Source of the DNA: Salinivenus lutea
GTDB taxonomy: Bacteria; Bacteroidota; Rhodothermia; Rhodothermales; Salinibacteraceae
Direction: 5' to 3'
Length of the DNA: 64,000 bases
Assembly (NCBI GenBank): GCA_002894685.1
Contig: NCRC01000016.1
Span: 1-64,000 of the forward strand
Notes under the pieces: generated by a model
What the model was told of the DNA's origin: nothing
What the model saw: only the letters and a program-made list of their open reading frames with translations
Databases searched by the model: none
Translations under genes and position numbers: made by a program
In this document: positions 1-64,000 of the stretch, piece after piece
Position numbering within the stretch: the stretch's first letter is position 1
Layout: the number at the start of each line of letters is the position of its first letter

Positions 1-5
1 CCTCC

Positions 6-857
6 ATGCCCCACCCAACCCCGTGGATTGGCTTTGAGCAGCTGGTCTCCCTCCTCCGGCAGGGCCCCACGGCGGTACTGAGTGGAGCGGGCGTCAGCAC
101 CGAGTCCGGCATCCCCGATTACCGGGGCCCCGACACCCGCGATCAAGACCACGACCCCATCCGCTATCAGCAGTTTGTCGACAGTGCCGAGGTCCGGGCC
201 CACTACTGGGCGCGGAGTGCAATCGGATGGCCGACCTTTGCCGCCGCCGAACCGAACGACGGCCACCGTGCCCTCGCCCAGTTGGAAGCGGCCGGTCGGG
301 TCGCGGGCATCATCACCCAAAATGTTGACCAACTTCACCAGGCGGCCGGAAGCAACCGGGTGGTGGAGCTCCACGGCAGCCTCTCCGACGTCCGGTGCCT
401 GGACTGCGGAAAGACGGTCGACCGCTGGCAACTGCAGGAACGCCTCCATTCCCTGAACCCCGGCTGGTCCGACCGCGCGGCGGATGCGGCGCCGGACGGC
501 GACGCCCAACTGCCTCGCTCGGCCACACGAGACTTCGTCGTCCCCTCCTGCGCCGCCTGCGGGGGAACCCTGAAACCCGACGTCGTCTTTTTTGGCGAGA
601 ATGCCGCGCCGGAACGGGTAGACGCCGCCTGGACCGTGCTCCGCGACGCCACCTCCCTCCTGGTCGTCGGCTCCTCCCTGACCGTCTACTCCGGCTATCG
701 CTTCGTGCGCGCGGCGGCCCAGGACGACATGCCCATCGGCATTGTGAATCTTGGCGAGACGCGGGGCACCCCCCACGCCGACGTACAGATAGATGCCCCC
801 ACCGGCGTCGTGCTTCCCCGTCTGGCCGACGCCCTCTGCTCGTCCGTGCATCCGTAG
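6..857 (+). CDS. cobB: Sir2-family NAD-dependent protein deacylase
   Basis: Sirtuin that removes acyl groups from protein lysines using NAD+, in the cytoplasm. The NAD-binding GAG motif is at residues 27-29, followed by the GIPDYRG segment; TQNVD is at 104-108 and the catalytic His is in the ELHGS motif (about residue 123). Two CxxC pairs (about 131/134 and about 180) form the family's structural zinc site. The length of 283 residues is normal for a bacterial class. It starts 5 bases into the window, so an upstream start cannot be fully excluded, but the N-terminus is complete relative to the family. The helicase gene follows after 12 bases, so the two are probably co-transcribed. Substrate preference cannot be read from the sequence. 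Confidence 0.93.
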   Translation: MPHPTPWIGFEQLVSLLRQGPTAVLSGAGVSTESGIPDYRGPDTRDQDHDPIRYQQFVDSAEVRAHYWARSAIGWPTFAAAEPNDGHRALAQLEAAGRVAGIITQNVDQLHQAAGSNRVVELHGSLSDVRCLDCGKTVDRWQLQERLHSLNPGWSDRAADAAPDGDAQLPRSATRDFVVPSCAACGGTLKPDVVFFGENAAPERVDAAWTVLRDATSLLVVGSSLTVYSGYRFVRAAAQDDMPIGIVNLGETRGTPHADVQIDAPTGVVLPRLADALCSSVHP

Positions 858-869
858 TTTCCCCCTGCA

Positions 870-3542
870 ATGCCCCCGGCCCCGGACTTTACGGAGACAC
901 AGCGAGCCATCATTGCGCACGAGGACGGCCCCGCCGCCGTCCTCGCGGGCGCCGGCACCGGCAAAACAACCGTGCTGGCCCATCGCGTGCACCGCCTCGT
1001 GGCCGACCGCGGCGTCGCCCCCAGCAACATTCTGGTGAGCGCATTCGGGCGGGCCCCCGTCGACGACCTGCAGGCCGCCCTCCAGGCGCTCGGGGTCTCC
1101 GGCGTCCACACGCGCACCCTTCACGCCCTCGGGCTCCAGATCCTCCGGTCTGCGCAGGCGCCCCCCGTCGCCGCGTCCCCCGAAGCCCCGGATCGCTCCC
1201 CCGCCGCCCAGGCCCGCAGGCTTGCCCAGCGCGCCCTTCGCGATGTCGCGAAGGACCGCGGCATCGAGCCGGCCGACCTCGGGTACAGCGCCCCGGAGGT
1301 GGCCGACCGCGTCGCAACGTGGAAGCAGGCCCTCACCTATCTTCCCGACCACTTCGAAGAGCTCCCGGCCGCAGCCCAGGCGCCTGCCCAGCAGTGCGCC
1401 CCCGAATCGGACGACCTCCTCGCCCTCTTCCACCGCTTCGAGCGGCATCGGCGCCAGCGGGGATGGCTCACCTACGCCGACATGGTGCGGTCCGGCTGGG
1501 AACGCCTGGCGACTGATGCCTCGCTGCGGGAGGCCCTGCAGTCGCGCTATCGCTTCGTGCTGGTCGACGAGTTTCAGGACCTGAGCCGGGCGCAGGTGCA
1601 CCTGCTCGACCTCCTGACGGCCGGCCACCGAAACTACATGGCCGTGGGGGACGAAGACCAGTGCATCTACGGGTGGCGCGGCGCCGACCCGTCGTTTCTC
1701 CTTGACTTCCGCGACCGGTACGACGCCGCGGAGTACCGCATGACAACCTCTTTTCGGTCGCCCGCCTCGGCCCTCGCACTGGCGAACGCGGTCATCGCTC
1801 AGAACGACGAGCGACGCCCCACGCGCCTCCGCTGCACACGCGGCCCCACCGGCCGCACCGAACTGCGCACCCCGGCAGACCCCTCCGCCGAGGCCGACGC
1901 CGTGGCCCACCGAATAGAGACGCTGCGCGGCGCCGGGCTGCCCCTCCACGACGTCGCTGTTCTGGTGCGGACCTACGGCCAAACCCCTCCCCTGGAACGC
2001 GCCTTCCTGGAGCGCGACCTGCCCTACCGCCTGACCGGCGCCGCCCCGTTCTACGAACGCCCGGCGGTGCGGACGCTCCTGCAATACCTCTACTGGGCCC
2101 TCCTGGACCGGCGGCGACAGCGCCACGGTTGGTTCTCCAGCGAGCAACACGCGAACCGGTACGCCGATCGGTTCGCCCAGATTCTGAAGCGGCCCACGCG
2201 CTACATCCCCCACCGCCGCATCCGCCGCATGACGCAGGAAATCCTGCGCGATCAGACCTCCGCCCTCCGCCGCCTGCGGGCCCACCGGTCGGCGCTCCCC
2301 GACCGCACGGCCGAGCGGGTCGATGACTTCATTGCGATCGCCAGGGACCTGCCCCTCCGCCTCGACGATCCCCCCGCCGAAACGCTTGACTGGCTGGTCG
2401 ACGCCCTCGACTACAGGTCTCACCTGCGCGATACCAGCGCCTTCTCTCGCCATGCCGAGGCCCGGAGTCGCGCCGTCGACGGGCTGATCCAGTACGCCCG
2501 GCACCACGACACCGCCCAGGCCCTGCTCGAGGCCATTCGGTCGCTGTCCGCCCAGCAGGGAACCGTCGACGCGGGCGACTCGGCCATCGACCTCCGCTCG
2601 ATCCACCGGGCGAAGGGGCGTGAGTGGCCGGCCGTGCTCCTGCCCGGCTGCGTCGACGGCACACTGCCGCTCTCCTCCGACAGCACCTCGTCTCCCTCCA
2701 CCGAGGAAGAACGGCGCCTCCTGTACGTGGCCCTCACCCGCTCCCAGGAGCACCTGCTGATCTCGTCGCCCGCCGATCAGACCCGCTCGCCATTTCTGAC
2801 CGACGCCTCGGCCACAAAAACCCTCCAGGCCACGCAGCGGGTTCGGACCGGCCTCACGACTGCTCCCGATGCCTTGTCTGACAAAAACGTAATCCGTCTC
2901 TGTCAGGATCTTATCAGGCTCCACCTTGAGTCCTACATCACGGATTGGTGGACGCCGTCCGAGTCGCATCACTCGGCGTGGCGGACGCGCCTCAACGACC
3001 TCCGCCCCGCAATCGCCACCGCCCAGCGACAGCGTCAGGCCTACCGGCAACGGCGGGCCGAGTGGACGGCCCACCATCAAAAGAAGATCGACGAGACGCG
3101 GGAGCGGCTCCGGTCGCTTCGGGAGCAGGTCGGGACCGCGCCCATCACCGCAACCTACGAGTCTGCGTCCCCTGATCTTCCCCACGATGCCTCCCTCCGC
3201 TTCAAGTGGAACGAGAGCAACGGGGAACTGTCCCTGCTGTGGAATGATCGCCGCGTGGGAACCCTGTCGCCCCTCGACCGGCATCGCCTCGACCCCCAGA
3301 CCGTGCTCACCCTTCCGTGGTCGCTCCTTGTGGGACGCGTCGAACGCGTACAGCCGTCGCGCCAGGCGCTCACCGTTCGGATCGACTGGGAAAATAGCAT
3401 CCGACACGTCGACGCTCAGATTGAGGCGCCGGAGGGCCCGCCCGATCCGCCCTCCGACACCACCCGCATGCTGTGTAGCGACGATGTCCAGGCGGGATAC
3501 ACCCTCCTTCGGGAGGCCCTTTGCTCCCCATCGTCGACCTAG
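870..3542 (+). CDS. UvrD/Rep-type superfamily 1 DNA helicase
   Basis: ATP-dependent 3'-5' DNA helicase of the UvrD/PcrA/Rep group. Visible motifs: Walker A (AGAGTGKT, residues 26-33), Walker B (VDEFQD, about 231), motif III (GDEDQCIYGWRGAD, about 260), motif V (IHRAKGREW, about 576) and motif VI (LLYVALTRSQEH, about 616). After about residue 660 there is a 230-residue tail that I cannot assign; it includes an Arg/Gln-rich stretch likely to form a coiled coil. It lacks the N-terminal iron-sulfur and RecB nuclease signatures of AddAB/RecB. ATG start 12 bases after the sirtuin stop. Repair or replication-restart role is inferred from family. Confidence 0.92.
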   Translation: MPPAPDFTETQRAIIAHEDGPAAVLAGAGTGKTTVLAHRVHRLVADRGVAPSNILVSAFGRAPVDDLQAALQALGVSGVHTRTLHALGLQILRSAQAPPVAASPEAPDRSPAAQARRLAQRALRDVAKDRGIEPADLGYSAPEVADRVATWKQALTYLPDHFEELPAAAQAPAQQCAPESDDLLALFHRFERHRRQRGWLTYADMVRSGWERLATDASLREALQSRYRFVLVDEFQDLSRAQVHLLDLLTAGHRNYMAVGDEDQCIYGWRGADPSFLLDFRDRYDAAEYRMTTSFRSPASALALANAVIAQNDERRPTRLRCTRGPTGRTELRTPADPSAEADAVAHRIETLRGAGLPLHDVAVLVRTYGQTPPLERAFLERDLPYRLTGAAPFYERPAVRTLLQYLYWALLDRRRQRHGWFSSEQHANRYADRFAQILKRPTRYIPHRRIRRMTQEILRDQTSALRRLRAHRSALPDRTAERVDDFIAIARDLPLRLDDPPAETLDWLVDALDYRSHLRDTSAFSRHAEARSRAVDGLIQYARHHDTAQALLEAIRSLSAQQGTVDAGDSAIDLRSIHRAKGREWPAVLLPGCVDGTLPLSSDSTSSPSTEEERRLLYVALTRSQEHLLISSPADQTRSPFLTDASATKTLQATQRVRTGLTTAPDALSDKNVIRLCQDLIRLHLESYITDWWTPSESHHSAWRTRLNDLRPAIATAQRQRQAYRQRRAEWTAHHQKKIDETRERLRSLREQVGTAPITATYESASPDLPHDASLRFKWNESNGELSLLWNDRRVGTLSPLDRHRLDPQTVLTLPWSLLVGRVERVQPSRQALTVRIDWENSIRHVDAQIEAPEGPPDPPSDTTRMLCSDDVQAGYTLLREALCSPSST

Positions 3543-3695
3543 CCCGCGTTTCCCCCGCCCCCATCGACGCCGGGAGGACGGACGCGCCCATCGGCGTTTC
3601 GTGGGCTCGCGGTTGAAGTGCTGTGAAGTCCTCTCGGAACCGGAACCTGTCCCTTGTTTGACGTTTTCCAGGGACCGACGACGAAGAAAACCCAC

Positions 3696-3768
3696 GGGCC
3701 GGTAGTTCAGCGGTTAGAATGCTGCCCTGTCACGGCAGAGGTCGCGGGTTCAAATCCCGTCCGGCCCG
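3696..3768 (+). tRNA. tRNA-Asp (GTC)
   Basis: Cloverleaf folds cleanly: acceptor GGGCCGG at 3696-3702 pairs with CCGGCCC at 3761-3767, discriminator G at 3768 as expected for Asp. The anticodon arm has stem 3722-3726/3734-3738 and anticodon GTC at 3729-3731; the T arm carries GGTTCAAAT. CCA is not encoded. An intrinsic terminator follows immediately. Confidence 0.97.
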
Positions 3769-3773
3769 CTTCG

Positions 3774-3807
3774 CCGCCTGGCATTTTCGTGCCAGGCGGT
3801 TTTTTTA
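3774..3807 (+). terminator. Intrinsic terminator after tRNA-Asp
   Basis: Perfect 10-bp inverted repeat CCGCCTGGCA / TGCCAGGCGG (3774-3783 and 3790-3799) with a six-base loop, followed by a run of seven T. It ends the tRNA-Asp transcript and separates it from the aldo/keto reductase gene. Confidence 0.95.
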
Positions 3808-3877
3808 TTTCGTCCCGCTCTCGCCGGCGTCCGCCCGCGCACCGGACGCTCCGAACGACATTTCCCACTCCCCTCCC

Positions 3878-4864
3878 ATGGAATACCGACACTTAGGCTC
3901 TTCCGGCCTCAACGTCTCCGCCCTTTCCTTCGGCTCCTGGGTGACCTTCGGCGACCAGATCGACACAGCACGGGCCGCCGAATGCATGCAGGTCGCCTAC
4001 GACCACGGGGTCAACTTCTTCGACAACGCCGAGGCGTACGCCAACGGCCAGTCCGAGAGGATGATGGGCCAGATCATCCAGGACAAGGGATGGACCCGGA
4101 GCGACCTGGTCCTCTCCACCAAGATCTTCTGGGGAGGGGACGGCCCGAACGACCAGGGCCTCTCCCGCAAACACGTGATCGAGGGCACGAAAGCGGCCCT
4201 GCGCCGGCTGCAGACCGACTACGTGGACCTCGTCTTCTGCCACCGGCCGGACCCGGAAACGCCCATCGAAGAAACCGTTCGGGCCATGAGCTACCTGGTG
4301 GACCAGGGATACGCGTTCTACTGGGGCACGAGCGAGTGGAGCGCCGAGCAGATTCGGCACGCCCACGCCGTCGCCCAACGCGAGCACCTCGTGCCGCCCA
4401 CCATGGAGCAGCCGCAGTACAACATGTTTCATCGCGAGCGGGTGGAGCGCGAGTACGCGCCGCTGTACGACACGCCCGGCCTCGGCACCACCGTCTGGAG
4501 CCCCCTCGCCAGCGGCCTTCTCACGGGCAAATACAACGACGGCATCCCGGAGGACAGCCGCCTCGCCACGGAGGGATACGAGTGGCTCCAGGACCAGGTG
4601 CTCCGAGAGCAGCGGCTCGACAAAGTACAGCGCCTCGGCGCGGTGGCCGACGATCTCGGGTGCAGCACCGCCCAGCTGGCGCTGGCGTGGTGCCTTCAGA
4701 ACCCGAACGTGAGCACCGTCATCACCGGCGCGTCGAAGCCGCACCAGGTCGAGGAAAACATGAAGGCGATGGAGGTGGTCGACCAGCTGGACGCCGAGAC
4801 GAGAGAGCGCATCGAAACGATACTCGACAATCAGCCCGCGCCCCCTCCCACCTACCGCAAGTAA
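3878..4864 (+). CDS. Aldo/keto reductase, Kv-beta/YghZ-like
   Basis: NADPH-dependent oxidoreductase acting on carbonyl substrates, TIM-barrel fold, cytoplasmic. The catalytic tetrad is visible: D49 and Y54 (FFDNAEAY), K82 (STKIFWGG) and H122 (VFCHRPDP). The 328-residue length and the sequence after Tyr (GQSERMMGQ) resemble the potassium-channel beta-subunit/YghZ branch (AKR6/AKR14). An open frame extends upstream through the tRNA, but the ATG at 3878 starts exactly at the conserved [10 protein letters not shown] strand, so I use it. Substrate unknown. Confidence 0.92.
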
Positions 4865-4879
4865 CGACCGGCCTCGCCG

Positions 4880-5224
4880 TTAGGCCGCGTGCACGGCGCT
4901 CACATCCGCCGCCTCGCCCTGTCCCCGCAGGATGTAGCACGCCCCGGCGCGCTCAAGCGTCGGCACCCCCACGGGCAGCCGGTACACCTCGTTCGACCCA
5001 AGCACGGTCACCTGGAGAGTGATCGGCTCTCCGTCCCCCTCCAGGTCGCTCAGTCGATTGGATAGATTCTGGTCGTTGAATCGAGCCTCGATGCGGAGCG
5101 TAGACCCCTTGACCGTGGCCGTGCCCGTCGTGAATCCGCGAAGGGGACGAATTCCCTCCTCCCGCCCCTGGCGGCACCACTGTATGTTTGAAAGCATGTG
5201 TTTCCCATCGGGCAACGTGGACAT
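4880..5224 (-). CDS. Conserved small protein of unknown function
   Basis: Encodes 114 residues (105 if the internal ATG at 5197 is used; GGGAAA lies a few bases upstream of that one). No signal peptide or membrane segment. Composition is that of a small mostly beta soluble domain (alternating hydrophobics such as ITLQVTVLG and TVKGSTLRIEARF). I do not recognise the family. It converges on the aldo/keto reductase gene with 15 bases between stops. The amino-acid composition is natural in this frame, unlike the opposite-strand reading. Confidence 0.55.
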   Translation of the reverse strand: MSTLPDGKHMLSNIQWCRQGREEGIRPLRGFTTGTATVKGSTLRIEARFNDQNLSNRLSDLEGDGEPITLQVTVLGSNEVYRLPVGVPTLERAGACYILRGQGEAADVSAVHAA

Positions 5225-5414
5225 GAGACCAGCTGTCGTTGGACGAATGACGTGTTGGATCGATGTCGACTCGCTACGGTGTATTGCCGATCGCCCTCCA
5301 GGTTCGGTCCCAACCGGCCCGGGCCCAACCTGAACGCAGGATTCACAGGGCCGAGCCGGCAGCGGCCTCGTCTCTCTCGCGCCTCCCTCCTCCGCACCTG
5401 TTCCGACGAAGCCG

Positions 5415-6245
5415 ATGGATCTCGTCACGACCTGGTTCAGCGGTTTGTCTCCCCTGTTGCAGTCCCTCCTGGCGGGGTGCTTCACCTGGTTCGTGACGGC
5501 GCTGGGGGCCTCGGTGGTCTTTCTGACGCGCACCGTGAACCGACGGCTCCTGGACGTCATGATGGGGTTTGCGGCGGGCGTGATGATTGCCGCGAGCTTT
5601 TGGTCGCTTCTGCTGCCGGCCATCGACATGGCCGAGGCGCAGGGCCTCCCGGCGTGGATTCCCGCGTCCATCGGCTTTCTGGTCGGGGGGGTGTTTTTGC
5701 GGCTCGCCGACGCCCTCCTTCCCCACCTTCACCCCGGCGCCCGCATGGTGGAGGCGGAAGGCATCAACACGTCGTGGCGGCGGGCCACACTGCTCGTGCT
5801 CGCCATCACCCTGCACAACATTCCGGAGGGGCTCGCGGTGGGGGTTACGTTTGGCGCCGCTGCGCTGCAACTGGACGTGGCGACCGGGACCACCCTGGCC
5901 GCGGCGGTCGCCCTTTCCATCGGAATTGGGCTCCAGAACTTCCCGGAGGGCATCGCGGTGTCCCTGCCGCTTCGCGGCGAAGGGGCCTCCCGGCTCCGCA
6001 GCTTCTGGTACGGCCAGCTCTCCGGATTTGTGGAGCCCATCTCGGCCGTGGTCGGCGCCGCCGCGGTGCTGGCCGTGCGCCCGGTGCTGCCCTATGCCCT
6101 TGCCTTTGCGGCCGGGGCGATGATCTACGTGGTCGTCGAAGAGCTTATCCCCGAGTCGCAACGACACGGCAATACCGACCTCGCCACCCTGGGGGCCATG
6201 AGCGGATTCACTGTGATGATGATTCTGGACGTCGCCCTGGGCTAA
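5415..6245 (+). CDS. ZIP-family divalent metal transporter
   Basis: Inner-membrane importer of zinc or other divalent metals, ZupT/GufA-like. About eight hydrophobic segments over 276 residues. The two family metal-site helices are seen: [14 protein letters not shown] (about residue 134) and a second [12 protein letters not shown] (about 175), each carrying the N-x-P-E-G core; the first has the His, the second replaces His by Asn. A short His-containing cytoplasmic loop ([11 protein letters not shown]) lies between segments 3 and 4. ATG start; nothing adjacent indicates the specific metal. Confidence 0.92.
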
Positions 6246-6325
6246 CTCCGTCCCCGCCTTGACCTCCGTGGCCCCTTCCATCTACCCTAGAAGCGAATCT
6301 CTCCTCGCAGATCGCCCCTTGTGCT

Positions 6326-7249
6326 ATGTCTTCCCCTCTCCCCGACGGCGTCCTCGCCGCCAGCCTCACGCCCCTCACCTCCGACGGGAGCCCCGACGGG
6401 CCGGCCCTCGCCCAACACGTCCACCACCTCCTGGAAACGGGGTGCGACGCGGTCCTGCTGTTCGGCACCACCGGCGAAGGGCTCTCCTTCACGGTTGAGG
6501 AACGAACCGCCGCCCTCGACGCGGTCCTCGAAACCGACGTGTCGCCGCACCGCCTCCTCGTGGGCACCGGCGCCCTTCCCCTCCCCGACGCTGCGGCCCT
6601 CACGTCCCACGCCACGAACCAGGGCGTCGGAGGGGTCTTGCTCATGCCGCCCTTCCATCTGCCGACCCCAACCGACGATGGAATTTTGGCGGCCTACGAC
6701 AATGTTATTCAGGAGGTTAACGACCCTTCTCTACAGCTCTACTTCTACCACTACCCCGAGCTCTTCGGCCTGTCCGTCTCCTTCCCGGTGATTGAGGAGC
6801 TCCGATCGCGATACCCCGAACTCATCGCCGGGGTCAAGGACTCGACCGGCGAGTGGGATCACTTCGAATCGCTGTGCACCTCGTTCCCCAGCCTTCAGAT
6901 GTTCACCGGGACGGACCGACTGCTCACCCCCGGGCTGGAGGCGGGCGGGGCCGGGTGCATCTCGGCCACGGCCAACCTCACGGCCCCCATTGCGCAGGCC
7001 GCCCGCCGGGCGTGGGAAGAGGGCGACGACCCGACGCCCATTCAGTCCACCCTGACCCAGCGGCGGGAGGCCCTGTCGCGCTTTCACAACATCCCCGCCC
7101 TGAAGCAAATGATGGCGTGGCGGACCGACCGGGCCGGATGGGCGCGCGTACGGCCGCCCCTGGCCCCGCTGGCCGACGACATGGTGTCCGAACTCCGGAC
7201 CGTCTACGAGGACACGGAGGCGGCCTGCGCAGAGTGGCGCGACGCCTAG
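6326..7249 (+). CDS. DapA/NanA-superfamily class I aldolase
   Basis: Dihydrodipicolinate synthase / N-acetylneuraminate lyase superfamily, TIM barrel, forms a Schiff base with pyruvate or a related 2-oxo acid. GTTGEG at residues 47-52 is the family substrate-binding loop, the catalytic Tyr is in YHYP (about Y141) and the Schiff-base Lys is K171 (AGVKDSTG). The Tyr context differs from true DapA (YNVP), so I would not call it lysine biosynthesis; a sugar-acid or other aldolase is as likely. The TAG stop shares the CTAG tetranucleotide with the stop of the convergent gene. Confidence 0.85.
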   Translation: MSSPLPDGVLAASLTPLTSDGSPDGPALAQHVHHLLETGCDAVLLFGTTGEGLSFTVEERTAALDAVLETDVSPHRLLVGTGALPLPDAAALTSHATNQGVGGVLLMPPFHLPTPTDDGILAAYDNVIQEVNDPSLQLYFYHYPELFGLSVSFPVIEELRSRYPELIAGVKDSTGEWDHFESLCTSFPSLQMFTGTDRLLTPGLEAGGAGCISATANLTAPIAQAARRAWEEGDDPTPIQSTLTQRREALSRFHNIPALKQMMAWRTDRAGWARVRPPLAPLADDMVSELRTVYEDTEAACAEWRDA

Positions 7250-7548
7250 CCGTCGCCCTCCGGAGAATTGGCCGAGGGGTCCGGGACCACCTGCCCCTCG
7301 GGCGTGATGCGCTCGCCCGGCTCGGGCGGGCGGGTCGGGAAGCGACTGACCGGGACCTCCAGGTTGCGATCCTTCGGGACGTAATGGACGTGATCCCCGT
7401 GCGGGATTTCCTCGTAGTCCTGTCCCCGGTAGGGGTTGATGACGGTCCACATGATGACCACGAAAAGGGTCCCGAACACCACCCCGGCCGTCCAACGTCG
7501 CCAGGAGCGGCGGGAGGAAGAGGTGTCCTCAGACGGGTCGTTGCTCAT
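7246..7548 (-). CDS. Single-pass membrane protein of unknown function
   Basis: 100 residues: a charged N-terminus with SSSRRSWRRW, one transmembrane helix (about residues 21-37, TAGVVFGTLFVVIMWTV), then a Pro-rich polar tail containing GDHVHYVPKDRNLEVP. The Arg cluster before the helix favours N-in topology, with the tail in the periplasm. I chose the ATG at 7548, which has GGAG about 9 bases upstream; an ORF start further upstream adds 13 residues. Downstream of dcd on the same strand (70-base gap). Family not recognised. Confidence 0.6.
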   Translation of the reverse strand: MSNDPSEDTSSSRRSWRRWTAGVVFGTLFVVIMWTVINPYRGQDYEEIPHGDHVHYVPKDRNLEVPVSRFPTRPPEPGERITPEGQVVPDPSANSPEGDG

Positions 7549-7618
7549 CGTGAAGGCTCCGCTTGAAACTGCCGATGGAGGACTCAAACGCGCCGCCCAG
7601 GGCCCAGTTCACACGCCA

Positions 7619-8173
7619 CTACATCCGCGGGAGGGTGATCCCTTCCTGCTGCTGGTATTTCCCCGACCGGTCGGCGTACGAGATGTCGGGCTGCTCGCCC
7701 CGAAGGAAGACCACCTGCGCGATGCCCTCGTGAGCGTAGACCTTGGCGGGGAGGGGCGTGGCGTTGCTGATCTCGATGGTGACGTGGCCGGCCCACCCGG
7801 GCTCCAGCGGCGTCACGTTCACGATGATGCCGGAGCGCGCATACGTCGACTTGCCCACCACCAGGGCCAGCACGTCCGACGGCATGCGAAAATACTCCAC
7901 GGAGCGCCCCAGGACGTACGAGTTGGGCGGGATGAGGATGTGATCGTCGACCTCGTACTCCACCATCGCCCGCTCATCGATCGACTTTGGGTCCACCACG
8001 CTGTTATGGATGTTGGGCGTAAACACCCGAAATTCGCCCGCCACACGCATGTCGTAGCCGAAGGAGCTCAGGCCGTAGCTCACGACCTCGTCGCGCACCT
8101 GCCCGTCGACAAAGGGGTCGATCATGTCGTGCTCGGTCGCGAGGTTGCGGATCGTGTGGTCGGGGAGAATCAT
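7619..8173 (-). CDS. dcd: dCTP deaminase
   Basis: Converts dCTP to dUTP, feeding dTMP synthesis. 184 residues, full length for the trimeric Dcd/DUT fold. Family segments: start [24 protein letters not shown] (about 33-45), [15 protein letters not shown] (about 86-100), [10 protein letters not shown] (about 110) and the catalytic Glu in [12 protein letters not shown] (about 124). It lies between a WbqC-like gene and a small membrane protein, all on the minus strand. This window also has a B12-dependent ribonucleotide reductase and cytidine deaminase, the other pyrimidine-deoxynucleotide steps. Confidence 0.96.
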
Positions 8174-8272
8174 CGGATTGGGCGGTCGAATGCTGGGGGG
8201 AAAACGGCTACGCAGAAGCTATCACCGCGTCCCGCTCAACATCAACCCGCCGGCCCCGCACACGACGACGCC

Positions 8273-8953
8273 TCACGGAGATTCCTCCTGATGAAGCGTG
8301 CCGGCCTCCAGGAGGGGGCGCCGGGCCTCCGGTCCATAGTTGAACAACAGGTCCAGCGCCGTCACGCCCGGCGCGAATCCGTCAAAGTTCTGGTGATAGG
8401 TCGGGTGTTCAAAGGCAAAGCGCCGACGGCGGGGCGCCCCGTCCGCCCCCCCGGCCGTCCCGTCGGGAAGCACGAGCGTGTCCGCCTCCACAGCCTCTAG
8501 GATCGCCGGGTAGGAGTCCGGCGCCCCTGGCAGTGCCGACGCCCGCGTCAACGTGGTGTCAAGCCCAAACAGATCGGCCTGGAGCTCCACGGAGCGGCAG
8601 ATGCAGTCCGCGAGCATCTCCCAGGACCGTTGGTAGAACGCATGGAGCGAGTCCTGGTAGTACTCGAAGTACATTGTGGACCGGTAATCGTACAGAAAGG
8701 AGCGCCAGTGCTTTTCCCGCCAGCGGCCTTTCGTGTCGATCTCGACGGTCCGCAGGGGCGCCCCCTCCGGCTTGCCAAAGAGCGGAATCGTAATCTCGTG
8801 CGTCCCCGGTGCATTGCGGAGCTTGCTACGGTTCTGGAACGATTCCTGACGATAGCGGAACGTGTCCGCGAGAACAAAGTGATCCACGTGGGCCAAAAGG
8901 GCCGTGTCGTGGAGGGCCGGAAAGTACGCTGGGGGATGAATTGCGAGGGTCAT
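8273..8953 (-). CDS. WbqC-like family protein
   Basis: 226 residues from the ATG at 8953, which begins at the family's N-terminal motif (MTLAIHPPAYFP; usual form is IxQPxYxPW). It also has the family's FQNRSKLRN and WRSFLYDYRSTMYFEYY segments. WbqC-like proteins are found in polysaccharide and lipid-glycan clusters, but their reaction is not established. Extra upstream open frame is Arg/Pro-rich and looks non-coding. Minus strand, about 100 bases upstream of dcd. Family call good, function unknown. Confidence 0.85.
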   Translation of the reverse strand: MTLAIHPPAYFPALHDTALLAHVDHFVLADTFRYRQESFQNRSKLRNAPGTHEITIPLFGKPEGAPLRTVEIDTKGRWREKHWRSFLYDYRSTMYFEYYQDSLHAFYQRSWEMLADCICRSVELQADLFGLDTTLTRASALPGAPDSYPAILEAVEADTLVLPDGTAGGADGAPRRRRFAFEHPTYHQNFDGFAPGVTALDLLFNYGPEARRPLLEAGTLHQEESP

Positions 8954-9108
8954 GCGGGCGAGGGGGAATCCTGAAAAATCTGGGGCGCGGAGACCCCCAC
9001 CGTCGGGGTCGGGCCTCGGACGCCCCCGGTTCGGGGCAGCGAAGCGCCGGGGCGCATCCTCGCGTTGAACCAACGAAGTTGTCGTCTTTTCCTCATCGTA
9101 TTGACCTT

Positions 9109-9993
9109 ATGCCCTCGACCGAGACGCCCAACAGTAATCTCTCGGACACGGCCCTCAGAGAGAATGTCGAGAACCTGTTTCAGTTTGCCTTCTGGCTGCT
9201 GGTGGGGTCGATCTCGTTTAGCGTCGCGGGGATGCTGCTCCTGAAGCTCTTTCCGTCCGCGATGGACCTGTTCGGGCCCATCTACACCAAGCTGGTGAAG
9301 ACGCCCACGTGGACGTTCATGACCATGCTGGCCATCCTGCCGGTGCTCATGTACGGGCCGGGCCTGGGGTGGTGGCGCATGTTGGGGTTCATTGTGTGGG
9401 GGTGCGTCATTGGCGCGGCCGGGGAGTTGATTGGCACCACCGGCCTGCTGACGGTCGGAGACGTAGCGCTCCCGTTCGGGGCCTACGAGTACACGGAGTG
9501 GCTGGGCCCGAAAATTCTCGGCCACGTGCCCTACTTTATCCCGCCCTCCTGGTTCGCCATGTCGATCGTGTCACTCGATCTGGCCCGCCGCGTGACCGGC
9601 ACGCGCTGGCGGTATCTCCTGCTCGGCACGGTCTTCATGGTGCTGTGGGACGTCTCCCTCGACCCGGCCATGAACCAGGCGTTCCCGTTCTGGACCTACG
9701 GCGTGGATGGGTTCTTTTTTGGAATGCCGTTCTCGAACTGGTGCGGCTGGTTCGCCGTGACCCTGGTCATCCTGCTCGGCTACGAGGCGATGCGCGGCGA
9801 CGCCCCGGTGCAGAATGAATGGGCCTCCTGGGTGTACCTCCTCAACTGCCTGTTTCCACTGTGCATCTCGCTGCTCCGCGACCTGTACCTGCCGGCCCTC
9901 ATTGGCGTGCTGGCAACCGCCTTTCCCTTCCTGCTGCTCTGGTGGACCAACCCCGCCTACTTCAAGACCTCCCTTCTCCCGGCGCGCCGGTAG
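9109..9993 (+). CDS. cruF: CruF-like carotenoid 1',2'-hydratase
   Basis: Integral membrane enzyme of the CruF/DUF422 family that adds water across the psi-end double bond of an acyclic carotenoid end group, creating the tertiary hydroxyl that is later glycosylated. 294 residues with about eight membrane segments; the conserved-looking acidic/aromatic positions are in GAAGELIGT (about 104), FGAYEYTEW (about 124), WDVSLDPAMN (about 180) and FWTYG (about 196). The ATG at 9109 is preferred over a longer frame because the upstream extension is Arg/Gly-rich. First gene of the carotenoid block; crtB follows after 42 bases. Confidence 0.88.
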   Translation: MPSTETPNSNLSDTALRENVENLFQFAFWLLVGSISFSVAGMLLLKLFPSAMDLFGPIYTKLVKTPTWTFMTMLAILPVLMYGPGLGWWRMLGFIVWGCVIGAAGELIGTTGLLTVGDVALPFGAYEYTEWLGPKILGHVPYFIPPSWFAMSIVSLDLARRVTGTRWRYLLLGTVFMVLWDVSLDPAMNQAFPFWTYGVDGFFFGMPFSNWCGWFAVTLVILLGYEAMRGDAPVQNEWASWVYLLNCLFPLCISLLRDLYLPALIGVLATAFPFLLLWWTNPAYFKTSLLPARR

Positions 9994-10035
9994 CGCCCGT
10001 CCTGATCGCTGCTCGCCTGGACCGTTCCCCTTGAT

Positions 10036-10941
10036 ATGTCAACGGCTGCCCTCGACTCCCGGGCCGACGAAAACCAGTGGATCTGGGACTCCTTCCAGTA
10101 CCACTCGCGCACCTTCTCCCTGGCGGCCCGGTTCCTCCCTCGCACGGTCCAGATGCCGATTGCGACCCTCTACCTCTTCTGCCGCCGCGTCGACTCGATC
10201 GCCGACCAGCGCGTGCTGGAAGTGGGGCCCCAGGCCGCCCTCGAGGAGGTGGAGACGGTCCGCGATCACCTCGACGAGACCCTGGCGGGCCAGCCCCCCG
10301 CCGACGAGCTGCTGTGGCGCCGCCTGGGCGAGGTGCACGACCAGTACGGCCTCGACCCCGGCCCGCTCTACGAATTGATTGAGGGCGCCCTGTGGGACCT
10401 TGAGGACCGTCCCATCGAGACGCTCGACGACCTGATCGACTACTCGAACCTCGTGGGGGGGAGCGTGGGGGCGATGATGCTGCCCTTCCTGGCCGACACC
10501 GACCGGCACGACAACCTGGAGCCCGCGGCGCGCGAGCTGGGCATCGCCATGCAGCTCACCAACATTGTACGGGACGTGGGCGAGGACCTTACGGAGCTCG
10601 ACCGGGTGTACCTTCCCACCCGCTGGCTGCACGAGCAGCAGATCTCCCGGGACGCCCTGGCGGAGGGCCGCGTCGTCGACGGGTATTCCGCCCTCCTCGA
10701 GCGCGTGATGACGACCGCCGAGACGCGCTATCGGGAGAGCTTCGAGGGCGTGGCCGCCCTCCCCTTCCGCACCCGGCTGGGCATCCGCGCCGCCGCCCGC
10801 ATGTATCGCGAGATCCTGAACGAGGTGCGCAGCAACGGGTACGACAACCTCACAGAGCGTGCGTACGTGTCGACGGGCCGAAAACTGATGCTCGTCGCCT
10901 TCGACAATTACGACTGGCGAAAAGCCCGCCTCCGCGCCTAG
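10036..10941 (+). CDS. crtB: Phytoene synthase
   Basis: Condenses two geranylgeranyl diphosphates to phytoene, the committed carotenoid step. The two Asp-rich Mg2+ motifs are RRVDSIAD (about residues 50-57) and NIVRDVGEDLTELDRVYLP (about 176-194); SRTFSLAARFLP near residue 25 is the family N-terminal signature. 301 residues is typical. Squalene synthases share the fold, but location between cruF and other carotenoid genes supports CrtB. Soluble or peripheral membrane. Confidence 0.92.
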   Translation: MSTAALDSRADENQWIWDSFQYHSRTFSLAARFLPRTVQMPIATLYLFCRRVDSIADQRVLEVGPQAALEEVETVRDHLDETLAGQPPADELLWRRLGEVHDQYGLDPGPLYELIEGALWDLEDRPIETLDDLIDYSNLVGGSVGAMMLPFLADTDRHDNLEPAARELGIAMQLTNIVRDVGEDLTELDRVYLPTRWLHEQQISRDALAEGRVVDGYSALLERVMTTAETRYRESFEGVAALPFRTRLGIRAAARMYREILNEVRSNGYDNLTERAYVSTGRKLMLVAFDNYDWRKARLRA

Positions 10942-11004
10942 GCCCGTCCATGACGGTCGGGGGGCCGCGGGGGCACGCGTCCTCCCTCACCGATCCCGAT
11001 CCCC

Positions 11005-11679
11005 GTGGCTCCCGTTCCGTGGCTTGTCGAGCGCCTCCTCCGCTACGGCCTCCGCCGCACCTTTCGGCGGGTCTGCTGGGTGGGGCCTTGGCCGCCCCGC
11101 CTGCCGGACGGGCCCGTAATTGCCTACGCCAACCATCACCACTACTACGACGGCCACCTGGGATGGCTTCTCTTTCAGGAGCAGCTGGGGCGCCCCACCA
11201 CCCTGTGGATGGCCGAGTGGCACCGGTTCCCGTTTTTCGGGGCCGTGGGCGCCCAGCCGTTTCCGCCCGAGGACCCATCGGCCCGCGCCGCGACCATGCG
11301 CCGCACCGCCCGCCGCTTCCAGGACGCCCCGAACACCATCCTGCTCTACTATCCTGAGGGCGAGCTTCGTCGGCCCGACGACGGGCTCGGCCCGTTCCCG
11401 ATGTCGTCGGACCGGATGGCCCGCCTCTACCCGTCGGCCACCTGGTGGCCCCTCGCCGTGCACGTGACGTGGGACGGCCACGCGGCCCCGACGGCCTACC
11501 TCCGAGGCGGCCCCCCGCACGCCGCGGACGGCTCCGAGCGGCAACGCCTCGCCCGCCAGTGGTCGGCCCTGCACGGGTCCGCCCCCGCCCCGACCCGTGT
11601 GCTCCTCGATGGAACGCACGACGCGGCCGAACGCTGGAGCTTTTCCCTCACCGCCCCGTTTTTTCGGCGCTACCTGTGA
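11005..11679 (+). CDS. CruD-like acyltransferase (PlsC superfamily)
   Basis: Acyltransferase of the PlsC/LPLAT superfamily; the acyl-transfer motif H-x4-D is at NHHHYYDGH (about residues 37-45) and a second motif YPEGELRR (about 114) matches the family PEG block. In this position between crtB and a CruC-like glycosyltransferase it is the best candidate for the CruD-type step that acylates the carotenoid glucoside; CruC and CruD were defined in green sulfur bacteria. GTG start at 11005 is the first start that precedes the WLVERLLRYGLR helix. A plain phospholipid acyltransferase role is the alternative. Confidence 0.72.
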   Translation: MAPVPWLVERLLRYGLRRTFRRVCWVGPWPPRLPDGPVIAYANHHHYYDGHLGWLLFQEQLGRPTTLWMAEWHRFPFFGAVGAQPFPPEDPSARAATMRRTARRFQDAPNTILLYYPEGELRRPDDGLGPFPMSSDRMARLYPSATWWPLAVHVTWDGHAAPTAYLRGGPPHAADGSERQRLARQWSALHGSAPAPTRVLLDGTHDAAERWSFSLTAPFFRRYL

Positions 11680-11696
11680 TCCAGCCTCCCTGCGCC

Positions 11697-12323
11697 ATGC
11701 TTTTGCTTTGTTGTCTTCTGGCGGTCGTTCCCTCCCCTTTCGCCCAGGAGATTCAGAACGCCTACGCCCAGCAGGAGGCCGAGGCCCTCCGGGGCCTCCT
11801 GTCGCGGGCCGACACCCGGGCCGACTCGCTCCTGGTCCGCTACCGCCTCTACCCCCTCACAGAAGACGAGGCCGTGCTGGATGACCTTCCGAAGTCGTTG
11901 CCGTCCGGCTCGGCTCGCGAGCTGGCGCTCCTGTCGGGGCTCTGGGCGTACCGGGCCGGGGAAGCCTCCGTCTTCCGGGTTGTGCAGTACGGCCGGCGGT
12001 CCAGCACCTTGCTGGAAGAAGCGAAGGCCCAGGACCCAGACGACCCCTACGTGCTGCTGGTCGAGAGCCAGTCCCTCCTGTTCCGTCCCGCCATCGCGGG
12101 GCGCGACGCCGGGGCTGCCGCCGAGCGCCTGCGTCGCCTCGCGCGGCAGATCCGGGACACGCCCGGCGTCGGCATTGCGGAGGTGGAAGCGCACACCTGG
12201 CGCTGGCTCGCCCTCCGCGAGGCGGGGCAGCGGGAAGATGCCCGGCGCCTCCGCCGCCGACTGACGGAGCGTCCGTTGCCGCCGCTCTACCAGGAGTTCC
12301 TTCGCAATCCCCCTGACGTGTAG
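11697..12323 (+). CDS. Secreted helical protein in carotenoid cluster
   Basis: 208 residues with an N-terminal signal peptide (LLLCCLLAVVPSPFAQ, cleavage near FAQ). The mature part is helix-rich, with pairs of amphipathic helices reminiscent of tetratricopeptide repeats (DDPYVLLVESQSLLF, EVEAHTWRWLALREAG). No catalytic motif is seen. It starts 17 bases after the CruD-like gene and ends 18 bases before cruC, so it is almost certainly co-transcribed with them. I do not recognise the family; a periplasmic accessory role in assembling or placing the pigment is only an inference. Confidence 0.7.
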   Translation: MLLLCCLLAVVPSPFAQEIQNAYAQQEAEALRGLLSRADTRADSLLVRYRLYPLTEDEAVLDDLPKSLPSGSARELALLSGLWAYRAGEASVFRVVQYGRRSSTLLEEAKAQDPDDPYVLLVESQSLLFRPAIAGRDAGAAAERLRRLARQIRDTPGVGIAEVEAHTWRWLALREAGQREDARRLRRRLTERPLPPLYQEFLRNPPDV

Positions 12324-12341
12324 TCCGTCCCCCTGCCCCTT

Positions 12342-13457
12342 ATGCTCGACCTCCTGCTCCCCGTGCTGGTCGGACTGCTGGCCCTCGCGCACCTCGCCAC
12401 CTGGGGGGTTCTTCTCGCCAACCTCGCCTACCTCCGCCGCACCCCATCGGGACGGGGCGCGGCCGAGCCGCCGTCCCTTTCCATTTGCATCCCCGCCCGC
12501 AACGAAGCCTCCAACCTGCGGCGGCTCCTCCCGTCTCTCCTGCGCCAGCGTTACCCCGACCTGGAGATCCACGTGTGGGACGACGGCTCGGACGACGACA
12601 CCTGGGCCGTCCTGCAGGCGGTCGACGACCCTCGGCTCCACGCCCACCGCGGCAGCGGGCCGCCCGACGGCTGGATGGGCAAGGTGCACGCCCTGCACCA
12701 GTGCACCCGGCGGGCCGCGGGATCGTGCTACCTGTTCCTGGATGCCGACGCCGAACTCACGGACCCGGACGCCCTCCGGCGCCTGATCGATCGCCACGAG
12801 GCCTCCACGGGACGCGTGACCTCGGGCCTCCCGCACCTTCGAGGGGCCGGACAGCTTCTGGTGAGCCTCGTCCCGCACGCCCTGCTCACGGGGCTGCCGT
12901 GGCCCCTGGTGCGCCGCACCTCCCTCCCCGCACTGAGCGCCCTGAACGGCCAATGCTGGATGATTGACGCCGACGTGTACCACACCCACGAGCCGCATCG
13001 GGCCGTGAAGGGGGAGATCCTCGAAGACGTAGCCATCGGCCGCTACCTGAAAGCGAAGGGCCATCCCCCCTCGCTTCTCGACGTACAGGACGAGATCACG
13101 GTCTACATGTACGAGGGCTTTGGGGCCGCCTGGCGAGGCTTTCGCAAAAACGCCTACCTCCTCCTCGGCGGCCATCCCACGTCCTTTGCGGCCATGTGGA
13201 CCGGCTTTCTGATGCTGTGGGTCGTCGCCCCGGTGCTTTCGGGGTGGTTCCTCGCCTCCCTGTACGGGCTGAAAGCGGTAACGGATCGTGTCAACGGCGT
13301 CTCCCCCGTCATCACCCTCTGCGCGCCCGTCTCCTTTGTCCTCGGGATTGCGCTCCAGCTCGATTCGGCGCTCCACCACTGGAGCCATCGTGTGGAGTGG
13401 AAGGGGCGAGCGGTCTCGTCCGTGGCGTCGGCGCCCGGCGACGCTGAGGACGGTTAG
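12342..13457 (+). CDS. cruC: CruC-like carotenoid glycosyltransferase (GT2)
   Basis: Family 2 glycosyltransferase with an N-terminal membrane helix (LLPVLVGLLALAHLATW), GT-A domain starting SICIPARNEASNLRRLLPS (about residue 46), first Asp motif VWDDGSDDDTW (about 75), DxD-type motif FLDADAELTD (about 130) and C-terminal membrane segments (about 280-340). In green sulfur bacteria CruC glucosylates the hydroxylated carotenoid end; here it is fifth in a block with cruF, crtB and a CruD-like acyltransferase, which fits assembly of salinixanthin-type acyl glucosides. 371 residues. Confidence 0.82.
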   Translation: MLDLLLPVLVGLLALAHLATWGVLLANLAYLRRTPSGRGAAEPPSLSICIPARNEASNLRRLLPSLLRQRYPDLEIHVWDDGSDDDTWAVLQAVDDPRLHAHRGSGPPDGWMGKVHALHQCTRRAAGSCYLFLDADAELTDPDALRRLIDRHEASTGRVTSGLPHLRGAGQLLVSLVPHALLTGLPWPLVRRTSLPALSALNGQCWMIDADVYHTHEPHRAVKGEILEDVAIGRYLKAKGHPPSLLDVQDEITVYMYEGFGAAWRGFRKNAYLLLGGHPTSFAAMWTGFLMLWVVAPVLSGWFLASLYGLKAVTDRVNGVSPVITLCAPVSFVLGIALQLDSALHHWSHRVEWKGRAVSSVASAPGDAEDG

Positions 13458-13520
13458 ACATGAGCGGTCCCGTCTCTTACATTGACCTGTCCGTTCTTGT
13501 CCACCGATTCCCGCTCCCCC

Positions 13521-13820
13521 ATGCGCCTCGGCCTCATTTCCGCCCTCGTGCTCGCCGTTGTGGCAGTGATTTTCGCCCTTCAAAACCCGCAGCCGATGGA
13601 GGTCAACCTGCTCTTCTTCCAGACGGAGGGGTCCACCGCGCTGGTGCTTATCCTCACCTTTGCCTTTGGGGTCATCGTCGGACTGATTAGCTCGCTCCCC
13701 GGACGTCTCCGTGCCCAGCGCAAGGTGAAAGAGCTTCAAAAGAAAAGCGGCAATTCGTCGGACAGTGCGCCGTCGCCGTCCGCCTCGCGGGGCACCTCTC
13801 CGGGCGATCCGACCCGATAG
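13521..13820 (+). CDS. LapA-family (DUF1049) membrane protein
   Basis: 99 residues with two transmembrane helices (about 3-20 and 39-57) separated by FALQNPQPMEVNLLFFQTEG, the hallmark of LapA/YciS-like proteins, followed by a basic Lys/Arg segment and a Ser-rich tail. In gammaproteobacteria LapA acts with LapB in lipopolysaccharide regulation; no LapB is next to it here, so function is uncertain. ATG at 13521 begins directly at the first helix. Confidence 0.82.
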   Translation: MRLGLISALVLAVVAVIFALQNPQPMEVNLLFFQTEGSTALVLILTFAFGVIVGLISSLPGRLRAQRKVKELQKKSGNSSDSAPSPSASRGTSPGDPTR

Positions 13821-13879
13821 GACGGTCCCAGTCTCGCGCCCGACACTGTTCACGGTTTTCTCCTCGGCCCGCCCCGTCC

Positions 13880-14791
13880 GTGCCCGTTCGTCCCCCGGCA
13901 TTGCGTCCCGGCGACCCCGTGGCGGTCGTGGCGCCGGCCAGCCCCCCCCGCACGACTGACGACTACCGGGCGGGCCTGGCCCAGCTCCACACGTTCTACG
14001 ATGTTCGGCTCGCCTGGGCCCCCGGCGCCGAGCGCGGCTATCTCTCCGCCCCGGATGCCGATCGGGCAACCGCCCTCCACACCGCCATTCGGCGGCCCGA
14101 CATCCGCGCCCTCTTCTGCGTACGGGGCGGGTACGGCGCCCTCCGCCTCCTCGACCACATGCGCTGGCCCCTCATCCGCCAACACCCCACCCTCCTCGTG
14201 GGCTACAGCGACATCACGGCGCTGCAGCTGGCCCTCTACGCTCGGGCTGGATGGACCAGCCTGTCGGGGCCCGTGGTGACCGAGTGGGCAACCGCGGACG
14301 ACGACACGCTCGCCCACGTCCGCGACCTGGCGGAGGGACAGTGCCCGCCCCTCGACGCCGGCCTCACCCCTCTCTGCACGGGTACGGCCCAGGGCCCGCT
14401 GCTCGGCGGCAATCTATCGGTGTTGAGCCGCCTTGTCGGGACCCCGTATGCGCCCCGTTTCCAGGGCAGCATCCTGTGTCTCGAGGACGTCGCCGAAGCC
14501 CCGTATCGCGTCGACCGCATGCTCTCGCACCTGCAGCACGCCGGCATCCTCCGCGCCGTGAATGGCGTGGTCCTGGGCGACTTCTCGGTCGGGACCGCTC
14601 CCTCCCCCCCGACCCTCTCTCTCACGGACGTGTTTCACGACTACCTGGGCGACCGCCCGTACCCCGTGGCGACGGGCCTCTCGTATGGGCATCTGCTGCC
14701 GCGCCGCACACTTCCCCTCGGCGGGCGCGTCACGCTCGACGTGACGGACACCACAGGGCGAATGCGCCTTCTGTCCCCCGTCGTACAGTAG
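13880..14791 (+). CDS. ldcA: LD-carboxypeptidase (S66 family)
   Basis: Peptidoglycan-recycling serine peptidase that removes the terminal D-Ala from L,D-tetrapeptides; cytosolic. N-terminal ALRPGDPVAVVAPASP, RGGYGALRLL (about 79) and the nucleophile Ser in LVGYSDITALQ (about 111) match the family; the partner Glu lies in ILCLEDVAEAPY (about 199) and the His in GLSYGHLLPR (about 268). GTG start. 303 residues, normal length. Convergent with the next gene (4 bases between). Confidence 0.92.
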   Translation: MPVRPPALRPGDPVAVVAPASPPRTTDDYRAGLAQLHTFYDVRLAWAPGAERGYLSAPDADRATALHTAIRRPDIRALFCVRGGYGALRLLDHMRWPLIRQHPTLLVGYSDITALQLALYARAGWTSLSGPVVTEWATADDDTLAHVRDLAEGQCPPLDAGLTPLCTGTAQGPLLGGNLSVLSRLVGTPYAPRFQGSILCLEDVAEAPYRVDRMLSHLQHAGILRAVNGVVLGDFSVGTAPSPPTLSLTDVFHDYLGDRPYPVATGLSYGHLLPRRTLPLGGRVTLDVTDTTGRMRLLSPVVQ

Positions 14792-14795
14792 CCCC

Positions 14796-15194
14796 TCACG
14801 ATGCCTCGTCGGGGGGCGAGACGTGGTTCATCGCCGCCTCGGTCAGCGCCCCGCCGCGCCGACCCGTGATGTCCACATCGAAGGGCTGGTCGGTTCCCTC
14901 CACCGGCACCCCCGGCAGGCCGCGACGCACGTTCGACACATCAATTCCGTGATTGGTCTTTAGCAGCATTGCGGCGGTGGACAGGTCGGGCACGTCCGCG
15001 TCGTCCACCAGCCGCATGAACGCTCGCTGGCCATCCCGCCACGCCTCCAGCGCACGGGCAATGGCCTGCAGGTGCTCCTCCGTCGCGTCGCCCGCCTGTG
15101 CAACATCCGCGAGCGCCTCCTCCAGCGCCTCCCGGGCGTCGTCACAGGTCGCGGCGGCGGATTCCATCTCTGCGGCAATCGAGTCGGAAAGCAT
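14796..15194 (-). CDS. Acidic protein of unknown function
   Basis: 132 residues, strongly acidic. The first 70 residues are helical (EMESAAATCDDAREALEEAL region), then a short domain with LLKTNHGIDVSNVRRGLPGVP. No signal peptide, membrane helix or known motif. Composition fits the surrounding halophilic proteome and opposite-strand readings look unnatural, so I consider it real. Family not recognised; convergent with ldcA. Confidence 0.55.
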   Translation of the reverse strand: MLSDSIAAEMESAAATCDDAREALEEALADVAQAGDATEEHLQAIARALEAWRDGQRAFMRLVDDADVPDLSTAAMLLKTNHGIDVSNVRRGLPGVPVEGTDQPFDVDITGRRGGALTEAAMNHVSPPDEAS

Positions 15195-15528
15195 GGGAAA
15201 CTGGATCTGTTTGAAAGCGCCCCCTGCCCCCTCCGACGGTCGAGCGCCTGGGAGGGCGCGATCGGCTGCGCCGGGGGCACTGGGCGTGATGTTTTATTTG
15301 GCACGGAGAAGCAACGTGCCGGTGAACACTCTTGATTCCCACGGACAAGCATCGGCCAATTGACCGTCCGACCATCAATGTCTTCCGGCGGGTGACAGGC
15401 GGCCCCTACCGCCTCCCGGTGGCCCCTTTCACAGGGCACGCCCCGGGCCGTCACGACGGCTCGCCCGGAACGCAATCCTCCTCTCAGCTTTCATATTTTT
15501 CCTCTCTCTCCGTTTTCTCCCGACTTCA
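15195..15528. other. Intergenic region, divergent promoters likely
   Basis: 334 bases between two divergent genes with no convincing ORF. It contains AT-richer patches near 15290-15310 and 15490-15500 (the second includes TATTTTTC, close to the Bacteroidota -7 consensus TAnnTTTG). These are plausible promoter positions but not strong enough to call. Confidence 0.3.
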
Positions 15529-16267
15529 ATGCCCCGTCGCACGTCTACTCCCGAGGCCCTGGGCGACCGCCCGACTGCCTACTCTCGTCCGTCGCGTGCC
15601 GTGCTTCCCCCGGCGCAGGCCCAACTGCGCGCGGTCGTCCTGCTGATTCCGATCGCCCTGTTGTCCCTGGCGCCCTACTTTGCTCTGTGGGGCCTCCCCG
15701 AAGATCCCTTCCCAACGAGCGTAGCCGCAACCGTCCTCTTCCTTCTCGCCTTTGTCGCCGGAACGGCCCTCCACGAGGCCCTACACGGCCTGGGACACGT
15801 GTGGGGAGAGGGGTCGTGGAGCAATGTGCAGTTTGGCATGCATTGGGGCGCGCTCACGCCCTTTTCCCCGCTGCACCATCCCATCGCGGGCCCGGTCCTA
15901 CCGCCTCGCCGTAGCCCTGCCCGGGCTCGTCCTGGGCGTCCTCCCCCTCACGGCCGGGTTGTGGAGCGGCCACTGGCTCACGACCTTCTACGGATTTCTA
16001 ATGCTTGTCGCGGCCGCAGGCGACCTGCTCGTGCTCTGGATTCTGCGCGGCGTGCCGTCGGGCGCCTGGGTACAGGATCATCCGGAGGAGGTCGGCTGCA
16101 TCGTAGTGGCCGATGCGTCCGCCCCCGCCCCGGACCCGGTGTCTCCGGAGGATCTGCCCCTGGATGCCGGCGAGGCACGGGATGATTTCTCCCTCGTCCA
16201 CATCGGGCTACTGCTGGTCTTCTCGGCGGTCTGTGCCGGCCTCGGGTTCCTCATCGCCCTGGCGTAA
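15529..16267 (+). pseudogene. DUF3267 membrane protein, frameshifted
   Basis: The DUF3267 (putative membrane metalloprotease-like) protein is split over two frames. Frame one gives the N-terminus with two membrane helices, HEALHGLGHVWGEG (the HExxH-like core) and FGMHWGALTPFSPLHHP, ending in register near 15882. Homology then continues one base later, from 15884, with RARSYRLAVALPGLVLGV, two further membrane helices, WVQDHPEEVGCIV and a C-terminal helix to the stop at 16267. Dropping one base (for example A at 15883) gives about 245 residues and the spacing usual for the family. Either a genuine inactivating insertion or a sequencing error. Left uncorrected, frame one runs to 16185 with unrelated sequence. 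Confidence 0.8.
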
Positions 16268-16477
16268 GTCTCCGCCCCCCGCGAGGCCCCGCGGGTCGCC
16301 CCTCGTGCCGACCCGGGCCCGGATCGGCAACGTCTCACCGCGGACGCCGGAGAGACGTGGGCGGGCAGTCCGATCCTCAATCTGTCTTGGCGCCCCGAAC
16401 ACGTCCCACATGGTGCCCAGAGAGCAACACGTCGGGGCGTCTCTGTGCAATGCGACCACACACGGCGGCCGAAATAG

Positions 16478-16521
16478 AAAATGCCCCTGAGGTGGCTGTA
16501 AGCGCCGCTCAGAGGCATTTT
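16478..16521 (-). terminator. Intrinsic terminator after tRNA-Leu
   Basis: 14-bp inverted repeat with one G-T pair (16478-16491 and 16508-16521) flanked by A and T runs on both sides. On the minus strand the stem closes 16 bases past the tRNA-Leu 3' end and runs into TTTT, so it should terminate that transcript; the symmetry allows action in both directions. Confidence 0.85.
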
Positions 16522-16536
16522 GGGCTGGTTGGGTAG

Positions 16537-16622
16537 TGCCGGGAGTGGGACTCGAACCCACACGGTGCACATGCACCAACGGATTTTAAGTCCGTTGCGT
16601 CTGCCACTTCCGCCATCCCGGC
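16537..16622 (-). tRNA. tRNA-Leu (TAA)
   Basis: 86-base class II tRNA with a long variable arm. Acceptor GCCGGGA (16622-16616) pairs with TCCCGGC (16544-16538), discriminator A at 16537. The anticodon stem ACGGA/TCCGT encloses loop CTTAAAA, anticodon TAA. T arm GGTTCGAGT present. CCA is not encoded. Confidence 0.97.
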
Positions 16623-16693
16623 GCCTCGGGCCTCATTCTATTTTTCCCGAACGGTCGATGGTAGCCAGAGATTCGGGATCGCCCAACACACCG

Positions 16694-16724
16694 CCGGGGC
16701 GCCCGGTCTCGCCGAGCGCCCCGG
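16694..16724 (-). repeat. GC-rich inverted repeat downstream of nrdJ
   Basis: Perfect 9-bp arms CCGGGGCGC / GCGCCCCGG with a 13-base spacer, about 60 bases beyond the nrdJ stop. No T run follows on the minus strand, so it is not a classical intrinsic terminator; it may protect the 3' end of the transcript. Confidence 0.5.
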
Positions 16725-16781
16725 TCAAAGGAAACAGTTGACTCGCGACCGGCAGGGTCGACGCCGGCGCGGCCCAGGCAA

Positions 16782-19499
16782 TTAGCTGCAGCGCGAGTGT
16801 CCGCAGTCGGCGCACATCATGCAGCCTTCCACGTGGCGCACGTTGTCGGAGCCACACTTGTCGCAGGTGACCTCGTGGGTGTCGGCGTGGGCCCGCAGGG
16901 CCTTCGCCATGGAGCGCCCAAAGCTGGCAATCGATCCCTCCGCCTTCTCCAGCTGCTCGACGAGGAAGTCGATCTTGGAGCCGTGACGGAGCGCCGTCGA
17001 CACCAGCCGGGTCTCCACGCGCACCTCGTCGGAGGGCATGTGGCTCGTGATGTCCTCGATCACCACGTCGCCCTCCGGCGTGAGCAGCGAGTAGTGCCGG
17101 CTCTCGTTCTTCCGGATCTGCCCCTTCCGGATCTGGTCTTCCTGCGCCTCACCGAAGAGCGGGGCGTCGCCCTCGGCCTTAAAGGCAAACACCTCGTACG
17201 GGTCGTCGTCGAGGAAGCCGACCAGGATGGTCCAGTGGTCGCCGCGGTAGCGGACACGGTGCACCGCGCACGGGAGCATGTCGGGCCGCTCCGGGGCCTC
17301 GGTGCGGGGCACCTTCTGGTTCTCCTCGTCCTCGTCGTCGCCCGACAGGACGGCGCTCATGGTGCCGGCACGGTAGGTCGTCACGCCCTTGATGACCCCG
17401 GTCTCCCACGCGTCGAGGTAGAGGTCCTTGAAGTTCTCAAAGGGATAGTCCTCGGGCACGTTGACCGTCTTGGACATCGAGGAGTCCACGAACGGCGCCA
17501 GGGCCTCCATCTGACGGAGGTGGTCCCGGACGTCGAGGTCGCGGGTCGTCACGGCCCAGTCGGCCTCCGGATCCCACTCGCCGCGCTCCTTGAGGCGACG
17601 GACGGCGTAGTCTTCCACCTTCTCGTCTTTGCAGGGCCCGCGCGTCGGGTGAATCTGCCACTGGGTGTAGCCCTGCTCCGCGCAGCGCAGGACGATCTCG
17701 TCGCCGTGCTCCTCGGCCGTCCAGGCCGTGCCGTCGGCGTCGATGTCCTGCCCCGCCGAGTAGGCATCGGGCGACATCGGCGGCGCGGTGATCTCGTCGG
17801 GCAGCGCCGGCTGCTCGGCCGTCCGGATGTAGCTGTGCATGAACACCGGCTCAATGCCACTCGACGGCGCGTTCGCCAGCGTCGACGTGTTGCCGGTCGG
17901 CTGGATGCTGAGCAGGTGACTGTTGCGCAGGCCCAGGTCCCCGATCATCTCCTTGGTCTTGTCCGAGAGACGCTGGACGAACGGGTTCTTCAGGTACTCG
18001 TCCTTGTCGAAGAGCGGGAATGCGCCCTTCTCCTCGGCGAGACGCGCGCTGGCCTGGTAGGCCTGGTTGGCGAGGTGCTCCTGGAACTCCCGCATCACCT
18101 GCACCCCATCCTCGGCCCCGTAGCGCTTCTCCATCATCATGAGGGCCGAGCCGTCGCCGTAGTGGCCGAGGCCGATGCGGCGCTTCTGCTGGAGGTTGCG
18201 GCGCTGCTCCTCCAGCGGCACGTAGCTGAGATCGTTCACGTTGTCGAGGAAGCGGACCGCGGAGGGGATAACCTGATCGAGCAGGTCGTAGTCGATGGCC
18301 CCGGCGTCCGCGTCCACAAACTGCGTGAGGTTGAGGTTGCCCAGCAGGCACACGCCGCCCACCGGCAGCACCTGCTCGCCGCACGGGTTCGTCGCGTTGA
18401 TGTGCTCGCAGTACGCGAGGTTGTTCTCCCGGTTGATGGTATCGACGAAAATGACGCCCGGCTCATTCCGGTCGTACGTGGAGCGCGTGATCAGGTCCCA
18501 GATCTCACGGGCGTCGTAGATGGCCTTTTCGCCGGTGGCAGGATCGCGCCACGTTTTTACCGTCCCGCCCTTGGCTTCGTACTCCTTGAGGTTGCCGTTC
18601 CAGTGTTCGCGGTAAAATTCGGGTTCGCCCTCAAAGTCCGGGAAGCGCAGCGCCCACGTGTCGTCGTTCTTGACGGACTTCATGAACGCGTCGGACACGA
18701 GGACCGACATGTTGAACTTGTGGAGGCGCCCCGGCTCCTGCTTGGCCTTGATGAACTCAATGATGTCGGGGTGCCACACGCCCATCGTCACCATCTGGGC
18801 GCCCTTGCGGATCTTGTCCTTGACATCGTCGCGGTCGGACTGCATGCCGGAGCCGGCGACGATCGTGGCGGCCTGCTCATTCCACACGTCCAGCATCTGC
18901 ACGGCGCCGGGCGTCATCGAGCCCACCCCGCCGATGCGCGACCCGCGCGGCCGCATCACATGACAGCAGAAGCCGTAGCCGCCCTCGGACGCCAGAATCT
19001 TGGCCTGGCGGGTCAGCTCCGCCTGGATCTCGTCCATCGAGTCCTGGTCGTGCCCCTGAAAGCCGGAGACGAAACAGTTGATGAGGGTGGCCTTGCCGAG
19101 GGACGTGCCGGCATTGGCAAAAATGCGACCGCCGGGCGTGAAGGGAAAGGGCCCGGTGCCGAGTCCCCGGCCGCTCAGGAGCTTGTAGAACTCCTGGGCC
19201 CAGTACTCCTCGTCGTCCTCGACACTGGCGAGGTAGCGGGCGTTGCGATACCAGGTGTCGGGGACGTGGGTATCGGTCCCATACTGGTAGTTTTGTTCGT
19301 AGACTTCTTCGGAGATCGTGGTTTCGAAGATGTCCGCGTTGGTCCGGTCATCGGTGATGAGCTCGCTCTGACCGATTTGGAACTGTTGCTCCGGCGCGTC
19401 GGCGGCAGGCGCCATTTCAACGGTGCCGTTCGCCCCCGAGGAACGAGCCGTGACCTGGGTTGCGGAGTCCGTGGAGGAGGGAGAAGTTGGGTCTGCCAT
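16782..19499 (-). CDS. nrdJ: Adenosylcobalamin-dependent ribonucleotide reductase (class II)
   Basis: Reduces ribonucleotides to deoxyribonucleotides using a thiyl radical generated from adenosylcobalamin; works with no separate radical subunit and is oxygen-independent. 905 residues. Seen: FTPGGRIFANAGT and ATLINCFVSG (about 120-145, first redox Cys), EGGYGFCCHVMRPRGSRIGG (loop near 173), NPCGEQ with C373, and a C-terminal Cys-rich zinc-ribbon-like tail with C879, C882, C893, C896, C899 and C904 typical of the NrdJ-Z branch. ATG at 19499 follows a roughly 300-base leader carrying a cobalamin riboswitch and a terminator hairpin. The Ser/Ala-rich first 40 residues are not conserved family sequence. 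Essential for DNA synthesis unless another reductase exists elsewhere. Confidence 0.97.
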   Translation of the reverse strand: MADPTSPSSTDSATQVTARSSGANGTVEMAPAADAPEQQFQIGQSELITDDRTNADIFETTISEEVYEQNYQYGTDTHVPDTWYRNARYLASVEDDEEYWAQEFYKLLSGRGLGTGPFPFTPGGRIFANAGTSLGKATLINCFVSGFQGHDQDSMDEIQAELTRQAKILASEGGYGFCCHVMRPRGSRIGGVGSMTPGAVQMLDVWNEQAATIVAGSGMQSDRDDVKDKIRKGAQMVTMGVWHPDIIEFIKAKQEPGRLHKFNMSVLVSDAFMKSVKNDDTWALRFPDFEGEPEFYREHWNGNLKEYEAKGGTVKTWRDPATGEKAIYDAREIWDLITRSTYDRNEPGVIFVDTINRENNLAYCEHINATNPCGEQVLPVGGVCLLGNLNLTQFVDADAGAIDYDLLDQVIPSAVRFLDNVNDLSYVPLEEQRRNLQQKRRIGLGHYGDGSALMMMEKRYGAEDGVQVMREFQEHLANQAYQASARLAEEKGAFPLFDKDEYLKNPFVQRLSDKTKEMIGDLGLRNSHLLSIQPTGNTSTLANAPSSGIEPVFMHSYIRTAEQPALPDEITAPPMSPDAYSAGQDIDADGTAWTAEEHGDEIVLRCAEQGYTQWQIHPTRGPCKDEKVEDYAVRRLKERGEWDPEADWAVTTRDLDVRDHLRQMEALAPFVDSSMSKTVNVPEDYPFENFKDLYLDAWETGVIKGVTTYRAGTMSAVLSGDDEDEENQKVPRTEAPERPDMLPCAVHRVRYRGDHWTILVGFLDDDPYEVFAFKAEGDAPLFGEAQEDQIRKGQIRKNESRHYSLLTPEGDVVIEDITSHMPSDEVRVETRLVSTALRHGSKIDFLVEQLEKAEGSIASFGRSMAKALRAHADTHEVTCDKCGSDNVRHVEGCMMCADCGHSRCS

Positions 19500-19519
19500 A
19501 AGCTACGTGCCTTGGAATG

Positions 19520-19553
19520 AAAAAAACCTTCGGACGCCCCATCGTCGCGAAGG
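19520..19553 (-). terminator. Intrinsic terminator in nrdJ leader
   Basis: On the minus strand CCTTCG (19553-19548) pairs with CGAAGG (19532-19527), extended inside by GACG/CGTC around a bulged C, followed by seven T (19526-19520). It ends only 20 bases before the nrdJ ATG, so it is an attenuator candidate rather than the end of another gene. Its 5' arm can also pair as GTGCCTT (19556-19550) with AAGGCAC (19513-19507). Confidence 0.72.
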
Positions 19554-19701
19554 CACAGAGGGGAAAGCGGAAGGGGCTGGCCCCCCGGACCGACGGGCTG
19601 ACTCGGGGGGACCAGCACAGCTCCACACGTTCCGACCGCTGCCCCCAGGACGCGTGGGGACACCCTTCTGCCCGACGGGCGAAAGGGCGGACCTGCCTCC
19701 G

Positions 19702-19800
19702 AGCAGGCACTCGGACTGTTACCGTTGCGCGACAGCGCCGGAGTTGCACCGGGCTTTCCCTGAGATGCAAGCCCCGCAGAGGGGCCTGCCTGCCGCACGA
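19702..19800 (-). promoter_or_regulatory. Cobalamin riboswitch upstream of nrdJ
   Basis: Minus-strand leader shows the conserved cobalamin-riboswitch core in order: P1 5' strand GCAGGCA (19793-19787), a GC hairpin, GGGAA (19760-19756), GGTG (19750-19747), CTG followed by CGCAACGGTAA (about 19729-19719), and a B12-box AGTCCGAGTGCCTGCT (19717-19702) whose TGCCTGC closes P1. An alternative hairpin CCTGC/GCAGG (19707-19703 with 19696-19692) would break P1. RNA should bind adenosylcobalamin or a related corrinoid and control nrdJ, which lies about 200 bases downstream. Confidence 0.88.
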
Positions 19801-19840
19801 CGGGCGCGCGGCCTCGGAGGAGAGGGAGTATGTATGTAAG

Positions 19841-19873
19841 ATTCTAAATACGGGGCCCGGGGGGAAGTATCAA
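19841..19873 (-). promoter_or_regulatory. Candidate nrdJ promoter
   Basis: On the minus strand TTGATA (19873-19868) is followed after 17 bases by TATTTA (19850-19845); an overlapping TAGAAT (19846-19841) is a better -10 but at 21-base spacing. Located 40-70 bases upstream of the riboswitch, the position expected for its promoter, in an unusually AT-rich patch. Motif match only. Confidence 0.35.
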
Positions 19874-20192
19874 GTCGACGGCCCGGGGCATCTGTTATTG
19901 GGAACGGCCCGCGATCCGCACAGGATGAGACAGGGCCGTATTTCCACGGTGGAGACCGTTTTTGTGAATTCAGTAACGTTCCCGCGACGGTTGGGCCCGC
20001 ATCTCCTGGCGCCCCCGCCGATCCCGTCTTTCAGGACACGGTGCAACGCGCCCCCGGCCCGGTCGTTTGTCAATTTCAGGTTTGTCGCCGCCGCGCCCCC
20101 GGCCGTCGTCGAGCTGGGGACGGAGGAACCTTCATCCTCGGTCACCAATAGGGGCGATCCGTCTTTGCTCTCGACTGTCTCGCGCTTGCTCC
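19874..20192. other. Divergent intergenic region nrdJ/cdd
   Basis: About 320 bases between the nrdJ promoter patch and the cytidine deaminase start. The forward frame from 20067 continues into the deaminase but its first 40 residues are Pro/Ser/Arg-rich and unlike the family, so I treat them as untranslated leader. No RNA gene or repeat recognised. Confidence 0.3.
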
Positions 20193-20996
20193 GTGTCTCT
20201 TCCGTCTACACTTGCCCCGATCCGCAAACAGGCGACGGCCCTTGCCTCTCGGGCGCACGTTCCGTTCTCCAACCGGCCCACCGCCGCGGTGCTCCTTCTC
20301 GACGACGGCCAGTGGATTCCCGGGGTCCGCATCGAAAGCGCCTCCTACTCCCTCACCATCCCCGCCCTTCTCAACGCCTACACCACGGCGGTGACCTGGG
20401 GCCGGTCCGCCGATGTGGTGGCGTTTGTTCTGTCCCGGCCGTTTCGGCGCGAGGAGCGACTCTACGTGGAGGAGCTGCCGCACGGCCCCTACAAGGCGTA
20501 CGCCGACGATGCCTGGCTGCGGGGCCGGTGGACCGACGACGGCGCCCGTGCTCCGTTCGGCGATCCCTTCTCCCCCTTCCTCGAGGGCCCCGTCCGCGAA
20601 CCGGCCCGCGGCGTCCGGGACGCCCGTCGGACCGCCGGGCACGCCTACGTACCGGCCTCGTCCTTCCACGTCGGCGCGATGTTCGAACTGGAGGATGACC
20701 GCCTCGTGCCCGGCGTCAACGTGGAACACCCCGACTGGGCCCGCATCCTCTGCGCCGAGCGGAACGCGCTGGGGACCGTCTGCTCGTACGATGCCGCCCC
20801 CGCCCGGCGCCTCTTCCTCTCCTGCGCCGAAGACCCGGAGGGCACCCCCTGCGGCGCGTGTCGACAGGTCCTCATCGAACATTTCCCCGAGGCTGAGCTG
20901 TGGATGGACCGGCACGACGACCCGCCGGAACAGACCACCCTGTCCGCGCTGCTCCCGGGCTCCTTTCGGGGCCGCGCCCTGCTGAACGACGACTGA
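20193..20996 (+). CDS. cdd: Cytidine deaminase, two-domain type
   Basis: Hydrolyses cytidine/deoxycytidine to uridine/deoxyuridine in pyrimidine salvage. The C-terminal domain carries the full zinc site: C187-A-E189 (ILCAERNAL) and P-C220-x-x-C223 (TPCGACRQ). The N-terminal half has the CDA-like VPFSNRPTAAVLL and the following strand/helix pattern but no Cys/Glu zinc site, so it is a degenerate duplicate domain, as in the two-domain E. coli type, although there it is the C-terminal half that is degenerate. GTG at 20193 is my preferred start (267 residues); an ATG at 20067 would add 42 atypical residues. Confidence 0.85.
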   Translation: MSLPSTLAPIRKQATALASRAHVPFSNRPTAAVLLLDDGQWIPGVRIESASYSLTIPALLNAYTTAVTWGRSADVVAFVLSRPFRREERLYVEELPHGPYKAYADDAWLRGRWTDDGARAPFGDPFSPFLEGPVREPARGVRDARRTAGHAYVPASSFHVGAMFELEDDRLVPGVNVEHPDWARILCAERNALGTVCSYDAAPARRLFLSCAEDPEGTPCGACRQVLIEHFPEAELWMDRHDDPPEQTTLSALLPGSFRGRALLNDD

Positions 20997-21044
20997 CCGC
21001 CCGGCCGTCCCCGTGGTCCTCGGTGCCCTCTCCCCGCCCCCGGC

Positions 21045-22007
21045 ATGCTGCTGCACGCGCTCCTTTTTCTTGTTGGCATTGGCCTGCTGTACGTGGGAGC
21101 CGAGGGGCTCATCCAGGGGGCCTCGAGCCTCGCCCTGCGCTACGGCATCCGACCCGGCCTCATTGGGCTCACCGTGGTCGCCCTCGGCACGTCGATGCCC
21201 GAGTTTCTGGTCAACCTCTTCGCGGTGTTCTCCAGCGAGTCGTCGCTCGCGTTGGGCAACATTGTGGGCTCCAACATTTCAAATGTCGCCCTCATCCTGG
21301 GCTGCAGCGCCCTGATCGTCCCGCTCACCGTGACGCCCCAGATTCTGCGGCGGGAATACCCCGTCATGCTCGGGGTCATGGTCCTTTTTTATGTCTGCGC
21401 CCTCGACGGCTGGATTGGGACCGCCGACGGGCTCATCATGGTCGGGCTCCTGTTGCTGATGGGTGCGTACCTGTTCTACGACACGCGACGGGCCCGCTCG
21501 TCGGCGCTCCTGGAGGAAATGGAGCCAACCCCTGAAGACGTGCGGGCGGCCCTGCCCGTCTGGAAAAAGACCGGCTACCTCCTCGGAGGATCGGTGGCCC
21601 TCGGCGCCGGCGCCCACTTTATGGTGCAGAGCGCAAAGTGGACGGCCCACCAGATGGGCATCGACCCCATGGTGATCGGCCTCACCATCCTCGCGGTGGG
21701 CACCAGCCTCCCGGAACTGGCGGCGTCCCTGGTGAGTGCGCTGCGCGAGGAGGCGGATCTTTCCGTCGGCAACGTGATGGGAAGCAACCTGCTCAATGTG
21801 CTGTTTGTCGTCGGAACGATCTCCATCTTCGACCCGCTGGAGGTCGGCGATCAGGCCCTGCGGGTCGACTTCCCCGTCATGATTGGCTTCTGTGCCCTCC
21901 TGCTTCCAATCATCTGGTCTGACTACCGGATCACCCGCTGGCGGGGCGCGCTCCTCCTCGCCGGATTCGCGGGGTACATGACCTACCTCTTGTTCCCGTA
22001 CCTCTGA
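21045..22007 (+). CDS. Ca2+/Na+ antiporter, CaCA family (YrbG-like)
   Basis: Inner-membrane cation exchanger. 320 residues with ten hydrophobic segments in two inverted halves. Each half carries the alpha-repeat: GLTVVALGTSMPEFLVN with GNIVGSNISNVALILG in the first half, and GLTILAVGTSLPELAAS with GNVMGSNLLNVLFVVG in the second. These contain the ion-binding Glu and Asn. A cytoplasmic acidic loop (LLEEMEPTPEDVRA) sits between halves. In a salt-in halophile it could serve Na+ or Ca2+ balance (inference). The VWA gene follows after 19 bases. Confidence 0.93.
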   Translation: MLLHALLFLVGIGLLYVGAEGLIQGASSLALRYGIRPGLIGLTVVALGTSMPEFLVNLFAVFSSESSLALGNIVGSNISNVALILGCSALIVPLTVTPQILRREYPVMLGVMVLFYVCALDGWIGTADGLIMVGLLLLMGAYLFYDTRRARSSALLEEMEPTPEDVRAALPVWKKTGYLLGGSVALGAGAHFMVQSAKWTAHQMGIDPMVIGLTILAVGTSLPELAASLVSALREEADLSVGNVMGSNLLNVLFVVGTISIFDPLEVGDQALRVDFPVMIGFCALLLPIIWSDYRITRWRGALLLAGFAGYMTYLLFPYL

Positions 22008-22026
22008 TCGCTGCCCCTGGACTTCG

Positions 22027-24174
22027 ATGGATCTGTTCTTCGAATCCTCTCCGTGGCTTCTGGTGGGCGGCCTGATCGCGGCCGCGGGGGCCACCTACTG
22101 GACCTACCGGGAGACCACGCCCGCGCTGGGGTCGGGCTGGCGCCTCTTCCTGGGGGGGCTTCGGTTCCTGAGCCTGGCCCTCATTGTCGTCCTGCTCCTG
22201 CAGCCGGTGCTTCGCCAGCTGAACGAGTCCACGGAGCCGCCCCTCCTGGCCGTGCTGGTCGACGACAGCCAGAGCATGCGGCTCGTCACCGGCGAGGGAG
22301 ACAGCACCTCGGCGTCGACCGTCCGCTCGGGCCTTCGCCCCGTGCTTTCCTCCGTCACCGAGGGACTGGGCGAGGACACCACCCAGTCCTTCGCCTTCGA
22401 TCAGTCGATCCGATCCGCCCCCGCGCTCGACTCGCTCGCCTTCGCCGGGGGCCGCACCGACATCGGAACCGCGCTGGAGCAGCTGCCCGCCGAGGTTCGG
22501 GACCGCAACCTGCGGGGCGTCGTGGTGGTCTCCGACGGGCAGTACAACGCCGGGCCGACGCCGCTGCGCGTGGCCGACCGCTACCCCGTGCCCATTCACA
22601 CGGTGACGGTGGGCGACACCGCCCGCCAGCGCGACCTCCAGGTCCGTCGGGTCGCAACGAACGATGTGGGATACACCGACTCCGAGGTGCCGGTGCAGGC
22701 CACGCTCCAGGCCGAGCGCATTCCCGAGCAGGACGTGCGCGTGTCGCTGTCCGCCGGCGATTCGCTGGTCGCCGAGACCGACGTGCGCCTCCCGGGGGGC
22801 ACGGCGGAGGTGCCGGTCGACCTGTCGTTTCGTCCCCAGGCGCCGGGCCAGCGCCCGCTCTCTGTCCGCGTGGCGTCCGTTCCCGGCGAGGCGACGACGC
22901 GCAACAATGCTCGGTCGACATCGCTGCGCGTGCTCGACCGCAAGCGGCAGGTGCTTCTGTTGGGGGCCGCCCCCTCGCCCTCCTTCACCGCGGTTCGTCG
23001 CGTGCTGGAGACAAACGCCGACACCCGCGTGACGGCCCGCGTGCCGCGCCGCGACGGGTCGTTCTACGGCGGCCCGCTCCCCGACACGCTCGACCGATAC
23101 GACGCCATCGTCGCCGCGGGCTTCCCCAGTGAGCCGGTGCCGGCGGCGGCAACGGAACGGGTCGCCTCGGTTCTGGCGGAGGGAACGCCGGGCCTCTTCT
23201 TCCTCGACCGGCAAACAGATGTAGCGGCCTGGGAGGAGGCCTTCGGGGCCGTGCTCCCGGCGCGCCCCCCGGCCCCTGAGATTGAGTGGACGAGCCGTTC
23301 GCTTCAACTTGGGGCCCCGGCGCGCTCACATCCCGTCTTCGAGATGGAGGCACCGCTCGACCTGATTGCGGACCTCCCGCCGCTTCGGACCCCCGCGACC
23401 GCCTGGACGCCGACGCCGGACGCCGACGTGCTCATGACCGCCCCCTCGGCGGACGACGCGCCGGCCCTCGTGCTCCGAGAACGCGCCGGGCGGCGCGCCG
23501 CCCTCCTCCTGGCCTCGGGGACCGAGCGCTGGGCGACGCTCCCGCCCGCCCTCTCGGCCGCCGATCCGGTCTGGCCGTCCCTCGTCTCCAACCTTCTGCG
23601 GTGGACCACCACGCAGGCGCCCGACCGCCCCGTGCGGGTTCGCCCCCTCGCCTCCCAGTTCGAGGGCGATGAACCGGTCGAGTTTGAGGGACAGGTCTAC
23701 GACGAAAATATGAGCCCCGTGCCCTCCGCCACCGTCGACGTGACGGTGACGGATTCAACGGGCACCGAGTACTCGTACGTCATGGACGCCGCGGGAAATG
23801 GGCAGTACGACCTTGAGGTGGGCTCCCTTCCGGAGGGCACGTACGACTACCGCGCCGTTGCCCAGGAGTCGGGGGCGGTCGTGGGACGCGACCAGGGCTC
23901 GTTCTCCGTCGGGGCGCTGCAGATCGAGTACCAGGCGACGCGGGCCGACCCCGTGCTGATGCGCCAGATCGCCGAGCGCTCCGGCGGGCGCGCCTACCGC
24001 CCGTCGAGCCTCTCGTCGTTCGCCGCGGACCTGACGCGCTCTTCCTCGTTCAGCGCCGAGGTGACGACCAACCCGACCGAGACTGAGTTGTGGCGCCAGT
24101 GGCCCTTCCTCGCCGTTCTCCTGCTTCTGCTGGCTACGGAATGGACGCTTCGGAAGCGGCTGGGACTGTCGTAG
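22027..24174 (+). CDS. VWA-like domain membrane protein
   Basis: 715 residues: two N-terminal membrane helices (about 11-27 and 42-60), a von Willebrand A-like domain beginning LLAVLVDDSQSMRL (MIDAS-type D-D-S-x-S, about 76), a large periplasmic region with two or three beta-sandwich stretches (LVAETDVRLPGGTAEV; VEFEGQVYDENMSPVPSATVD) and a final helix (WPFLAVLLLLLATEW) followed by a basic end. Layout resembles Bacteroidota membrane proteins near Bat/VWA operons. The role is unknown; the Ig-like segment at about 550-640 suggests extracytoplasmic interactions. Confidence 0.8.
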   Translation: MDLFFESSPWLLVGGLIAAAGATYWTYRETTPALGSGWRLFLGGLRFLSLALIVVLLLQPVLRQLNESTEPPLLAVLVDDSQSMRLVTGEGDSTSASTVRSGLRPVLSSVTEGLGEDTTQSFAFDQSIRSAPALDSLAFAGGRTDIGTALEQLPAEVRDRNLRGVVVVSDGQYNAGPTPLRVADRYPVPIHTVTVGDTARQRDLQVRRVATNDVGYTDSEVPVQATLQAERIPEQDVRVSLSAGDSLVAETDVRLPGGTAEVPVDLSFRPQAPGQRPLSVRVASVPGEATTRNNARSTSLRVLDRKRQVLLLGAAPSPSFTAVRRVLETNADTRVTARVPRRDGSFYGGPLPDTLDRYDAIVAAGFPSEPVPAAATERVASVLAEGTPGLFFLDRQTDVAAWEEAFGAVLPARPPAPEIEWTSRSLQLGAPARSHPVFEMEAPLDLIADLPPLRTPATAWTPTPDADVLMTAPSADDAPALVLRERAGRRAALLLASGTERWATLPPALSAADPVWPSLVSNLLRWTTTQAPDRPVRVRPLASQFEGDEPVEFEGQVYDENMSPVPSATVDVTVTDSTGTEYSYVMDAAGNGQYDLEVGSLPEGTYDYRAVAQESGAVVGRDQGSFSVGALQIEYQATRADPVLMRQIAERSGGRAYRPSSLSSFAADLTRSSSFSAEVTTNPTETELWRQWPFLAVLLLLLATEWTLRKRLGLS

Positions 24175-24290
24175 CGCCGTCCGCACGGGGCCCCGGGAAT
24201 CTCATGGGTCGACGGCCGGTATACTGTACAGCCGGTCTCTGCACACTTGCGGGGGCTGGTGTCGCCCGTGTCGAACGACGTCCCGCCCCG

Positions 24291-25586
24291 ATGATCTCGA
24301 CCGTTTCTCCTACGACGCCCACGTCCCTCCCCGACGCCATCCAGAACAGCGCGAGCGGCGAAGTGTCGCTCGCGCAGCTGCTTGTCACCATTCGGCGCCA
24401 CCTTCACCGGCATCCGGAGGTGGGCATGAACGAGCATGAAACGTCGCGCTTCATTCGCGCCACGCTGGAAGCCTACGGCCTGGACGTGCACGGCCCCATC
24501 GCCGGCACCGGACAGTACGTCGACATTGACGGAGGCGGAGAGGGCGGGGCCGTCGGCTACCGGGCGGACATCGACGCGCTGCCGGCCCAGGATCAGAAAC
24601 GGGTGCCGTATCGCTCGCGCACCCCGAACGTGGCGCACCTGTGCGGCCACGACGCGCACACCGCCGTCGGGATCGGGGTCGCCCTGGTCCTTCACGCGTA
24701 CCGAGACGAGATCAATGGGCGCGTCCGGGTCTTCTTTCAGCCCAACGAGGAGGGACTGCCAAGCGGCGCCCCTCTTATGATCCGGTCGGGGATTGTGGAA
24801 GGCCTCGACGGCGTGTATGCCATCCACGTGGATCCGACGCTGGAGGTGGGCCGCTACGGACTCATCGTGGGCCCCGCCACGGCCTCCACCGACCGGTTCG
24901 ACGTCCGCGTCCGGCAGGAAGGGACGGGACACTCCGCCCGCCCCCACGAAGGGGTGGATACCGTATGGGTGGTCACGCAAATCCTGAACCAGTTTTACCA
25001 GATTGCGGATCGGGTCACCGACGTGCGGACCCCGGCCATCCTCACGGCCACCCGCATGGCCGGCGGCGAGGCGCACAACGTCATCCCGGAGGAGGCCTCC
25101 ATCGGGGGCACCCTCCGCACCGTGTCGCCCGACGATCGGGAGACGATCCGCACGCACATGCGGCGCCTCGTTCAGCGCTTCGGCGACCTGTACGAGGCGC
25201 ACGTGGAGATCGATTTCCAGGACGGGTCCCCCCCGGTCATGAACGACGCCACGGCCATTACCAACGTGGAGTCCACCGTCCAGGACGCCTTCGGGGAACA
25301 GGCCATTCACTGGATCAAGCAGTCGAGCATGGGCGGCGAAGACTTTGCCCACTACCTGAAGCACGTGCCCGGGGCCCTCATCCGCGTCGGGACCGCCTCC
25401 GGGCCCGATACCAGCTATCCGCTCCACCATCACCGCTTCGACCTCGACGAGACCCCGCTGGCCCCCACGGCCCGGCTCATGGCCCGCGTGCTGCTGAACC
25501 ACCTCGACCAGGACCTCACGAAAGACATCGCCCCCATCACGTCCGACTTCTCGGCCAGCGACAACGGCCAGGCCGAGCGAGGGTGA
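24291..25586 (+). CDS. M20-family amidohydrolase/peptidase
   Basis: Zinc-dependent amidohydrolase of the M20D (hippurate/IAA-amino acid/N-acyl amino acid hydrolase) type. Typical blocks: RRHLHRHPEVGMNEHETSRF (about 28), GYRADIDALP (about 88), HLCGHDAHTAV (about 115), FQPNEEGLPSG (about 149), HSARPHEGVD (about 214) and GGEDFAHYL (about 347). 431 residues from the ATG at 24291; the longer upstream frame is non-conserved. It follows the VWA gene by about 115 bases. Substrate cannot be told. Confidence 0.93.
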   Translation: MISTVSPTTPTSLPDAIQNSASGEVSLAQLLVTIRRHLHRHPEVGMNEHETSRFIRATLEAYGLDVHGPIAGTGQYVDIDGGGEGGAVGYRADIDALPAQDQKRVPYRSRTPNVAHLCGHDAHTAVGIGVALVLHAYRDEINGRVRVFFQPNEEGLPSGAPLMIRSGIVEGLDGVYAIHVDPTLEVGRYGLIVGPATASTDRFDVRVRQEGTGHSARPHEGVDTVWVVTQILNQFYQIADRVTDVRTPAILTATRMAGGEAHNVIPEEASIGGTLRTVSPDDRETIRTHMRRLVQRFGDLYEAHVEIDFQDGSPPVMNDATAITNVESTVQDAFGEQAIHWIKQSSMGGEDFAHYLKHVPGALIRVGTASGPDTSYPLHHHRFDLDETPLAPTARLMARVLLNHLDQDLTKDIAPITSDFSASDNGQAERG

Positions 25587-25697
25587 CCCGCGCCCGCCTC
25601 CCAATCCCCCAGGGCTGTTGATGAATTCCGACGACTGGGCTATCCTTAAGGATCCATCTCTGGTCGTCGCTTCCCGTTCCGGTCTGCCGAGCCGCCC

Positions 25698-28214
25698 ATG
25701 TCTCGCCTCGGGCCCTCCCTCCTCGTCCCCCTCGTTCTCGTAGGGCTGCTGGCCCGGCCCGTCGCGGCCCAGCCGGTTCCCGACTCCGCCGACGTCGTGG
25801 TGAACGAGATTCAGTACGCCCCCAGCCCGTCGTCGAACGAATACATTGAGCTCTACAACCGATCGGACACGGCCGTCGCCCTCAGTGGCCTCGAATATGC
25901 CGACGCCAACGGGGACTTTGCCCCGGTGACGACCACCGACACCCTGCTGTCCCCGGGAGAGTACGTCGTGCTTGTGCGGGACCCCGACGCGTTCGCGTCC
26001 GCCTTCTCCTCGGTAGACTACCTCGCCCCCGACGGGTGGGATGCGCTCAATAATGGCGGCGATGTCGTGCAGATCCGGCACGCCGCCACCGGGGTGATTC
26101 TCGACACGGTCCCGTATGCCCCCTCGTGGGGCGGGGCCGACGGGGCCTCCCTGGAGCGCATCGACCCCGGCGGGCCGTCCACCCAGGCGTCGAACTTCGG
26201 CACGAGCCCTGCGGACGCGGGCGGCACCCCCGCCGCCCAGAATGCCCTCTACGCCCCGGATACCTCGCCCCCGACGCTCCGTCGGGTCACGCCCTCTCCG
26301 AGCGGCGACACCCTCGTGGCTCAGTTCTCAGAACCCCTGGCCGATACGAGTGTCTCCGCCTCCGCGTTCGACCTTCTGGAGACCGACGCCCCACCGGTCA
26401 CATCCGCGGAGGTGATTGCCCGCACTCCCGCCCGCGTCCACTGTGTCCTAGGCGCCCCTCTCCCGGCCGGACGCTACACGCTGGCGGCATACGACATCGC
26501 GGACCGGCGCAACAACGTTCAGCCCGAAACCGAAACGACCTTCTCCTACGTCGAGACGGTGCCTCCCGACTCGGGCGACGTGGTGGTCAACGAAATCCAA
26601 TACGCGCCGCCGCCCGCCTCCAGCGAATTCATTGAGCTGTACAACCGGTCGGACACCCCCATCGATGTCGGGGCCCTGTCGTACGCCGACGAAGATCGAG
26701 ATTTTGCGCCGGTCCGGACGCGCCGCGCCCCGCTCGCCCCCGACAGCTTCGTGGTGCTGGCGCGCGACTCGGCCGCCTTCGCCGCGCGCTTTCCCGGGGT
26801 CGCGTTTGTCGCGCCGGACGGGTGGGATGCCCTCAACAACGGCGGCGACGAGGTCCTCCTTCGCCACTCGCCCTCTGGGCGGCTCATCGACCGGGTGCCG
26901 TACGCCCCCTCCTGGGGCGGCAGCGACGACGCCTCCCTCGAACGCGTCGACCCGGCCGCCCCGTCGACGGACGCCTCCACCTTCGGCTCCGCCACGGCGC
27001 CTGCCGGGGCCACGCCGGGGGCCCAAAACAGCCGGTACGACCCGGATCGGACGCCGCCGTCGATCGTCTTCGCCGAAGAGACCCCGTCGGAAGACGTCGC
27101 GGTGCACTTCTCCGAGCCCCTGGCACCGCCTCTCACCGCCGCGGCCTTCGACGTCGGCGGGCAGTCGCCCACCTCCGTTCGGCTCCAGAACGACAGCGTC
27201 GCCGCCGTGAGCCTTCCCGCGCCCCCGGAGCCCGGGGCCGTCGAGGTGTCGGGCGTCGAGGACCAAGTGGGCAACCGACGCTCCCAGGGGCGCCGCCCGC
27301 TCGCCCTGCAGCCCGACTCCGGCGACGTGATCCTCAACGAACTCATGTACGCGCCCCGTGCCGACGACTTTGACGACCGGCCCAATCAGGTGGAGTACGT
27401 CGAGCTTCTCAATCGCTCGGACCGCCGCCTCACCCTGAACGGGCTGCGCCTCACCGACCGCCCGGACGAAAACGGAATCGCCGATACGGTGCGGGCCGGT
27501 CGCCTCCGCTCCCTCCCCCCGAACGGGTACGCCGTGGTAGCAGCGGCCCCAACGGACCCGCCCGCCCCCGGCGCGAGTCAGCTGGCCGCCGCGTTTCCCG
27601 AGGCCCCGCTGACCGCCGACTCGGTCGCCTATCTCCCCGTCGACGCCGCCCAGATCGGCCTCGCCAACGACGGCGACCGGGTGCGCGTCCACCGGGCCGA
27701 CACGGCGATCGTGGCCGATGTGGCGTATCAACCGGACTGGCATACGCCCGCCCTCGAAGAGCCTCGCGGGACCTCGCTCGAGCGCATTAGCCCATCGGGG
27801 AGTGCCACTGCCCCCGACAACTGGACCAGCAGCACAGCGCCCGCCGGCGGCACCCCGGGCGCCCCGAACGGGTCTACGCCCCCCTCTGCGCCCCCCTCCA
27901 CCGCCGGCATCGAGGTTGCGCCGAGCCCCTTCTCGATCGAGCGCGACGAGGCGACCCGGATTCGGTACCAGCTGGAGAACGAACCCAATCTCGTTCGGGC
28001 CCGCATCTACGATGCGCGGGGACGAAAGGTGCGCTCCCTGGAGGAGGCCCGGCTGACCGGCCGGAGCGGCACACTCGTATGGAACGGGCGCGACGGTAGC
28101 GGGACGCGGGTGCGGGTTGGGGTGTACGTGGTCGTGTTTGAGGCCGTGCACACCCGCGGCGGCTCCGTCACCCGCCACAAGGAACCCGTCGTCGTGGGGC
28201 GCCCGCTCGACTAG
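25698..28214 (+). CDS. Secreted protein with three lamin-tail domains
   Basis: 838 residues with a signal peptide (VLVGLLARPVAAQ). Three lamin-tail domains start at about residues 33, 295 and 543, each beginning with the V(V/I)LNE-type strand (VVVNEIQYAP, VVVNEIQYAP, VILNELMYAP) and containing EYIELYNRSD-like, GWDALNNGGD and SLERIDP-type motifs; the first two are close copies. Ig-like strands separate them. The C-terminal about 95 residues (from IEVAPSPF) form a FlgD-like domain with GRKVRSL, LVWNGRDGSG and RVGVYVVVF, similar to type IX secretion tails but not a textbook match. Likely exported to the cell surface; ligand unknown. Confidence 0.85.
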   Translation: MSRLGPSLLVPLVLVGLLARPVAAQPVPDSADVVVNEIQYAPSPSSNEYIELYNRSDTAVALSGLEYADANGDFAPVTTTDTLLSPGEYVVLVRDPDAFASAFSSVDYLAPDGWDALNNGGDVVQIRHAATGVILDTVPYAPSWGGADGASLERIDPGGPSTQASNFGTSPADAGGTPAAQNALYAPDTSPPTLRRVTPSPSGDTLVAQFSEPLADTSVSASAFDLLETDAPPVTSAEVIARTPARVHCVLGAPLPAGRYTLAAYDIADRRNNVQPETETTFSYVETVPPDSGDVVVNEIQYAPPPASSEFIELYNRSDTPIDVGALSYADEDRDFAPVRTRRAPLAPDSFVVLARDSAAFAARFPGVAFVAPDGWDALNNGGDEVLLRHSPSGRLIDRVPYAPSWGGSDDASLERVDPAAPSTDASTFGSATAPAGATPGAQNSRYDPDRTPPSIVFAEETPSEDVAVHFSEPLAPPLTAAAFDVGGQSPTSVRLQNDSVAAVSLPAPPEPGAVEVSGVEDQVGNRRSQGRRPLALQPDSGDVILNELMYAPRADDFDDRPNQVEYVELLNRSDRRLTLNGLRLTDRPDENGIADTVRAGRLRSLPPNGYAVVAAAPTDPPAPGASQLAAAFPEAPLTADSVAYLPVDAAQIGLANDGDRVRVHRADTAIVADVAYQPDWHTPALEEPRGTSLERISPSGSATAPDNWTSSTAPAGGTPGAPNGSTPPSAPPSTAGIEVAPSPFSIERDEATRIRYQLENEPNLVRARIYDARGRKVRSLEEARLTGRSGTLVWNGRDGSGTRVRVGVYVVVFEAVHTRGGSVTRHKEPVVVGRPLD

Positions 28215-28297
28215 CCGGCCTGTGGAGAGGAACAGGGGAATTCGCAAGGGCGTACGTAGTCATCCATTGGGTCTTTTGCACCGCAGTCCTCAGTTCT

Positions 28298-28654
28298 ATG
28301 CCCGATACTGCCACCGTCGACACCGACGCACCACTGCAAATCAGCCCAAACGCCGCAAAGGAGATTCGGAAAATCATCCGGAAGAAAAGCATTCCCGATG
28401 GCTATGGCCTTCGGGTCGGTGTCCAAGGCGGGGGGTGTTCCGGTATGAGCTACGTCCTAGGCTTCGACAAGAAGCGCGACAAGGATCGTGAGTTCGAGAT
28501 CCAGGGCATCACGGTCTACATGGACAAACGTCACGGCCTGTATCTGATGGGCACGACCGTCAACTACCACGACGGCCTGAACGCCCGCGGCTTCACGTTT
28601 GACAACCCCAACGCAACAGAAACCTGTGGGTGCGGCTCGAGCTTTGCCGCGTAA
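28298..28654 (+). CDS. A-type iron-sulfur cluster carrier (HesB/IscA family)
   Basis: 118 residues. Cluster-binding cysteines: C at about 49 (VQGGGCSGMSY) and the C-terminal CGCGSSF pair. Delivers Fe-S clusters in the ISC/SUF pathway. Which paralogue (IscA, SufA, ErpA) it is cannot be told. Starts 84 bases downstream of the lamin-tail gene. The ATG at 28298 precedes the LQISPNAAKEI start of the fold. Fe-S users in this window include a [3Fe-4S]-type ferredoxin. Confidence 0.93.
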   Translation: MPDTATVDTDAPLQISPNAAKEIRKIIRKKSIPDGYGLRVGVQGGGCSGMSYVLGFDKKRDKDREFEIQGITVYMDKRHGLYLMGTTVNYHDGLNARGFTFDNPNATETCGCGSSFAA

Positions 28655-28727
28655 CCTTTCGTCTCGCTCTGAGACGGAGTGTCGTCCTCTTGTAACGCTT
28701 CCCGCTTCCGCTTCTCTCTGCTTTGAG

Positions 28728-28737
28728 GGAACGTTCC
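28728..28737. promoter_or_regulatory. Palindrome in clpC leader
   Basis: Perfect 10-bp palindrome GGAACGTTCC, about 140 bases upstream of the clpC start, a position where a repressor or heat-shock regulator could bind. No known CtsR or CIRCE consensus. A downstream hairpin CGCTGA/TCAGCG (around 28790-28815) lies in the same leader. Low confidence. Confidence 0.25.
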
Positions 28738-28878
28738 AAGAGGAACAGAGGCCGCGTACGGCTGGTTAGCCCTACTGAGGTTTTTCTCCGCTGAGAACCT
28801 TTCAGCGCGGTCCTAGGGATGTTGCCCCTCTCGCACGCAGTGCCGCCCGGCACCTCTTCGTACCGTAACCATATTGGC

Positions 28879-31509
28879 ATGGAAGGAAACTTTTCGAACC
28901 GTGTACGCGACGTGATTTCCTATAGCCGGGAGGAGGCTGTCCGTCTCGGCCACGACTACATTGGAACCGAGCACCTTCTGCTGGGAATCATCCGAGAGGG
29001 CGAAGGCATCGCCGTAAAGATCCTTCGGAACCTCGGCTGTGACCTCCTGAAGCTGAAGGAGGCCGTCGAAGACACCGTTCGGAGCACCGGTAGCTCCACG
29101 TCGGTGGGCAACATTCCCCTGACAAAGCAGGCCGAAAAGGTACTGAAAATCACGTACCTGGAGGCGAAGCTGTACAAGAGCGACGTCATCGGGACGGAGC
29201 ACCTGCTGCTGAGTTTGCTCCGGGACGACGAAAACATCGCCGCACAAATTCTCCAACAAGGATTTTCCGTGACCTACGACGACGTGCGAAACGAACTCGA
29301 CTCAATCATCAGCGGCAAGGCCTCTTCCTCTAGCTCCTCCAGCAGTGGAGGGGGCTCTGGGGGCCGTCTCTCATCTGGCTACGGACAAGAAGGTGGTGGT
29401 GGCAGCGAAATGGAAAAAAGCAAAACCCCGGTCCTCGACAACTTCGGCCGTGATCTCACCGAGCTCGCGGAGGAAGACGAACTCGATCCCATCATCGGGC
29501 GCGAGAAGGAAATTGAGCGCGTTGCCCAAATCCTGAGCCGCCGGAAGAAGAACAACCCGGTGCTCATTGGGGAGCCCGGCGTCGGGAAAACGGCCATCGC
29601 CGAAGGCCTCGCCATGCGGATCGTGGAGCGCAAGGTCAGCCGCGCGCTCTACGACAAGCGCATCATCACGCTCGACCTTGCCTCCCTGGTGGCCGGAACC
29701 AAGTACCGCGGCCAGTTCGAGGAGCGCATGAAGGCCGTCATGAAGGAGATCGAGAAGAGCCCGGACATTGTGCTCTTCATCGACGAGATCCACACCATCG
29801 TGGGGGCCGGAGGGGCCAGTGGCAGCCTCGACGCGTCGAACATGTTCAAGCCGGCCCTGGCGCGGGGAGACCTGCAGTGCATCGGCGCCACCACGCTGGA
29901 CGAGTACCGCCAGAACATCGAAAAGGACGGCGCACTGGAGCGCCGCTTCCAGAAGGTGGTAGTGGATCCGTCCACGCCGGAAGAGACGGTCAACATCCTC
30001 GCGAACATCAAGCCCTACTACGAGGAGCACCACAACGTCCGGTATTCCGAGGAGGCGATCAAGCTGGCGGTCAAGCTCAGCAACCGGTACATCACGGACC
30101 GCTTCCTGCCGGACAAGGCCATCGATGTGATGGACGAGGCCGGCGCCCGCGTGCACCTCGCCAACATTACGGTTCCGCCCGAAATCCTGGAGCTCGAGGA
30201 AAAGATCGAGGACGTACAGGAAGAGAAAAACGAGGTCGTGAAGAGCCAGCGCTTCGAGGAAGCCGCCCGGCTCCGCGACAAAGAGAAAACCCTCCAGGAA
30301 GAGCTGGAAGACGCCAAGAAGGAGTGGGAGGAGAAGGCCGACACCGAAATCCACGACGTGGACGAGGAAGACATCGCCCACGTGGTGGCGATGATGACGG
30401 GCATTCCGGTCGACAAGATTAGCGAGCCGGAGCAGAAGAAGCTTCTCCAGATGGAAGAGGCCCTCAAGGAGCAGGTGGTGGGCCAGGACGAAGCCATCGA
30501 GAAGCTGTCGAAAGCCATCCGCCGCACCCGCGCCGGCCTCAAGGACCCCGAGAAGCCCATCGGATCGTTCATCTTCCTGGGGCCCACCGGCGTCGGGAAA
30601 ACGGAGCTCGCCAAGGTCCTCACGGAGTATCTCTTCGAGTCGCAGGACTCACTCATTCGCATCGACATGAGTGAGTACATGGAGAAGTTCTCCGTGAGTC
30701 GACTTGTGGGGGCCCCTCCGGGATACGTTGGCCACGAAGAGGGCGGCCAGCTCACGGAGAAGGTCCGGCGCAAGCCCTACTCGGTGATCCTGCTCGATGA
30801 AATCGAGAAGGCCCACCCCGACGTCTTCAACATCCTGCTTCAGGTGCTGGACGACGGCATCCTGACCGACGGCATGGGACGCCGAGTCGACTTCCGGAAT
30901 ACCATCCTCATCATGACGTCGAACATCGGCACGCAGGACATCAAGTCCTTCGGCAAGGGCATCGGCTTCTCGCAGTCCGACGCCAACGGGGACATGGACT
31001 ACACGTCCATGAAGTCCACCGTGGAGGATGCGCTGAAGAACGTCTTCAATCCGGAGTTCCTGAACCGGATCGACGACGTCATCGTCTTCCACCCGCTCGA
31101 CAAGCAGAACATCTTCGAGATCATCGACATCATGTCGGAGGATCTGTTCGAGCGGGCCGAGGAGCTCGGACTGGAGCTTCAGTTCGACAAGCACGCGAAG
31201 GACTTCCTCACCGACAAGGGCTTCGATCCGAAGTATGGCGCCCGCCCGCTTCGTCGGGCCCTCCAGAAATACGTGGAGGATCCGATGGCCGAGGATATTC
31301 TCCACGGCGAGATCAACGAGGGCGACACGGTCCTCATTACCCACGAGGACGACGACGAAGAGCTGTCGTTTGAGGTCGTCGACCAGGCCGAGATTGCCGA
31401 GGAGACGGAGGCCAATGGCGAGCCCAAGGCCGAATCGGCGGACGACGAGGCCGAGCCGTCCGAGGATCCCTCCGAACAAGCCGCGGCGGAAGCGGACGAG
31501 GACGAGTAG
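28879..31509 (+). CDS. clpC: ATP-dependent Clp protease ATP-binding subunit ClpC
   Basis: AAA+ unfoldase that feeds substrates to ClpP. 876 residues from the ATG at 28879; the longer upstream frame is discarded because [20 protein letters not shown] is the family start. Order: Clp N repeat (1-145), Ser/Gly-rich linker, first AAA with Walker [10 protein letters not shown] (about 230), UVR coiled-coil region (about 448-475), second AAA with [10 protein letters not shown] (about 567), C-terminal D2-small domain, and an acidic tail rich in Glu/Asp after residue about 830. The tail is longer and more acidic than in Bacillus, fitting halophily. No mcsA/ctsR neighbours. Terminator follows. Confidence 0.96.
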
Positions 31510-31540
31510 CCGCGCCCGCTCCAACGCCAAGCACACCCCG

Positions 31541-31581
31541 CGCCCCCGTTCCCTTTCGGAGCGGGGGCGTTTGTTTTTTTT
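31541..31581 (+). terminator. Intrinsic terminator after clpC
   Basis: 8-bp arms CGCCCCCG / CGGGGGCG with a TCC/GGA extension (31541-31569), then TTTGTTTTTTTT. Lies between the convergent clpC and Dph6-like genes and could serve both. Confidence 0.92.
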
Positions 31582-31588
31582 GCCCGTC

Positions 31589-32260
31589 TCAGTTCCAGCG
31601 GAGCGTGGCGTACCGCATCGGCCCCTCCCCTCGCGTGCCCGTCGCCTCCACCTCCATCGCCTCCCGGAACGGCGGCCCATCCACAACCACCGTGTGAAAC
31701 GCCCCGTGCTCCCCGCAGGGGTCCACGTCTCCGGGCAGCTCCTCCAAAAACGCCTCGTCGTAGGGCCGACCCACCATCTCTGGGTCGAGCCTCGTCGTAT
31801 CCACCGAGGTCACGAGCGCCCGGTATCCTCTTCGGAGGAAGTGGTGCGCCAGCCAGGGGGTGTCCCGCTTCCATAAGGGAAACAGCGACCCGATTCCGAT
31901 TTCTGAAAAGACCCGCTCGCGGTAGGCCTTCACATCGTCCAGGAAGAGGTCGCCCACCACGACCGTCGAATAGCCCTGCTCCCGGAGTGGACCGAGCGCA
32001 TCGGCCAGGGCCGTTTCGTAGACGGAATTGGACGCCTGCGGCGGCACCGACATCACGTGAAGCGGAAGGCCCAGACACTCGGCCTGACGCTCGATGAGGG
32101 CCTGCGGGGTGCCGTGCATCGTCACCGTCTGGTCATCGGCGCGGACCGTGGTCAGCAGCGCCCCGATCCGGCGGGGCGATTGGCTGTGGAGCACGTCAAG
32201 GGCGAGCATGGCGTCCTTCCCCCCGCTCCACATCAACACGAATTGGTCGTTCATCGACAT
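31589..32260 (-). CDS. Dph6-related ATP pyrophosphatase
   Basis: PP-loop ATPase of the MJ0570/diphthine-ammonia-ligase family (223 residues). Adenylation motif SGGKDA is at residues 12-17 (LMWSGGKDAM), and EEL.GDVDPCGEHGAFHT matches the family C-terminal block. In eukaryotes Dph6 amidates diphthine on EF2; bacteria lack that substrate, so the bacterial reaction is unknown. ATG at 32260 gives MSMNDQF; a second ATG two codons later is equally possible. Convergent with clpC, divergent from the MATE gene. Confidence 0.86.
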   Translation of the reverse strand: MSMNDQFVLMWSGGKDAMLALDVLHSQSPRRIGALLTTVRADDQTVTMHGTPQALIERQAECLGLPLHVMSVPPQASNSVYETALADALGPLREQGYSTVVVGDLFLDDVKAYRERVFSEIGIGSLFPLWKRDTPWLAHHFLRRGYRALVTSVDTTRLDPEMVGRPYDEAFLEELPGDVDPCGEHGAFHTVVVDGPPFREAMEVEATGTRGEGPMRYATLRWN

Positions 32261-32346
32261 CGGGGTCTTGCTACGAACAAGGCGACTGCTTCTGTCGTCG
32301 AGGATCCGTACCTGCGGATCGCTCGCGTGCTCCTGAGGGCCCGGAA

Positions 32347-33966
32347 TTGCCTCGAACTTTTCTTTGCAATAACAGAAAAAGAGTAGGGGCCACCTCCCTT
32401 GACTGTGAGTCTTGTGTTATACCGCGTCCATCCACCCGCCCTTCATGCCACATTGGCAACGTCGGTCTCTGCCTGCACGTTGGAACGACTCAGTGTCAAA
32501 AGCTCCGACTCAATTCGTCTCACGCAATCTTACGTTCCCTGCTCAACCCCGTCCGGACCTTCGTAGAAGCGATCGGGCGTGGCCTTGCGCGCCTCGGCCT
32601 GATCGATGCCCAACGGGGCCGGCGCATCTCGGACCTGGCGTGGCCCCGCATCGTCACCGGCATCGCTCGGATGTCAAAAGCTACGGCGGACGTGGCCATG
32701 GTGGGCTCCGCGCTCGGGGCCTCCGCCATCGCCGGCGTGGGGTACGGCGTGCCGTTCTGGACGATGACCTACATGCTGGGGGGCGGCATCGCCGGCGGGA
32801 CGATCAGCCTGGTGTCTCAACGATACGGCGCGGACCAGTCCGACCGCATCGGCTCGGCGGTCAAGGGAAGCATCGTCCTTGCCCTCCTCGTGACCCTTCC
32901 CCTGGTCGTCCTCTTCTGGACCGTCCCGGAACCGCTGATTCGACTCATCGGCTCCGGGGAGCAGGCCATTGACTACGGCGTCCGGTACCTGAAGGTCGCG
33001 TGCCTGGCCATGCCCTTTGCCGCCCTGAACCTGATTGGCAGCCGCACCCTCATCGGGGCCGACGACGCCTGGACCCCGATGGTCGTGCGTGCCGGCGGCG
33101 CAGCGGCCAACATCGTGTTGAACGCCGTGCTGATCTTTGGCTTCGGGCTCGGGGTGGTGGGAGCAGCCATCGGGACCGTCGTCGGGAGCATCGCCGGGGT
33201 CGCCCTCTTCGGCTGGGGGCTCGGGGCAGGCCGACTGCCCTTCATCGGCCCGCTCCCAATCCAGATCGACTGGACCCGCCTCGACTGGGACGCCGACACG
33301 GTTCGCCTCCTCGTCCGCATCTCCACCCCACTGGCCCTGCGCAAAGTGGCGCAGAACGGCGGCCAGTTTCCGATGTTGGCCATCGTCGGCCTCTTCGGCC
33401 CGCAGGTCGTCGCGGCGTATGTTGTGGCGCTGCGGGTACGCGCCCTCATGAACACGCCGGGATGGGGCTTCGGCCTGGCCTCAAGCAGCCTCGTGGGCCA
33501 GTCGCTCGGGCAGGGGCAGGAGCCGGAGGCCGACGCCTACGCGAAGGACACGCTCCGATATACGGTCACGGTGTACGCCCTGGCGGGCGCCGCCGTCTTT
33601 CTCCTCGCCGACCCGATCAGCCGGCTCTTTGTGGGGGACCCGTCCACGCTGGCCACCACCACGGCCCTGGTCCGTGCAACCTGCGTGAGCGTCCTGCTCT
33701 GGGGCCTCATGAACGGGGCCCTCGGCCCCCTCCGCACCAGCGGCGACACGACCTGGCCCTTCTACGGACAGCTGCTCGGCCTCTTCGCCTTCTCCCTCCC
33801 CGCCGCCTACATCGGCGCCACCACCGCCGTAGGCCACTGGGGACTGTACGCGTCCCTGGTCCTCGAAACCGGCATTCCGGCCGCCGTGGTCTACTATCGC
33901 TTTCGCACCGACAAGTGGAAAGCCATCAGCCGGTCGAACCGCGCAGCCGCCGTGGGGACCTCGTAG
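32347..33966 (+). CDS. MATE-family efflux transporter, start uncertain
   Basis: Na+- or H+-coupled multidrug/toxin exporter, about twelve membrane helices. Family features: DLAWPRIVTGIARMSKATADVAMVGSALG (first helix pair; quoted stepwise as DLAWPRIV then TADVAMVG), GTISLVSQRYG, a second-half repeat LRKVAQNGGQF...AYVVALR and QSLGQGQEPEADAYAKD. No ATG precedes the conserved first helix: the only ATG (32671) would remove it. I give the first in-frame TTG (32347), but translation may start later at a non-ATG codon such as CTG 32539. No operon partner; convergent with the universal stress gene. Confidence 0.83.
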   Translation: MPRTFLCNNRKRVGATSLDCESCVIPRPSTRPSCHIGNVGLCLHVGTTQCQKLRLNSSHAILRSLLNPVRTFVEAIGRGLARLGLIDAQRGRRISDLAWPRIVTGIARMSKATADVAMVGSALGASAIAGVGYGVPFWTMTYMLGGGIAGGTISLVSQRYGADQSDRIGSAVKGSIVLALLVTLPLVVLFWTVPEPLIRLIGSGEQAIDYGVRYLKVACLAMPFAALNLIGSRTLIGADDAWTPMVVRAGGAAANIVLNAVLIFGFGLGVVGAAIGTVVGSIAGVALFGWGLGAGRLPFIGPLPIQIDWTRLDWDADTVRLLVRISTPLALRKVAQNGGQFPMLAIVGLFGPQVVAAYVVALRVRALMNTPGWGFGLASSSLVGQSLGQGQEPEADAYAKDTLRYTVTVYALAGAAVFLLADPISRLFVGDPSTLATTTALVRATCVSVLLWGLMNGALGPLRTSGDTTWPFYGQLLGLFAFSLPAAYIGATTAVGHWGLYASLVLETGIPAAVVYYRFRTDKWKAISRSNRAAAVGTS

Positions 33967-33969
33967 CTC

Positions 33970-34893
33970 CTAGGCCGCGTCGGCCACGAGCGACCGCCCG
34001 AACGCCTTCACGGTCAGGACGGGGCATCGCAGGTGCCGGACGAGCTTCTCCGCCACGCTCCCGAGCAGAAAGCGGTCCATGCCCGTCCGCCCGTGGGTGG
34101 AGGTCGTCACCAGGTCGATCTCATGCTCCTCCACAAACGACAGAATACTCGCGGCCGCCTGTCCCGGCACGGCGTGCACGTTGATGTTCACCTTGGCCCC
34201 CGGGGTCTTGTTGGCAAACTTCTGCAGATGGGCCCGCGCTTTTTCTTCGATGTCGGGCTCCACATCGTAAATCGACGATACGCCCCCCACGTAGAAGGCT
34301 GGGTGGAGCGCCTCCTCCACCACGTAGAGCAGGTCGAGGTCGGCCCCGTAGAGCGAGGCCAGCTCCCGGGCGTGCCGAAGGGCCTCGCGCGAGGGGTCGG
34401 AAAAATCGACGGGCACAAGCATCCGATCCACGCCGCCCACCGGCAGGTGCGTGGCGTCCTCTCCGCCCCGAACCGTCAGGACCGGCACACTCGCCCGCCG
34501 AACCACCTCCTCGGCCACGCTTCCCAACAGGATGCGCTTCGGGCCGCGCCGGCCGTGCGTGCCGAGCGTAATGAGATCGATGTCGTTTTCGGAGGCGTAC
34601 ATGAGAATGGCCGGCCCGGCGGACACGTCGCGCTCCGTCACCTCGTGGATGGAGACGGCATCCAGCGCCTCGTCGGAGGCCGCCCGCGGATCGTTCTTCA
34701 GCTCCTCTCGGATTTTGTCGAGCCCGGTGCCCGGCGATTGCGTCGTGTTGTCATCGTGGAGCACGTCCACGTGAAGGAGGTGGAGCGCGGCGCCCGTGCG
34801 GGCGGCCAGGTCGAGCGCATGGCGGAGGGCCCGGTCGGAAATGGAGGAGAAATCCCGGGCCAGCAATAGGTCGTCGAGGACAAGCATAGACAT
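33970..34893 (-). CDS. Universal stress protein, tandem UspA domains
   Basis: 307 residues made of two UspA folds. Each ends with the nucleotide-binding loop: GTHGRRGPKRILLGSVAE (about 116) and STHGRTGMDRFLLGSVAE (about 270), followed by VPVLTV/CPVLTV strands. The GxxGxxxxxxxxG pattern suggests ATP binding. Cytoplasmic. Single tandem proteins of this type are common in stress-exposed bacteria; target unknown. The stop lies 3 bases beyond the MATE stop. Confidence 0.93.
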   Translation of the reverse strand: MSMLVLDDLLLARDFSSISDRALRHALDLAARTGAALHLLHVDVLHDDNTTQSPGTGLDKIREELKNDPRAASDEALDAVSIHEVTERDVSAGPAILMYASENDIDLITLGTHGRRGPKRILLGSVAEEVVRRASVPVLTVRGGEDATHLPVGGVDRMLVPVDFSDPSREALRHARELASLYGADLDLLYVVEEALHPAFYVGGVSSIYDVEPDIEEKARAHLQKFANKTPGAKVNINVHAVPGQAAASILSFVEEHEIDLVTTSTHGRTGMDRFLLGSVAEKLVRHLRCPVLTVKAFGRSLVADAA

Positions 34894-34977
34894 CGGAGAT
34901 TCATTCCGGAGTACGATGGCAGGACGGAAATGTAGGAACTAACCGGGACGAGGTCCACCGGTCGCGGCCTCGGCTCC

Positions 34978-35643
34978 TCAGTCGGACCCGTCGCGGGTCG
35001 CCCCCGTCTCCCGGCGTTGGGCCACCAGCCGCACCACGGCGGCCCGTCCCACGAGCAACTCCCCTTCATTCAACTGTGCGTCCTCAGGGGTGCAGCGATG
35101 AATGACATCCTCCGCAAAGGCCTGCCGGAGCTCCTCCACGGAGACCATCCGGTCGGCGCGACTGGGCCCGATGCGATCGTACCCGCCCTCTGCAAGGTGG
35201 GCCGGCCGAAACCATTCGCCGAGCATCCATCCGCCGGGTCGGGTGAGTGTACGCATGAGTTGATACAGTGCGGGACGCTCGGCGGGAAGAAGCTGGAGGA
35301 ACGTCACGATCACCGCATCCCACTGCCGGTCCGGCGCCCAGGTTCGCACGTCGGCCTCAACCGTCTGGAGCGAAACTCCTTCCTGTTCGGCCCATCGGTC
35401 GGCCTGCGCCAGGGCCGTCCGCGAAAAGTCGACGGCCGTGCCCCGGTGCCCGTGCTGAGCACACAGCCACGCCACGGTCCGCCCCTCCCCCGCGCCCAGC
35501 TCCACGACGGCACACTCGGAGGGCAGGCGATGGGCTTCCGCCGCGACAAAGGCATTCGGGTCCGTGCCGAAGAGATGGTCGTGGGCGGCATACCGGGGGT
35601 CCCAGAACGACGGGTGACTGCTGGCACGGTCGTCCTCCGGCAT
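34978..35643 (-). CDS. SAM-dependent methyltransferase, TehB-like
   Basis: 221 residues, class I Rossmann methyltransferase. N-terminal SFWDPRYAAHDHLFGTDPNAFV followed by motif I VVELGAGEGRTVAWL (about 47), acidic end of strand 2 in GTAVDFSRTAL (about 68), DVRTWAP and motif IV WDAVIVTFLQLL (about 108). Resembles TehB/thiopurine-type enzymes. Substrate unknown. Lies 29 bases downstream of the pepF gene on the same strand, so probably co-transcribed. Confidence 0.85.
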   Translation of the reverse strand: MPEDDRASSHPSFWDPRYAAHDHLFGTDPNAFVAAEAHRLPSECAVVELGAGEGRTVAWLCAQHGHRGTAVDFSRTALAQADRWAEQEGVSLQTVEADVRTWAPDRQWDAVIVTFLQLLPAERPALYQLMRTLTRPGGWMLGEWFRPAHLAEGGYDRIGPSRADRMVSVEELRQAFAEDVIHRCTPEDAQLNEGELLVGRAAVVRLVAQRRETGATRDGSD

Positions 35644-35672
35644 AGCGACCTCGGTCTCCTGCTGTTGGCTGC

Positions 35673-37484
35673 CTACGCATCCACGTTCCCTGCCGCCGCC
35701 CCTACGTCTGTCGTCTCGGCCAGGGCTTCGGCCTGATCAATGAGCCCCTCAATGTGCCCGAGTCCGTGATGCCATAGATCAGGGTCCTGCAGATCGACGC
35801 CGAGCGGGGCCACGAGGGACTGCGGCCAGTCCGATCCCCCGGCGCGGAGGAGATCGAGGTAGCGATCGGCAAAGGCATCGCCCGCCTCCTGGTACCGCGC
35901 GTAGAGCGAGAGCACGAGAAGCTCCCCGAAGGCGTAGGCGTACACGTACCCTGGGGTGTGCAGGAAGTGCGGCACGTAGCTCCACCAGTGCCGGTAGTGC
36001 GGGCCCAGGGTCACGCTTCCCTCAAACATGGCGCGCTGCGTCTCCATCCAATGCCGGGCGAAGGCATCGTGCGGAAGCTCCCCCTCCTCGCGCCGCGCCG
36101 TGTGGATCCGGTCCTCAAAGCGGTTCATCGCCACCTGCCGAAAAACCGTCGCCAGCGTATCGTCGATCTTGGCCACCAGCATGGCCAGTCGATTTCGAGG
36201 ATCTTGCTCGCGCCGCATGAGGCGTCGAAAGACGAGCATTTCCCCGAAGACCGAGGCCATCTCCGCCGTCGTCAAGGGCGTGCCGTGATGAAAGATCGAC
36301 TGCTCCCGAGACAGAAACTGATGCACGCCGTGTCCCAGCTCGTGCGCAAGGGTCTGCACGTCGCGGGCCTTGCCGGTGTAGTTCAGCAGCACATACGGGT
36401 GCACGCTCGGCACCGTCCCGTGGCTAAAGGCCCCACTGCGCTTCCCCTCTGACAGGGCCGCATCAATCCACTGGTTGTCGAAAAAACGCTCGGCCACGGC
36501 GGCCATGTCGTCGTGGAAGTCGGCGTAGGCGTCCAACACCACCGCCCGCGCCTCCTCCCACTCGTACGTCGTGTCGGCCTCGCCCACCGGGGCGTACCGA
36601 TCATAATCGTAGAGCTCCTCCAGCCCCAGCAGCCGCCGTTTCAGGTCGTAGAAGCGTGCCACGAGGTCGTATCGATCGGTCACGGCCTCGATGAGGGACT
36701 CGACCGTCTCCTCCTCCACCTCATTCGACAGGTTGCGGCTTTGCAGCCAGTGATCGTACCCCCGAAGCTGATCCGTCGACGCCTTGTCGGCCAGAACGGT
36801 GTTAAAGACAAACGTGAGCGTCTCCTGCCGCTCCTGCATCCCCTCCGTGAACGCCTCGGCGGCCTGCCGTCGGAGCGCACGGTCCGGCTCGTAGAGCTTC
36901 GACAGGATTTCTTCCTGGGTCATCTCGTCCCCATTGAGCTCAAACCGAAGCGCCCCGACCGTCTCGTCGAAAAAGCGGGTCCACGCCTGCCGCCCCGTCA
37001 CACTCTTTTCGGAGAGGATCTTTTCCTCCGGCTCCGTCAGCGTATGCTCCTTCTGCTCCTGCTCCAGGGCCAGGTAGTGCCGGTAGTCGGCGAGGGCCTC
37101 CTCCGCCAGCAGTGCCTCCGCCCGCGCCTCGTCCACCGCCGCCCACTCCACCTCCACAAAAAGCAGCGTCTGATGAATGCGATTGTACTTCTCTCGTACA
37201 GACTGAAGCAGGGCCCCGCGCTCGGCGTCGCCCGTGTCGGTCGACCAGTGAAGGTACGCGAACGCATACGCACGGCCCAACTCGTCCCGGATCGACGCGA
37301 GGGTGGAAAGCGCCTCGGCCAGGCCCTCGGCATCGAGGGTGCCGATCCGCCCCCGATAGCGATCGGCAAACCTCTCCGCGTCCTCCTCCGCCGCCGCGAG
37401 GCTGTCGTGGACGGACGCCGGAGAGTCATGTAGGTCGTCGAGGCGCCATCGAACTGTGCCGGCCCCGTGGGCGTCGGAGGACAT
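35673..37484 (-). CDS. pepF: Oligoendopeptidase F-type M3 peptidase
   Basis: Zinc metallopeptidase that cleaves oligopeptides, cytosolic. HELGHGVHQFLS near residue 380 is the HExxH zinc site; the third ligand Glu follows in TAEMASVFGEML. Other family blocks: VHPYVLLNYTGKARDVQTLAH and GPHYRHWWSYVPHFLHTPGYVYAYAFG (read as separate short runs). 603 residues, full length. ATG at 37484. Same-strand partner: the downstream methyltransferase. Confidence 0.94.
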   Translation of the reverse strand: MSSDAHGAGTVRWRLDDLHDSPASVHDSLAAAEEDAERFADRYRGRIGTLDAEGLAEALSTLASIRDELGRAYAFAYLHWSTDTGDAERGALLQSVREKYNRIHQTLLFVEVEWAAVDEARAEALLAEEALADYRHYLALEQEQKEHTLTEPEEKILSEKSVTGRQAWTRFFDETVGALRFELNGDEMTQEEILSKLYEPDRALRRQAAEAFTEGMQERQETLTFVFNTVLADKASTDQLRGYDHWLQSRNLSNEVEEETVESLIEAVTDRYDLVARFYDLKRRLLGLEELYDYDRYAPVGEADTTYEWEEARAVVLDAYADFHDDMAAVAERFFDNQWIDAALSEGKRSGAFSHGTVPSVHPYVLLNYTGKARDVQTLAHELGHGVHQFLSREQSIFHHGTPLTTAEMASVFGEMLVFRRLMRREQDPRNRLAMLVAKIDDTLATVFRQVAMNRFEDRIHTARREEGELPHDAFARHWMETQRAMFEGSVTLGPHYRHWWSYVPHFLHTPGYVYAYAFGELLVLSLYARYQEAGDAFADRYLDLLRAGGSDWPQSLVAPLGVDLQDPDLWHHGLGHIEGLIDQAEALAETTDVGAAAGNVDA

Positions 37485-37674
37485 ACTGAAGGAAGAGAAG
37501 TAGTGAAAGAGACGACGGATACGGACAAAGCCAGCGATTTCACGCCGAGTCCGAGGGCGCGTTCCCTGCCCCGCTCACCGGTATTGACCGATTGTTCACC
37601 CCCATGGTGTATCATGGGTCCCGGCTTGTGGTACGGAAATTCTGCCGCCGAAACGCGAACGAATCTACAGTCTC

Positions 37675-38028
37675 ATGACCGACGAGGCCTTTCGTCCCCT
37701 TGACTCCATCGCCGACTGGAATGACGCCCTGGAGCACTCCAAGCAGACCCCCGTTCTTGTATTCAAGCACAGTGCGACCTGCTCGATCAGTGCGAAGGCG
37801 AACAAGGAGATGACCACGCTCTCGAACGAAGCGGACCTTCCCATTTTCCGCGTCGTGGTGCAGGACAACCGGTCGGTGTCGGACGAAATTGCCGAGTCGC
37901 TCAACGTGCGGCACGAGACGCCCCAGGCCATCCTGATTCGGGACGAGAGCCCCATCTTTGACACGTCGCACCTCAACGTCACGGTGGACACGTTGCGGAA
38001 GGAGCTGCGTCGCACGCCCGCCGAGTAA
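37675..38028 (+). CDS. ytxJ: Bacilliredoxin-like protein YtxJ/BrxC
   Basis: 117-residue thioredoxin-fold protein of the YtxJ (BrxC) family that reduces bacillithiol-protein mixed disulfides. The single active-site Cys is C37 in VFKHSATCSIS (monothiol type, CxIS), and the cis-Pro motif is ETPQAILI. Found in bacillithiol-making Firmicutes and Bacteroidota. The ATG follows a roughly 190-base intergenic gap; next gene, a TlpA-like lipoprotein, starts 33 bases later, so they may be one redox operon. Confidence 0.9.
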   Translation: MTDEAFRPLDSIADWNDALEHSKQTPVLVFKHSATCSISAKANKEMTTLSNEADLPIFRVVVQDNRSVSDEIAESLNVRHETPQAILIRDESPIFDTSHLNVTVDTLRKELRRTPAE

Positions 38029-38061
38029 CCCACTGTCCCCTCACGATGCCGCATCGTCCCT

Positions 38062-38655
38062 ATGCGTCTCTTCGGATCCACGCCCCGTCTCCTTAGCTGT
38101 GCGCTTTTCCTGGCGGCGAGTCTTCTCGGCTGCCAGGGAAATGACGACTCCGCGCGCTCCAACGCGCCGAAGACCAACCAGGACGTGCAGCAGCACCGGA
38201 TCAACGAGCCGGACCCCTACCCGGTCCCCGATACCACCCTGCAGACGATTGAGGGGGACGAGCTGAACCTGGCCGCGCAGGACGGGCGCGTCCTGCTGGT
38301 CAACTTTTGGGCCACCTGGTGCGCCCCCTGCCGAAAGGAGATCCCCGACCTCATCGATCTGCAGAACGACCTGGGCGAGGAGGGACTGACCGTCGTCGGC
38401 ATCTCGCTGGATCAGGAGGGCGAGTCGGCGGTGCGCTCGTTTATGAGCGACTACGAATTCAACTACCCAGTCGTCGTCGACCCCCAGGGTCGAACCGAAG
38501 AAGGCTTTGGTGCGACGTACGGACTGCCGACCACCTTTGTCGTGAACCCCGACGGGGACGTGGTAAAACGGGTGCTGGGCATTTTCCCGACGGAGGAACT
38601 GCGGCCGGAGCTGGAATCAATGCTCCAGTCCGACACCCAGGACGACACGGCGTAA
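38062..38655 (+). CDS. TlpA-like thioredoxin-fold lipoprotein
   Basis: 197 residues. Lipobox AASLLGC places Cys24 as the lipid anchor, so it faces the periplasm. Thioredoxin core: VNFWATWCAPCRKEIPDL (CxxC about 89-92), GISLDQEG and the cis-Pro GLPTTFVV motif. TlpA/ResA-type proteins reduce disulfides during cytochrome c maturation or other extracytoplasmic thiol work. No ccm genes adjacent here, so its partner is unknown. Confidence 0.93.
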   Translation: MRLFGSTPRLLSCALFLAASLLGCQGNDDSARSNAPKTNQDVQQHRINEPDPYPVPDTTLQTIEGDELNLAAQDGRVLLVNFWATWCAPCRKEIPDLIDLQNDLGEEGLTVVGISLDQEGESAVRSFMSDYEFNYPVVVDPQGRTEEGFGATYGLPTTFVVNPDGDVVKRVLGIFPTEELRPELESMLQSDTQDDTA

Positions 38656-38677
38656 GGCGCACGACTGGCGGTGGGGG

Positions 38678-39100
38678 CTACTCCTCTTCTTCCTCCTCGC
38701 CTTCCTCCGCCCGCTCGCGCTCCATGAGGTAGTCCTCAATGCTCCCAACGACGACGCGGGTCTCTTCATCGACTTCAACATCTTTGACGTCCCCGGCCCG
38801 GATCAGCTTCTTGATCTTCTTCCGATCGATCTGCTTGAGAATGCGCCGGGCCTCGGTGCGGCTCACCACGTCGTCGCGGTAGTCCGCCGCAAAGTCTTCC
38901 AGAAACTCCAGCGTCTCGTCGGTGAGATCAATCATTCGGATTTCCTGGTTCGACTCGGAGAGCGACCAGTACAGATCCGCATCGATGAGGTGACGATCAA
39001 TCCATCGAACGATCGTCTGCTTCGAAAGTTGGAGGTGCTCCGATAGATCGTTAAGCGGCATCGCTTTTGGCTGCCGCGATGTCGTCGGTTGATTGGCCAC
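38678..39100 (-). CDS. Putative double helix-turn-helix DNA-binding protein
   Basis: 140 residues. Two excisionase/MerR-like helix-turn-helix patterns: PLNDLSEHLQLSKQTIVRWID (read as LSEHLQLSKQ then TIVRWID, about 15-36) and SRTEARRILKQIDRKKIKKLI (about 79-98) followed by a beta-like VEVDEETRVVVGSIEDYL. Ends in a run of eight Glu. Looks like a small transcription factor; target unknown. Convergent with tlpA and divergent from the next gene, sharing a 110-base intergenic region. Confidence 0.6.
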   Translation of the reverse strand: MANQPTTSRQPKAMPLNDLSEHLQLSKQTIVRWIDRHLIDADLYWSLSESNQEIRMIDLTDETLEFLEDFAADYRDDVVSRTEARRILKQIDRKKIKKLIRAGDVKDVEVDEETRVVVGSIEDYLMERERAEEGEEEEEE

Positions 39101-39210
39101 AATAGGAGGAGGAGAGCTTCAAATCGACACGAGCCTTTATTGGACCGTAGACTGGACGTTTTGTTCCTCCCCCGCACCTCCGCTCTCGCCCACTCAACGA
39201 CGCCTCCCCC

Positions 39211-39864
39211 ATGTCTTCAGACGCGGATACGCTTTCCGTAGACGAGTGGAAGACGCGCATCGAGCCCCACCTGTCTTCCTCCCTGGACACAGCCAGCGAC
39301 CAGATCACCCACGCCGCGCCCGTGCAGGCGTGGTTACGAAAGGCCTCCACGAAAGCCGCCGAAGATCTCGGCCGCGCGCCCGGCATGCCCGGCGAAATGC
39401 AGGGCTACATGCAGTTGACGGACGACCTGGAGGACACCTTTCCGAATCTGGTTGCGGCCGTGGAGTCCCTCACCGACGGATGGGGACGACTAGATGTGGA
39501 GTGGCGGCCCTTGGCTCCCACCCAGAGCCGGCTCCATATCCGGTTCGACCGCAACTTCACCCCGGCGCTCTTCTGCCACCTGGCGGACTGTACCCGCTCG
39601 GCGGCGCGGGCCGTGCTGGACCTCATTTCAGACGCCCTGCCGGCGAGCGATCCTTTCCCCAAGCGGCCCAACACGGTCACGGGCCTCGTGGCGCATCGGG
39701 GCACGGCCCTGGGCGTGCGGGTGAAGGCGCACCGCTCCCCGGAGCAGGGACGCTACCGAACGGTTACCCTCCTGCCGAAGGACCGGTCCCCCCTCGAAAA
39801 CCAGCCCTTCTCGGACGGCCCCCGGCGCCTCCTTCAATTCTTCTGCGACGACAGATCGGCCTGA
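39211..39864 (+). CDS. Conserved protein of unknown function
   Basis: 217 residues, no signal peptide or membrane helix. N-terminal acidic helical stretch, then mixed alpha/beta with VEWRPLAPTQSRLHIRFDRNF and GRYRTVTLLPKD. I do not recognise the family. Its 3' end overlaps the tail of the opposite-strand gene by about 30 bases, which is common for convergent genes. Natural composition and no alternative reading support coding. Confidence 0.55.
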   Translation: MSSDADTLSVDEWKTRIEPHLSSSLDTASDQITHAAPVQAWLRKASTKAAEDLGRAPGMPGEMQGYMQLTDDLEDTFPNLVAAVESLTDGWGRLDVEWRPLAPTQSRLHIRFDRNFTPALFCHLADCTRSAARAVLDLISDALPASDPFPKRPNTVTGLVAHRGTALGVRVKAHRSPEQGRYRTVTLLPKDRSPLENQPFSDGPRRLLQFFCDDRSA

Positions 39865-40289
39865 GCATCCGGAAGCGAGCGGAGCTCATCGCGCCCTCGA
39901 ATCTCCCATCCGCTCCCCTCTTCCCCTCCGAACCAGAGCCGGGCCCCCGGCTCCAAAAACTCACTCAGAAACCGAACGAGCGTGCGCCCCTCCACGTTGG
40001 CCGGGACCTCGTCGGTCGTGAGTCGGAGGGTGTCGCCGTGAAGCCGAAAGTATCCGAGAGCAAAGGGCAAGGGGCCGTGGGTTTGCGTACTGAGCTCCTC
40101 CCGGTAGATCTCACTTTCGCGCCGGAGCGACTGAATGAGCTCCATCGTCAGCCAGTCCTTCTCCTGACCCGCCACATAGTCGTGGTGACGGCGCTCGAAA
40201 AGCTTGTAGATCAGATCCTCCAACGTCTCGCGCTGATCGGACCGGACCCGAGCATCCGCAACACGGCAGCGCATTCGGTCCGTAGACAT
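39834..40289 (-). CDS. Protein of unknown function
   Basis: 151 residues, acidic/Arg-rich, helical with segments TLEDLIYKLFERRHHDYVAGQ and EIRGRDELRSLPDAQ; no membrane segment or catalytic motif. Overlaps the end of the preceding forward gene by 31 bases. Family not recognised. The forward gene that follows starts 108 bases away on the other strand. Confidence 0.45.
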   Translation of the reverse strand: MSTDRMRCRVADARVRSDQRETLEDLIYKLFERRHHDYVAGQEKDWLTMELIQSLRRESEIYREELSTQTHGPLPFALGYFRLHGDTLRLTTDEVPANVEGRTLVRFLSEFLEPGARLWFGGEEGSGWEIRGRDELRSLPDAQADLSSQKN

Positions 40290-40397
40290 CGGGATTCGTT
40301 ACGGCTTCGACGAAGAAACACAGGCTCATGTGATTGGTCGCGGCGTACAACGTAGTCCGATAGACGTTCCTCTTCCCAATCCCTGGTCTCTTCACTC

Positions 40398-41456
40398 GTG
40401 GACTCCCTTACCCAGCTCACCCTCGGGGCCGCCGTCGGCGAAGCGGTGGCGGGCCGGCAGGCCGGAAACAAAGCCCCGCTCTGGGGCGCCGCCCTCGGAA
40501 CGCTTCCCGACCTGGACGTGCTGGCCAACCCCTTCCTCACCGAGGCCCAGTCGCTGGTCTTCCACCGCAGCCTCACGCATTCCCTCCTCTTCGCCCTCGT
40601 CATGGCCCTGCTCCTCGGCTGGGCCCTGCGACGGCTTCACGGGCCGGATGCGTCCCGCCGGCGCTGGATGCTGCTGGTAGGCGCGGTGTTGCTCACCCAC
40701 ATCGGCCTCGACTGCCTCACCAGCTACGGCACGCAGATTTTCTGGCCCTTTAGCCGCTATCCGGTGATCCTGGCCACCATTTTCATCATTGACCCGCTCT
40801 ATACCGTGCCCCTCGCGGGGGGACTGCTCGTGTCCCTGTTCTGGGCGCCCGACGCACGCACCCGCCGCGTGGCGAACACCGTGGGCCTGGTCCTGAGCTC
40901 CGCGTACCTGCTCGTCACAGTCGCAAACAAGATTCACGTCAACGGCGTCGTGGCGGATGCACTTGAAAAGCAGAACCGCTCCGTAGAGCAGGTGCTCACC
41001 AAGCCCACCCCGTTCAACAACCTCCTCTGGACCGCCATTGCGGAGACGGACGATGGGTTTTACGTCGGGGACTACTCCTTGCTCGATGCAACCCGCGCCG
41101 TCGACTTTCGCTTTGTCCCGAAGAACCACGACCTGCTCGGCCCTGCGGCCCAGAGCCTCGAAGTGCAGCGCCTCCAATGGTTTTCGCGAGGGTACTATGC
41201 CGTTCGCTCCACGGAGGAGGGAGGCGTTCGCGTCGTGGACCTCCGGTTCGGGCGCAGCGACCTGGGACTCACGAACCAGGGCTCCTACATTTTCTCCTTC
41301 CGCCTGATCACAGACCGCTCCGGGGACGTCACGGCGATCCGCAGGGAGCCCCCCGACGTACGCCTCACCTCCGACCTCCTCCACCGCTTTGTGGACCGCA
41401 TTCGGGGACGCACGCCCCAAACGACTGCGCTCCCCTCGCCCGTTGAAAATCGGTAA
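40398..41456 (+). CDS. YdjM-type membrane-bound metal-dependent hydrolase (DUF457)
   Basis: Integral membrane protein, 352 residues, five or six membrane helices. DUF457/YdjM hallmarks: MDSLTQLTLGAAVGEAV start, GTLPDLDVLANP (about 34) and HRSLTHSLLFAL (about 56), with the D and H residues that bind the metal, plus LTHIGLDCLTSYGT (about 98). A C-terminal soluble part of about 150 residues is atypical and not assigned. GTG start at 40398. Possibly a membrane lipid hydrolase (inference). Confidence 0.88.
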   Translation: MDSLTQLTLGAAVGEAVAGRQAGNKAPLWGAALGTLPDLDVLANPFLTEAQSLVFHRSLTHSLLFALVMALLLGWALRRLHGPDASRRRWMLLVGAVLLTHIGLDCLTSYGTQIFWPFSRYPVILATIFIIDPLYTVPLAGGLLVSLFWAPDARTRRVANTVGLVLSSAYLLVTVANKIHVNGVVADALEKQNRSVEQVLTKPTPFNNLLWTAIAETDDGFYVGDYSLLDATRAVDFRFVPKNHDLLGPAAQSLEVQRLQWFSRGYYAVRSTEEGGVRVVDLRFGRSDLGLTNQGSYIFSFRLITDRSGDVTAIRREPPDVRLTSDLLHRFVDRIRGRTPQTTALPSPVENR

Positions 41457-41540
41457 CATTGAGCGATGGGGGGCCATTGATTCTTCCCTGCCCGTCCCGG
41501 TACTTGTGGGGAAACCATTTTGATAACCTCCCCATCCCTG

Positions 41541-42404
41541 ATGAACGACCTCTTGTCCCAAAATTACTTCAGCGCTGAGACCTTAAGCGTTGCGGCCAAC
41601 TACATCCTGAGCGCCGTAGCGTTTATCGCCATCCTGGTGATTGGGCGCTACGTCGCCATCTGGGTCCGCGACACCATCAAGCGGGGACTGGACCGGCCGA
41701 GCATGGACTCCACGCTCACGAAGTTCGCCGGAAACTTCGCGTACTACGCGATCTTCCTGCTGGCCCTCTTTGCCGGCCTCGAAACCGTAGGGGTCGAAAC
41801 CGCGAGCTTCGTTGCGGTCCTCGCCGCGGCCGGCTTCGCCGTGGGCCTCGCCCTTCAGGGCACCCTCGCCAACTTTGCCGCTGGGGTGCTGCTCCTGATT
41901 TTCCGGCCCTTCGGGGTAGGGGACTACGTGGAAATCGCCGGCGAAACGGGCTTCGTGCGGGACCTCCAGCTCTTCTTCACCCGCCTCCGCACGCGAAGCA
42001 ACCGCGTCATCATTGTCCCGAATGGCGACATCTTCGGGTCCACGATCGAGAACATCTTCGAGCAGGACGAAATTCGAGTCGACTGCGACGTGGGCACGGA
42101 CTACCCCGCCGACATCGACGAGACGCGAGAGGTGCTGCTGGAGGCCGCCCGCGCCGTCGACGACCGGCTGGAAGAAAAGGGCGAACAGGCCGCCCTCGTC
42201 GGCCTGGGGGACTCCTCCATTAACTGGCAGGTGCGCGTCTGGGCAACGCCCGACACCTACTTCCGCCTGAAGCAGGAGCTGACCCGCCAGGTGAAGTACA
42301 AGCTCGACGAGGCCGGCATTGGCATCCCCTTCCCGCAACGCGACGTGCACGTCGACTATCTCGAGGGGGCCCCCAAAGCAAATGGGGCCGCCGACGACGC
42401 GTAG
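41541..42404 (+). CDS. Small-conductance mechanosensitive channel (MscS family)
   Basis: 287 residues. Three N-terminal helices, the pore helix with the Gly/Ala pattern AAGFAVGLALQGTLANFAAGVLLLIFRPF (in pieces, AGFAVGLALQG then LANFAAGVLLL), then the beta domain VGDYVEIAGETG and an alpha/beta domain. Lets solutes out on hypo-osmotic shock, fitting a halophile facing dilution. I use ATG 41541; a TTG seven codons earlier is possible. The OsmC gene follows. Confidence 0.95.
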   Translation: MNDLLSQNYFSAETLSVAANYILSAVAFIAILVIGRYVAIWVRDTIKRGLDRPSMDSTLTKFAGNFAYYAIFLLALFAGLETVGVETASFVAVLAAAGFAVGLALQGTLANFAAGVLLLIFRPFGVGDYVEIAGETGFVRDLQLFFTRLRTRSNRVIIVPNGDIFGSTIENIFEQDEIRVDCDVGTDYPADIDETREVLLEAARAVDDRLEEKGEQAALVGLGDSSINWQVRVWATPDTYFRLKQELTRQVKYKLDEAGIGIPFPQRDVHVDYLEGAPKANGAADDA

Positions 42405-42534
42405 CGGCGCGGCACGCCGCCGGGTCTATGGTCTTCCTGCCAAAAGCGGGTCGCGGACGGAACGCCCGTCTGCGATTCCGCTACGGAAGCATGCACCACC
42501 CTCATCTGCTTTCAAACAAGTCGACCCAGGCAAC

Positions 42535-42960
42535 ATGCCAACACGCTCTGCCAACGCGAAGTGGACCGGAAACCTGCCCGACGGAAACGGGACCATGCGC
42601 CTCGAAAGCGGCGCCTACGAAGGGGCCTACTCCTTCCGCTCCCGGTTTGAAGACGGGGACGGATCGAACCCGGAGGAACTGATCGGGGCCGCCCACGCCG
42701 GCTGCTTCTCGATGGCCCTGTCCAACGTGCTCGACGAGGCGGGCTTCGAGCCCGAGTCGGTCGAGACCACAGCCGACGTGACGCTGCGGATGCTGGAAAG
42801 TGGACCGGCCATCACCAAGGTCCACCTGACGGCGACCGCCCACGTGCCCGAAATTGACGAGGACACCTTTCAGGAGCACGCGGAGGCGGCCAAGGAGGGC
42901 TGCCCGGTGTCGAAGGCCCTCGCCGGAACCGAAATTACGCTGGAGGCCTCCCTCGCGTAG
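42535..42960 (+). CDS. OsmC-family peroxiredoxin
   Basis: 141 residues. The two redox cysteines appear as AAHAGCFSMAL (about 57) and KEGCPVSKALAG (about 122), with the Arg/Glu context of OsmC/Ohr proteins. Reduces organic hydroperoxides. The ATG at 42535 precedes NAKWTGNLPDGNG, a family start. Follows MscS by 130 bases; terminator immediately after. Confidence 0.94.
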   Translation: MPTRSANAKWTGNLPDGNGTMRLESGAYEGAYSFRSRFEDGDGSNPEELIGAAHAGCFSMALSNVLDEAGFEPESVETTADVTLRMLESGPAITKVHLTATAHVPEIDEDTFQEHAEAAKEGCPVSKALAGTEITLEASLA

Positions 42961-42983
42961 GGACCGCCTCTTCTTCCCTCCCA

Positions 42984-43019
42984 CGCCCCGGTTCTCCTCG
43001 GAGAATCGGGGCGTTTTTT
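42984..43019 (+). terminator. Intrinsic terminator after OsmC gene
   Basis: Arms CGCCCCG / CGGGGCG with inner TTCTC/GAGAA around a four-base loop (42984-43013), followed by six T. Overlaps the stop of the convergent oxidoreductase gene and may act for both. Confidence 0.93.
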
Positions 43020-44019
43020 ATTGTGCCTCCTCGGCCGCGGCCCCCACACGGAGGACGATCTTGCCCGCGTTCTCGTTGTTCTCCATTCGCTGATGCGCGG
43101 CCCCCACCTCCGTCCAGTCGTACGTGGAGTCGATCACGGGGCGCAGGGCGCCATCAACGAACGCGGGTAGAATGTCGGCCGCAAACTCCTGAGTAAGCTG
43201 CACCTTGTACGCGAGGCTTCGGGAGCGGAGCGTGGTGGCGAGCAGCTGCGCCCGCTTGGCCATGAGGTCGCGTAGGCTCACCGCCTCTACGGTACTTCCG
43301 CCGAGCGTGGCGAGTTGGATGATGCGCCCGTCGAGGGCCAGCGACTCGACGTTCTTGTGGAAGTACGGGGCGCCGATGAAGTCGAGAAGGATGTTGACGC
43401 CCGCCCCGTCCGTCTCCTCCGCAATGCGCGCGGCGAAGTCTTCCGTTTCGTAATCAATCGTGGCCTCGGCGCCAAGGAGCCGACAGCGGTCGTGCTTCGG
43501 GGCCGACGCGGTGATGTACGGGTGCCCCCCTGCGTGGCGCGTCAGTTGGATGGCGGCGGTCCCGACGCCGCTGGCGCCGGCGTGGATCAGGACACGGTGG
43601 CCGCTCTGGAGCCCGCCCAGCCAGTGGAGGGCCTGGTAGGCCGTGAGGAAGACCTCCGGCACCGCGGCGGCCTCCTGCATCGACATGCCGGGCGGCACGG
43701 CCATCAACCGATCCTTGTGCACGACCGTGTATTCGGCGTAGCCGCCGCCGTCCAGCAAGGCGAAGACGCGATCGCCCTCGTGCCAGTCGACCACCGCGTC
43801 GCCCGTCTCGGCCACCGTCCCGGCCATCTCGAGGCCCAGAATGTCGGACGCCCCCTCCGGCGGCGGGTAGTGCCCGCGCCGCTGAAACGTATCGGCCCGA
43901 TTCAGGGCCGTCGCGTGTACGTGCACCTGCACTTCGTCGGGGCCCGGCGTGGGCGTGGGGACGTCGTCGATTGTCATCTGCTCCGGCCCCCCGGGCTCGG
44001 ACACGATTACGGCTTGCAT
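43018..44019 (-). CDS. NAD(P)H:quinone reductase, zeta-crystallin-like MDR
   Basis: Zinc-free medium-chain dehydrogenase/reductase, 333 residues from the ATG at 44019. Nucleotide-binding motif HAGASGVGTAAIQL (about 146), N-terminal MQAVIVSEPGGPEQM, substrate region RADTFQRRGHYPPPEGASDILGLE. No zinc Cys set, which distinguishes it from alcohol dehydrogenases. Last gene of the pgsA-pyrE-cinA-qor series on the minus strand. Confidence 0.9.
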   Translation of the reverse strand: MQAVIVSEPGGPEQMTIDDVPTPTPGPDEVQVHVHATALNRADTFQRRGHYPPPEGASDILGLEMAGTVAETGDAVVDWHEGDRVFALLDGGGYAEYTVVHKDRLMAVPPGMSMQEAAAVPEVFLTAYQALHWLGGLQSGHRVLIHAGASGVGTAAIQLTRHAGGHPYITASAPKHDRCRLLGAEATIDYETEDFAARIAEETDGAGVNILLDFIGAPYFHKNVESLALDGRIIQLATLGGSTVEAVSLRDLMAKRAQLLATTLRSRSLAYKVQLTQEFAADILPAFVDGALRPVIDSTYDWTEVGAAHQRMENNENAGKIVLRVGAAAEEAQ

Positions 44020-44084
44020 AGACACCTCGGCAGCGTGATGAAAGAAACGAATGAGAAGTCTCGGGGTGCGCCGCCCCGTTCGGC

Positions 44085-45323
44085 TCAACGCCCCTGTTCG
44101 CGGCGTGCGAGGTCGAGGGCGGCGCTCGCGAACAGCTCCTTGTTTAGGGTGCGGTCTTCCACGTACTGGCGGCGGACCGCCCGGCTCTGCGTCGCGTCGG
44201 CGTACCCGATCCAGACCGTGCCCACGGGCTTCTCGGGCGTGCCGCCGGTGGGGCCGGCAACGCCGGTGGTCGCCACCCCCACGTCGGCGTCGAGCACCCG
44301 ACGCACGCCCTCGGCCATCTGCACCGCAACCGCCTCGCTCACCGCCCCGTCGGTCCGAAGGGCCTCGGCCCCGACGTCCAGCACGTCCTGCTTCACGCGG
44401 TTGGCGTAGGCCACGACACTGCCGACGTAGTAGTCCGACGACCCGCTGACCCCAGTCAGGCGGTGTCCGATGAGTCCCCCGGTTGCACTCTCCGCGCTGG
44501 CGATCGTCCGCCCCTCGGCCCGCAGGTGGTCGCCGAGCACCTCTTCCAGGGTCACGTCCCCCTCCCCGATGACGTGCTCCCCGGCCCGCTCGCGGATGTG
44601 GGCCTCCAGCCGGTCGAGGCGCGTCTCGGCGTTCGGCTCCCCATTCGTCGTGGCCGTGAGGCGGAGACGCACGCCGCTGGTCGACGGAAGGTACGCCAGG
44701 TGGGTGTGCACGTCGAGCACGTCGTCGAGGGCGCCGAGGCGCTCCTGCAGCGACGACTCGCCGATGCCCGACGTAACGAGGGTTCGGTGGATAACTTCGT
44801 GGAGGTCCGTCTGCGCGTCGAGGCGGGGCCGCACCGCCGCCCGAAAAATCCCTTTCATTTCCTGCGGAATCCCGGGCAGCACGGCCAGGAGCCGATCCGC
44901 GTCCTCGTGCCACAGGCCTACGGCCGCCCCCACCGGGTTGTCCAACACATCAAACCCCTCGGGCACCTGCGCGAGCTTGGCCGCCGCCTCGGGCATCTGA
45001 CGGTTGCGATGTTCGTAGTAGCGCCGGATGCGAGCAAAGATCTCGTCGTCCGAATGCAACGGGGCCTCAAAATACTCGGCGACCGCCTCTCGCGTGAGGT
45101 CATCGTGGGTGGGCCCGAGCCCCCCGGTCACAATGACCAGCCGGGACGTCCGGTACGCCCGGTCCATCTCCGACTGAATGGCCGAGGCATCGTCCCCGAC
45201 CGTCACGGTTCGCTCCATCGTCACCCCCATCTGACTCAGCTCCTCCCCCAGCCACGCGGCATTGGTGTTGGTGGTCTGGCCGATGAGCAATTCGTCGCCG
45301 ATGGTGAGCAGTTGTGCTCTCAT
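44085..45323 (-). CDS. cinA: CinA-family protein (CinA/PncC)
   Basis: 412 residues: N-terminal MoaB-like domain (LTIGDELLIGQTTNTNAAWLG and TGGLGPTHDDLT) with ADP-ribose/NMN-linked pyrophosphatase potential, then C-terminal PncC-type NMN deamidase domain (SAESATGGLIGHRLTGVSGSSD, about 280, and GVATTGVAGPTGGTPEKPVGTVW). NMN recycling is the established role of the C-terminal domain; competence link is historical. Starts 37 bases after pyrE. Confidence 0.95.
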   Translation of the reverse strand: MRAQLLTIGDELLIGQTTNTNAAWLGEELSQMGVTMERTVTVGDDASAIQSEMDRAYRTSRLVIVTGGLGPTHDDLTREAVAEYFEAPLHSDDEIFARIRRYYEHRNRQMPEAAAKLAQVPEGFDVLDNPVGAAVGLWHEDADRLLAVLPGIPQEMKGIFRAAVRPRLDAQTDLHEVIHRTLVTSGIGESSLQERLGALDDVLDVHTHLAYLPSTSGVRLRLTATTNGEPNAETRLDRLEAHIRERAGEHVIGEGDVTLEEVLGDHLRAEGRTIASAESATGGLIGHRLTGVSGSSDYYVGSVVAYANRVKQDVLDVGAEALRTDGAVSEAVAVQMAEGVRRVLDADVGVATTGVAGPTGGTPEKPVGTVWIGYADATQSRAVRRQYVEDRTLNKELFASAALDLARREQGR

Positions 45324-45360
45324 GAGTGCGCAGGGTGTCCCGAGTACAGTGTGAAGGAAA

Positions 45361-46062
45361 TCAGTCGAGGGGGGCGCCGCCCCGGGCCTCGGACCAGGCC
45401 GACGGGTCGGCGTGCCAATCGTGCAGGACGGCGTGTGCGTCGTCGGTCAGCGCCCCCGTCCGACGGGCCTCGTCCACGAGCGTCGCAAAGTCGCAAAGCA
45501 CAAAAAGCGGCGTGCCCGCCGCCCGAAAGGCCGACGTGGCCGCCGCCAGCTGGTAGGTAAAAATCGACAGCACGGCCGCCACCTCCATCCCGGCGGCCTC
45601 CAGGGCCGCCCCCGCCTCCAGCGCCGATCCGCCCGTCGACACCAGGTCCTCCACGACGATCACCGGTCGGTCCGTCGCCCGGGCCCCTTCGATCTGCCGT
45701 CCCGTGCCGTGCGCCTTGGCCGCGGAGCGGACATACGCCATCGGCTGATCGAGCGCCTCGGCCAGCCAGGCCGCGTGGGGAATCCCCGCCGTGGCCGTGC
45801 CGGCGATGGTTGCGGGCAGCCAGTCGCGGGCGGTCACCACGTCCGCAAAGCCGTCGCGCAGGGTGCGCCGAACCGGCGGGTGCGCGAGGGTGCGTCGGTT
45901 GTCGCAATACACCGGCGCCACGAGTCCCGAGGACCACGTAAACGGGTCGTCCGGCCGCAGGATCACCGCCCCGATGTCAAGGAGGTGGCGCGCCACCGTG
46001 CGGGCCCCCTCCGGGTCGGAGACGACGTGGACGGGCGCATCCGGGGACGACGGGTCGGGCAC
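45361..46062 (-). CDS. pyrE: Orotate phosphoribosyltransferase
   Basis: Forms OMP from orotate and PRPP in de novo pyrimidine synthesis. 233 residues. PRPP loop PVIVVEDLVSTGGSALEAG (about 132-150), flexible loop region RSAAKAHGTGRQIEG (about 110) and CDNRRTLAHPPVR N-terminal segment are visible. The start at 46062 leaves a short Pro-rich N-terminus that is not conserved. Spacing to pgsA is 42 bases. Confidence 0.9.
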   Translation of the reverse strand: MPDPSSPDAPVHVVSDPEGARTVARHLLDIGAVILRPDDPFTWSSGLVAPVYCDNRRTLAHPPVRRTLRDGFADVVTARDWLPATIAGTATAGIPHAAWLAEALDQPMAYVRSAAKAHGTGRQIEGARATDRPVIVVEDLVSTGGSALEAGAALEAAGMEVAAVLSIFTYQLAAATSAFRAAGTPLFVLCDFATLVDEARRTGALTDDAHAVLHDWHADPSAWSEARGGAPLD

Positions 46063-46104
46063 GGGGACAAGAGCCGGTTGGGAACGGTGCGGACGAAGCG
46101 GACG

Positions 46105-46704
46105 CTACTTCTGGTGTTCGTGGACGGGCGCCACGAAATAGAGCGCCCCGGTTGCCACCGTCACGCCCACGACCACGGCCAGGGCGAGCCCCGGCAACAA
46201 GCTGTCCTGCAGGATCCAGGTCGCCCAGCCGCGCAGGGGCGGCGAGGCGTATGTCGCCGCGCGCAGCACAAGCACGCCAAACAAGAAGGCAAACTGGAGG
46301 AGCGTCTTGGCCTTGGCCACCCGGAAGGTCTGCAGCGTTCGGCCCCCGGCCTCCACCCAGGACCGCAGCCCCGTGACCATCAGGTCGCGGCCGGCAATCA
46401 CCGCCACCGCCCACCACGGAACGAGGCCCGGCGCCTGCAGCGCCAGCATGCCGAACGTGCCGAGCACCAGGATCTTGTCCGCCAGGGGATCAAGGTACTG
46501 CCCCAGGCGCGAGCGGACGCCGTAGCGCCGCGCGAGCACCCCATCGTAGTAGTCCGAGAGCGAAGCCAGCACAAAGAGGCCCACGGCACTCAGCTGGCCC
46601 GCGTGGCTCGGCACCGTGAGCAGAAGCAACAGCAGGGGCGTCGCCACGATCCGAGCAACCGTGAGCAGGTTGGGAAGGTACCGGTAGGCAGCAGACGTGT
46701 ACAT
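46105..46704 (-). CDS. pgsA: CDP-diacylglycerol-glycerol-3-phosphate 3-phosphatidyltransferase
   Basis: Makes phosphatidylglycerol phosphate at the inner membrane. CDP-alcohol phosphatidyltransferase motif D-x2-D-G-x2-A-R-x8-G-x3-D-x3-D is present: SDYYDGVLARRYGVRSRLGQYLDPLADK (split: SDYYDGVLARR, then GQYLDPLADK). 199 residues with four to six membrane helices. I use the ATG at 46704 (MYTSAAYRYLPNLLTVARI), since the upstream frame is not conserved. First gene of the minus-strand run. Confidence 0.92.
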   Translation of the reverse strand: MYTSAAYRYLPNLLTVARIVATPLLLLLLTVPSHAGQLSAVGLFVLASLSDYYDGVLARRYGVRSRLGQYLDPLADKILVLGTFGMLALQAPGLVPWWAVAVIAGRDLMVTGLRSWVEAGGRTLQTFRVAKAKTLLQFAFLFGVLVLRAATYASPPLRGWATWILQDSLLPGLALAVVVGVTVATGALYFVAPVHEHQK

Positions 46705-47052
46705 ACAGGAAGTGAGCGTAGTCCAAAACGGCGGCACGCGCAAAGTCAGCCGTCGATGTTGTACTAATTTCACGAGCAACACCGCCCGCAGTTGCATCGT
46801 CCCGCCCGGCAGCGTCATTCCTGCAAAGTTTTCAGATCCCAACCGTGCCAGTCCGCGGAACCCCAGGGGTCTGACAGATCCCCCTCCCCGTCCCGCCGGT
46901 CACTCTGCCAATGTGGCGGATCGCGGCGCCCCGCATCCCCCGCGGCACTGTTCTTGTAGCCCCCAGGGAGTGGCGACGTGGGAGCGACGCATTGCCTCCA
47001 ACCTGCCTTCGACGTTCGACAACTTTCCTGAATTAGAGCATACACGACACCT
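46705..47052. other. Intergenic region pgsA/dnaK
   Basis: 348 bases between divergent genes. A heat-shock promoter for dnaK is expected here. I looked for the CIRCE element (TTAGCACTC inverted repeat) and for a sigma-32 promoter and found neither convincingly. No ORF or RNA gene recognised. Confidence 0.4.
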
Positions 47053-49035
47053 ATGGGCAAGATTATTGGCATAGACCTCGGCACGACGAACTCCGTCGTG
47101 GCGGTGATGGAGGGCGGCGAGCCCAAAGTCATCGAAAACGCAGAAGGCGCACGCACGACGCCGTCCGTCGTCGCCTACAAAGACGATGGGGAGCGCCTCG
47201 TCGGCGCCCCGGCAAAGCGCCAGGCCATCACGAACCCCGAGAAGACGATCTCCTCGATCAAGCGGTTTATGGGCCGCTTCTACAACGAAGTGGGCGACGA
47301 GATTGAGGAGGTCCCCTACGAAATTGTGAAGGGCGACAACGACACGGCCCGCGTGCAGGTGGGCGACCGCCAGTACACGCCGCAGGAGATCTCGGCCATG
47401 GTGCTGCAGAAGCTGAAGCAGACCGCCGAGGACTACCTGGGCGAAGAGGTCACCGACGCGGTGATCACCGTCCCGGCCTACTTCAACGACGCGCAGCGCA
47501 AGGCCACGCAGGAGGCCGGCGAGATTGCGGGCCTCAACGTGCGCCGCATCATCAACGAGCCGACGGCGGCCTCTCTCGCCTACGGCCTCGACGATGAGGG
47601 CGAGCAGACGGTGGCCGTCTACGACCTCGGCGGCGGCACCTTCGACGTGTCCATTCTGGAGCTCGGCGACGGCGTCTTTGAGGTGAACGCCACCTACGGC
47701 GATACCCACCTGGGCGGCGACAACTTCGACAAGCGCCTCATCGACCACATTGCCGACGAGTTCAAGAAGGACTCGGGCATCGACCTCCGCAAGGACCCGA
47801 TGGCGCTTCAGCGCCTGAAGGAGGCCGCGGAGAAGGCGAAGATTGAGCTGTCGAGTGCCAAGACCACGACGATCAACCTGCCGTTCATCACGGCCACGGA
47901 CGACGGCCCGCAGCACCTGAACATGGACATCAACCGGGCCACGTTCGAGCAGCTGATCGACGACCTCGTGGAGAAAACCATTCCCCAGATGGAGAAGGCC
48001 CTGAACGACTCGGGCCACTCCAAGACCGACATCGACGAGATCATCCTGGTCGGGGGCTCCACGCGCGTCCCCCTCGTGCAGGAAACCGTGAAGGAGTTCT
48101 TCGGCAAGGACCCGAACAAGTCCGTGAACCCGGACGAGGTGGTGGCCGTCGGCGCCGCGGTCCAGGCCGGCGTGCTCAGTGGCGACGTCGACGACGTGCT
48201 GCTGCTCGACGTGACGCCGCTGGACCTCGGCATCGAGACCCTCGGCGGCGTGTCGACCACGCTCATCGAGGCCAACACCACCATTCCGACCAAAGAAAGC
48301 GAGGTGTTCTCCACCGCGGCCGACAACCAGACGTCGGTGGAGGTGCATGTCCTGCAGGGGAACCGCGAGATGGCGAAGGACAACCGCACCCTCGGCAAGT
48401 TCCACCTCGACGGCATCCCGCCCGCCCCGCGGGGCACGCCGCAGATTGAGGTGACGTTCGACATCAACGCGGACGGCATTCTCAACGTGTCCGCCGTCGA
48501 TAAGGACACCGGCAAGGAGCAGTCCATCCGTGTGGAGGCGGACAGCGGCCTCACCGAAGAGGAGATCGAGAAGATGCGCGAAGAGGCGGAGCAGCACGCC
48601 GAAGAGGACGAGAAGCGCAAGGAGCGCGCCGAGACGATCAACGAGGCCAACTCCATGGCCTACTCCGTGGAGCAGGGCCTTGAGGAGTACGGCGACAAGA
48701 TCTCCGACGACAAGCGGTCCGCCCTCGACGACGCGCTGGAGCGACTCAACAACGAACTCGAAACCGCCAGCGCGGACGAGGACATCACCGCCCTGGAGGA
48801 CGCGCTCGAGAACCTGAACGAGACGTGGTCCGAGGCCGGCGAGGACATCCGCGCCGCGCAGCAGGAGCAGGCCCAGGCCCAGCCGGGCGCGGGTGCGGCC
48901 GGAGGCCCTGCCGGAGCGGGCGCAGGTGCCGCGGCCGGAGCGGCCGGTGGCGGCGACGGCGCCGCTCAGGCCGACGACGACGAAGACGTACGCGACGCCG
49001 ACTACGAGGTCGTCGACGAAGGCGAAGACAAGTAA
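47053..49035 (+). CDS. dnaK: Chaperone DnaK (Hsp70)
   Basis: 660 residues. ATPase domain starts [17 protein letters not shown], with phosphate-2 motif [15 protein letters not shown] (about 195) and [10 protein letters not shown]; the substrate-binding domain follows, with the helical lid and a Gly/Ala-rich then acidic C-terminus ending EVVDEGEDK. Acts with DnaJ and GrpE, neither in this window. Isolated from grpE/dnaJ, so monocistronic; a strong terminator follows. Confidence 0.98.
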
Positions 49036-49065
49036 CGCCTCTGCGTCCTCCCTCGTCGCATTCCG

Positions 49066-49106
49066 CCGCCCCGATCGGGTTCATGCCCGGTCGGGGCGGT
49101 TTTTTT
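49066..49106 (+). terminator. Intrinsic terminator after dnaK
   Basis: 14-bp arms (49066-49079 and 49086-49099) with one G-T pair and a six-base loop, followed by seven T. Between convergent dnaK and tatD. Confidence 0.95.
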
Positions 49107-49145
49107 GTGGAGTACGAATTGGAAACGAGGGGAGGCCCCTTGCTC

Positions 49146-49931
49146 TCATCGGCTCGGCAGGTCGTAGATGTCCCGTGCGTTCTCGGTCGTGACCCGTTCC
49201 ACCTCCTGCAGCGGCACCTCCTTCACCCGCGCCAGCTGGTCGGCCACGTGACGCACGTAGGCCGGCTCGTTGCGGTCGCCGCGGTTCGGTTCGGGGGCGA
49301 GGTAGGGGCTATCCGTCTCCACCACGATGTGCTCCAGCGGCACCTCCCGCACGTAGTCGTCCACCTCGCTATTCGAGAACGTCATGATGCCCCCGACGCC
49401 GACGTAGAAGCCCAGGTCCCAGGCCCGCTCGGCCACCGCGGGCGGGTCGACGTAGCAGTGCAGGATGCCCCGCATTCGCTCCGGGGCGTCGGTCCGCTCG
49501 CGCTCCTCCGCCAGGATGTCGAGGATGTCGTCCGTCGCCTCGCGGTTGTGTATGACGAGCGGAAGATCGGCCTCAATGGCGAGACGGATGTGTTTTCGGA
49601 AGAAGGCCTGCTGCCGGTCGTCGAACGAGCGGTCCCAGTAGTAGTCGAGGCCGCTCTCCCCCACCGCCACGATCGACGGGTGATCGCACCACTCCGCCAC
49701 GGTCTCGAGGTCCGCCTCCGTCGCCGCGTCCGTTTCGGACGGGTGCAGGCCCGTCATGGCGTAAAGCCCCGGGTGCTGATCGCAGAGGTCCACGGCCTGC
49801 TGAATCGAGGCGGTGCCGATGGCCGGCATCACGATGGTCTCAACCCCCGCGTCCCGGGCGCGGTGCAGGACCGCGTCCCGGTCGTCGTCAAACTGATCGA
49901 GGTAGAGGTGGGCGTGCGTATCGATGAGCAT
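49146..49931 (-). CDS. tatD: TatD-family metal-dependent DNase
   Basis: 261 residues from ATG 49931, which begins at the TatD metal motif IDTHAHLY. Further motifs: GLHPSE (about 69), GESGLDYYWD (about 96), VIHNREA (about 131), HCYVDPP and VETDSPYLAPEP (about 205). Metal-dependent 3'-5' DNase/hydrolase. Longer upstream frame is Arg/Pro-rich and rejected. Faces dnaK convergently. Confidence 0.95.
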   Translation of the reverse strand: MLIDTHAHLYLDQFDDDRDAVLHRARDAGVETIVMPAIGTASIQQAVDLCDQHPGLYAMTGLHPSETDAATEADLETVAEWCDHPSIVAVGESGLDYYWDRSFDDRQQAFFRKHIRLAIEADLPLVIHNREATDDILDILAEERERTDAPERMRGILHCYVDPPAVAERAWDLGFYVGVGGIMTFSNSEVDDYVREVPLEHIVVETDSPYLAPEPNRGDRNEPAYVRHVADQLARVKEVPLQEVERVTTENARDIYDLPSR

Positions 49932-50114
49932 GAGGCGGAGTTGGTTGAGAACCCAAAGGGGGGACGAACAGTAGGGTGCAGACGGTATCCGGGGGTGTAG
50001 CCGCCCCGGTCCGCCGCCGCATCGTCCGTGGCGACGGGCAGCGCTTATCAGAAGATCCCCCGGCCGCCCCAGAGATCGCATTGGTTGCCCTGATTTTCAC
50101 CCGCCCTCCCGTTC

Positions 50115-51401
50115 ATGATCGCAGGCCGACACCGACTCTGGTGCACGCTCCTCGCCGTGCTGCTCTGCGGACTGCTGGGCGGTACGGCCGGGGCACAGGG
50201 CACCGATACCACGGCCGTCCGGGTCCAGATCGAGCAGCAACAGGTCGTGGACGGGGCCACCTTCACGGTTGAAGAGGACCGCGTTGGGGTGCAAGTGCCC
50301 GGGGGCGGCACACCGGCCTTCACCCTGCGGCCCGGCGACTCGCTGGAGTTGGGGCGTCGTCGGAACGACGTGTACGTTCGGCACGGCGACCAGGGCCTGT
50401 ACGCGACCGCCCTCCACCTCACCCCGCTCAACGGGACGGCCTCCTGGTCCCTGGTCCCCGCGGACGGCGCTCGGCACACCTATACCGGCACGCTCCGCCT
50501 CTCCCCCGACACCACCGAGGGGCTCCTGCTCGTGAACCATGTGCCCCTGGAAGACTACGTGGCCAGCGTGGTGGCGAGCGAGTACGGATTGGAGGACGAT
50601 GCGGGGGCGAAGGCAATGGCGGTCGTCGCCCGCACCTACGGCCTCTTTGCGACGAAGAAGTTTGGGGCGGGGGTCGACCACGCCGACGGCACGCTGTCGC
50701 AAGTGTATGAGGGGGCCGACGTGGTGACCACCCGCGCCCGCCGCGCCACAGAAAGCACACGGGGACAGGTGCTCACCTACGACGGCCGGCCCATCCAGGC
50801 GGTCTACTTCTCCTCCAGCGGTGGGCACACGGCGGACAACGAGGACGTGTGGGAGGCCGAGGAGCCCCTCCCCTACCTGCGCGGCCGCCCCGACCCGTAC
50901 GACGAAGCGTCGCCACATCACAACTGGCGCGCTACGGTGGACCGCTCGGCCCTGTTGCGCGCCCTCACCCGCACTCGCGGCCGGTCGGTCGAAGGGTTTA
51001 CTCTCGGCGAACGGACATCGTACGGCCGCCTAAAAACAATGAATGTGATACATTCAGACGGCTCGCGGCACACCATGAACGCCAACGCGTTCCGGCTCGC
51101 GTTGAATCAACAACTGGAGGACGAACCGCTGAAAAGCACGTGGTTCGACGCCCGCCGCGAGGGCGGGACGTACGTGTTTGAGGGGCGAGGCTTCGGCCAC
51201 GGGGTCGGCCTCAGTCAGTGGGGCGCCCACGCGATGGCCGAAGAGGGACGTGGCTACCGGGAGATCCTCCAGTATTACTACACCGACGTCGCCATCCGTC
51301 GTCACGAAGGTACGGAGCTGGCCCCACCCGCCGCGCCGGTCGCCGAGTCGCCCGCCGTCTCCGCCCCGTCCGACTCTACCGCGGGCCGCATTGGCTGGTA
51401 A
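50115..51401 (+). CDS. SpoIID/LytB-domain secreted protein
   Basis: 428 residues with a signal peptide (LLAVLLCGLLGGTAGAQ). SpoIID domain: PLEDYVASVVASEYG (about 144), ATKKFGAG, YFSSSGGHTADNEDVW (about 235) and C-terminal GRGFGHGVGLSQWGAHAMAEEG (about 356-377, split as GFGHGVGLSQWGA). Family members cleave or remodel peptidoglycan (lytic transglycosylase in Bacillus). Pro/Ala-rich tail. Not a spore-former; this is a general cell-wall role. The TonB receptor starts 75 bases later. Confidence 0.9.
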   Translation: MIAGRHRLWCTLLAVLLCGLLGGTAGAQGTDTTAVRVQIEQQQVVDGATFTVEEDRVGVQVPGGGTPAFTLRPGDSLELGRRRNDVYVRHGDQGLYATALHLTPLNGTASWSLVPADGARHTYTGTLRLSPDTTEGLLLVNHVPLEDYVASVVASEYGLEDDAGAKAMAVVARTYGLFATKKFGAGVDHADGTLSQVYEGADVVTTRARRATESTRGQVLTYDGRPIQAVYFSSSGGHTADNEDVWEAEEPLPYLRGRPDPYDEASPHHNWRATVDRSALLRALTRTRGRSVEGFTLGERTSYGRLKTMNVIHSDGSRHTMNANAFRLALNQQLEDEPLKSTWFDARREGGTYVFEGRGFGHGVGLSQWGAHAMAEEGRGYREILQYYYTDVAIRRHEGTELAPPAAPVAESPAVSAPSDSTAGRIGW

Positions 51402-51476
51402 CCCCGGGCCGACGCCCCTCGCGTAGGGCCCCTCCTGCTCACGATCTCGTGTGATACTGCCTTCTTTGTACGCTGC

Positions 51477-53516
51477 ATGCGCTGTTGCACTTGGCTTCTC
51501 CCCCTCCTTCTGGCCTTCGTCGCCGGACCGGCCGCCGGGCAGGTGCCCGACTCCACCGCCGCGGATTCGTTCCGGGTCCAGCTCCCCGAGGTGACCGTCG
51601 AAGCGATGCGGGCAACGGAAACAGAAGCGTCCGCCCCCTTCGCCGTCACGGTAGCCAAGCGATCTCCCGAAGAAATCGACCTGACGCCAAACACTTCACT
51701 CGACGACGTACTGCGTCCGCTTCCCGGAATCTGGGTAAATGATCGCCACCACTTTGCCCTCGGCGAGCGCATCAGCGTGCGGGGGGTCGGCTACCGATCC
51801 AACTTTGGCGTGCGCGGCGTACAGGTGCTCTACGACGGCATCCCCCTCACCCTGCCCGACGGGCAGGCCTTCCTGGATGTTGTGGAGCCGGCCGTGCTGC
51901 GGCGCGTTGAGCTGGTCCGTTCTCCAGCCTCGGTGTTCTGGGGAAACGGCAGTGGCGGTGTGCTCTTTCTCTCTTCTCGGCCCCCATCCTCGGCCCCCAC
52001 ACTGAGGGCCCGCGTACAGGGCGGAAGCTTTGGCCAATGGCAGGGACTTCTTGAAAGCAGTGGCACCACTAGAGGATGGGACCTACACGGCTATGCGTCC
52101 GGAATCCGACAAGACGGCTACCGTGAGCACAGCCAGGGCTACCGGCTGCGGACGGGAATCAATGCTTCTCGCTCCCTCGGCCCAAAAACCTCTCTCCGAC
52201 TTGTGGCTGCCGCCGACGCGCAGGATACTGAGAACCCCAGCAGCCTCACCCGTAAACAGTTTCAGGCCGATCCCTCCCAGGCCCGACCCGACTTCCAGAA
52301 CATCAACGCCGGAAAAACGAGCGAGCAAGGGCAGTTCGGCGCGGCGATCGAACACGATCTCGGGGGGGCCACGATCGCTGGTTCTGGCTACTACGTGTAT
52401 CGCAACCTTGAAAACCCCCTTCCCTTCGGCTACGTCACATACGAGCGGCACAGCGGGGGCGGACGACTCACGGTCCGGCGAACGAGCGGGCGACTGGAAG
52501 GCGGCGCAGGAATCGACGCCGGGGTACAATCGGACGATCGGGCGGAATTCAATACGACCGAAAGCGGAACCCAGGGCAACGAGATCCAACTCGATCAGCG
52601 TGAGACCGTACTGAGCAGCTCTGCATTTGGGTACCTGCGGTTAAACGCCACCAACCGATTCGCGCTCACGGGCGGCCTGCGGGTAGACCGCATCCGGTTT
52701 GAGGCCGATGACCAATTCACGCAGGACGGGAATCAGTCGGGAACGCGTACTTTCTCGGCCCTAAGTCCCTCCCTAGGCGCTTCGTATGACACCGGCCCCG
52801 CACAGCTGTTTGCCCAGTACAGCACGGCCTTCGAGACCCCGACGGCCGCCGAGCTTTCAAATCGGCCCAGCGGTGGAGGCGGCTTCAACCAGCAAGTGGA
52901 ACCGCAACGGACCCGTGGATTCGAGGTCGGCACCCGTGGATTTCTCCCATCCGCCCGCCTCCAGTTCGACCTCACGCTGTTTCGCCTGGAGGTTGACGAA
53001 CTGATCTCTTCTTACGAGACGGAAAGCGGGCGTGAGGTGTACGACAACCTCGCCTCCAACGTCCACGACGGCATTGAGGCCAGCCTCACCTGGCAAGCTA
53101 CCGAACAGTTAGAAGTGGCGACCCGCTACACTGGAAGTCGGTTCGTCATCGAGGAATCAGACGCGGACTCGTCCCTGGCGGGGAATCAAGTACCTGGCAT
53201 TCCACCACGACAGGTATACCTGCATACCCAACTCAATCACCAAGGCTGGTGGGGCCGCCTCTCGGGCGAGATGGTCCCGAGTTACTATACCAACAACGAG
53301 AACGAGGCCGACACCCCTCGCTACGTACTGGTTGACTTTCGAATCGGCCATAAGGGGCTTGCACTCGGCCGTGCGACTGTAAAGCCCTTCGTCGCCATCG
53401 AAAACCTCTTGGACGAGCGGTATGCTAGTTCGGTTGTGGTGAACGCCTTCGGCGGTCGATACTACGAGCCCGGGCCGGCGCGGTCGTTCTCCCTCGGCGT
53501 GAATGTGGAGTGGTAG
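51477..53516 (+). CDS. TonB-dependent outer-membrane receptor
   Basis: 679 residues with a signal peptide (LLPLLLAFVAGPAAGQ). Plug domain begins LPEVTVEA and holds SVRGVGYRSNFGVRGVQVLYDG and SVFWGNGSGGVLFL; beta-barrel follows, ending with the aromatic-rich terminal strand SFSLGVNVEW. No carboxypeptidase-like N-terminal domain, so it is not of the SusC type. Lies convergent to a cobalamin adenosyltransferase and BtuD/FepC-like ATPase operon; B12 or siderophore uptake are both possible. Its G+C and codon use (about 57-62% in sampled lines) are lower than neighbours. Confidence 0.92.
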   Translation: MRCCTWLLPLLLAFVAGPAAGQVPDSTAADSFRVQLPEVTVEAMRATETEASAPFAVTVAKRSPEEIDLTPNTSLDDVLRPLPGIWVNDRHHFALGERISVRGVGYRSNFGVRGVQVLYDGIPLTLPDGQAFLDVVEPAVLRRVELVRSPASVFWGNGSGGVLFLSSRPPSSAPTLRARVQGGSFGQWQGLLESSGTTRGWDLHGYASGIRQDGYREHSQGYRLRTGINASRSLGPKTSLRLVAAADAQDTENPSSLTRKQFQADPSQARPDFQNINAGKTSEQGQFGAAIEHDLGGATIAGSGYYVYRNLENPLPFGYVTYERHSGGGRLTVRRTSGRLEGGAGIDAGVQSDDRAEFNTTESGTQGNEIQLDQRETVLSSSAFGYLRLNATNRFALTGGLRVDRIRFEADDQFTQDGNQSGTRTFSALSPSLGASYDTGPAQLFAQYSTAFETPTAAELSNRPSGGGGFNQQVEPQRTRGFEVGTRGFLPSARLQFDLTLFRLEVDELISSYETESGREVYDNLASNVHDGIEASLTWQATEQLEVATRYTGSRFVIEESDADSSLAGNQVPGIPPRQVYLHTQLNHQGWWGRLSGEMVPSYYTNNENEADTPRYVLVDFRIGHKGLALGRATVKPFVAIENLLDERYASSVVVNAFGGRYYEPGPARSFSLGVNVEW

Positions 53517-53546
53517 CACATCGCGCCTACACAGTCCGCGGACCGC

Positions 53547-54812
53547 TTACGACGAGGACGGGCCGCCGGTCGAGAGCCGATCCGCAAGCGTTGGAGAGCG
53601 GCGAAGGTGCTCCAGCATGGCCTCCACCTTCTCCTCAAAGGCGTCCTGATGCTGCGGGAGCACGGGCCGGGACGGGGGCAACTCGATGGCGTAAGGGTTC
53701 ACCGGCTGGCCGCGCTTCCAGAGGCGATAGTCGAGGTGCGGGCCCGTCGACCGCCCGGTGCTGCCCACGTACCCGATGGTCTCCCCCTGCTGCACGGAGG
53801 CGCCGGGGTGCACCCCATCGGCAAAACGCGCGAGGTGCAGATACCCGCTGGTGTACGTGCCGTTGTGGCGCACCTTCACGTAGTTGCCGTTGGCCCCCTT
53901 GTAGCTGGCAAACTGGACCGTGCCGCTCCCCACCGCCCGCACCGGCGTGCCGCGGGGGGCCGCGTAGTCGACGCCGCGGTGGGGGCGACGCTCGTTGAGA
54001 ATGGGATGCATGCGGCTGTTGGAGTAGCCGGAGCTGATGCGCGTGTACCGGAGGGGTGCCTTCAGCAACTGTCGACGGAGGCTTTCCCCCTTGCGGTTAA
54101 AGTACGCCGGGCCGTCCCCGTTATCGAACCGGAAGCCGTAGTAGCGCTCCCCCCGGTGCGTGAGCACCGCCGCAAGGATCTCGCCCGGCGCCCGCTTTTC
54201 GCCCCCAACGTACCGCTGCTCGTAGAGCACCCGCAGGGAGTCGCCCGCCCGGAGGCGGAAGAAGTCGATTTGCCAGGCAAACACCTCCGAGAGGCGCAGC
54301 GCAAGCAGAGGGTGGGCGTCCTGGTTCGTCAGGGTCTCATACAGTGACCCATCGATGGGGCCTTTCACGGTTGCCCAGCGGCGCGTCACGGGGCGTTCCA
54401 CAACCCGCGTGTTCGATGGGTTCTGGAGGTCAAACAAGATGTGCTCGGCGGCGCGCACCCGGTAGAGGAGATACTGCGCCTCGCCGAGCCACGGGTTGAC
54501 GTACACCCGGTAGGCGTGATCTGTACGGAGGTCGCGCACATCGAAGACCGAGCGGGCCGCCTCGGCCACCTCGACCGCAGACGAGTAGTCGAGGCCGTAG
54601 CGCTGAACGACATCCACGAAGGTCTCCGCCCGCCGGACCGTGCCCGTCTGCACGCGATACTGTTCGGCGTCAATGCCCGTCCATGCGGCCGCCTCGGACG
54701 CTGGCTCCGGAGGGCCCGCCCTGCCGGCCGCCCCCTCCACGGGCCCGACGAACAAAACGAAGAGGATGGCTCCGAGGCCGAGCGGAACGAGTCGTGTGGA
54801 AGCCATCACCAT
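53547..54812 (-). CDS. M23-family metallopeptidase (LytM domain)
   Basis: 421 residues with an N-terminal signal/anchor. N-terminal part resembles OapA/LysM-adjacent helical domains; the C-terminal M23 site has HRGVDYAAPRGTPVRA and GYLHLARFADGV with GPHLDYRLWKRG, containing the zinc ligands. Peptidoglycan endopeptidase or EnvC-like activator in the periplasm. Third gene of the ATPase-adenosyltransferase-peptidase strand; gap of 91 bases to the adenosyltransferase. Confidence 0.9.
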   Translation of the reverse strand: MVMASTRLVPLGLGAILFVLFVGPVEGAAGRAGPPEPASEAAAWTGIDAEQYRVQTGTVRRAETFVDVVQRYGLDYSSAVEVAEAARSVFDVRDLRTDHAYRVYVNPWLGEAQYLLYRVRAAEHILFDLQNPSNTRVVERPVTRRWATVKGPIDGSLYETLTNQDAHPLLALRLSEVFAWQIDFFRLRAGDSLRVLYEQRYVGGEKRAPGEILAAVLTHRGERYYGFRFDNGDGPAYFNRKGESLRRQLLKAPLRYTRISSGYSNSRMHPILNERRPHRGVDYAAPRGTPVRAVGSGTVQFASYKGANGNYVKVRHNGTYTSGYLHLARFADGVHPGASVQQGETIGYVGSTGRSTGPHLDYRLWKRGQPVNPYAIELPPSRPVLPQHQDAFEEKVEAMLEHLRRSPTLADRLSTGGPSSS

Positions 54813-54903
54813 GTCTGAGCCTGATCAAAAACCGGTAGACGCACCTACAGTAAGCAACGCACGGATCGCCACAACGTCAACGGTGTCGCTCCGTCCGGGG
54901 CCC

Positions 54904-55494
54904 TTATTCGTTTTCGGTCGCGTCCGCATCGTCCGATGCAGGCACCCACTTGTCTTCCCGGATGCCCGCCTGTTTGTTCGCCCAGCGCGCCAGGACGAAG
55001 AGCAGGTCCGACAGACGATTGAGGTACACGGCGGCCTGTTCGTTGATTGGGGCCGCGGTGCCGGCCTGCACCACGAGGCGTTCGGCACGCCGGGTGATGG
55101 TACGAGCAGAGTGAAGCGAGGCCCCCGCCGCACTCCCGCCGGGAAGCACAAACTTTTTCAGGGGCTCGAGGTCGGCGTCGAATTCATCAATTCGGTCCTC
55201 CAACCGGTCCACGTGATGCTCTTTGATTCGCGGAACGATGGGCTTGGCGTCGAGGGGGGTCGCGAGGTCCGCCCCCACCACAAACAGCTCCTCCTGGAGA
55301 TCGCTGAGCACCGGATCGAGCCGCTCCGCACCGGGCTCGCCGCGGAGGTGGGCGCGGGCGACGCCGACCACCGAGTTGGCCTCATCGACCGTCCCGTAGG
55401 CGTCGATGCGAGGGTTCCCCTTTCCCACCCGTTCGCCGCCGAACAGCGAGGTTGTACCGTCGTCGCCGGTGCGTGTGTAGATTCGATTCGGCAT
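54904..55494 (-). CDS. PduO-type cob(I)alamin adenosyltransferase
   Basis: Transfers the adenosyl group of ATP to Co(I) corrinoid, making adenosylcobalamin, the cofactor that NrdJ needs. 196 residues from ATG 55494 (MPNRIYTRTGDDGTTSLFGGERV: the TGDDGTTSLFGG motif is the family signature). SARTITRRAERLVV and NRLSDLLFVLARWAN are the C-terminal motifs. Four-helix bundle. Preceded by the ABC ATPase gene (68-base gap), suggesting one B12-related operon. Confidence 0.93.
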   Translation of the reverse strand: MPNRIYTRTGDDGTTSLFGGERVGKGNPRIDAYGTVDEANSVVGVARAHLRGEPGAERLDPVLSDLQEELFVVGADLATPLDAKPIVPRIKEHHVDRLEDRIDEFDADLEPLKKFVLPGGSAAGASLHSARTITRRAERLVVQAGTAAPINEQAAVYLNRLSDLLFVLARWANKQAGIREDKWVPASDDADATENE

Positions 55495-55562
55495 GGGAAA
55501 AGGGGTCGTCGTGAAAAGGGCAGAAGAAGGAAGGCGTCGCACGAGCGTCAGCCCCGCGCGTT

Positions 55563-56378
55563 TCACGAGGGAGCCGAGAGGGGAGCAGCGCGGGACGAGC
55601 GCTCACCGACCGGCTCCACATAGTCGATGCGCAGGGTGTCGTCCGGACCGCGCTGCACCCGGGTTCGCATCCCAAACACCTCTTCGATGCGCTCCGGTGT
55701 CAGCACGTCGGCGGGCGGACCGTCGGCCCGCAGCCGGCCGTCGCCCAGAAGCAGAAGGCGGTCGGCACACCGGGCGGCCAGCTCCAAGTCGTGGAAGACC
55801 GCGAGGACGGTGCGCCCCTCCTCCACCAGCGTAGACACTTGCTCCATGAACGTGAACTGGTAGTGGACGTCGAGATGGGCGGTCGGCTCGTCGAGCAGAA
55901 GCAGATCGGCCTCCTGTACCAGGGCCTGCGCCAGAAACACGCGCTGCGTTTCCCCGCCGCTCAGCGACAGCACCGAGCGGGACTCGAACCCTTCCAGGTC
56001 GACCTGCGCCAGTGCCTCTCGAACCCGATCGTGATCGGTGGTCCCGTAGGCCTGAAGCCAGCCGCGGTGGGGCGCCCGGCCGAGCAGCACGAGGTCCTGC
56101 ACCGTGAAGTCGAACGAGAGGGACGCTTTCTGTCGTACAAACGCGAGTCGGCGGGCCCGCTCGGCGGCGCTCCACGTCCTCACCGACCGCCCATCAAGCT
56201 CAATCCGTCCCTCAAACGGAATGTGGGCCCCAATGGCGCGGAGGAGCGTTGTCTTGCCGCTGCCGTTGGGGCCGATGAGGCCCACCCATGTGCCCGGCTG
56301 AATGTCGAACCCCACGTCCGACAGGATCTCTTCGCCTCCGAGTCGGACCTCCAGGCCGTCGACACGAAGCAGGGACAT
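55563..56378 (-). CDS. FepC/BtuD-type ABC transporter ATPase
   Basis: 271 residues. Walker A GPNGSGKT (36-43), signature LSGGE (139-143), Walker B LLLLDEP (159-165) and the H-loop in VFHDLE. Closest type: ATPases of FecCD-family iron-siderophore, heme and vitamin B12 importers. The permease and substrate-binding protein are absent from this window. Together with the adenosyltransferase and TonB receptor it points to corrinoid uptake, but siderophore uptake is an alternative. Confidence 0.9.
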   Translation of the reverse strand: MSLLRVDGLEVRLGGEEILSDVGFDIQPGTWVGLIGPNGSGKTTLLRAIGAHIPFEGRIELDGRSVRTWSAAERARRLAFVRQKASLSFDFTVQDLVLLGRAPHRGWLQAYGTTDHDRVREALAQVDLEGFESRSVLSLSGGETQRVFLAQALVQEADLLLLDEPTAHLDVHYQFTFMEQVSTLVEEGRTVLAVFHDLELAARCADRLLLLGDGRLRADGPPADVLTPERIEEVFGMRTRVQRGPDDTLRIDYVEPVGERSSRAAPLSAPS

Positions 56379-56539
56379 GGGGGCGGATCGTTGGGAAAAC
56401 GTGACGTCGCCTTCCTGAACCCGTCCGGCAATCTCAGGTTCACTATAGTCCCGAACTCCACAATGACTCCTCCCGACACGACGGCCCCATCACGGTTCCC
56501 AGTAGGTCTTTTTCTGAGCGCGCCCGGGAAGCGGAGTGG

Positions 56540-57223
56540 ATGGACGACCTCTCCCTCACGGACGAGCGTCTCCGAACGGCCCTCCAGAACCTCCGGTGGA
56601 TCAACCGGTGGCTGGGCGGATACCGCGCGAGCCGCACGGCCCTTGCCCCGCTCCTCCAGCGACACTCCTCGCTCCGGGTGCTCGACGTTGGCACGGGCGG
56701 GGCCGACTACCTGCCGCAGTTTGTGCGGTGGGGGCGCAAGGCCCACTGCCGCGTGACCGCCGTCGGGATCGACCTCAACCCCGTCACCGTCGGCCACGGA
56801 CGGGACTGGCTCGACACCGCACTGCCGAACTCCCTCCGCTCTCAGGCGCAAATCGAGATCGGCGACGCCCTCGCCCTCCCCTACCCCGACGATGCATTCG
56901 ACGTGGGGCACGCCGCCCTTTTCCTCCACCACCTGTACGACGAGGAGGCCCGAACCCTACTCCAGGAGCTGCAGCGGGTGAGTCGGCACGGCCTCCTGAT
57001 CAACGACCTGCATCGCCATCCGTGGGCCTACGCCGGCATCTGGACGCTCTCCCGCCTGCTGTCGTTCTCGCCCATGGTGCAGCACGACGGCCCCCTCTCC
57101 GTCCGACGCGGCTTCCGGCGGTCCGACCTCCAGGCCCTCGCCGCCGAGGCCGGACTCCCGGCTCCCCGCATTCGGTGGCGCTGGGCCTTCCGGTGGACTC
57201 TTTCCACCCTCCCCGTTGCGTGA
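56540..57223 (+). CDS. SAM-dependent methyltransferase
   Basis: 227 residues. Motif I LRVLDVGTGGADYLPQF (about 45), acidic strand 2 end VGIDLNP (about 76), motif IV DVGHAALFLHHL (about 118). N-terminal WINRWLGGYRASRTALAPLL. Resembles methyltransferases paired with type III polyketide synthases and flavoproteins; the next gene is such a flavoprotein. No polyketide synthase in view. Confidence 0.85.
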   Translation: MDDLSLTDERLRTALQNLRWINRWLGGYRASRTALAPLLQRHSSLRVLDVGTGGADYLPQFVRWGRKAHCRVTAVGIDLNPVTVGHGRDWLDTALPNSLRSQAQIEIGDALALPYPDDAFDVGHAALFLHHLYDEEARTLLQELQRVSRHGLLINDLHRHPWAYAGIWTLSRLLSFSPMVQHDGPLSVRRGFRRSDLQALAAEAGLPAPRIRWRWAFRWTLSTLPVA

Positions 57224-57259
57224 TCGACGGTGTGTCCTCCCACTATTCCCTGATCTCCC

Positions 57260-58372
57260 ATGTCCCACGACGTCGTTGTTATCGGTGGCGGACTCGCAGG
57301 CTGTAGTGCCGCCCGCCAGCTGGCCCAGCGGGGGCACGACGTGTGCCTGCTCGAACAGCACACCTACCCGCGCCACAAGCTCTGCGGGGAATTCTTGTCC
57401 CCCGAGGCCCAGGACTCCTTCCGTCAGCTTGGGGTGCTCGACGCCGTCATGGCCGCCGGGGCTCAGTCCATCGGCCGCACCCGACTGACGGACGCCCGGG
57501 GCGCGACCACGGAGCACCCGCTTCCCCGTCCGGCCCTCGGCCTCAGCCGGTACCGCCTCGATGCGCTCCTCTTCGAAGCCGCGGGCACGGCGGGCGTCGA
57601 TGGACGATCCGGGACCCGCGTGACCGGCCTCCAGGGCTCCCTCGAAGAAGGGTTCGTCGTCGACACCACCGACGGGCCCGTGGAGGGCCGAATGGTGCTC
57701 GGGGCCTACGGACGCCGCACCCGGCTCGACCGCACGCTCGACCGCCCGTTCCTCGACGAGTCGTCTCCCTACGTCGGCTTCAAGGCGCATTACAAGGGCC
57801 CCGGTGTGCCCGACACCATCGAGCTCCACAGCGCCCCCGGCGGATACTGCGGCGTCTCGCCCGTGGAAGGCACCCGCGCAAACGTCTGCTGGATCGGTCG
57901 GGTGGACGCGCTGAAGGCCGCGGGGGGCACCCCCGAGGCCATGCTCGCCGATCTCCGACAGAACCCCGCCCTGGAGGCCCGCCTGCAGGGCCTCCAGCGT
58001 GTGAGTGATCGGTTCGAGGCCGTCAGTCAGGTTCCCCTTATGCCCAAGGACCGCTTTGTGGACGACGTGTGCATGGTGGGCGACAGCGCCGGCATGATCG
58101 CCCCCCTCTGCGGCGACGGCATGGCCATGGCCCTCCAGGCCGCCGACCTCGTCGTCCCACTCGCGTCGGAGGTGCTGCGGGGGGAGCGCCCGGCCCCCTC
58201 CTTTCGACGCGCATACGACCGCCAGTGGCGCCAGACCTTCGGCACGCGGATGCGGATGGGCCGATGGGTCCACGCCGCGGCCTTCCGCCCAGGCGCCGCC
58301 CACACCCTGGTGCGCGCCTGTCAATGGCTGCCGCCCCTCGCCCGCTGGCTGATTCGCTCCACCCGTGGCTGA
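57260..58372 (+). CDS. FAD-dependent oxidoreductase (geranylgeranyl-reductase-like)
   Basis: 370 residues. FAD Rossmann motif VVVIGGGLAGCSAARQLAQRG (residues 5-25, in pieces VVVIGGGLAGC and AARQLAQRG), PRHKLCGEFLSPEA (about 39) and the second FAD site VGDSAGMIAPLCGDGMAMAL (about 273) are seen. Belongs to the geranylgeranyl reductase/ flavin monooxygenase-like group. Starts 36 bases after the methyltransferase, so co-transcribed. Substrate unknown. Confidence 0.86.
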   Translation: MSHDVVVIGGGLAGCSAARQLAQRGHDVCLLEQHTYPRHKLCGEFLSPEAQDSFRQLGVLDAVMAAGAQSIGRTRLTDARGATTEHPLPRPALGLSRYRLDALLFEAAGTAGVDGRSGTRVTGLQGSLEEGFVVDTTDGPVEGRMVLGAYGRRTRLDRTLDRPFLDESSPYVGFKAHYKGPGVPDTIELHSAPGGYCGVSPVEGTRANVCWIGRVDALKAAGGTPEAMLADLRQNPALEARLQGLQRVSDRFEAVSQVPLMPKDRFVDDVCMVGDSAGMIAPLCGDGMAMALQAADLVVPLASEVLRGERPAPSFRRAYDRQWRQTFGTRMRMGRWVHAAAFRPGAAHTLVRACQWLPPLARWLIRSTRG

Positions 58373-58405
58373 GGGCCTCGCCTCCGCCCCGGGGAGCCGC
58401 GCTGT

Positions 58406-59353
58406 TCAGCGGGCGGCGGCGCGTCGGAGCCGGTCGTTCAGCGCCCGGCCGAGGCCGTCGTCGGACACAGTCTGTGCGTAGATGGTGTCGACATCGTCCC
58501 GGTCGGCTTCCCGAAAGAAGTGGAAAAGCTCCGCGGCATACTCGTCGAGCGAGCTCACCGCCCGCACCCGGGCAAATTCTTGCCCGGCGTCGGGGACGGC
58601 AAGTCCAATGTAGGCCGCCCGCGACGTAGGGGTCGCCTCTTCGGGCGTGGAGACGAGGACAACCGAGGCGCGGGGCGCGTAGTGTCGATGCCGGGTCCCC
58701 GGGCTCCGAGGCGCCGCGTCCGTCTCGCCGTCCTCCGCGGTCACGTCCCCAATCTCCTCCCGGAGTGCTTCCACGGAAATGGCCCCCGGCCGGAGCACCG
58801 TAGGGGGGGTGGTCGTGCAGTCGACGACGGTCGACTCGACCCCGGCCTCGGTACGCCCTCCCTTCAGGATGCACGCAATGCGCCCGTCCAGGTCCTGCTG
58901 CACGGCCTGCCAGGTGGTGGGGCTGGGCCGCCCCGATCGGTTCGCGGACGGCGCCGCGACGGGCGTCTCGCACGCTTCCAGGAACGCCTGCGCTCGCGGG
59001 TGTCGCGGCCAGCGCAGTCCGACCGTCGAGAGCCCGGCCGTAACGACCGCCGGCACGGCCTCCGATTTTTGGAGGATGACCGTGAGCGGCCCGGGCCAGA
59101 ACCGGTCCATGAGCGTACGGGCAGACGCCGGGACGCTGGCGCAGAGGCGCCTCACCTGCTCCCCGGCCGCCACGTGAACGATGAGAGGGTTGTCACTCGG
59201 CCGCCCCTTCGCCGCAAAGATCTTCTGGACAGCGTCGGGGCGAAGCGCATCGGCCCCGAGACCGTACACTGTCTCCGTGGGGAAGGCACTAAGCTCTCCC
59301 GCCCGGACGTACGCGGCGGCTTCCTCGGGCGAGGCGGTCAGAATCGTGGTCAC
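58406..59353 (-). CDS. L-threonylcarbamoyladenylate synthase (Sua5/TsaC type)
   Basis: Makes threonylcarbamoyl-AMP for tRNA t6A modification at position 37. 315 residues from GTG 59353: first a TsaC domain (FPTETVYGLGADA, KGRPSDNPLIVHV, WPGPLTVIL, SANRSGRPSPT), then a Sua5-type C-terminal domain. The two-domain length is typical of Sua5 rather than single-domain TsaC. Divergent from the YkvA gene. Confidence 0.92.
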   Translation of the reverse strand: MTTILTASPEEAAAYVRAGELSAFPTETVYGLGADALRPDAVQKIFAAKGRPSDNPLIVHVAAGEQVRRLCASVPASARTLMDRFWPGPLTVILQKSEAVPAVVTAGLSTVGLRWPRHPRAQAFLEACETPVAAPSANRSGRPSPTTWQAVQQDLDGRIACILKGGRTEAGVESTVVDCTTTPPTVLRPGAISVEALREEIGDVTAEDGETDAAPRSPGTRHRHYAPRASVVLVSTPEEATPTSRAAYIGLAVPDAGQEFARVRAVSSLDEYAAELFHFFREADRDDVDTIYAQTVSDDGLGRALNDRLRRAAAR

Positions 59354-59481
59354 GAGACTCCGTCGTGGGGCTGGCGGGGGTGAACGGACAACTCCAACGC
59401 GACATCCGGGGGAGAGTTGACTTTCGCACGGTCGCTGTGTTAGCATCGAGAGGAGCCCTTCGCTCATCGTCCCCCCTGCTC

Positions 59482-59913
59482 ATGGCAACCGATCGACCGA
59501 CTGCCCCTCCCACTGGGCCCTCGTCCTCGCTACGCACCGCCGGCACCGCGCTGCGGGACGCCACGCGTCGTGTGCTGTCGCGGCGCTTTCGCGTCGTGCT
59601 GTTGGTGCGGGACGCCTACGAACGCATGACGGCCCACTCCAGCGTCCTATCGGCGGTGTGGAACGACCTCCGCACCATGCTGCGCCTGCTCCTGCGCTGG
59701 GCCTCGCGGTCCTACCGGCAGGTGTCGTGGACGCCGCTCGTGATCATCGTCGGCGCGCTGATCTATTTCGTCACCCCCCTCGACGCCATCCCGGACACCC
59801 TCGGCGCCATTGGGTTTGTGGACGACGTGACGGTCATCAGCACCGCCGTGCAGTCCGTTCGGGACGAGCTTCAACAATTCCGAGCCTGGGAGCAGAACGC
59901 CCTTCCCCAATAA
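59482..59913 (+). CDS. YkvA-family (DUF1232) membrane protein
   Basis: 143 residues. C-terminal DUF1232 motif: WTPLVIIVGALIYFVTPLDAIPD (as WTPLVIIVGALIYF then VTPLDAIPD), then LGAIGFVDDVTVI. One clear membrane helix. Function unknown in all bacteria. ATG 59482 precedes a non-conserved linker. A tiny ORF follows within 14 bases. Confidence 0.82.
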   Translation: MATDRPTAPPTGPSSSLRTAGTALRDATRRVLSRRFRVVLLVRDAYERMTAHSSVLSAVWNDLRTMLRLLLRWASRSYRQVSWTPLVIIVGALIYFVTPLDAIPDTLGAIGFVDDVTVISTAVQSVRDELQQFRAWEQNALPQ

Positions 59914-59926
59914 CTCTCCACAGCCC

Positions 59927-60019
59927 GTGCTTCCGGACATTCTTATCGGTCTCGTCGCCGGTCTTCTCACCGGCATCCTGATCGCGTGGTACCGGCGCAG
60001 GCAGAATCGCGCGGAGTAG
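59927..60019 (+). CDS. Possible 30-residue single-span membrane protein
   Basis: GTG start gives 30 codons: LPDILIGLVAGLLTGILIAWYRRRQNRAE after the start (split: LPDILIGLVAGLL then TGILIAWYRRRQNRAE). One hydrophobic helix with a positive-inside cluster YRRRQNR, a typical small membrane protein pattern. 13 bases after the YkvA stop, so probably co-transcribed. Too short to prove by sequence alone, but the pattern is non-random. Confidence 0.4.
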   Translation: MLPDILIGLVAGLLTGILIAWYRRRQNRAE

Positions 60020-60024
60020 GGACG

Positions 60025-60273
60025 CTACGGGACGATCTGCTCCCCCTCCTCGTCCTCCAGGATCAGCGCATCGACCGGGCAAATGGCCGTCGACTCCTCC
60101 AGGCGCCCGGCCTCAATGTCGGGCACCTCCTCCTTGAAGTCGACGATGTTGTCCTGCCGGATCACGAAAACCTCGGGGGCCAGGTTCGTGCAGTTGCCAG
60201 AGCCGATACAGAGGGACCGGTCGATCCGGACCGTCATGCCACTGATTTCACGTTCAGGGTGCTCGTCAGCCAT
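60025..60273 (-). CDS. [3Fe-4S]-type ferredoxin
   Basis: 82 residues, acidic. Cluster motif CIGSGNC (C-x5-C, one ligand of the usual CxxCxxC replaced by Ser) plus CPVDAL, giving three cysteines, as in [3Fe-4S] ferredoxins that feed cytochrome P450s or glutamate-type enzymes. No P450 gene in this window. Convergent with the YkvA transcript. Confidence 0.88.
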   Translation of the reverse strand: MADEHPEREISGMTVRIDRSLCIGSGNCTNLAPEVFVIRQDNIVDFKEEVPDIEAGRLEESTAICPVDALILEDEEGEQIVP

Positions 60274-60398
60274 CGGGGAATAGGGTCGTACAGAAAAGAG
60301 CGGTATGGGAAAATGTCGACGGTCTCACGTACGGCCCGGGGGAGCGTTCCGGCCTGTACGGATCGTAACAGCGCGCCGACGTCGGGCCGAAGGCTCTT

Positions 60399-62354
60399 TC
60401 ACTCCTCCCCCTCATCCTCCTCCATCTCAACGGGTTCCAGTTCTCCCTTCAACGTATCGTCGAGCAGGTTGCCCGCAATCTGAATGAAGTCGCGCTCCGT
60501 GATGATGCCGACGAGGCGGTCCTCCCGGACCACGGGGAGCGCACCGATCTGGTGTTCACGCATCATCTGAACCGCCTCCAGGGTCGGGCGCTCGGGGGAG
60601 ACGGAAATGGGGTCCTCCACCATGATGTCGCGCACCGGGACCCCTCCTTCCGGCGTCTCGTTGCGCTCGGCCATGTGACGCAGCAGGGTGCGGTGGCTGA
60701 TGAGTCCCACGAGGCGATGCTGTTCGTCCTCCACCAGCACGTGCCGGATGCGCTGCCAGTCCATCAGTCGGGCGACAAACTCGATGGACTCCTCTTCGTG
60801 GACGGTGAACAGCTCCGTCGTCATGTAGTCCTCGACGTTGGTGTCCTGCATGGCGCTGGGGGTGTAGCCCTCCTCCAGGGTCGCCAGGGGCCACTCGTGC
60901 ACCGGCCGCCCCTCCTTCTGGCGCTCCACCATCGCCCGGGTGATGGCGCCCAGGCGCTCGGCCCGGGAGCCCACCTCCTTCATGCGCGCCAGCGAGTCGA
61001 GCTGCCACTGCGAGCCGGTCTGCTGGCTCTCCACCCGCTTCTGAATCACCCCGAGGTAGCGGTCGATGTCGGAGGAGTCGATGTCCGACGAGCGGAGCCC
61101 CGCCTCCGCACGCGGAAGAAGCGTGTCCAGGATGAGCTCGTGGGCCGGCCGCTTCGTGTCATCGAGCCAGACGAACTGGGACGCAAGCCCGTTGCGCGCC
61201 GCGGCGATGAAGTTGTGTCGCGCCTCGTCGAAGTCCATGTGCTCCGACACATCCTGGTACTCGTTGGACAGTCCGGCCACCAGCCCGTACCAGAACACCG
61301 CATTCGCGATCTCGTCGACCACCGTGGGGCCCGACGGGAGCACGCGGTTTTCGATTCGAAGGTGCGGCTTGCCGTTCGTAATGCCGTAGCAGGCCCGATT
61401 CCAGCGATACACCGTGCCGTTGTGGAGCTGGAGCGCCATCAGGTTGGGCACGCCGCCCTGCTCCAGCACGTCAAGGGGGTATTCATCAAGTTCCGTGGTC
61501 AGAAGCACGCGGAACCGGGAGATGTCCTCCTTGAAAATCTCCAGGACGGACTCGTCCACCCAGTCAGTGCCGAAGTGCACACGGGGCCGCATCTCGCGGA
61601 GGTAGAGGTTGCTCGACCGCGTGTCGACGGCCTGCTGGAAGAGCGCAATGCGCGTTTCCCGCCACAGTCGCTTGCCGAAGAGGAGGGGCGAGTTCGTCGC
61701 AGCGGCGAGACACGGCGCCGCCACCACCTGGGCGATGTTGTAGTAGTGAGGGAACTCCTCGGGCGATACCTGGAAGTGCGTCTGAAAGCTGGTGTTACAC
61801 CCTTCCAGCATGATGGAGTCATGCTTCAGGAAGAGCTCGTCGATGCCCCGAATTTGGTACTGCCCCGGCCCTCCGCGGAGGCGCGAAAGGGCGTCGTTCA
61901 GGGCGTAGTACCGGGGCCGCGGGGTCATATAGTCCAACGCAAAGTCGGACAGGTGCGCCGTGGGCAGAATCCCCGTCATGATCGGCTCGCCGCCCACCTC
62001 CTGCGTCAGCGTCCGGACCTTCTCGACCAAGGTCTCCGTGGATTGCTCCATCTGACGGAAGCACTCCCCGCCGTACTCCAGCGGGTCCATGTTGAACTCA
62101 ATGTTGAACTTCGTGAGCTCCGTGACGATGCGCTCATCGGTGTTGCGCTCGAGCACTTCCTCGATGATGGGGGCCGGCTCCCCCCGCTCGTCGATCATAA
62201 AGAGCTCCTGTTCGGCCCCGATGCGACGCACCCCCGACTCAAACATGTCCTCGTGGAGCATCAACTCCAGGGCTCGCACGTCCTGCATCAGATGGTTCGT
62301 GAACTCCCGCAGAACGGACGGATCGACCTTTCGCTTAACGTCGTGCTGACCCAT
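60399..62354 (-). CDS. GCS2-family glutamate-cysteine-ligase-like enzyme fused to CBS domains
   Basis: 651 residues. N-terminal about 470 residues resemble the GCS2 glutamate-cysteine ligase superfamily: RIGAEQELFMID (about 46), FNIEFNMDPLEYGG (about 85), LEGCNTSFQTHFQV (about 183), LRIENRVLPSGPTV (about 330). Then two CBS modules (about 506-562 and 572-626: VEDYMTTELFTV, RHVLVEDEQHRLVGLI, VRDIMVEDPISV, GALPVVREDRLVGIITERDF), which usually bind adenine nucleotides. The fusion suggests energy-sensing control of an amide-ligase-like activity. Substrate not proven. Acidic tail. Confidence 0.88.
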   Translation of the reverse strand: MGQHDVKRKVDPSVLREFTNHLMQDVRALELMLHEDMFESGVRRIGAEQELFMIDERGEPAPIIEEVLERNTDERIVTELTKFNIEFNMDPLEYGGECFRQMEQSTETLVEKVRTLTQEVGGEPIMTGILPTAHLSDFALDYMTPRPRYYALNDALSRLRGGPGQYQIRGIDELFLKHDSIMLEGCNTSFQTHFQVSPEEFPHYYNIAQVVAAPCLAAATNSPLLFGKRLWRETRIALFQQAVDTRSSNLYLREMRPRVHFGTDWVDESVLEIFKEDISRFRVLLTTELDEYPLDVLEQGGVPNLMALQLHNGTVYRWNRACYGITNGKPHLRIENRVLPSGPTVVDEIANAVFWYGLVAGLSNEYQDVSEHMDFDEARHNFIAAARNGLASQFVWLDDTKRPAHELILDTLLPRAEAGLRSSDIDSSDIDRYLGVIQKRVESQQTGSQWQLDSLARMKEVGSRAERLGAITRAMVERQKEGRPVHEWPLATLEEGYTPSAMQDTNVEDYMTTELFTVHEEESIEFVARLMDWQRIRHVLVEDEQHRLVGLISHRTLLRHMAERNETPEGGVPVRDIMVEDPISVSPERPTLEAVQMMREHQIGALPVVREDRLVGIITERDFIQIAGNLLDDTLKGELEPVEMEEDEGEE

Positions 62355-62819
62355 GGATGGTTCGTCGTTTTGGAGAAGCTATCCGCAAGCCCGTGACACC
62401 CTGTCCGCCACCGGCCTATCGTTTATCAAAAGCGCCACCAGAGAGTGGAAGAAAGCAAACGACCCGAGGTGTGATCTTCAAATATTGATGAACGCCACGC
62501 ACCCTACATCAGAAACCTCACGACGCGCGTCCTCGTTCCGCGGGGCGCAGGTTTTGGTGGAGAAGCACCGCATCGTTCCGCGGGCCGGGTGCCTCCTGTG
62601 CCTCAGGGTCAGACGTGGACGGGTGTGTCGCCGCGGTGCCCCCGCCTCCAGGCCGCCCTTCACTCCCCGCCCCCGTCGCCTCGGGCTCTAGCTCGGGACC
62701 GGACGGTGGGGCGCCGCGTGAGGATCTTTCCCGCACGGCGGTGTCGGTTGAGGGGAGAGGAGCATCCCGCAGTGAGATCGCAGGGCCTTCGTCGTTCGTT
62801 TCAGATTGATTTCCCGTTT
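62355..62819. other. Intergenic region with likely divergent promoters
   Basis: 465 bases between the CBS-fusion gene and the lipoprotein gene. The stretch near 62420-62500 is AT-richer than the rest and suits promoters. Short ORFs on both strands have low-complexity translations and are not called. No repeat or RNA gene recognised. Confidence 0.3.
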
Positions 62820-63608
62820 GTGATTGCCTCCCGCTTACGAGTCTCCCTCTTTGCCCTTCTGCTCCTGGTCGGTGGGTTCTTCGCGACCGGCTGTGGGGGG
62901 CCGTCCGCGGCGACTGCCCCCACCCTTCCGAGCGGGTTTCCCAATCACACCCCGGCGCAGATGAACGCCCTCATCACGGCGTCGGGAGACTCGCTGCACA
63001 GCTACTCGGCCGAGGCCCGAGTGACCGTCCGCACCCCCTCCCGCAATCGATCGTTCAACGCCGACCTGCGCCAGCGGAGGGCCGACTCGCTCTTCATGCG
63101 GGTCAGTCTGTTTGGCGTCGAAGGCGGACGGCTCCTCCTCACCCCCGACAGCGTCCTGTTCTACGACAGCCGAAGTCGGGTGCTGCGCACCGGCCCCCTC
63201 GCCGACGCCCAGGAACTACTCCCGGCTCCGGTCAACTCGGGACAGATCTTCGAAAACATGCTGGGGCTCCTGTCGCCCTCTCAGTCCCGAGACTGGTCCG
63301 TTGAGACCGACAGCTCGCAGTACTTCCTGTCCACCGGCAACACGGACACCCGCATGATCGTGGACCCGACGCGCTGGCGCGTGGTCCGCTACACACGGGA
63401 AAACGAAAACGGGACCGTCGTCGATGAACGGCTGTTTACCGACTTCCAGAGCGTCGAGGGCGTGCTGATTCCGCACCGCGTCATCTTTCGGCGGCCGCCG
63501 GACGACCTCATGGCGATGATTCAATACCGGGACATGAACCTAAATCCCAACGGATTGTCTTTTGAGTTAGGCGTTCCCTCGTCGGTCCCCCGCAAGCCCC
63601 TTCGCTAA
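62820..63608 (+). CDS. DUF4292-like outer-membrane lipoprotein
   Basis: 262 residues from GTG 62820. Signal peptide with lipobox FATGC. Beta-rich mature region (LHSYSAEARVTVRTPSRNR, ADSLFMRVSLFGVEGGRLLLTPD, NTDTRMIVDPTRWRVVRYT) resembles the LolA/LolB-like fold of DUF4292 lipoproteins common in Bacteroidota. The start is GTG because no ATG precedes the signal peptide. An EnvC-like gene starts 21 bases downstream, a frequent arrangement in Bacteroidota. Confidence 0.8.
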   Translation: MIASRLRVSLFALLLLVGGFFATGCGGPSAATAPTLPSGFPNHTPAQMNALITASGDSLHSYSAEARVTVRTPSRNRSFNADLRQRRADSLFMRVSLFGVEGGRLLLTPDSVLFYDSRSRVLRTGPLADAQELLPAPVNSGQIFENMLGLLSPSQSRDWSVETDSSQYFLSTGNTDTRMIVDPTRWRVVRYTRENENGTVVDERLFTDFQSVEGVLIPHRVIFRRPPDDLMAMIQYRDMNLNPNGLSFELGVPSSVPRKPLR

Positions 63609-63629
63609 TTTCGTGCGGCACGGCCCCTC

Positions 63630-64000
63630 ATGACTGGCCTGGTCTCTCCGTTCTTCTGCTCTTCCCGGACGCTCGTCCTCGTCCCCCTGCTACTGATGGC
63701 AGCGGGCGGCCCCCTCCGCGCCCAAGACGACCCCGAGGACCGGCGCTCCGCCACGCAGCAGCGTCTCCAGACGCTCCAGAAGCAGATCCAACAGCAACAA
63801 CAGCGGCTCCAAAAAACCGCCGAGGCCGCCGAGTCGAGCCAGCAGCGACTGGACGAACTGCAGCGCGAGATTGCCCTGCGCGAAGAACTCGTCGCCACCT
63901 ACCAGCAGCGCCTGCGCCAACTCAAGGGCGAGCGCCAGCAGGTACAGGACACGCTCCAAACGCTTCAGGACCGGCTCGATGCCCTCCGGAACGAGTACCA
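63630..64000 (+). CDS. EnvC-like peptidoglycan-hydrolase activator, truncated at edge
   Basis: First 123 codons visible. Signal peptide (LVLVPLLLMAAGGPLRAQ), then an uninterrupted Gln/Glu-rich coiled coil (RLQTLQKQIQQQQQRLQK and repeats) typical of EnvC/NlpD-like proteins, whose C-terminal M23 domain would lie past 64000. Activates cell-division amidases. Partial at the window edge. Confidence 0.8.
   Translation, partial: MTGLVSPFFCSSRTLVLVPLLLMAAGGPLRAQDDPEDRRSATQQRLQTLQKQIQQQQQRLQKTAEAAESSQQRLDELQREIALREELVATYQQRLRQLKGERQQVQDTLQTLQDRLDALRNEY

Follow-up and report, generated by a model that had tools for sequence, protein, structure and literature searches.

In the window, by which we mean the whole stretch of 64,000 nucleotides of Salinivenus lutea DNA that was analysed, we found one gene that joins a GCS2-type ligase to a C-terminal pair of CBS domains, and in many of the relatives compared this ligase gene is followed directly by a gene for an AstE/AspA-type hydrolase. 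The assignment of the enzyme class (GCS2/YbdK-type ligase) is well supported. On balance we favour, with somewhat better than even confidence, the reading that the protein is an ATP/Mg-dependent ligase which would be gated by the energy state of the cell through CBS2, and whose product would be cut by the AstE/AspA hydrolase in the relatives.

In the list of open reading frames the gene is a single frame of 651 amino acids that starts with ATG. It is located in the window, together with its parts and its neighbours, as follows.

60399..62354, minus strand: GCS2-CBS fusion gene (ORF, Pfam, relatives in other genomes)
60885..62354, minus strand: ligase part, residues 1-490, GCS2/YbdK-type carboxylate-amine ligase fold (Pfam, alignment, predicted structure)
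62205..62219, minus strand: GAEQE, residues 46-50, GhExE-type Mg/ATP signature, corresponding to YbdK G15, E17 and E19 (alignment)
60666..60845, minus strand: CBS1, about residues 504-563, with the motif GLISHRT without Asp/Asn (Pfam, motif count)
60471..60644, minus strand: CBS2, about residues 571-628 (Pfam, motif count)
60489..60509, minus strand: GIITERD, residues 616-622, canonical adenosine (ribose) motif of CBS2 (motif count)
60025-60273, same strand as the fusion gene and directly downstream of it: 4Fe-4S ferredoxin of 82 aa (ORF list, domain scan)
62589-63608, divergent from the fusion gene: DUF4292 protein (domain scan)
63630-63998, divergent from the fusion gene: EnvC-like coiled-coil protein (by eye)

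Pfam placed PF04107 (GCS2) on residues 46-242 with 30 bits against a cut-off of 21, and PF00571 (CBS) on two stretches in the C-terminal part of the same chain with 99.5 bits against a cut-off of 24; with both families over their cut-offs, the original prediction of a GCS2-type domain and paired CBS domains in one chain of this length and position proved correct. The GCS2 profile covers residues 46-242 only, and the ligase domain is longer than this match because the modelled fold extends to about residue 480. No other PF04107 match was found in the genome. The fusion is not a chance reading frame or an assembly join, since relatives in 71 other genomes of the 296 surveyed match over both the ligase and the CBS parts; the nearest of five loci in genome_contigs, from Salinivenus iranica CB7, is 99% identical. 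As to the start codon, G2 occurs in 90% or more of the aligned rows and favours the annotated start, while M1 is no evidence for it, the starts of the relatives having been set to the nearest Met.

A structure model was built from an alignment of 38 sequences, the window protein included, and reached a mean pLDDT of 91.1 and a pTM of 0.89. Residues 25-480 superpose on YbdK and on the plant and yeast glutamate-cysteine ligases, by VIA-align and also by Foldseek. The best structural match in VIA-align was E. coli YbdK 1tt4 (Z 36.0, rmsd 2.4, 344 of its 354 residues aligned), and a second YbdK structure, 1r8g, gave Z 35.4. The plant enzyme 2gwc gave Z 31.2 and the yeast enzyme 3ig5 Z 28.6; E. coli GshA was near Z 20, and Dop and PafA were at Z 18.4 to 19.4.

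Through profile-profile comparison with YbdK as a single sequence no useful alignment was obtained (probability 0.3%), and the MAFFT multiple alignment was used instead, of which the register is uncertain outside the core motifs. Among the invariant positions of the 38 rows are G46, E48, E50, E79, N84, E86, Q191, H193, Q195, N206 and W231, and also E233, R235, R258, W318, N319, R320, H331, R333, E335 and R337. Residues identical to YbdK are G46, E48 and E50 (G15, E17 and E19), E86 (E60), H193 (H136), R235 (R182), W318 (W225), R320 (R228), and E335 and R337 (E237 and R239), and E79 falls on D53. Since the core glutamates, histidine and arginines coincide with those of E. coli YbdK and vary in none of the 38 aligned sequences, the fusion protein is likely a working ATP-dependent carboxylate-amine ligase. 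The predicted ligase nature of the N-terminal domain is borne out by profile, fold and core residues alike, and no assignment to a non-ligase family was obtained. Other invariant positions differ from YbdK, e.g. N206 on H152, W231 on F178 and R333 on T235, and these set the ligase apart as its own subfamily. It also differs from YbdK in overall identity (14%), in a ligase part longer by about 120 residues and in the C-terminal CBS pair.

A passage of PMC2588565 gives as the marks of the superfamily GhExE in strand 1, acidic residues in strands 2 and 3, [HD]x[NH] in strand 4, Ex[RK]x2D in strand 6 and two arginines. The GhExE motif and the acidic strand residues that follow it are present as the invariant G46, E48, E50, E79 and E86. 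With the register taken from MAFFT alone, H193 of the [HD]x[NH] mark lies on YbdK H136 but Q195 on H138, and for Q191xH193 to agree with the PafA form [HQ]x[NH] the alignment would have to be shifted by two. In the Ex[RK]x2D mark, with the register again from MAFFT alone, E335 and R337 are invariant and P340 is located where YbdK has D242. The differences at Q195 and P340 may reflect a different substrate, or a misalignment.

No ligase model came close to its cut-off in an NCBIfam scan of the protein, the nearest being TIGR02050 (YbdK) with 17.5 bits against 176.4, and the glutamate-cysteine ligase models stayed far under theirs (16.6 bits against 409). In a profile search of PDB sequences, the 60 rows shown of 146 match through the CBS region. 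For these two reasons the substrate of the ligase is not readable from its kin.

Residues 501-636 of the model match AcuB (2o16, Z 19.1, 36% identity) and many other CBS pairs in VIA-align. The structural matches of this region include AcuB complexes with AMP, ADP and ATP, the SAM/MTA-binding MJ0100, the c-di-AMP-binding DarB and the Mg transporter MgtE. With the whole protein as query the best CBS match is an AcuB protein, by sequence and by fold, and identity to AcuB-type Bateman domains reaches 38% over the CBS pair; when the CBS part is searched by itself, the top match is MJ1225. The adenosine (ribose) motif of CBS domains, which we take to be G-h-h-T/S-x-x-D/N, reads GIITERD in CBS2, and its counterpart in CBS1 (GLISHRT, residues 550-556) lacks the final Asp/Asn. 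The pattern G-x-x-T/S-x-x-D/N is kept by CBS2 in 31 of the 33 fused rows, by CBS1 in five and by both in five. The nucleotide-binding residues that the original prediction expected in the CBS pair are thus kept in CBS2 and missing in CBS1. Since the motif survives in CBS2 and rarely in CBS1, the CBS pair would be expected to take up one adenine nucleotide per chain.

PMC13121692 describes the AcuB Bateman domain as a sensor of the energy state that takes adenine nucleotides at two sites in each chain. By the same source, B. subtilis AcuB differs from the fusion protein in being a stand-alone regulator with an ACT domain that takes two nucleotides per chain; CBS1 of the fusion protein, unlike AcuB, is without the Asp/Asn. 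An IRH segment of the fusion protein aligns with V. cholerae AcuB, and by inference it would be the counterpart of Arg33/His34, the residues located at the phosphates in B. subtilis AcuB. Allosteric control of the ligase by the CBS pair, as predicted, is plausible. In one genome of family f2 (L052:6977-8833) CBS2 has a degenerate motif (GMLTRAE) shortly before the end of the protein, as if the sensor were decaying.

The GCS2-CBS architecture, for which a search across the phylum had been proposed, was looked for in 296 genomes sampled from the phylum; the matches were counted by hand and the lists screened for duplicates. As at most four candidates were scored per genome, the counts are possibly slightly low. 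A match over both ligase and CBS parts was found in 72 genomes including that of the window (71 in one piece, G293 in two pieces), and the fusion is no oddity. In 16 further genomes, all of family f23, the match stops near residue 490, short of the CBS pair, and the six of these that were opened have frames of 477-479 aa from the start that fits the family. Some of the matches containing a stop codon were inspected, and three of them have complete frames, of 639 aa (L050), 617 aa (L070) and 616 aa (L071).

No record of the plasmid collection covers 80% of the fusion protein. Three actinobacterial records match residues 16-490 only, and in the two annotated ones, whose sequences were included in the alignment, the gene ends there. 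These genes, named 'glutamate-cysteine ligase family protein' on plasmids of Streptomyces fungicidicus and Tsukamurella tyrosinosolvens, have 37-38% identity with the fusion protein and share its invariant residues; unlike it, they end where the CBS pair would begin. No AstE/AspA gene was found within 8 kb of them in a gene table that is incomplete, and we know of no tested function for these ligases. Because the ligase exists without CBS domains, in f23 and in the Actinomycetota plasmid records, the CBS pair would be dispensable for the reaction.

A tree of 40 ligase domains separates the 33 fused from the 7 unfused rows, with support of 100/99 for the branch between them; this fits a single fusion event, with the unfused rows being long branches that meet, as flagged by the program, and the root set by midpoint only. 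Of the six matching g26 genomes, all but G235 (G108, G119, G171, G203 and G266) carry two ligase copies in tandem, and so does G211 of g28. At L056, L079, L080 and L082 (from G108, G171, G211 and G203) tandem GCS2-CBS genes are followed by an AstE/AspA gene. For the first copy in G171, a frame of 487 aa, the match is limited to residues 2-276 and 435-631, as though the ligase domain had lost an inner part. Through the scan of viral_contigs one relative was found, on an IMG/VR contig of 37,321 bases that ends in a truncated unfused ligase (L095:4001-4954); its final 111 bases repeat, exactly and in reverse complement, a stretch near base 1545 of the locus, and this points to an assembly artefact of the fold-back kind.

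The neighbourhood of the ligase was compared in 41 stretches, composed of 40 chosen stretches of about 10 to 18 kb from matched genomes and the window. A cluster of proteins of about 390 aa was present in 21 of them (single linkage, E below 1e-8). It belongs to the AstE/AspA type of zinc amidohydrolases, the two members scanned reaching 59.9 and 75.9 bits for PF24827 against a cut-off of 25; unlike AstE and aspartoacylase proper, the four members scanned with the NCBIfam models for these enzymes were below both cut-offs. The HxxE, DxNR, DxH and ExG positions, presumably zinc and substrate residues, are kept in all 22 aligned sequences (the 21 cluster members and a homologue of 272 aa from the window's genome), and HGNE, DxNR and DxH agree with E. 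coli AstE, which carries HGNE, DMNR and DLHT. In 20 of the 41 stretches the gene comes next downstream of the ligase, on the same strand, and the two genes overlap or are separated by up to 25 bases when the longest frames are taken; L073, read by hand, brings the count to 21. It accompanies the fused ligase in f14, f26 and one of three f34 genomes and the unfused ligase in f23; in the f29, f13 and f48 stretches and in the window's order it is not adjacent.

With one cluster member as query against the same 296 genomes at E 1e-6, a threshold that the divergent f23 hydrolases do not reach, the hydrolase was found in 48 genomes, and 46 of these carry the GCS2-CBS fusion (exceptions G053 and G273). 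The two genes are adjacent in 41 of the 46, with 12-184 bases between matches (35 of 35 in f14, five in f26 and one in f34), and unlinked in the other five, all of f29. Fisher's exact test for the co-occurrence gave p 1e-32 over the 296 genomes, with common descent ignored.

In the window no AstE/AspA gene is directly downstream of the ligase, and the ferredoxin gene is located there instead. The relatives' hydrolase as query gave no match in the window's genome at E 1e-3 and a partial match (E 3e-4 to 7e-4) in seven of 100 relatives, all of the window's genus or family, and a PF04952 search of the window's genome revealed no AstE/AspA protein. One distant AstE/AspA homologue was found in this genome through PF24827, the protein of 272 aa mentioned above (L099:5989-6807, contig C31 of G000). 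It is unlinked to the ligase and carries the conserved hydrolase motifs, and the nearest model, that of aspartoacylase, gave 50.3 bits against a cut-off of 180. None of the 48 genomes with the hydrolase belongs to the window's order, and the operon argument is therefore transferred from the relatives. The ferredoxin was rejected as a partner; its tblastn matches beside the ligase were, among the loci compared, in close kin and G179 only. Several genomes of the order show a similar arrangement of the DUF4292 and EnvC-like genes, frequently with a TPR protein in between. These three neighbours were also rejected as partners: they are common to several genomes of the order but divergent, on the opposite strand.

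The mechanism that we infer, from ligase activity and substrates to the bound nucleotide, the direction of regulation and the metabolite shared by both enzymes, would run as follows. The fusion protein, with its glutamine-synthetase fold, would phosphorylate a carboxylate, most likely the gamma-carboxylate of glutamate, and join the activated carboxylate to the amino group of an alpha-amino acid. The CBS pair would bind one adenine nucleotide through the CBS2 motif, and the energy charge (AMP versus ATP) would set the ligase activity. In the relatives the AstE/AspA-type zinc hydrolase of the next gene would cut the product, which may be a gamma-glutamyl or N-acyl amino acid of the kind cleaved by such hydrolases, and the two would act as a make-and-break pair on one amide metabolite. 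The window's own genome might have the distant unlinked homologue as its hydrolase, or none at all.

Thiol synthesis is the other role to be weighed, and the original prediction named YtxJ and OsmC in the window as belonging to thiol redox. YtxJ, which we take to be BrxC (PF11009), is indeed present in the window, in a gene at 37696-37995 about 22 kb from the fusion gene, and the genome contains a strong BshC match (358 bits). With BshC and BrxC taken as bacillithiol markers, the organism probably uses bacillithiol, so that the thiol link of the fusion gene is weak. A glutathione synthetase (GSH-S_ATP, PF02955) gave no match at E 1e-3 in this genome, which is 99.59% complete, while nine of 14 control genomes match, and the product of the fusion protein is probably not glutathione. 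The thiol pathway was dropped as the context, the BshC, BrxC and GshB families pointing to bacillithiol, and was kept as a rival reading only. In that reading the protein would be a glutamate-cysteine ligase proper that makes gamma-glutamylcysteine as a low-molecular-weight thiol, as in haloarchaea, with the CBS pair sensing energy or SAM and balancing the use of cysteine. The fold is common to true glutamate-cysteine ligases such as the plant enzyme, YbdK has glutamate-cysteine ligase activity (by the title of Lehmann 2004, cited in PMC2588565), and gamma-glutamylcysteine is a major thiol of halobacteria according to a title cited in PMC3102087. However, the two bacillithiol families without GSH-S_ATP, the distance of BrxC, the AstE/AspA-type hydrolase as the conserved partner in relatives and the low scores of the NCBIfam glutamate-cysteine ligase models argue against a thiol role, and we consider it unlikely.

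The CBS pair might also be structural or dimerising, or sense SAM, c-di-AMP, Mg or ionic strength, and the ligase would then not be energy-gated. The motif is lost from CBS1 in 28 of the 33 fused rows and from CBS2 in two, and MJ0100, DarB and MgtE are among the structural matches; we find this doubtful, as CBS2 keeps its motif in nearly all rows and the best whole-protein CBS match, AcuB, binds AMP, ADP and ATP. Very improbable, in our estimate, is a protein- or peptide-modifying amidoligase of PafA/Dop kind, which would put glutamate or a peptide tag on a macromolecule, to be taken off by AstE/AspA in the relatives. The structural matches do include Dop and PafA, and the superfamily motifs are common to these too (PMC2588565), but YbdK and the eukaryotic glutamate-cysteine ligases score far higher (Z 28.6 to 36.0). 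No conserved Pup-like neighbour was found among the clusters listed, which cover ORFs of at least 60 aa. Moreover, AstE/AspA enzymes act on small N-acyl amino acids.

No description of a GCS2-CBS fusion or of a ligase-hydrolase pair was found in the literature as judged by title and start of abstract, with broad searches covered in part, and an earlier description is possible; one passage of PMC4431377 concerns linked ligases in general.

The pairing with the hydrolase in relatives is the most useful new fact, for the recurring AstE/AspA gene confines the search to metabolites which are formed as well as cut. More tentatively, and with less confidence than in the mechanism itself, we might speculate on a two-enzyme system of Bacteroidota and neighbours in which the energy-gated ligase and the hydrolase form and cleave a new gamma-glutamyl or N-acyl amino acid. 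This compound could be a reserve or protectant that is made only at a permissive adenylate charge, and in the halophilic Rhodothermales the hydrolase arm may have been lost or replaced by the distant AstE/AspA gene. If the preferred reading is true, a ligase of the glutamate-cysteine ligase class with a covalent nucleotide sensor across much of the phylum would directly exemplify amide synthesis under energy control, and a poorly annotated gene pair of many Bacteroidota would thereby become directly testable.
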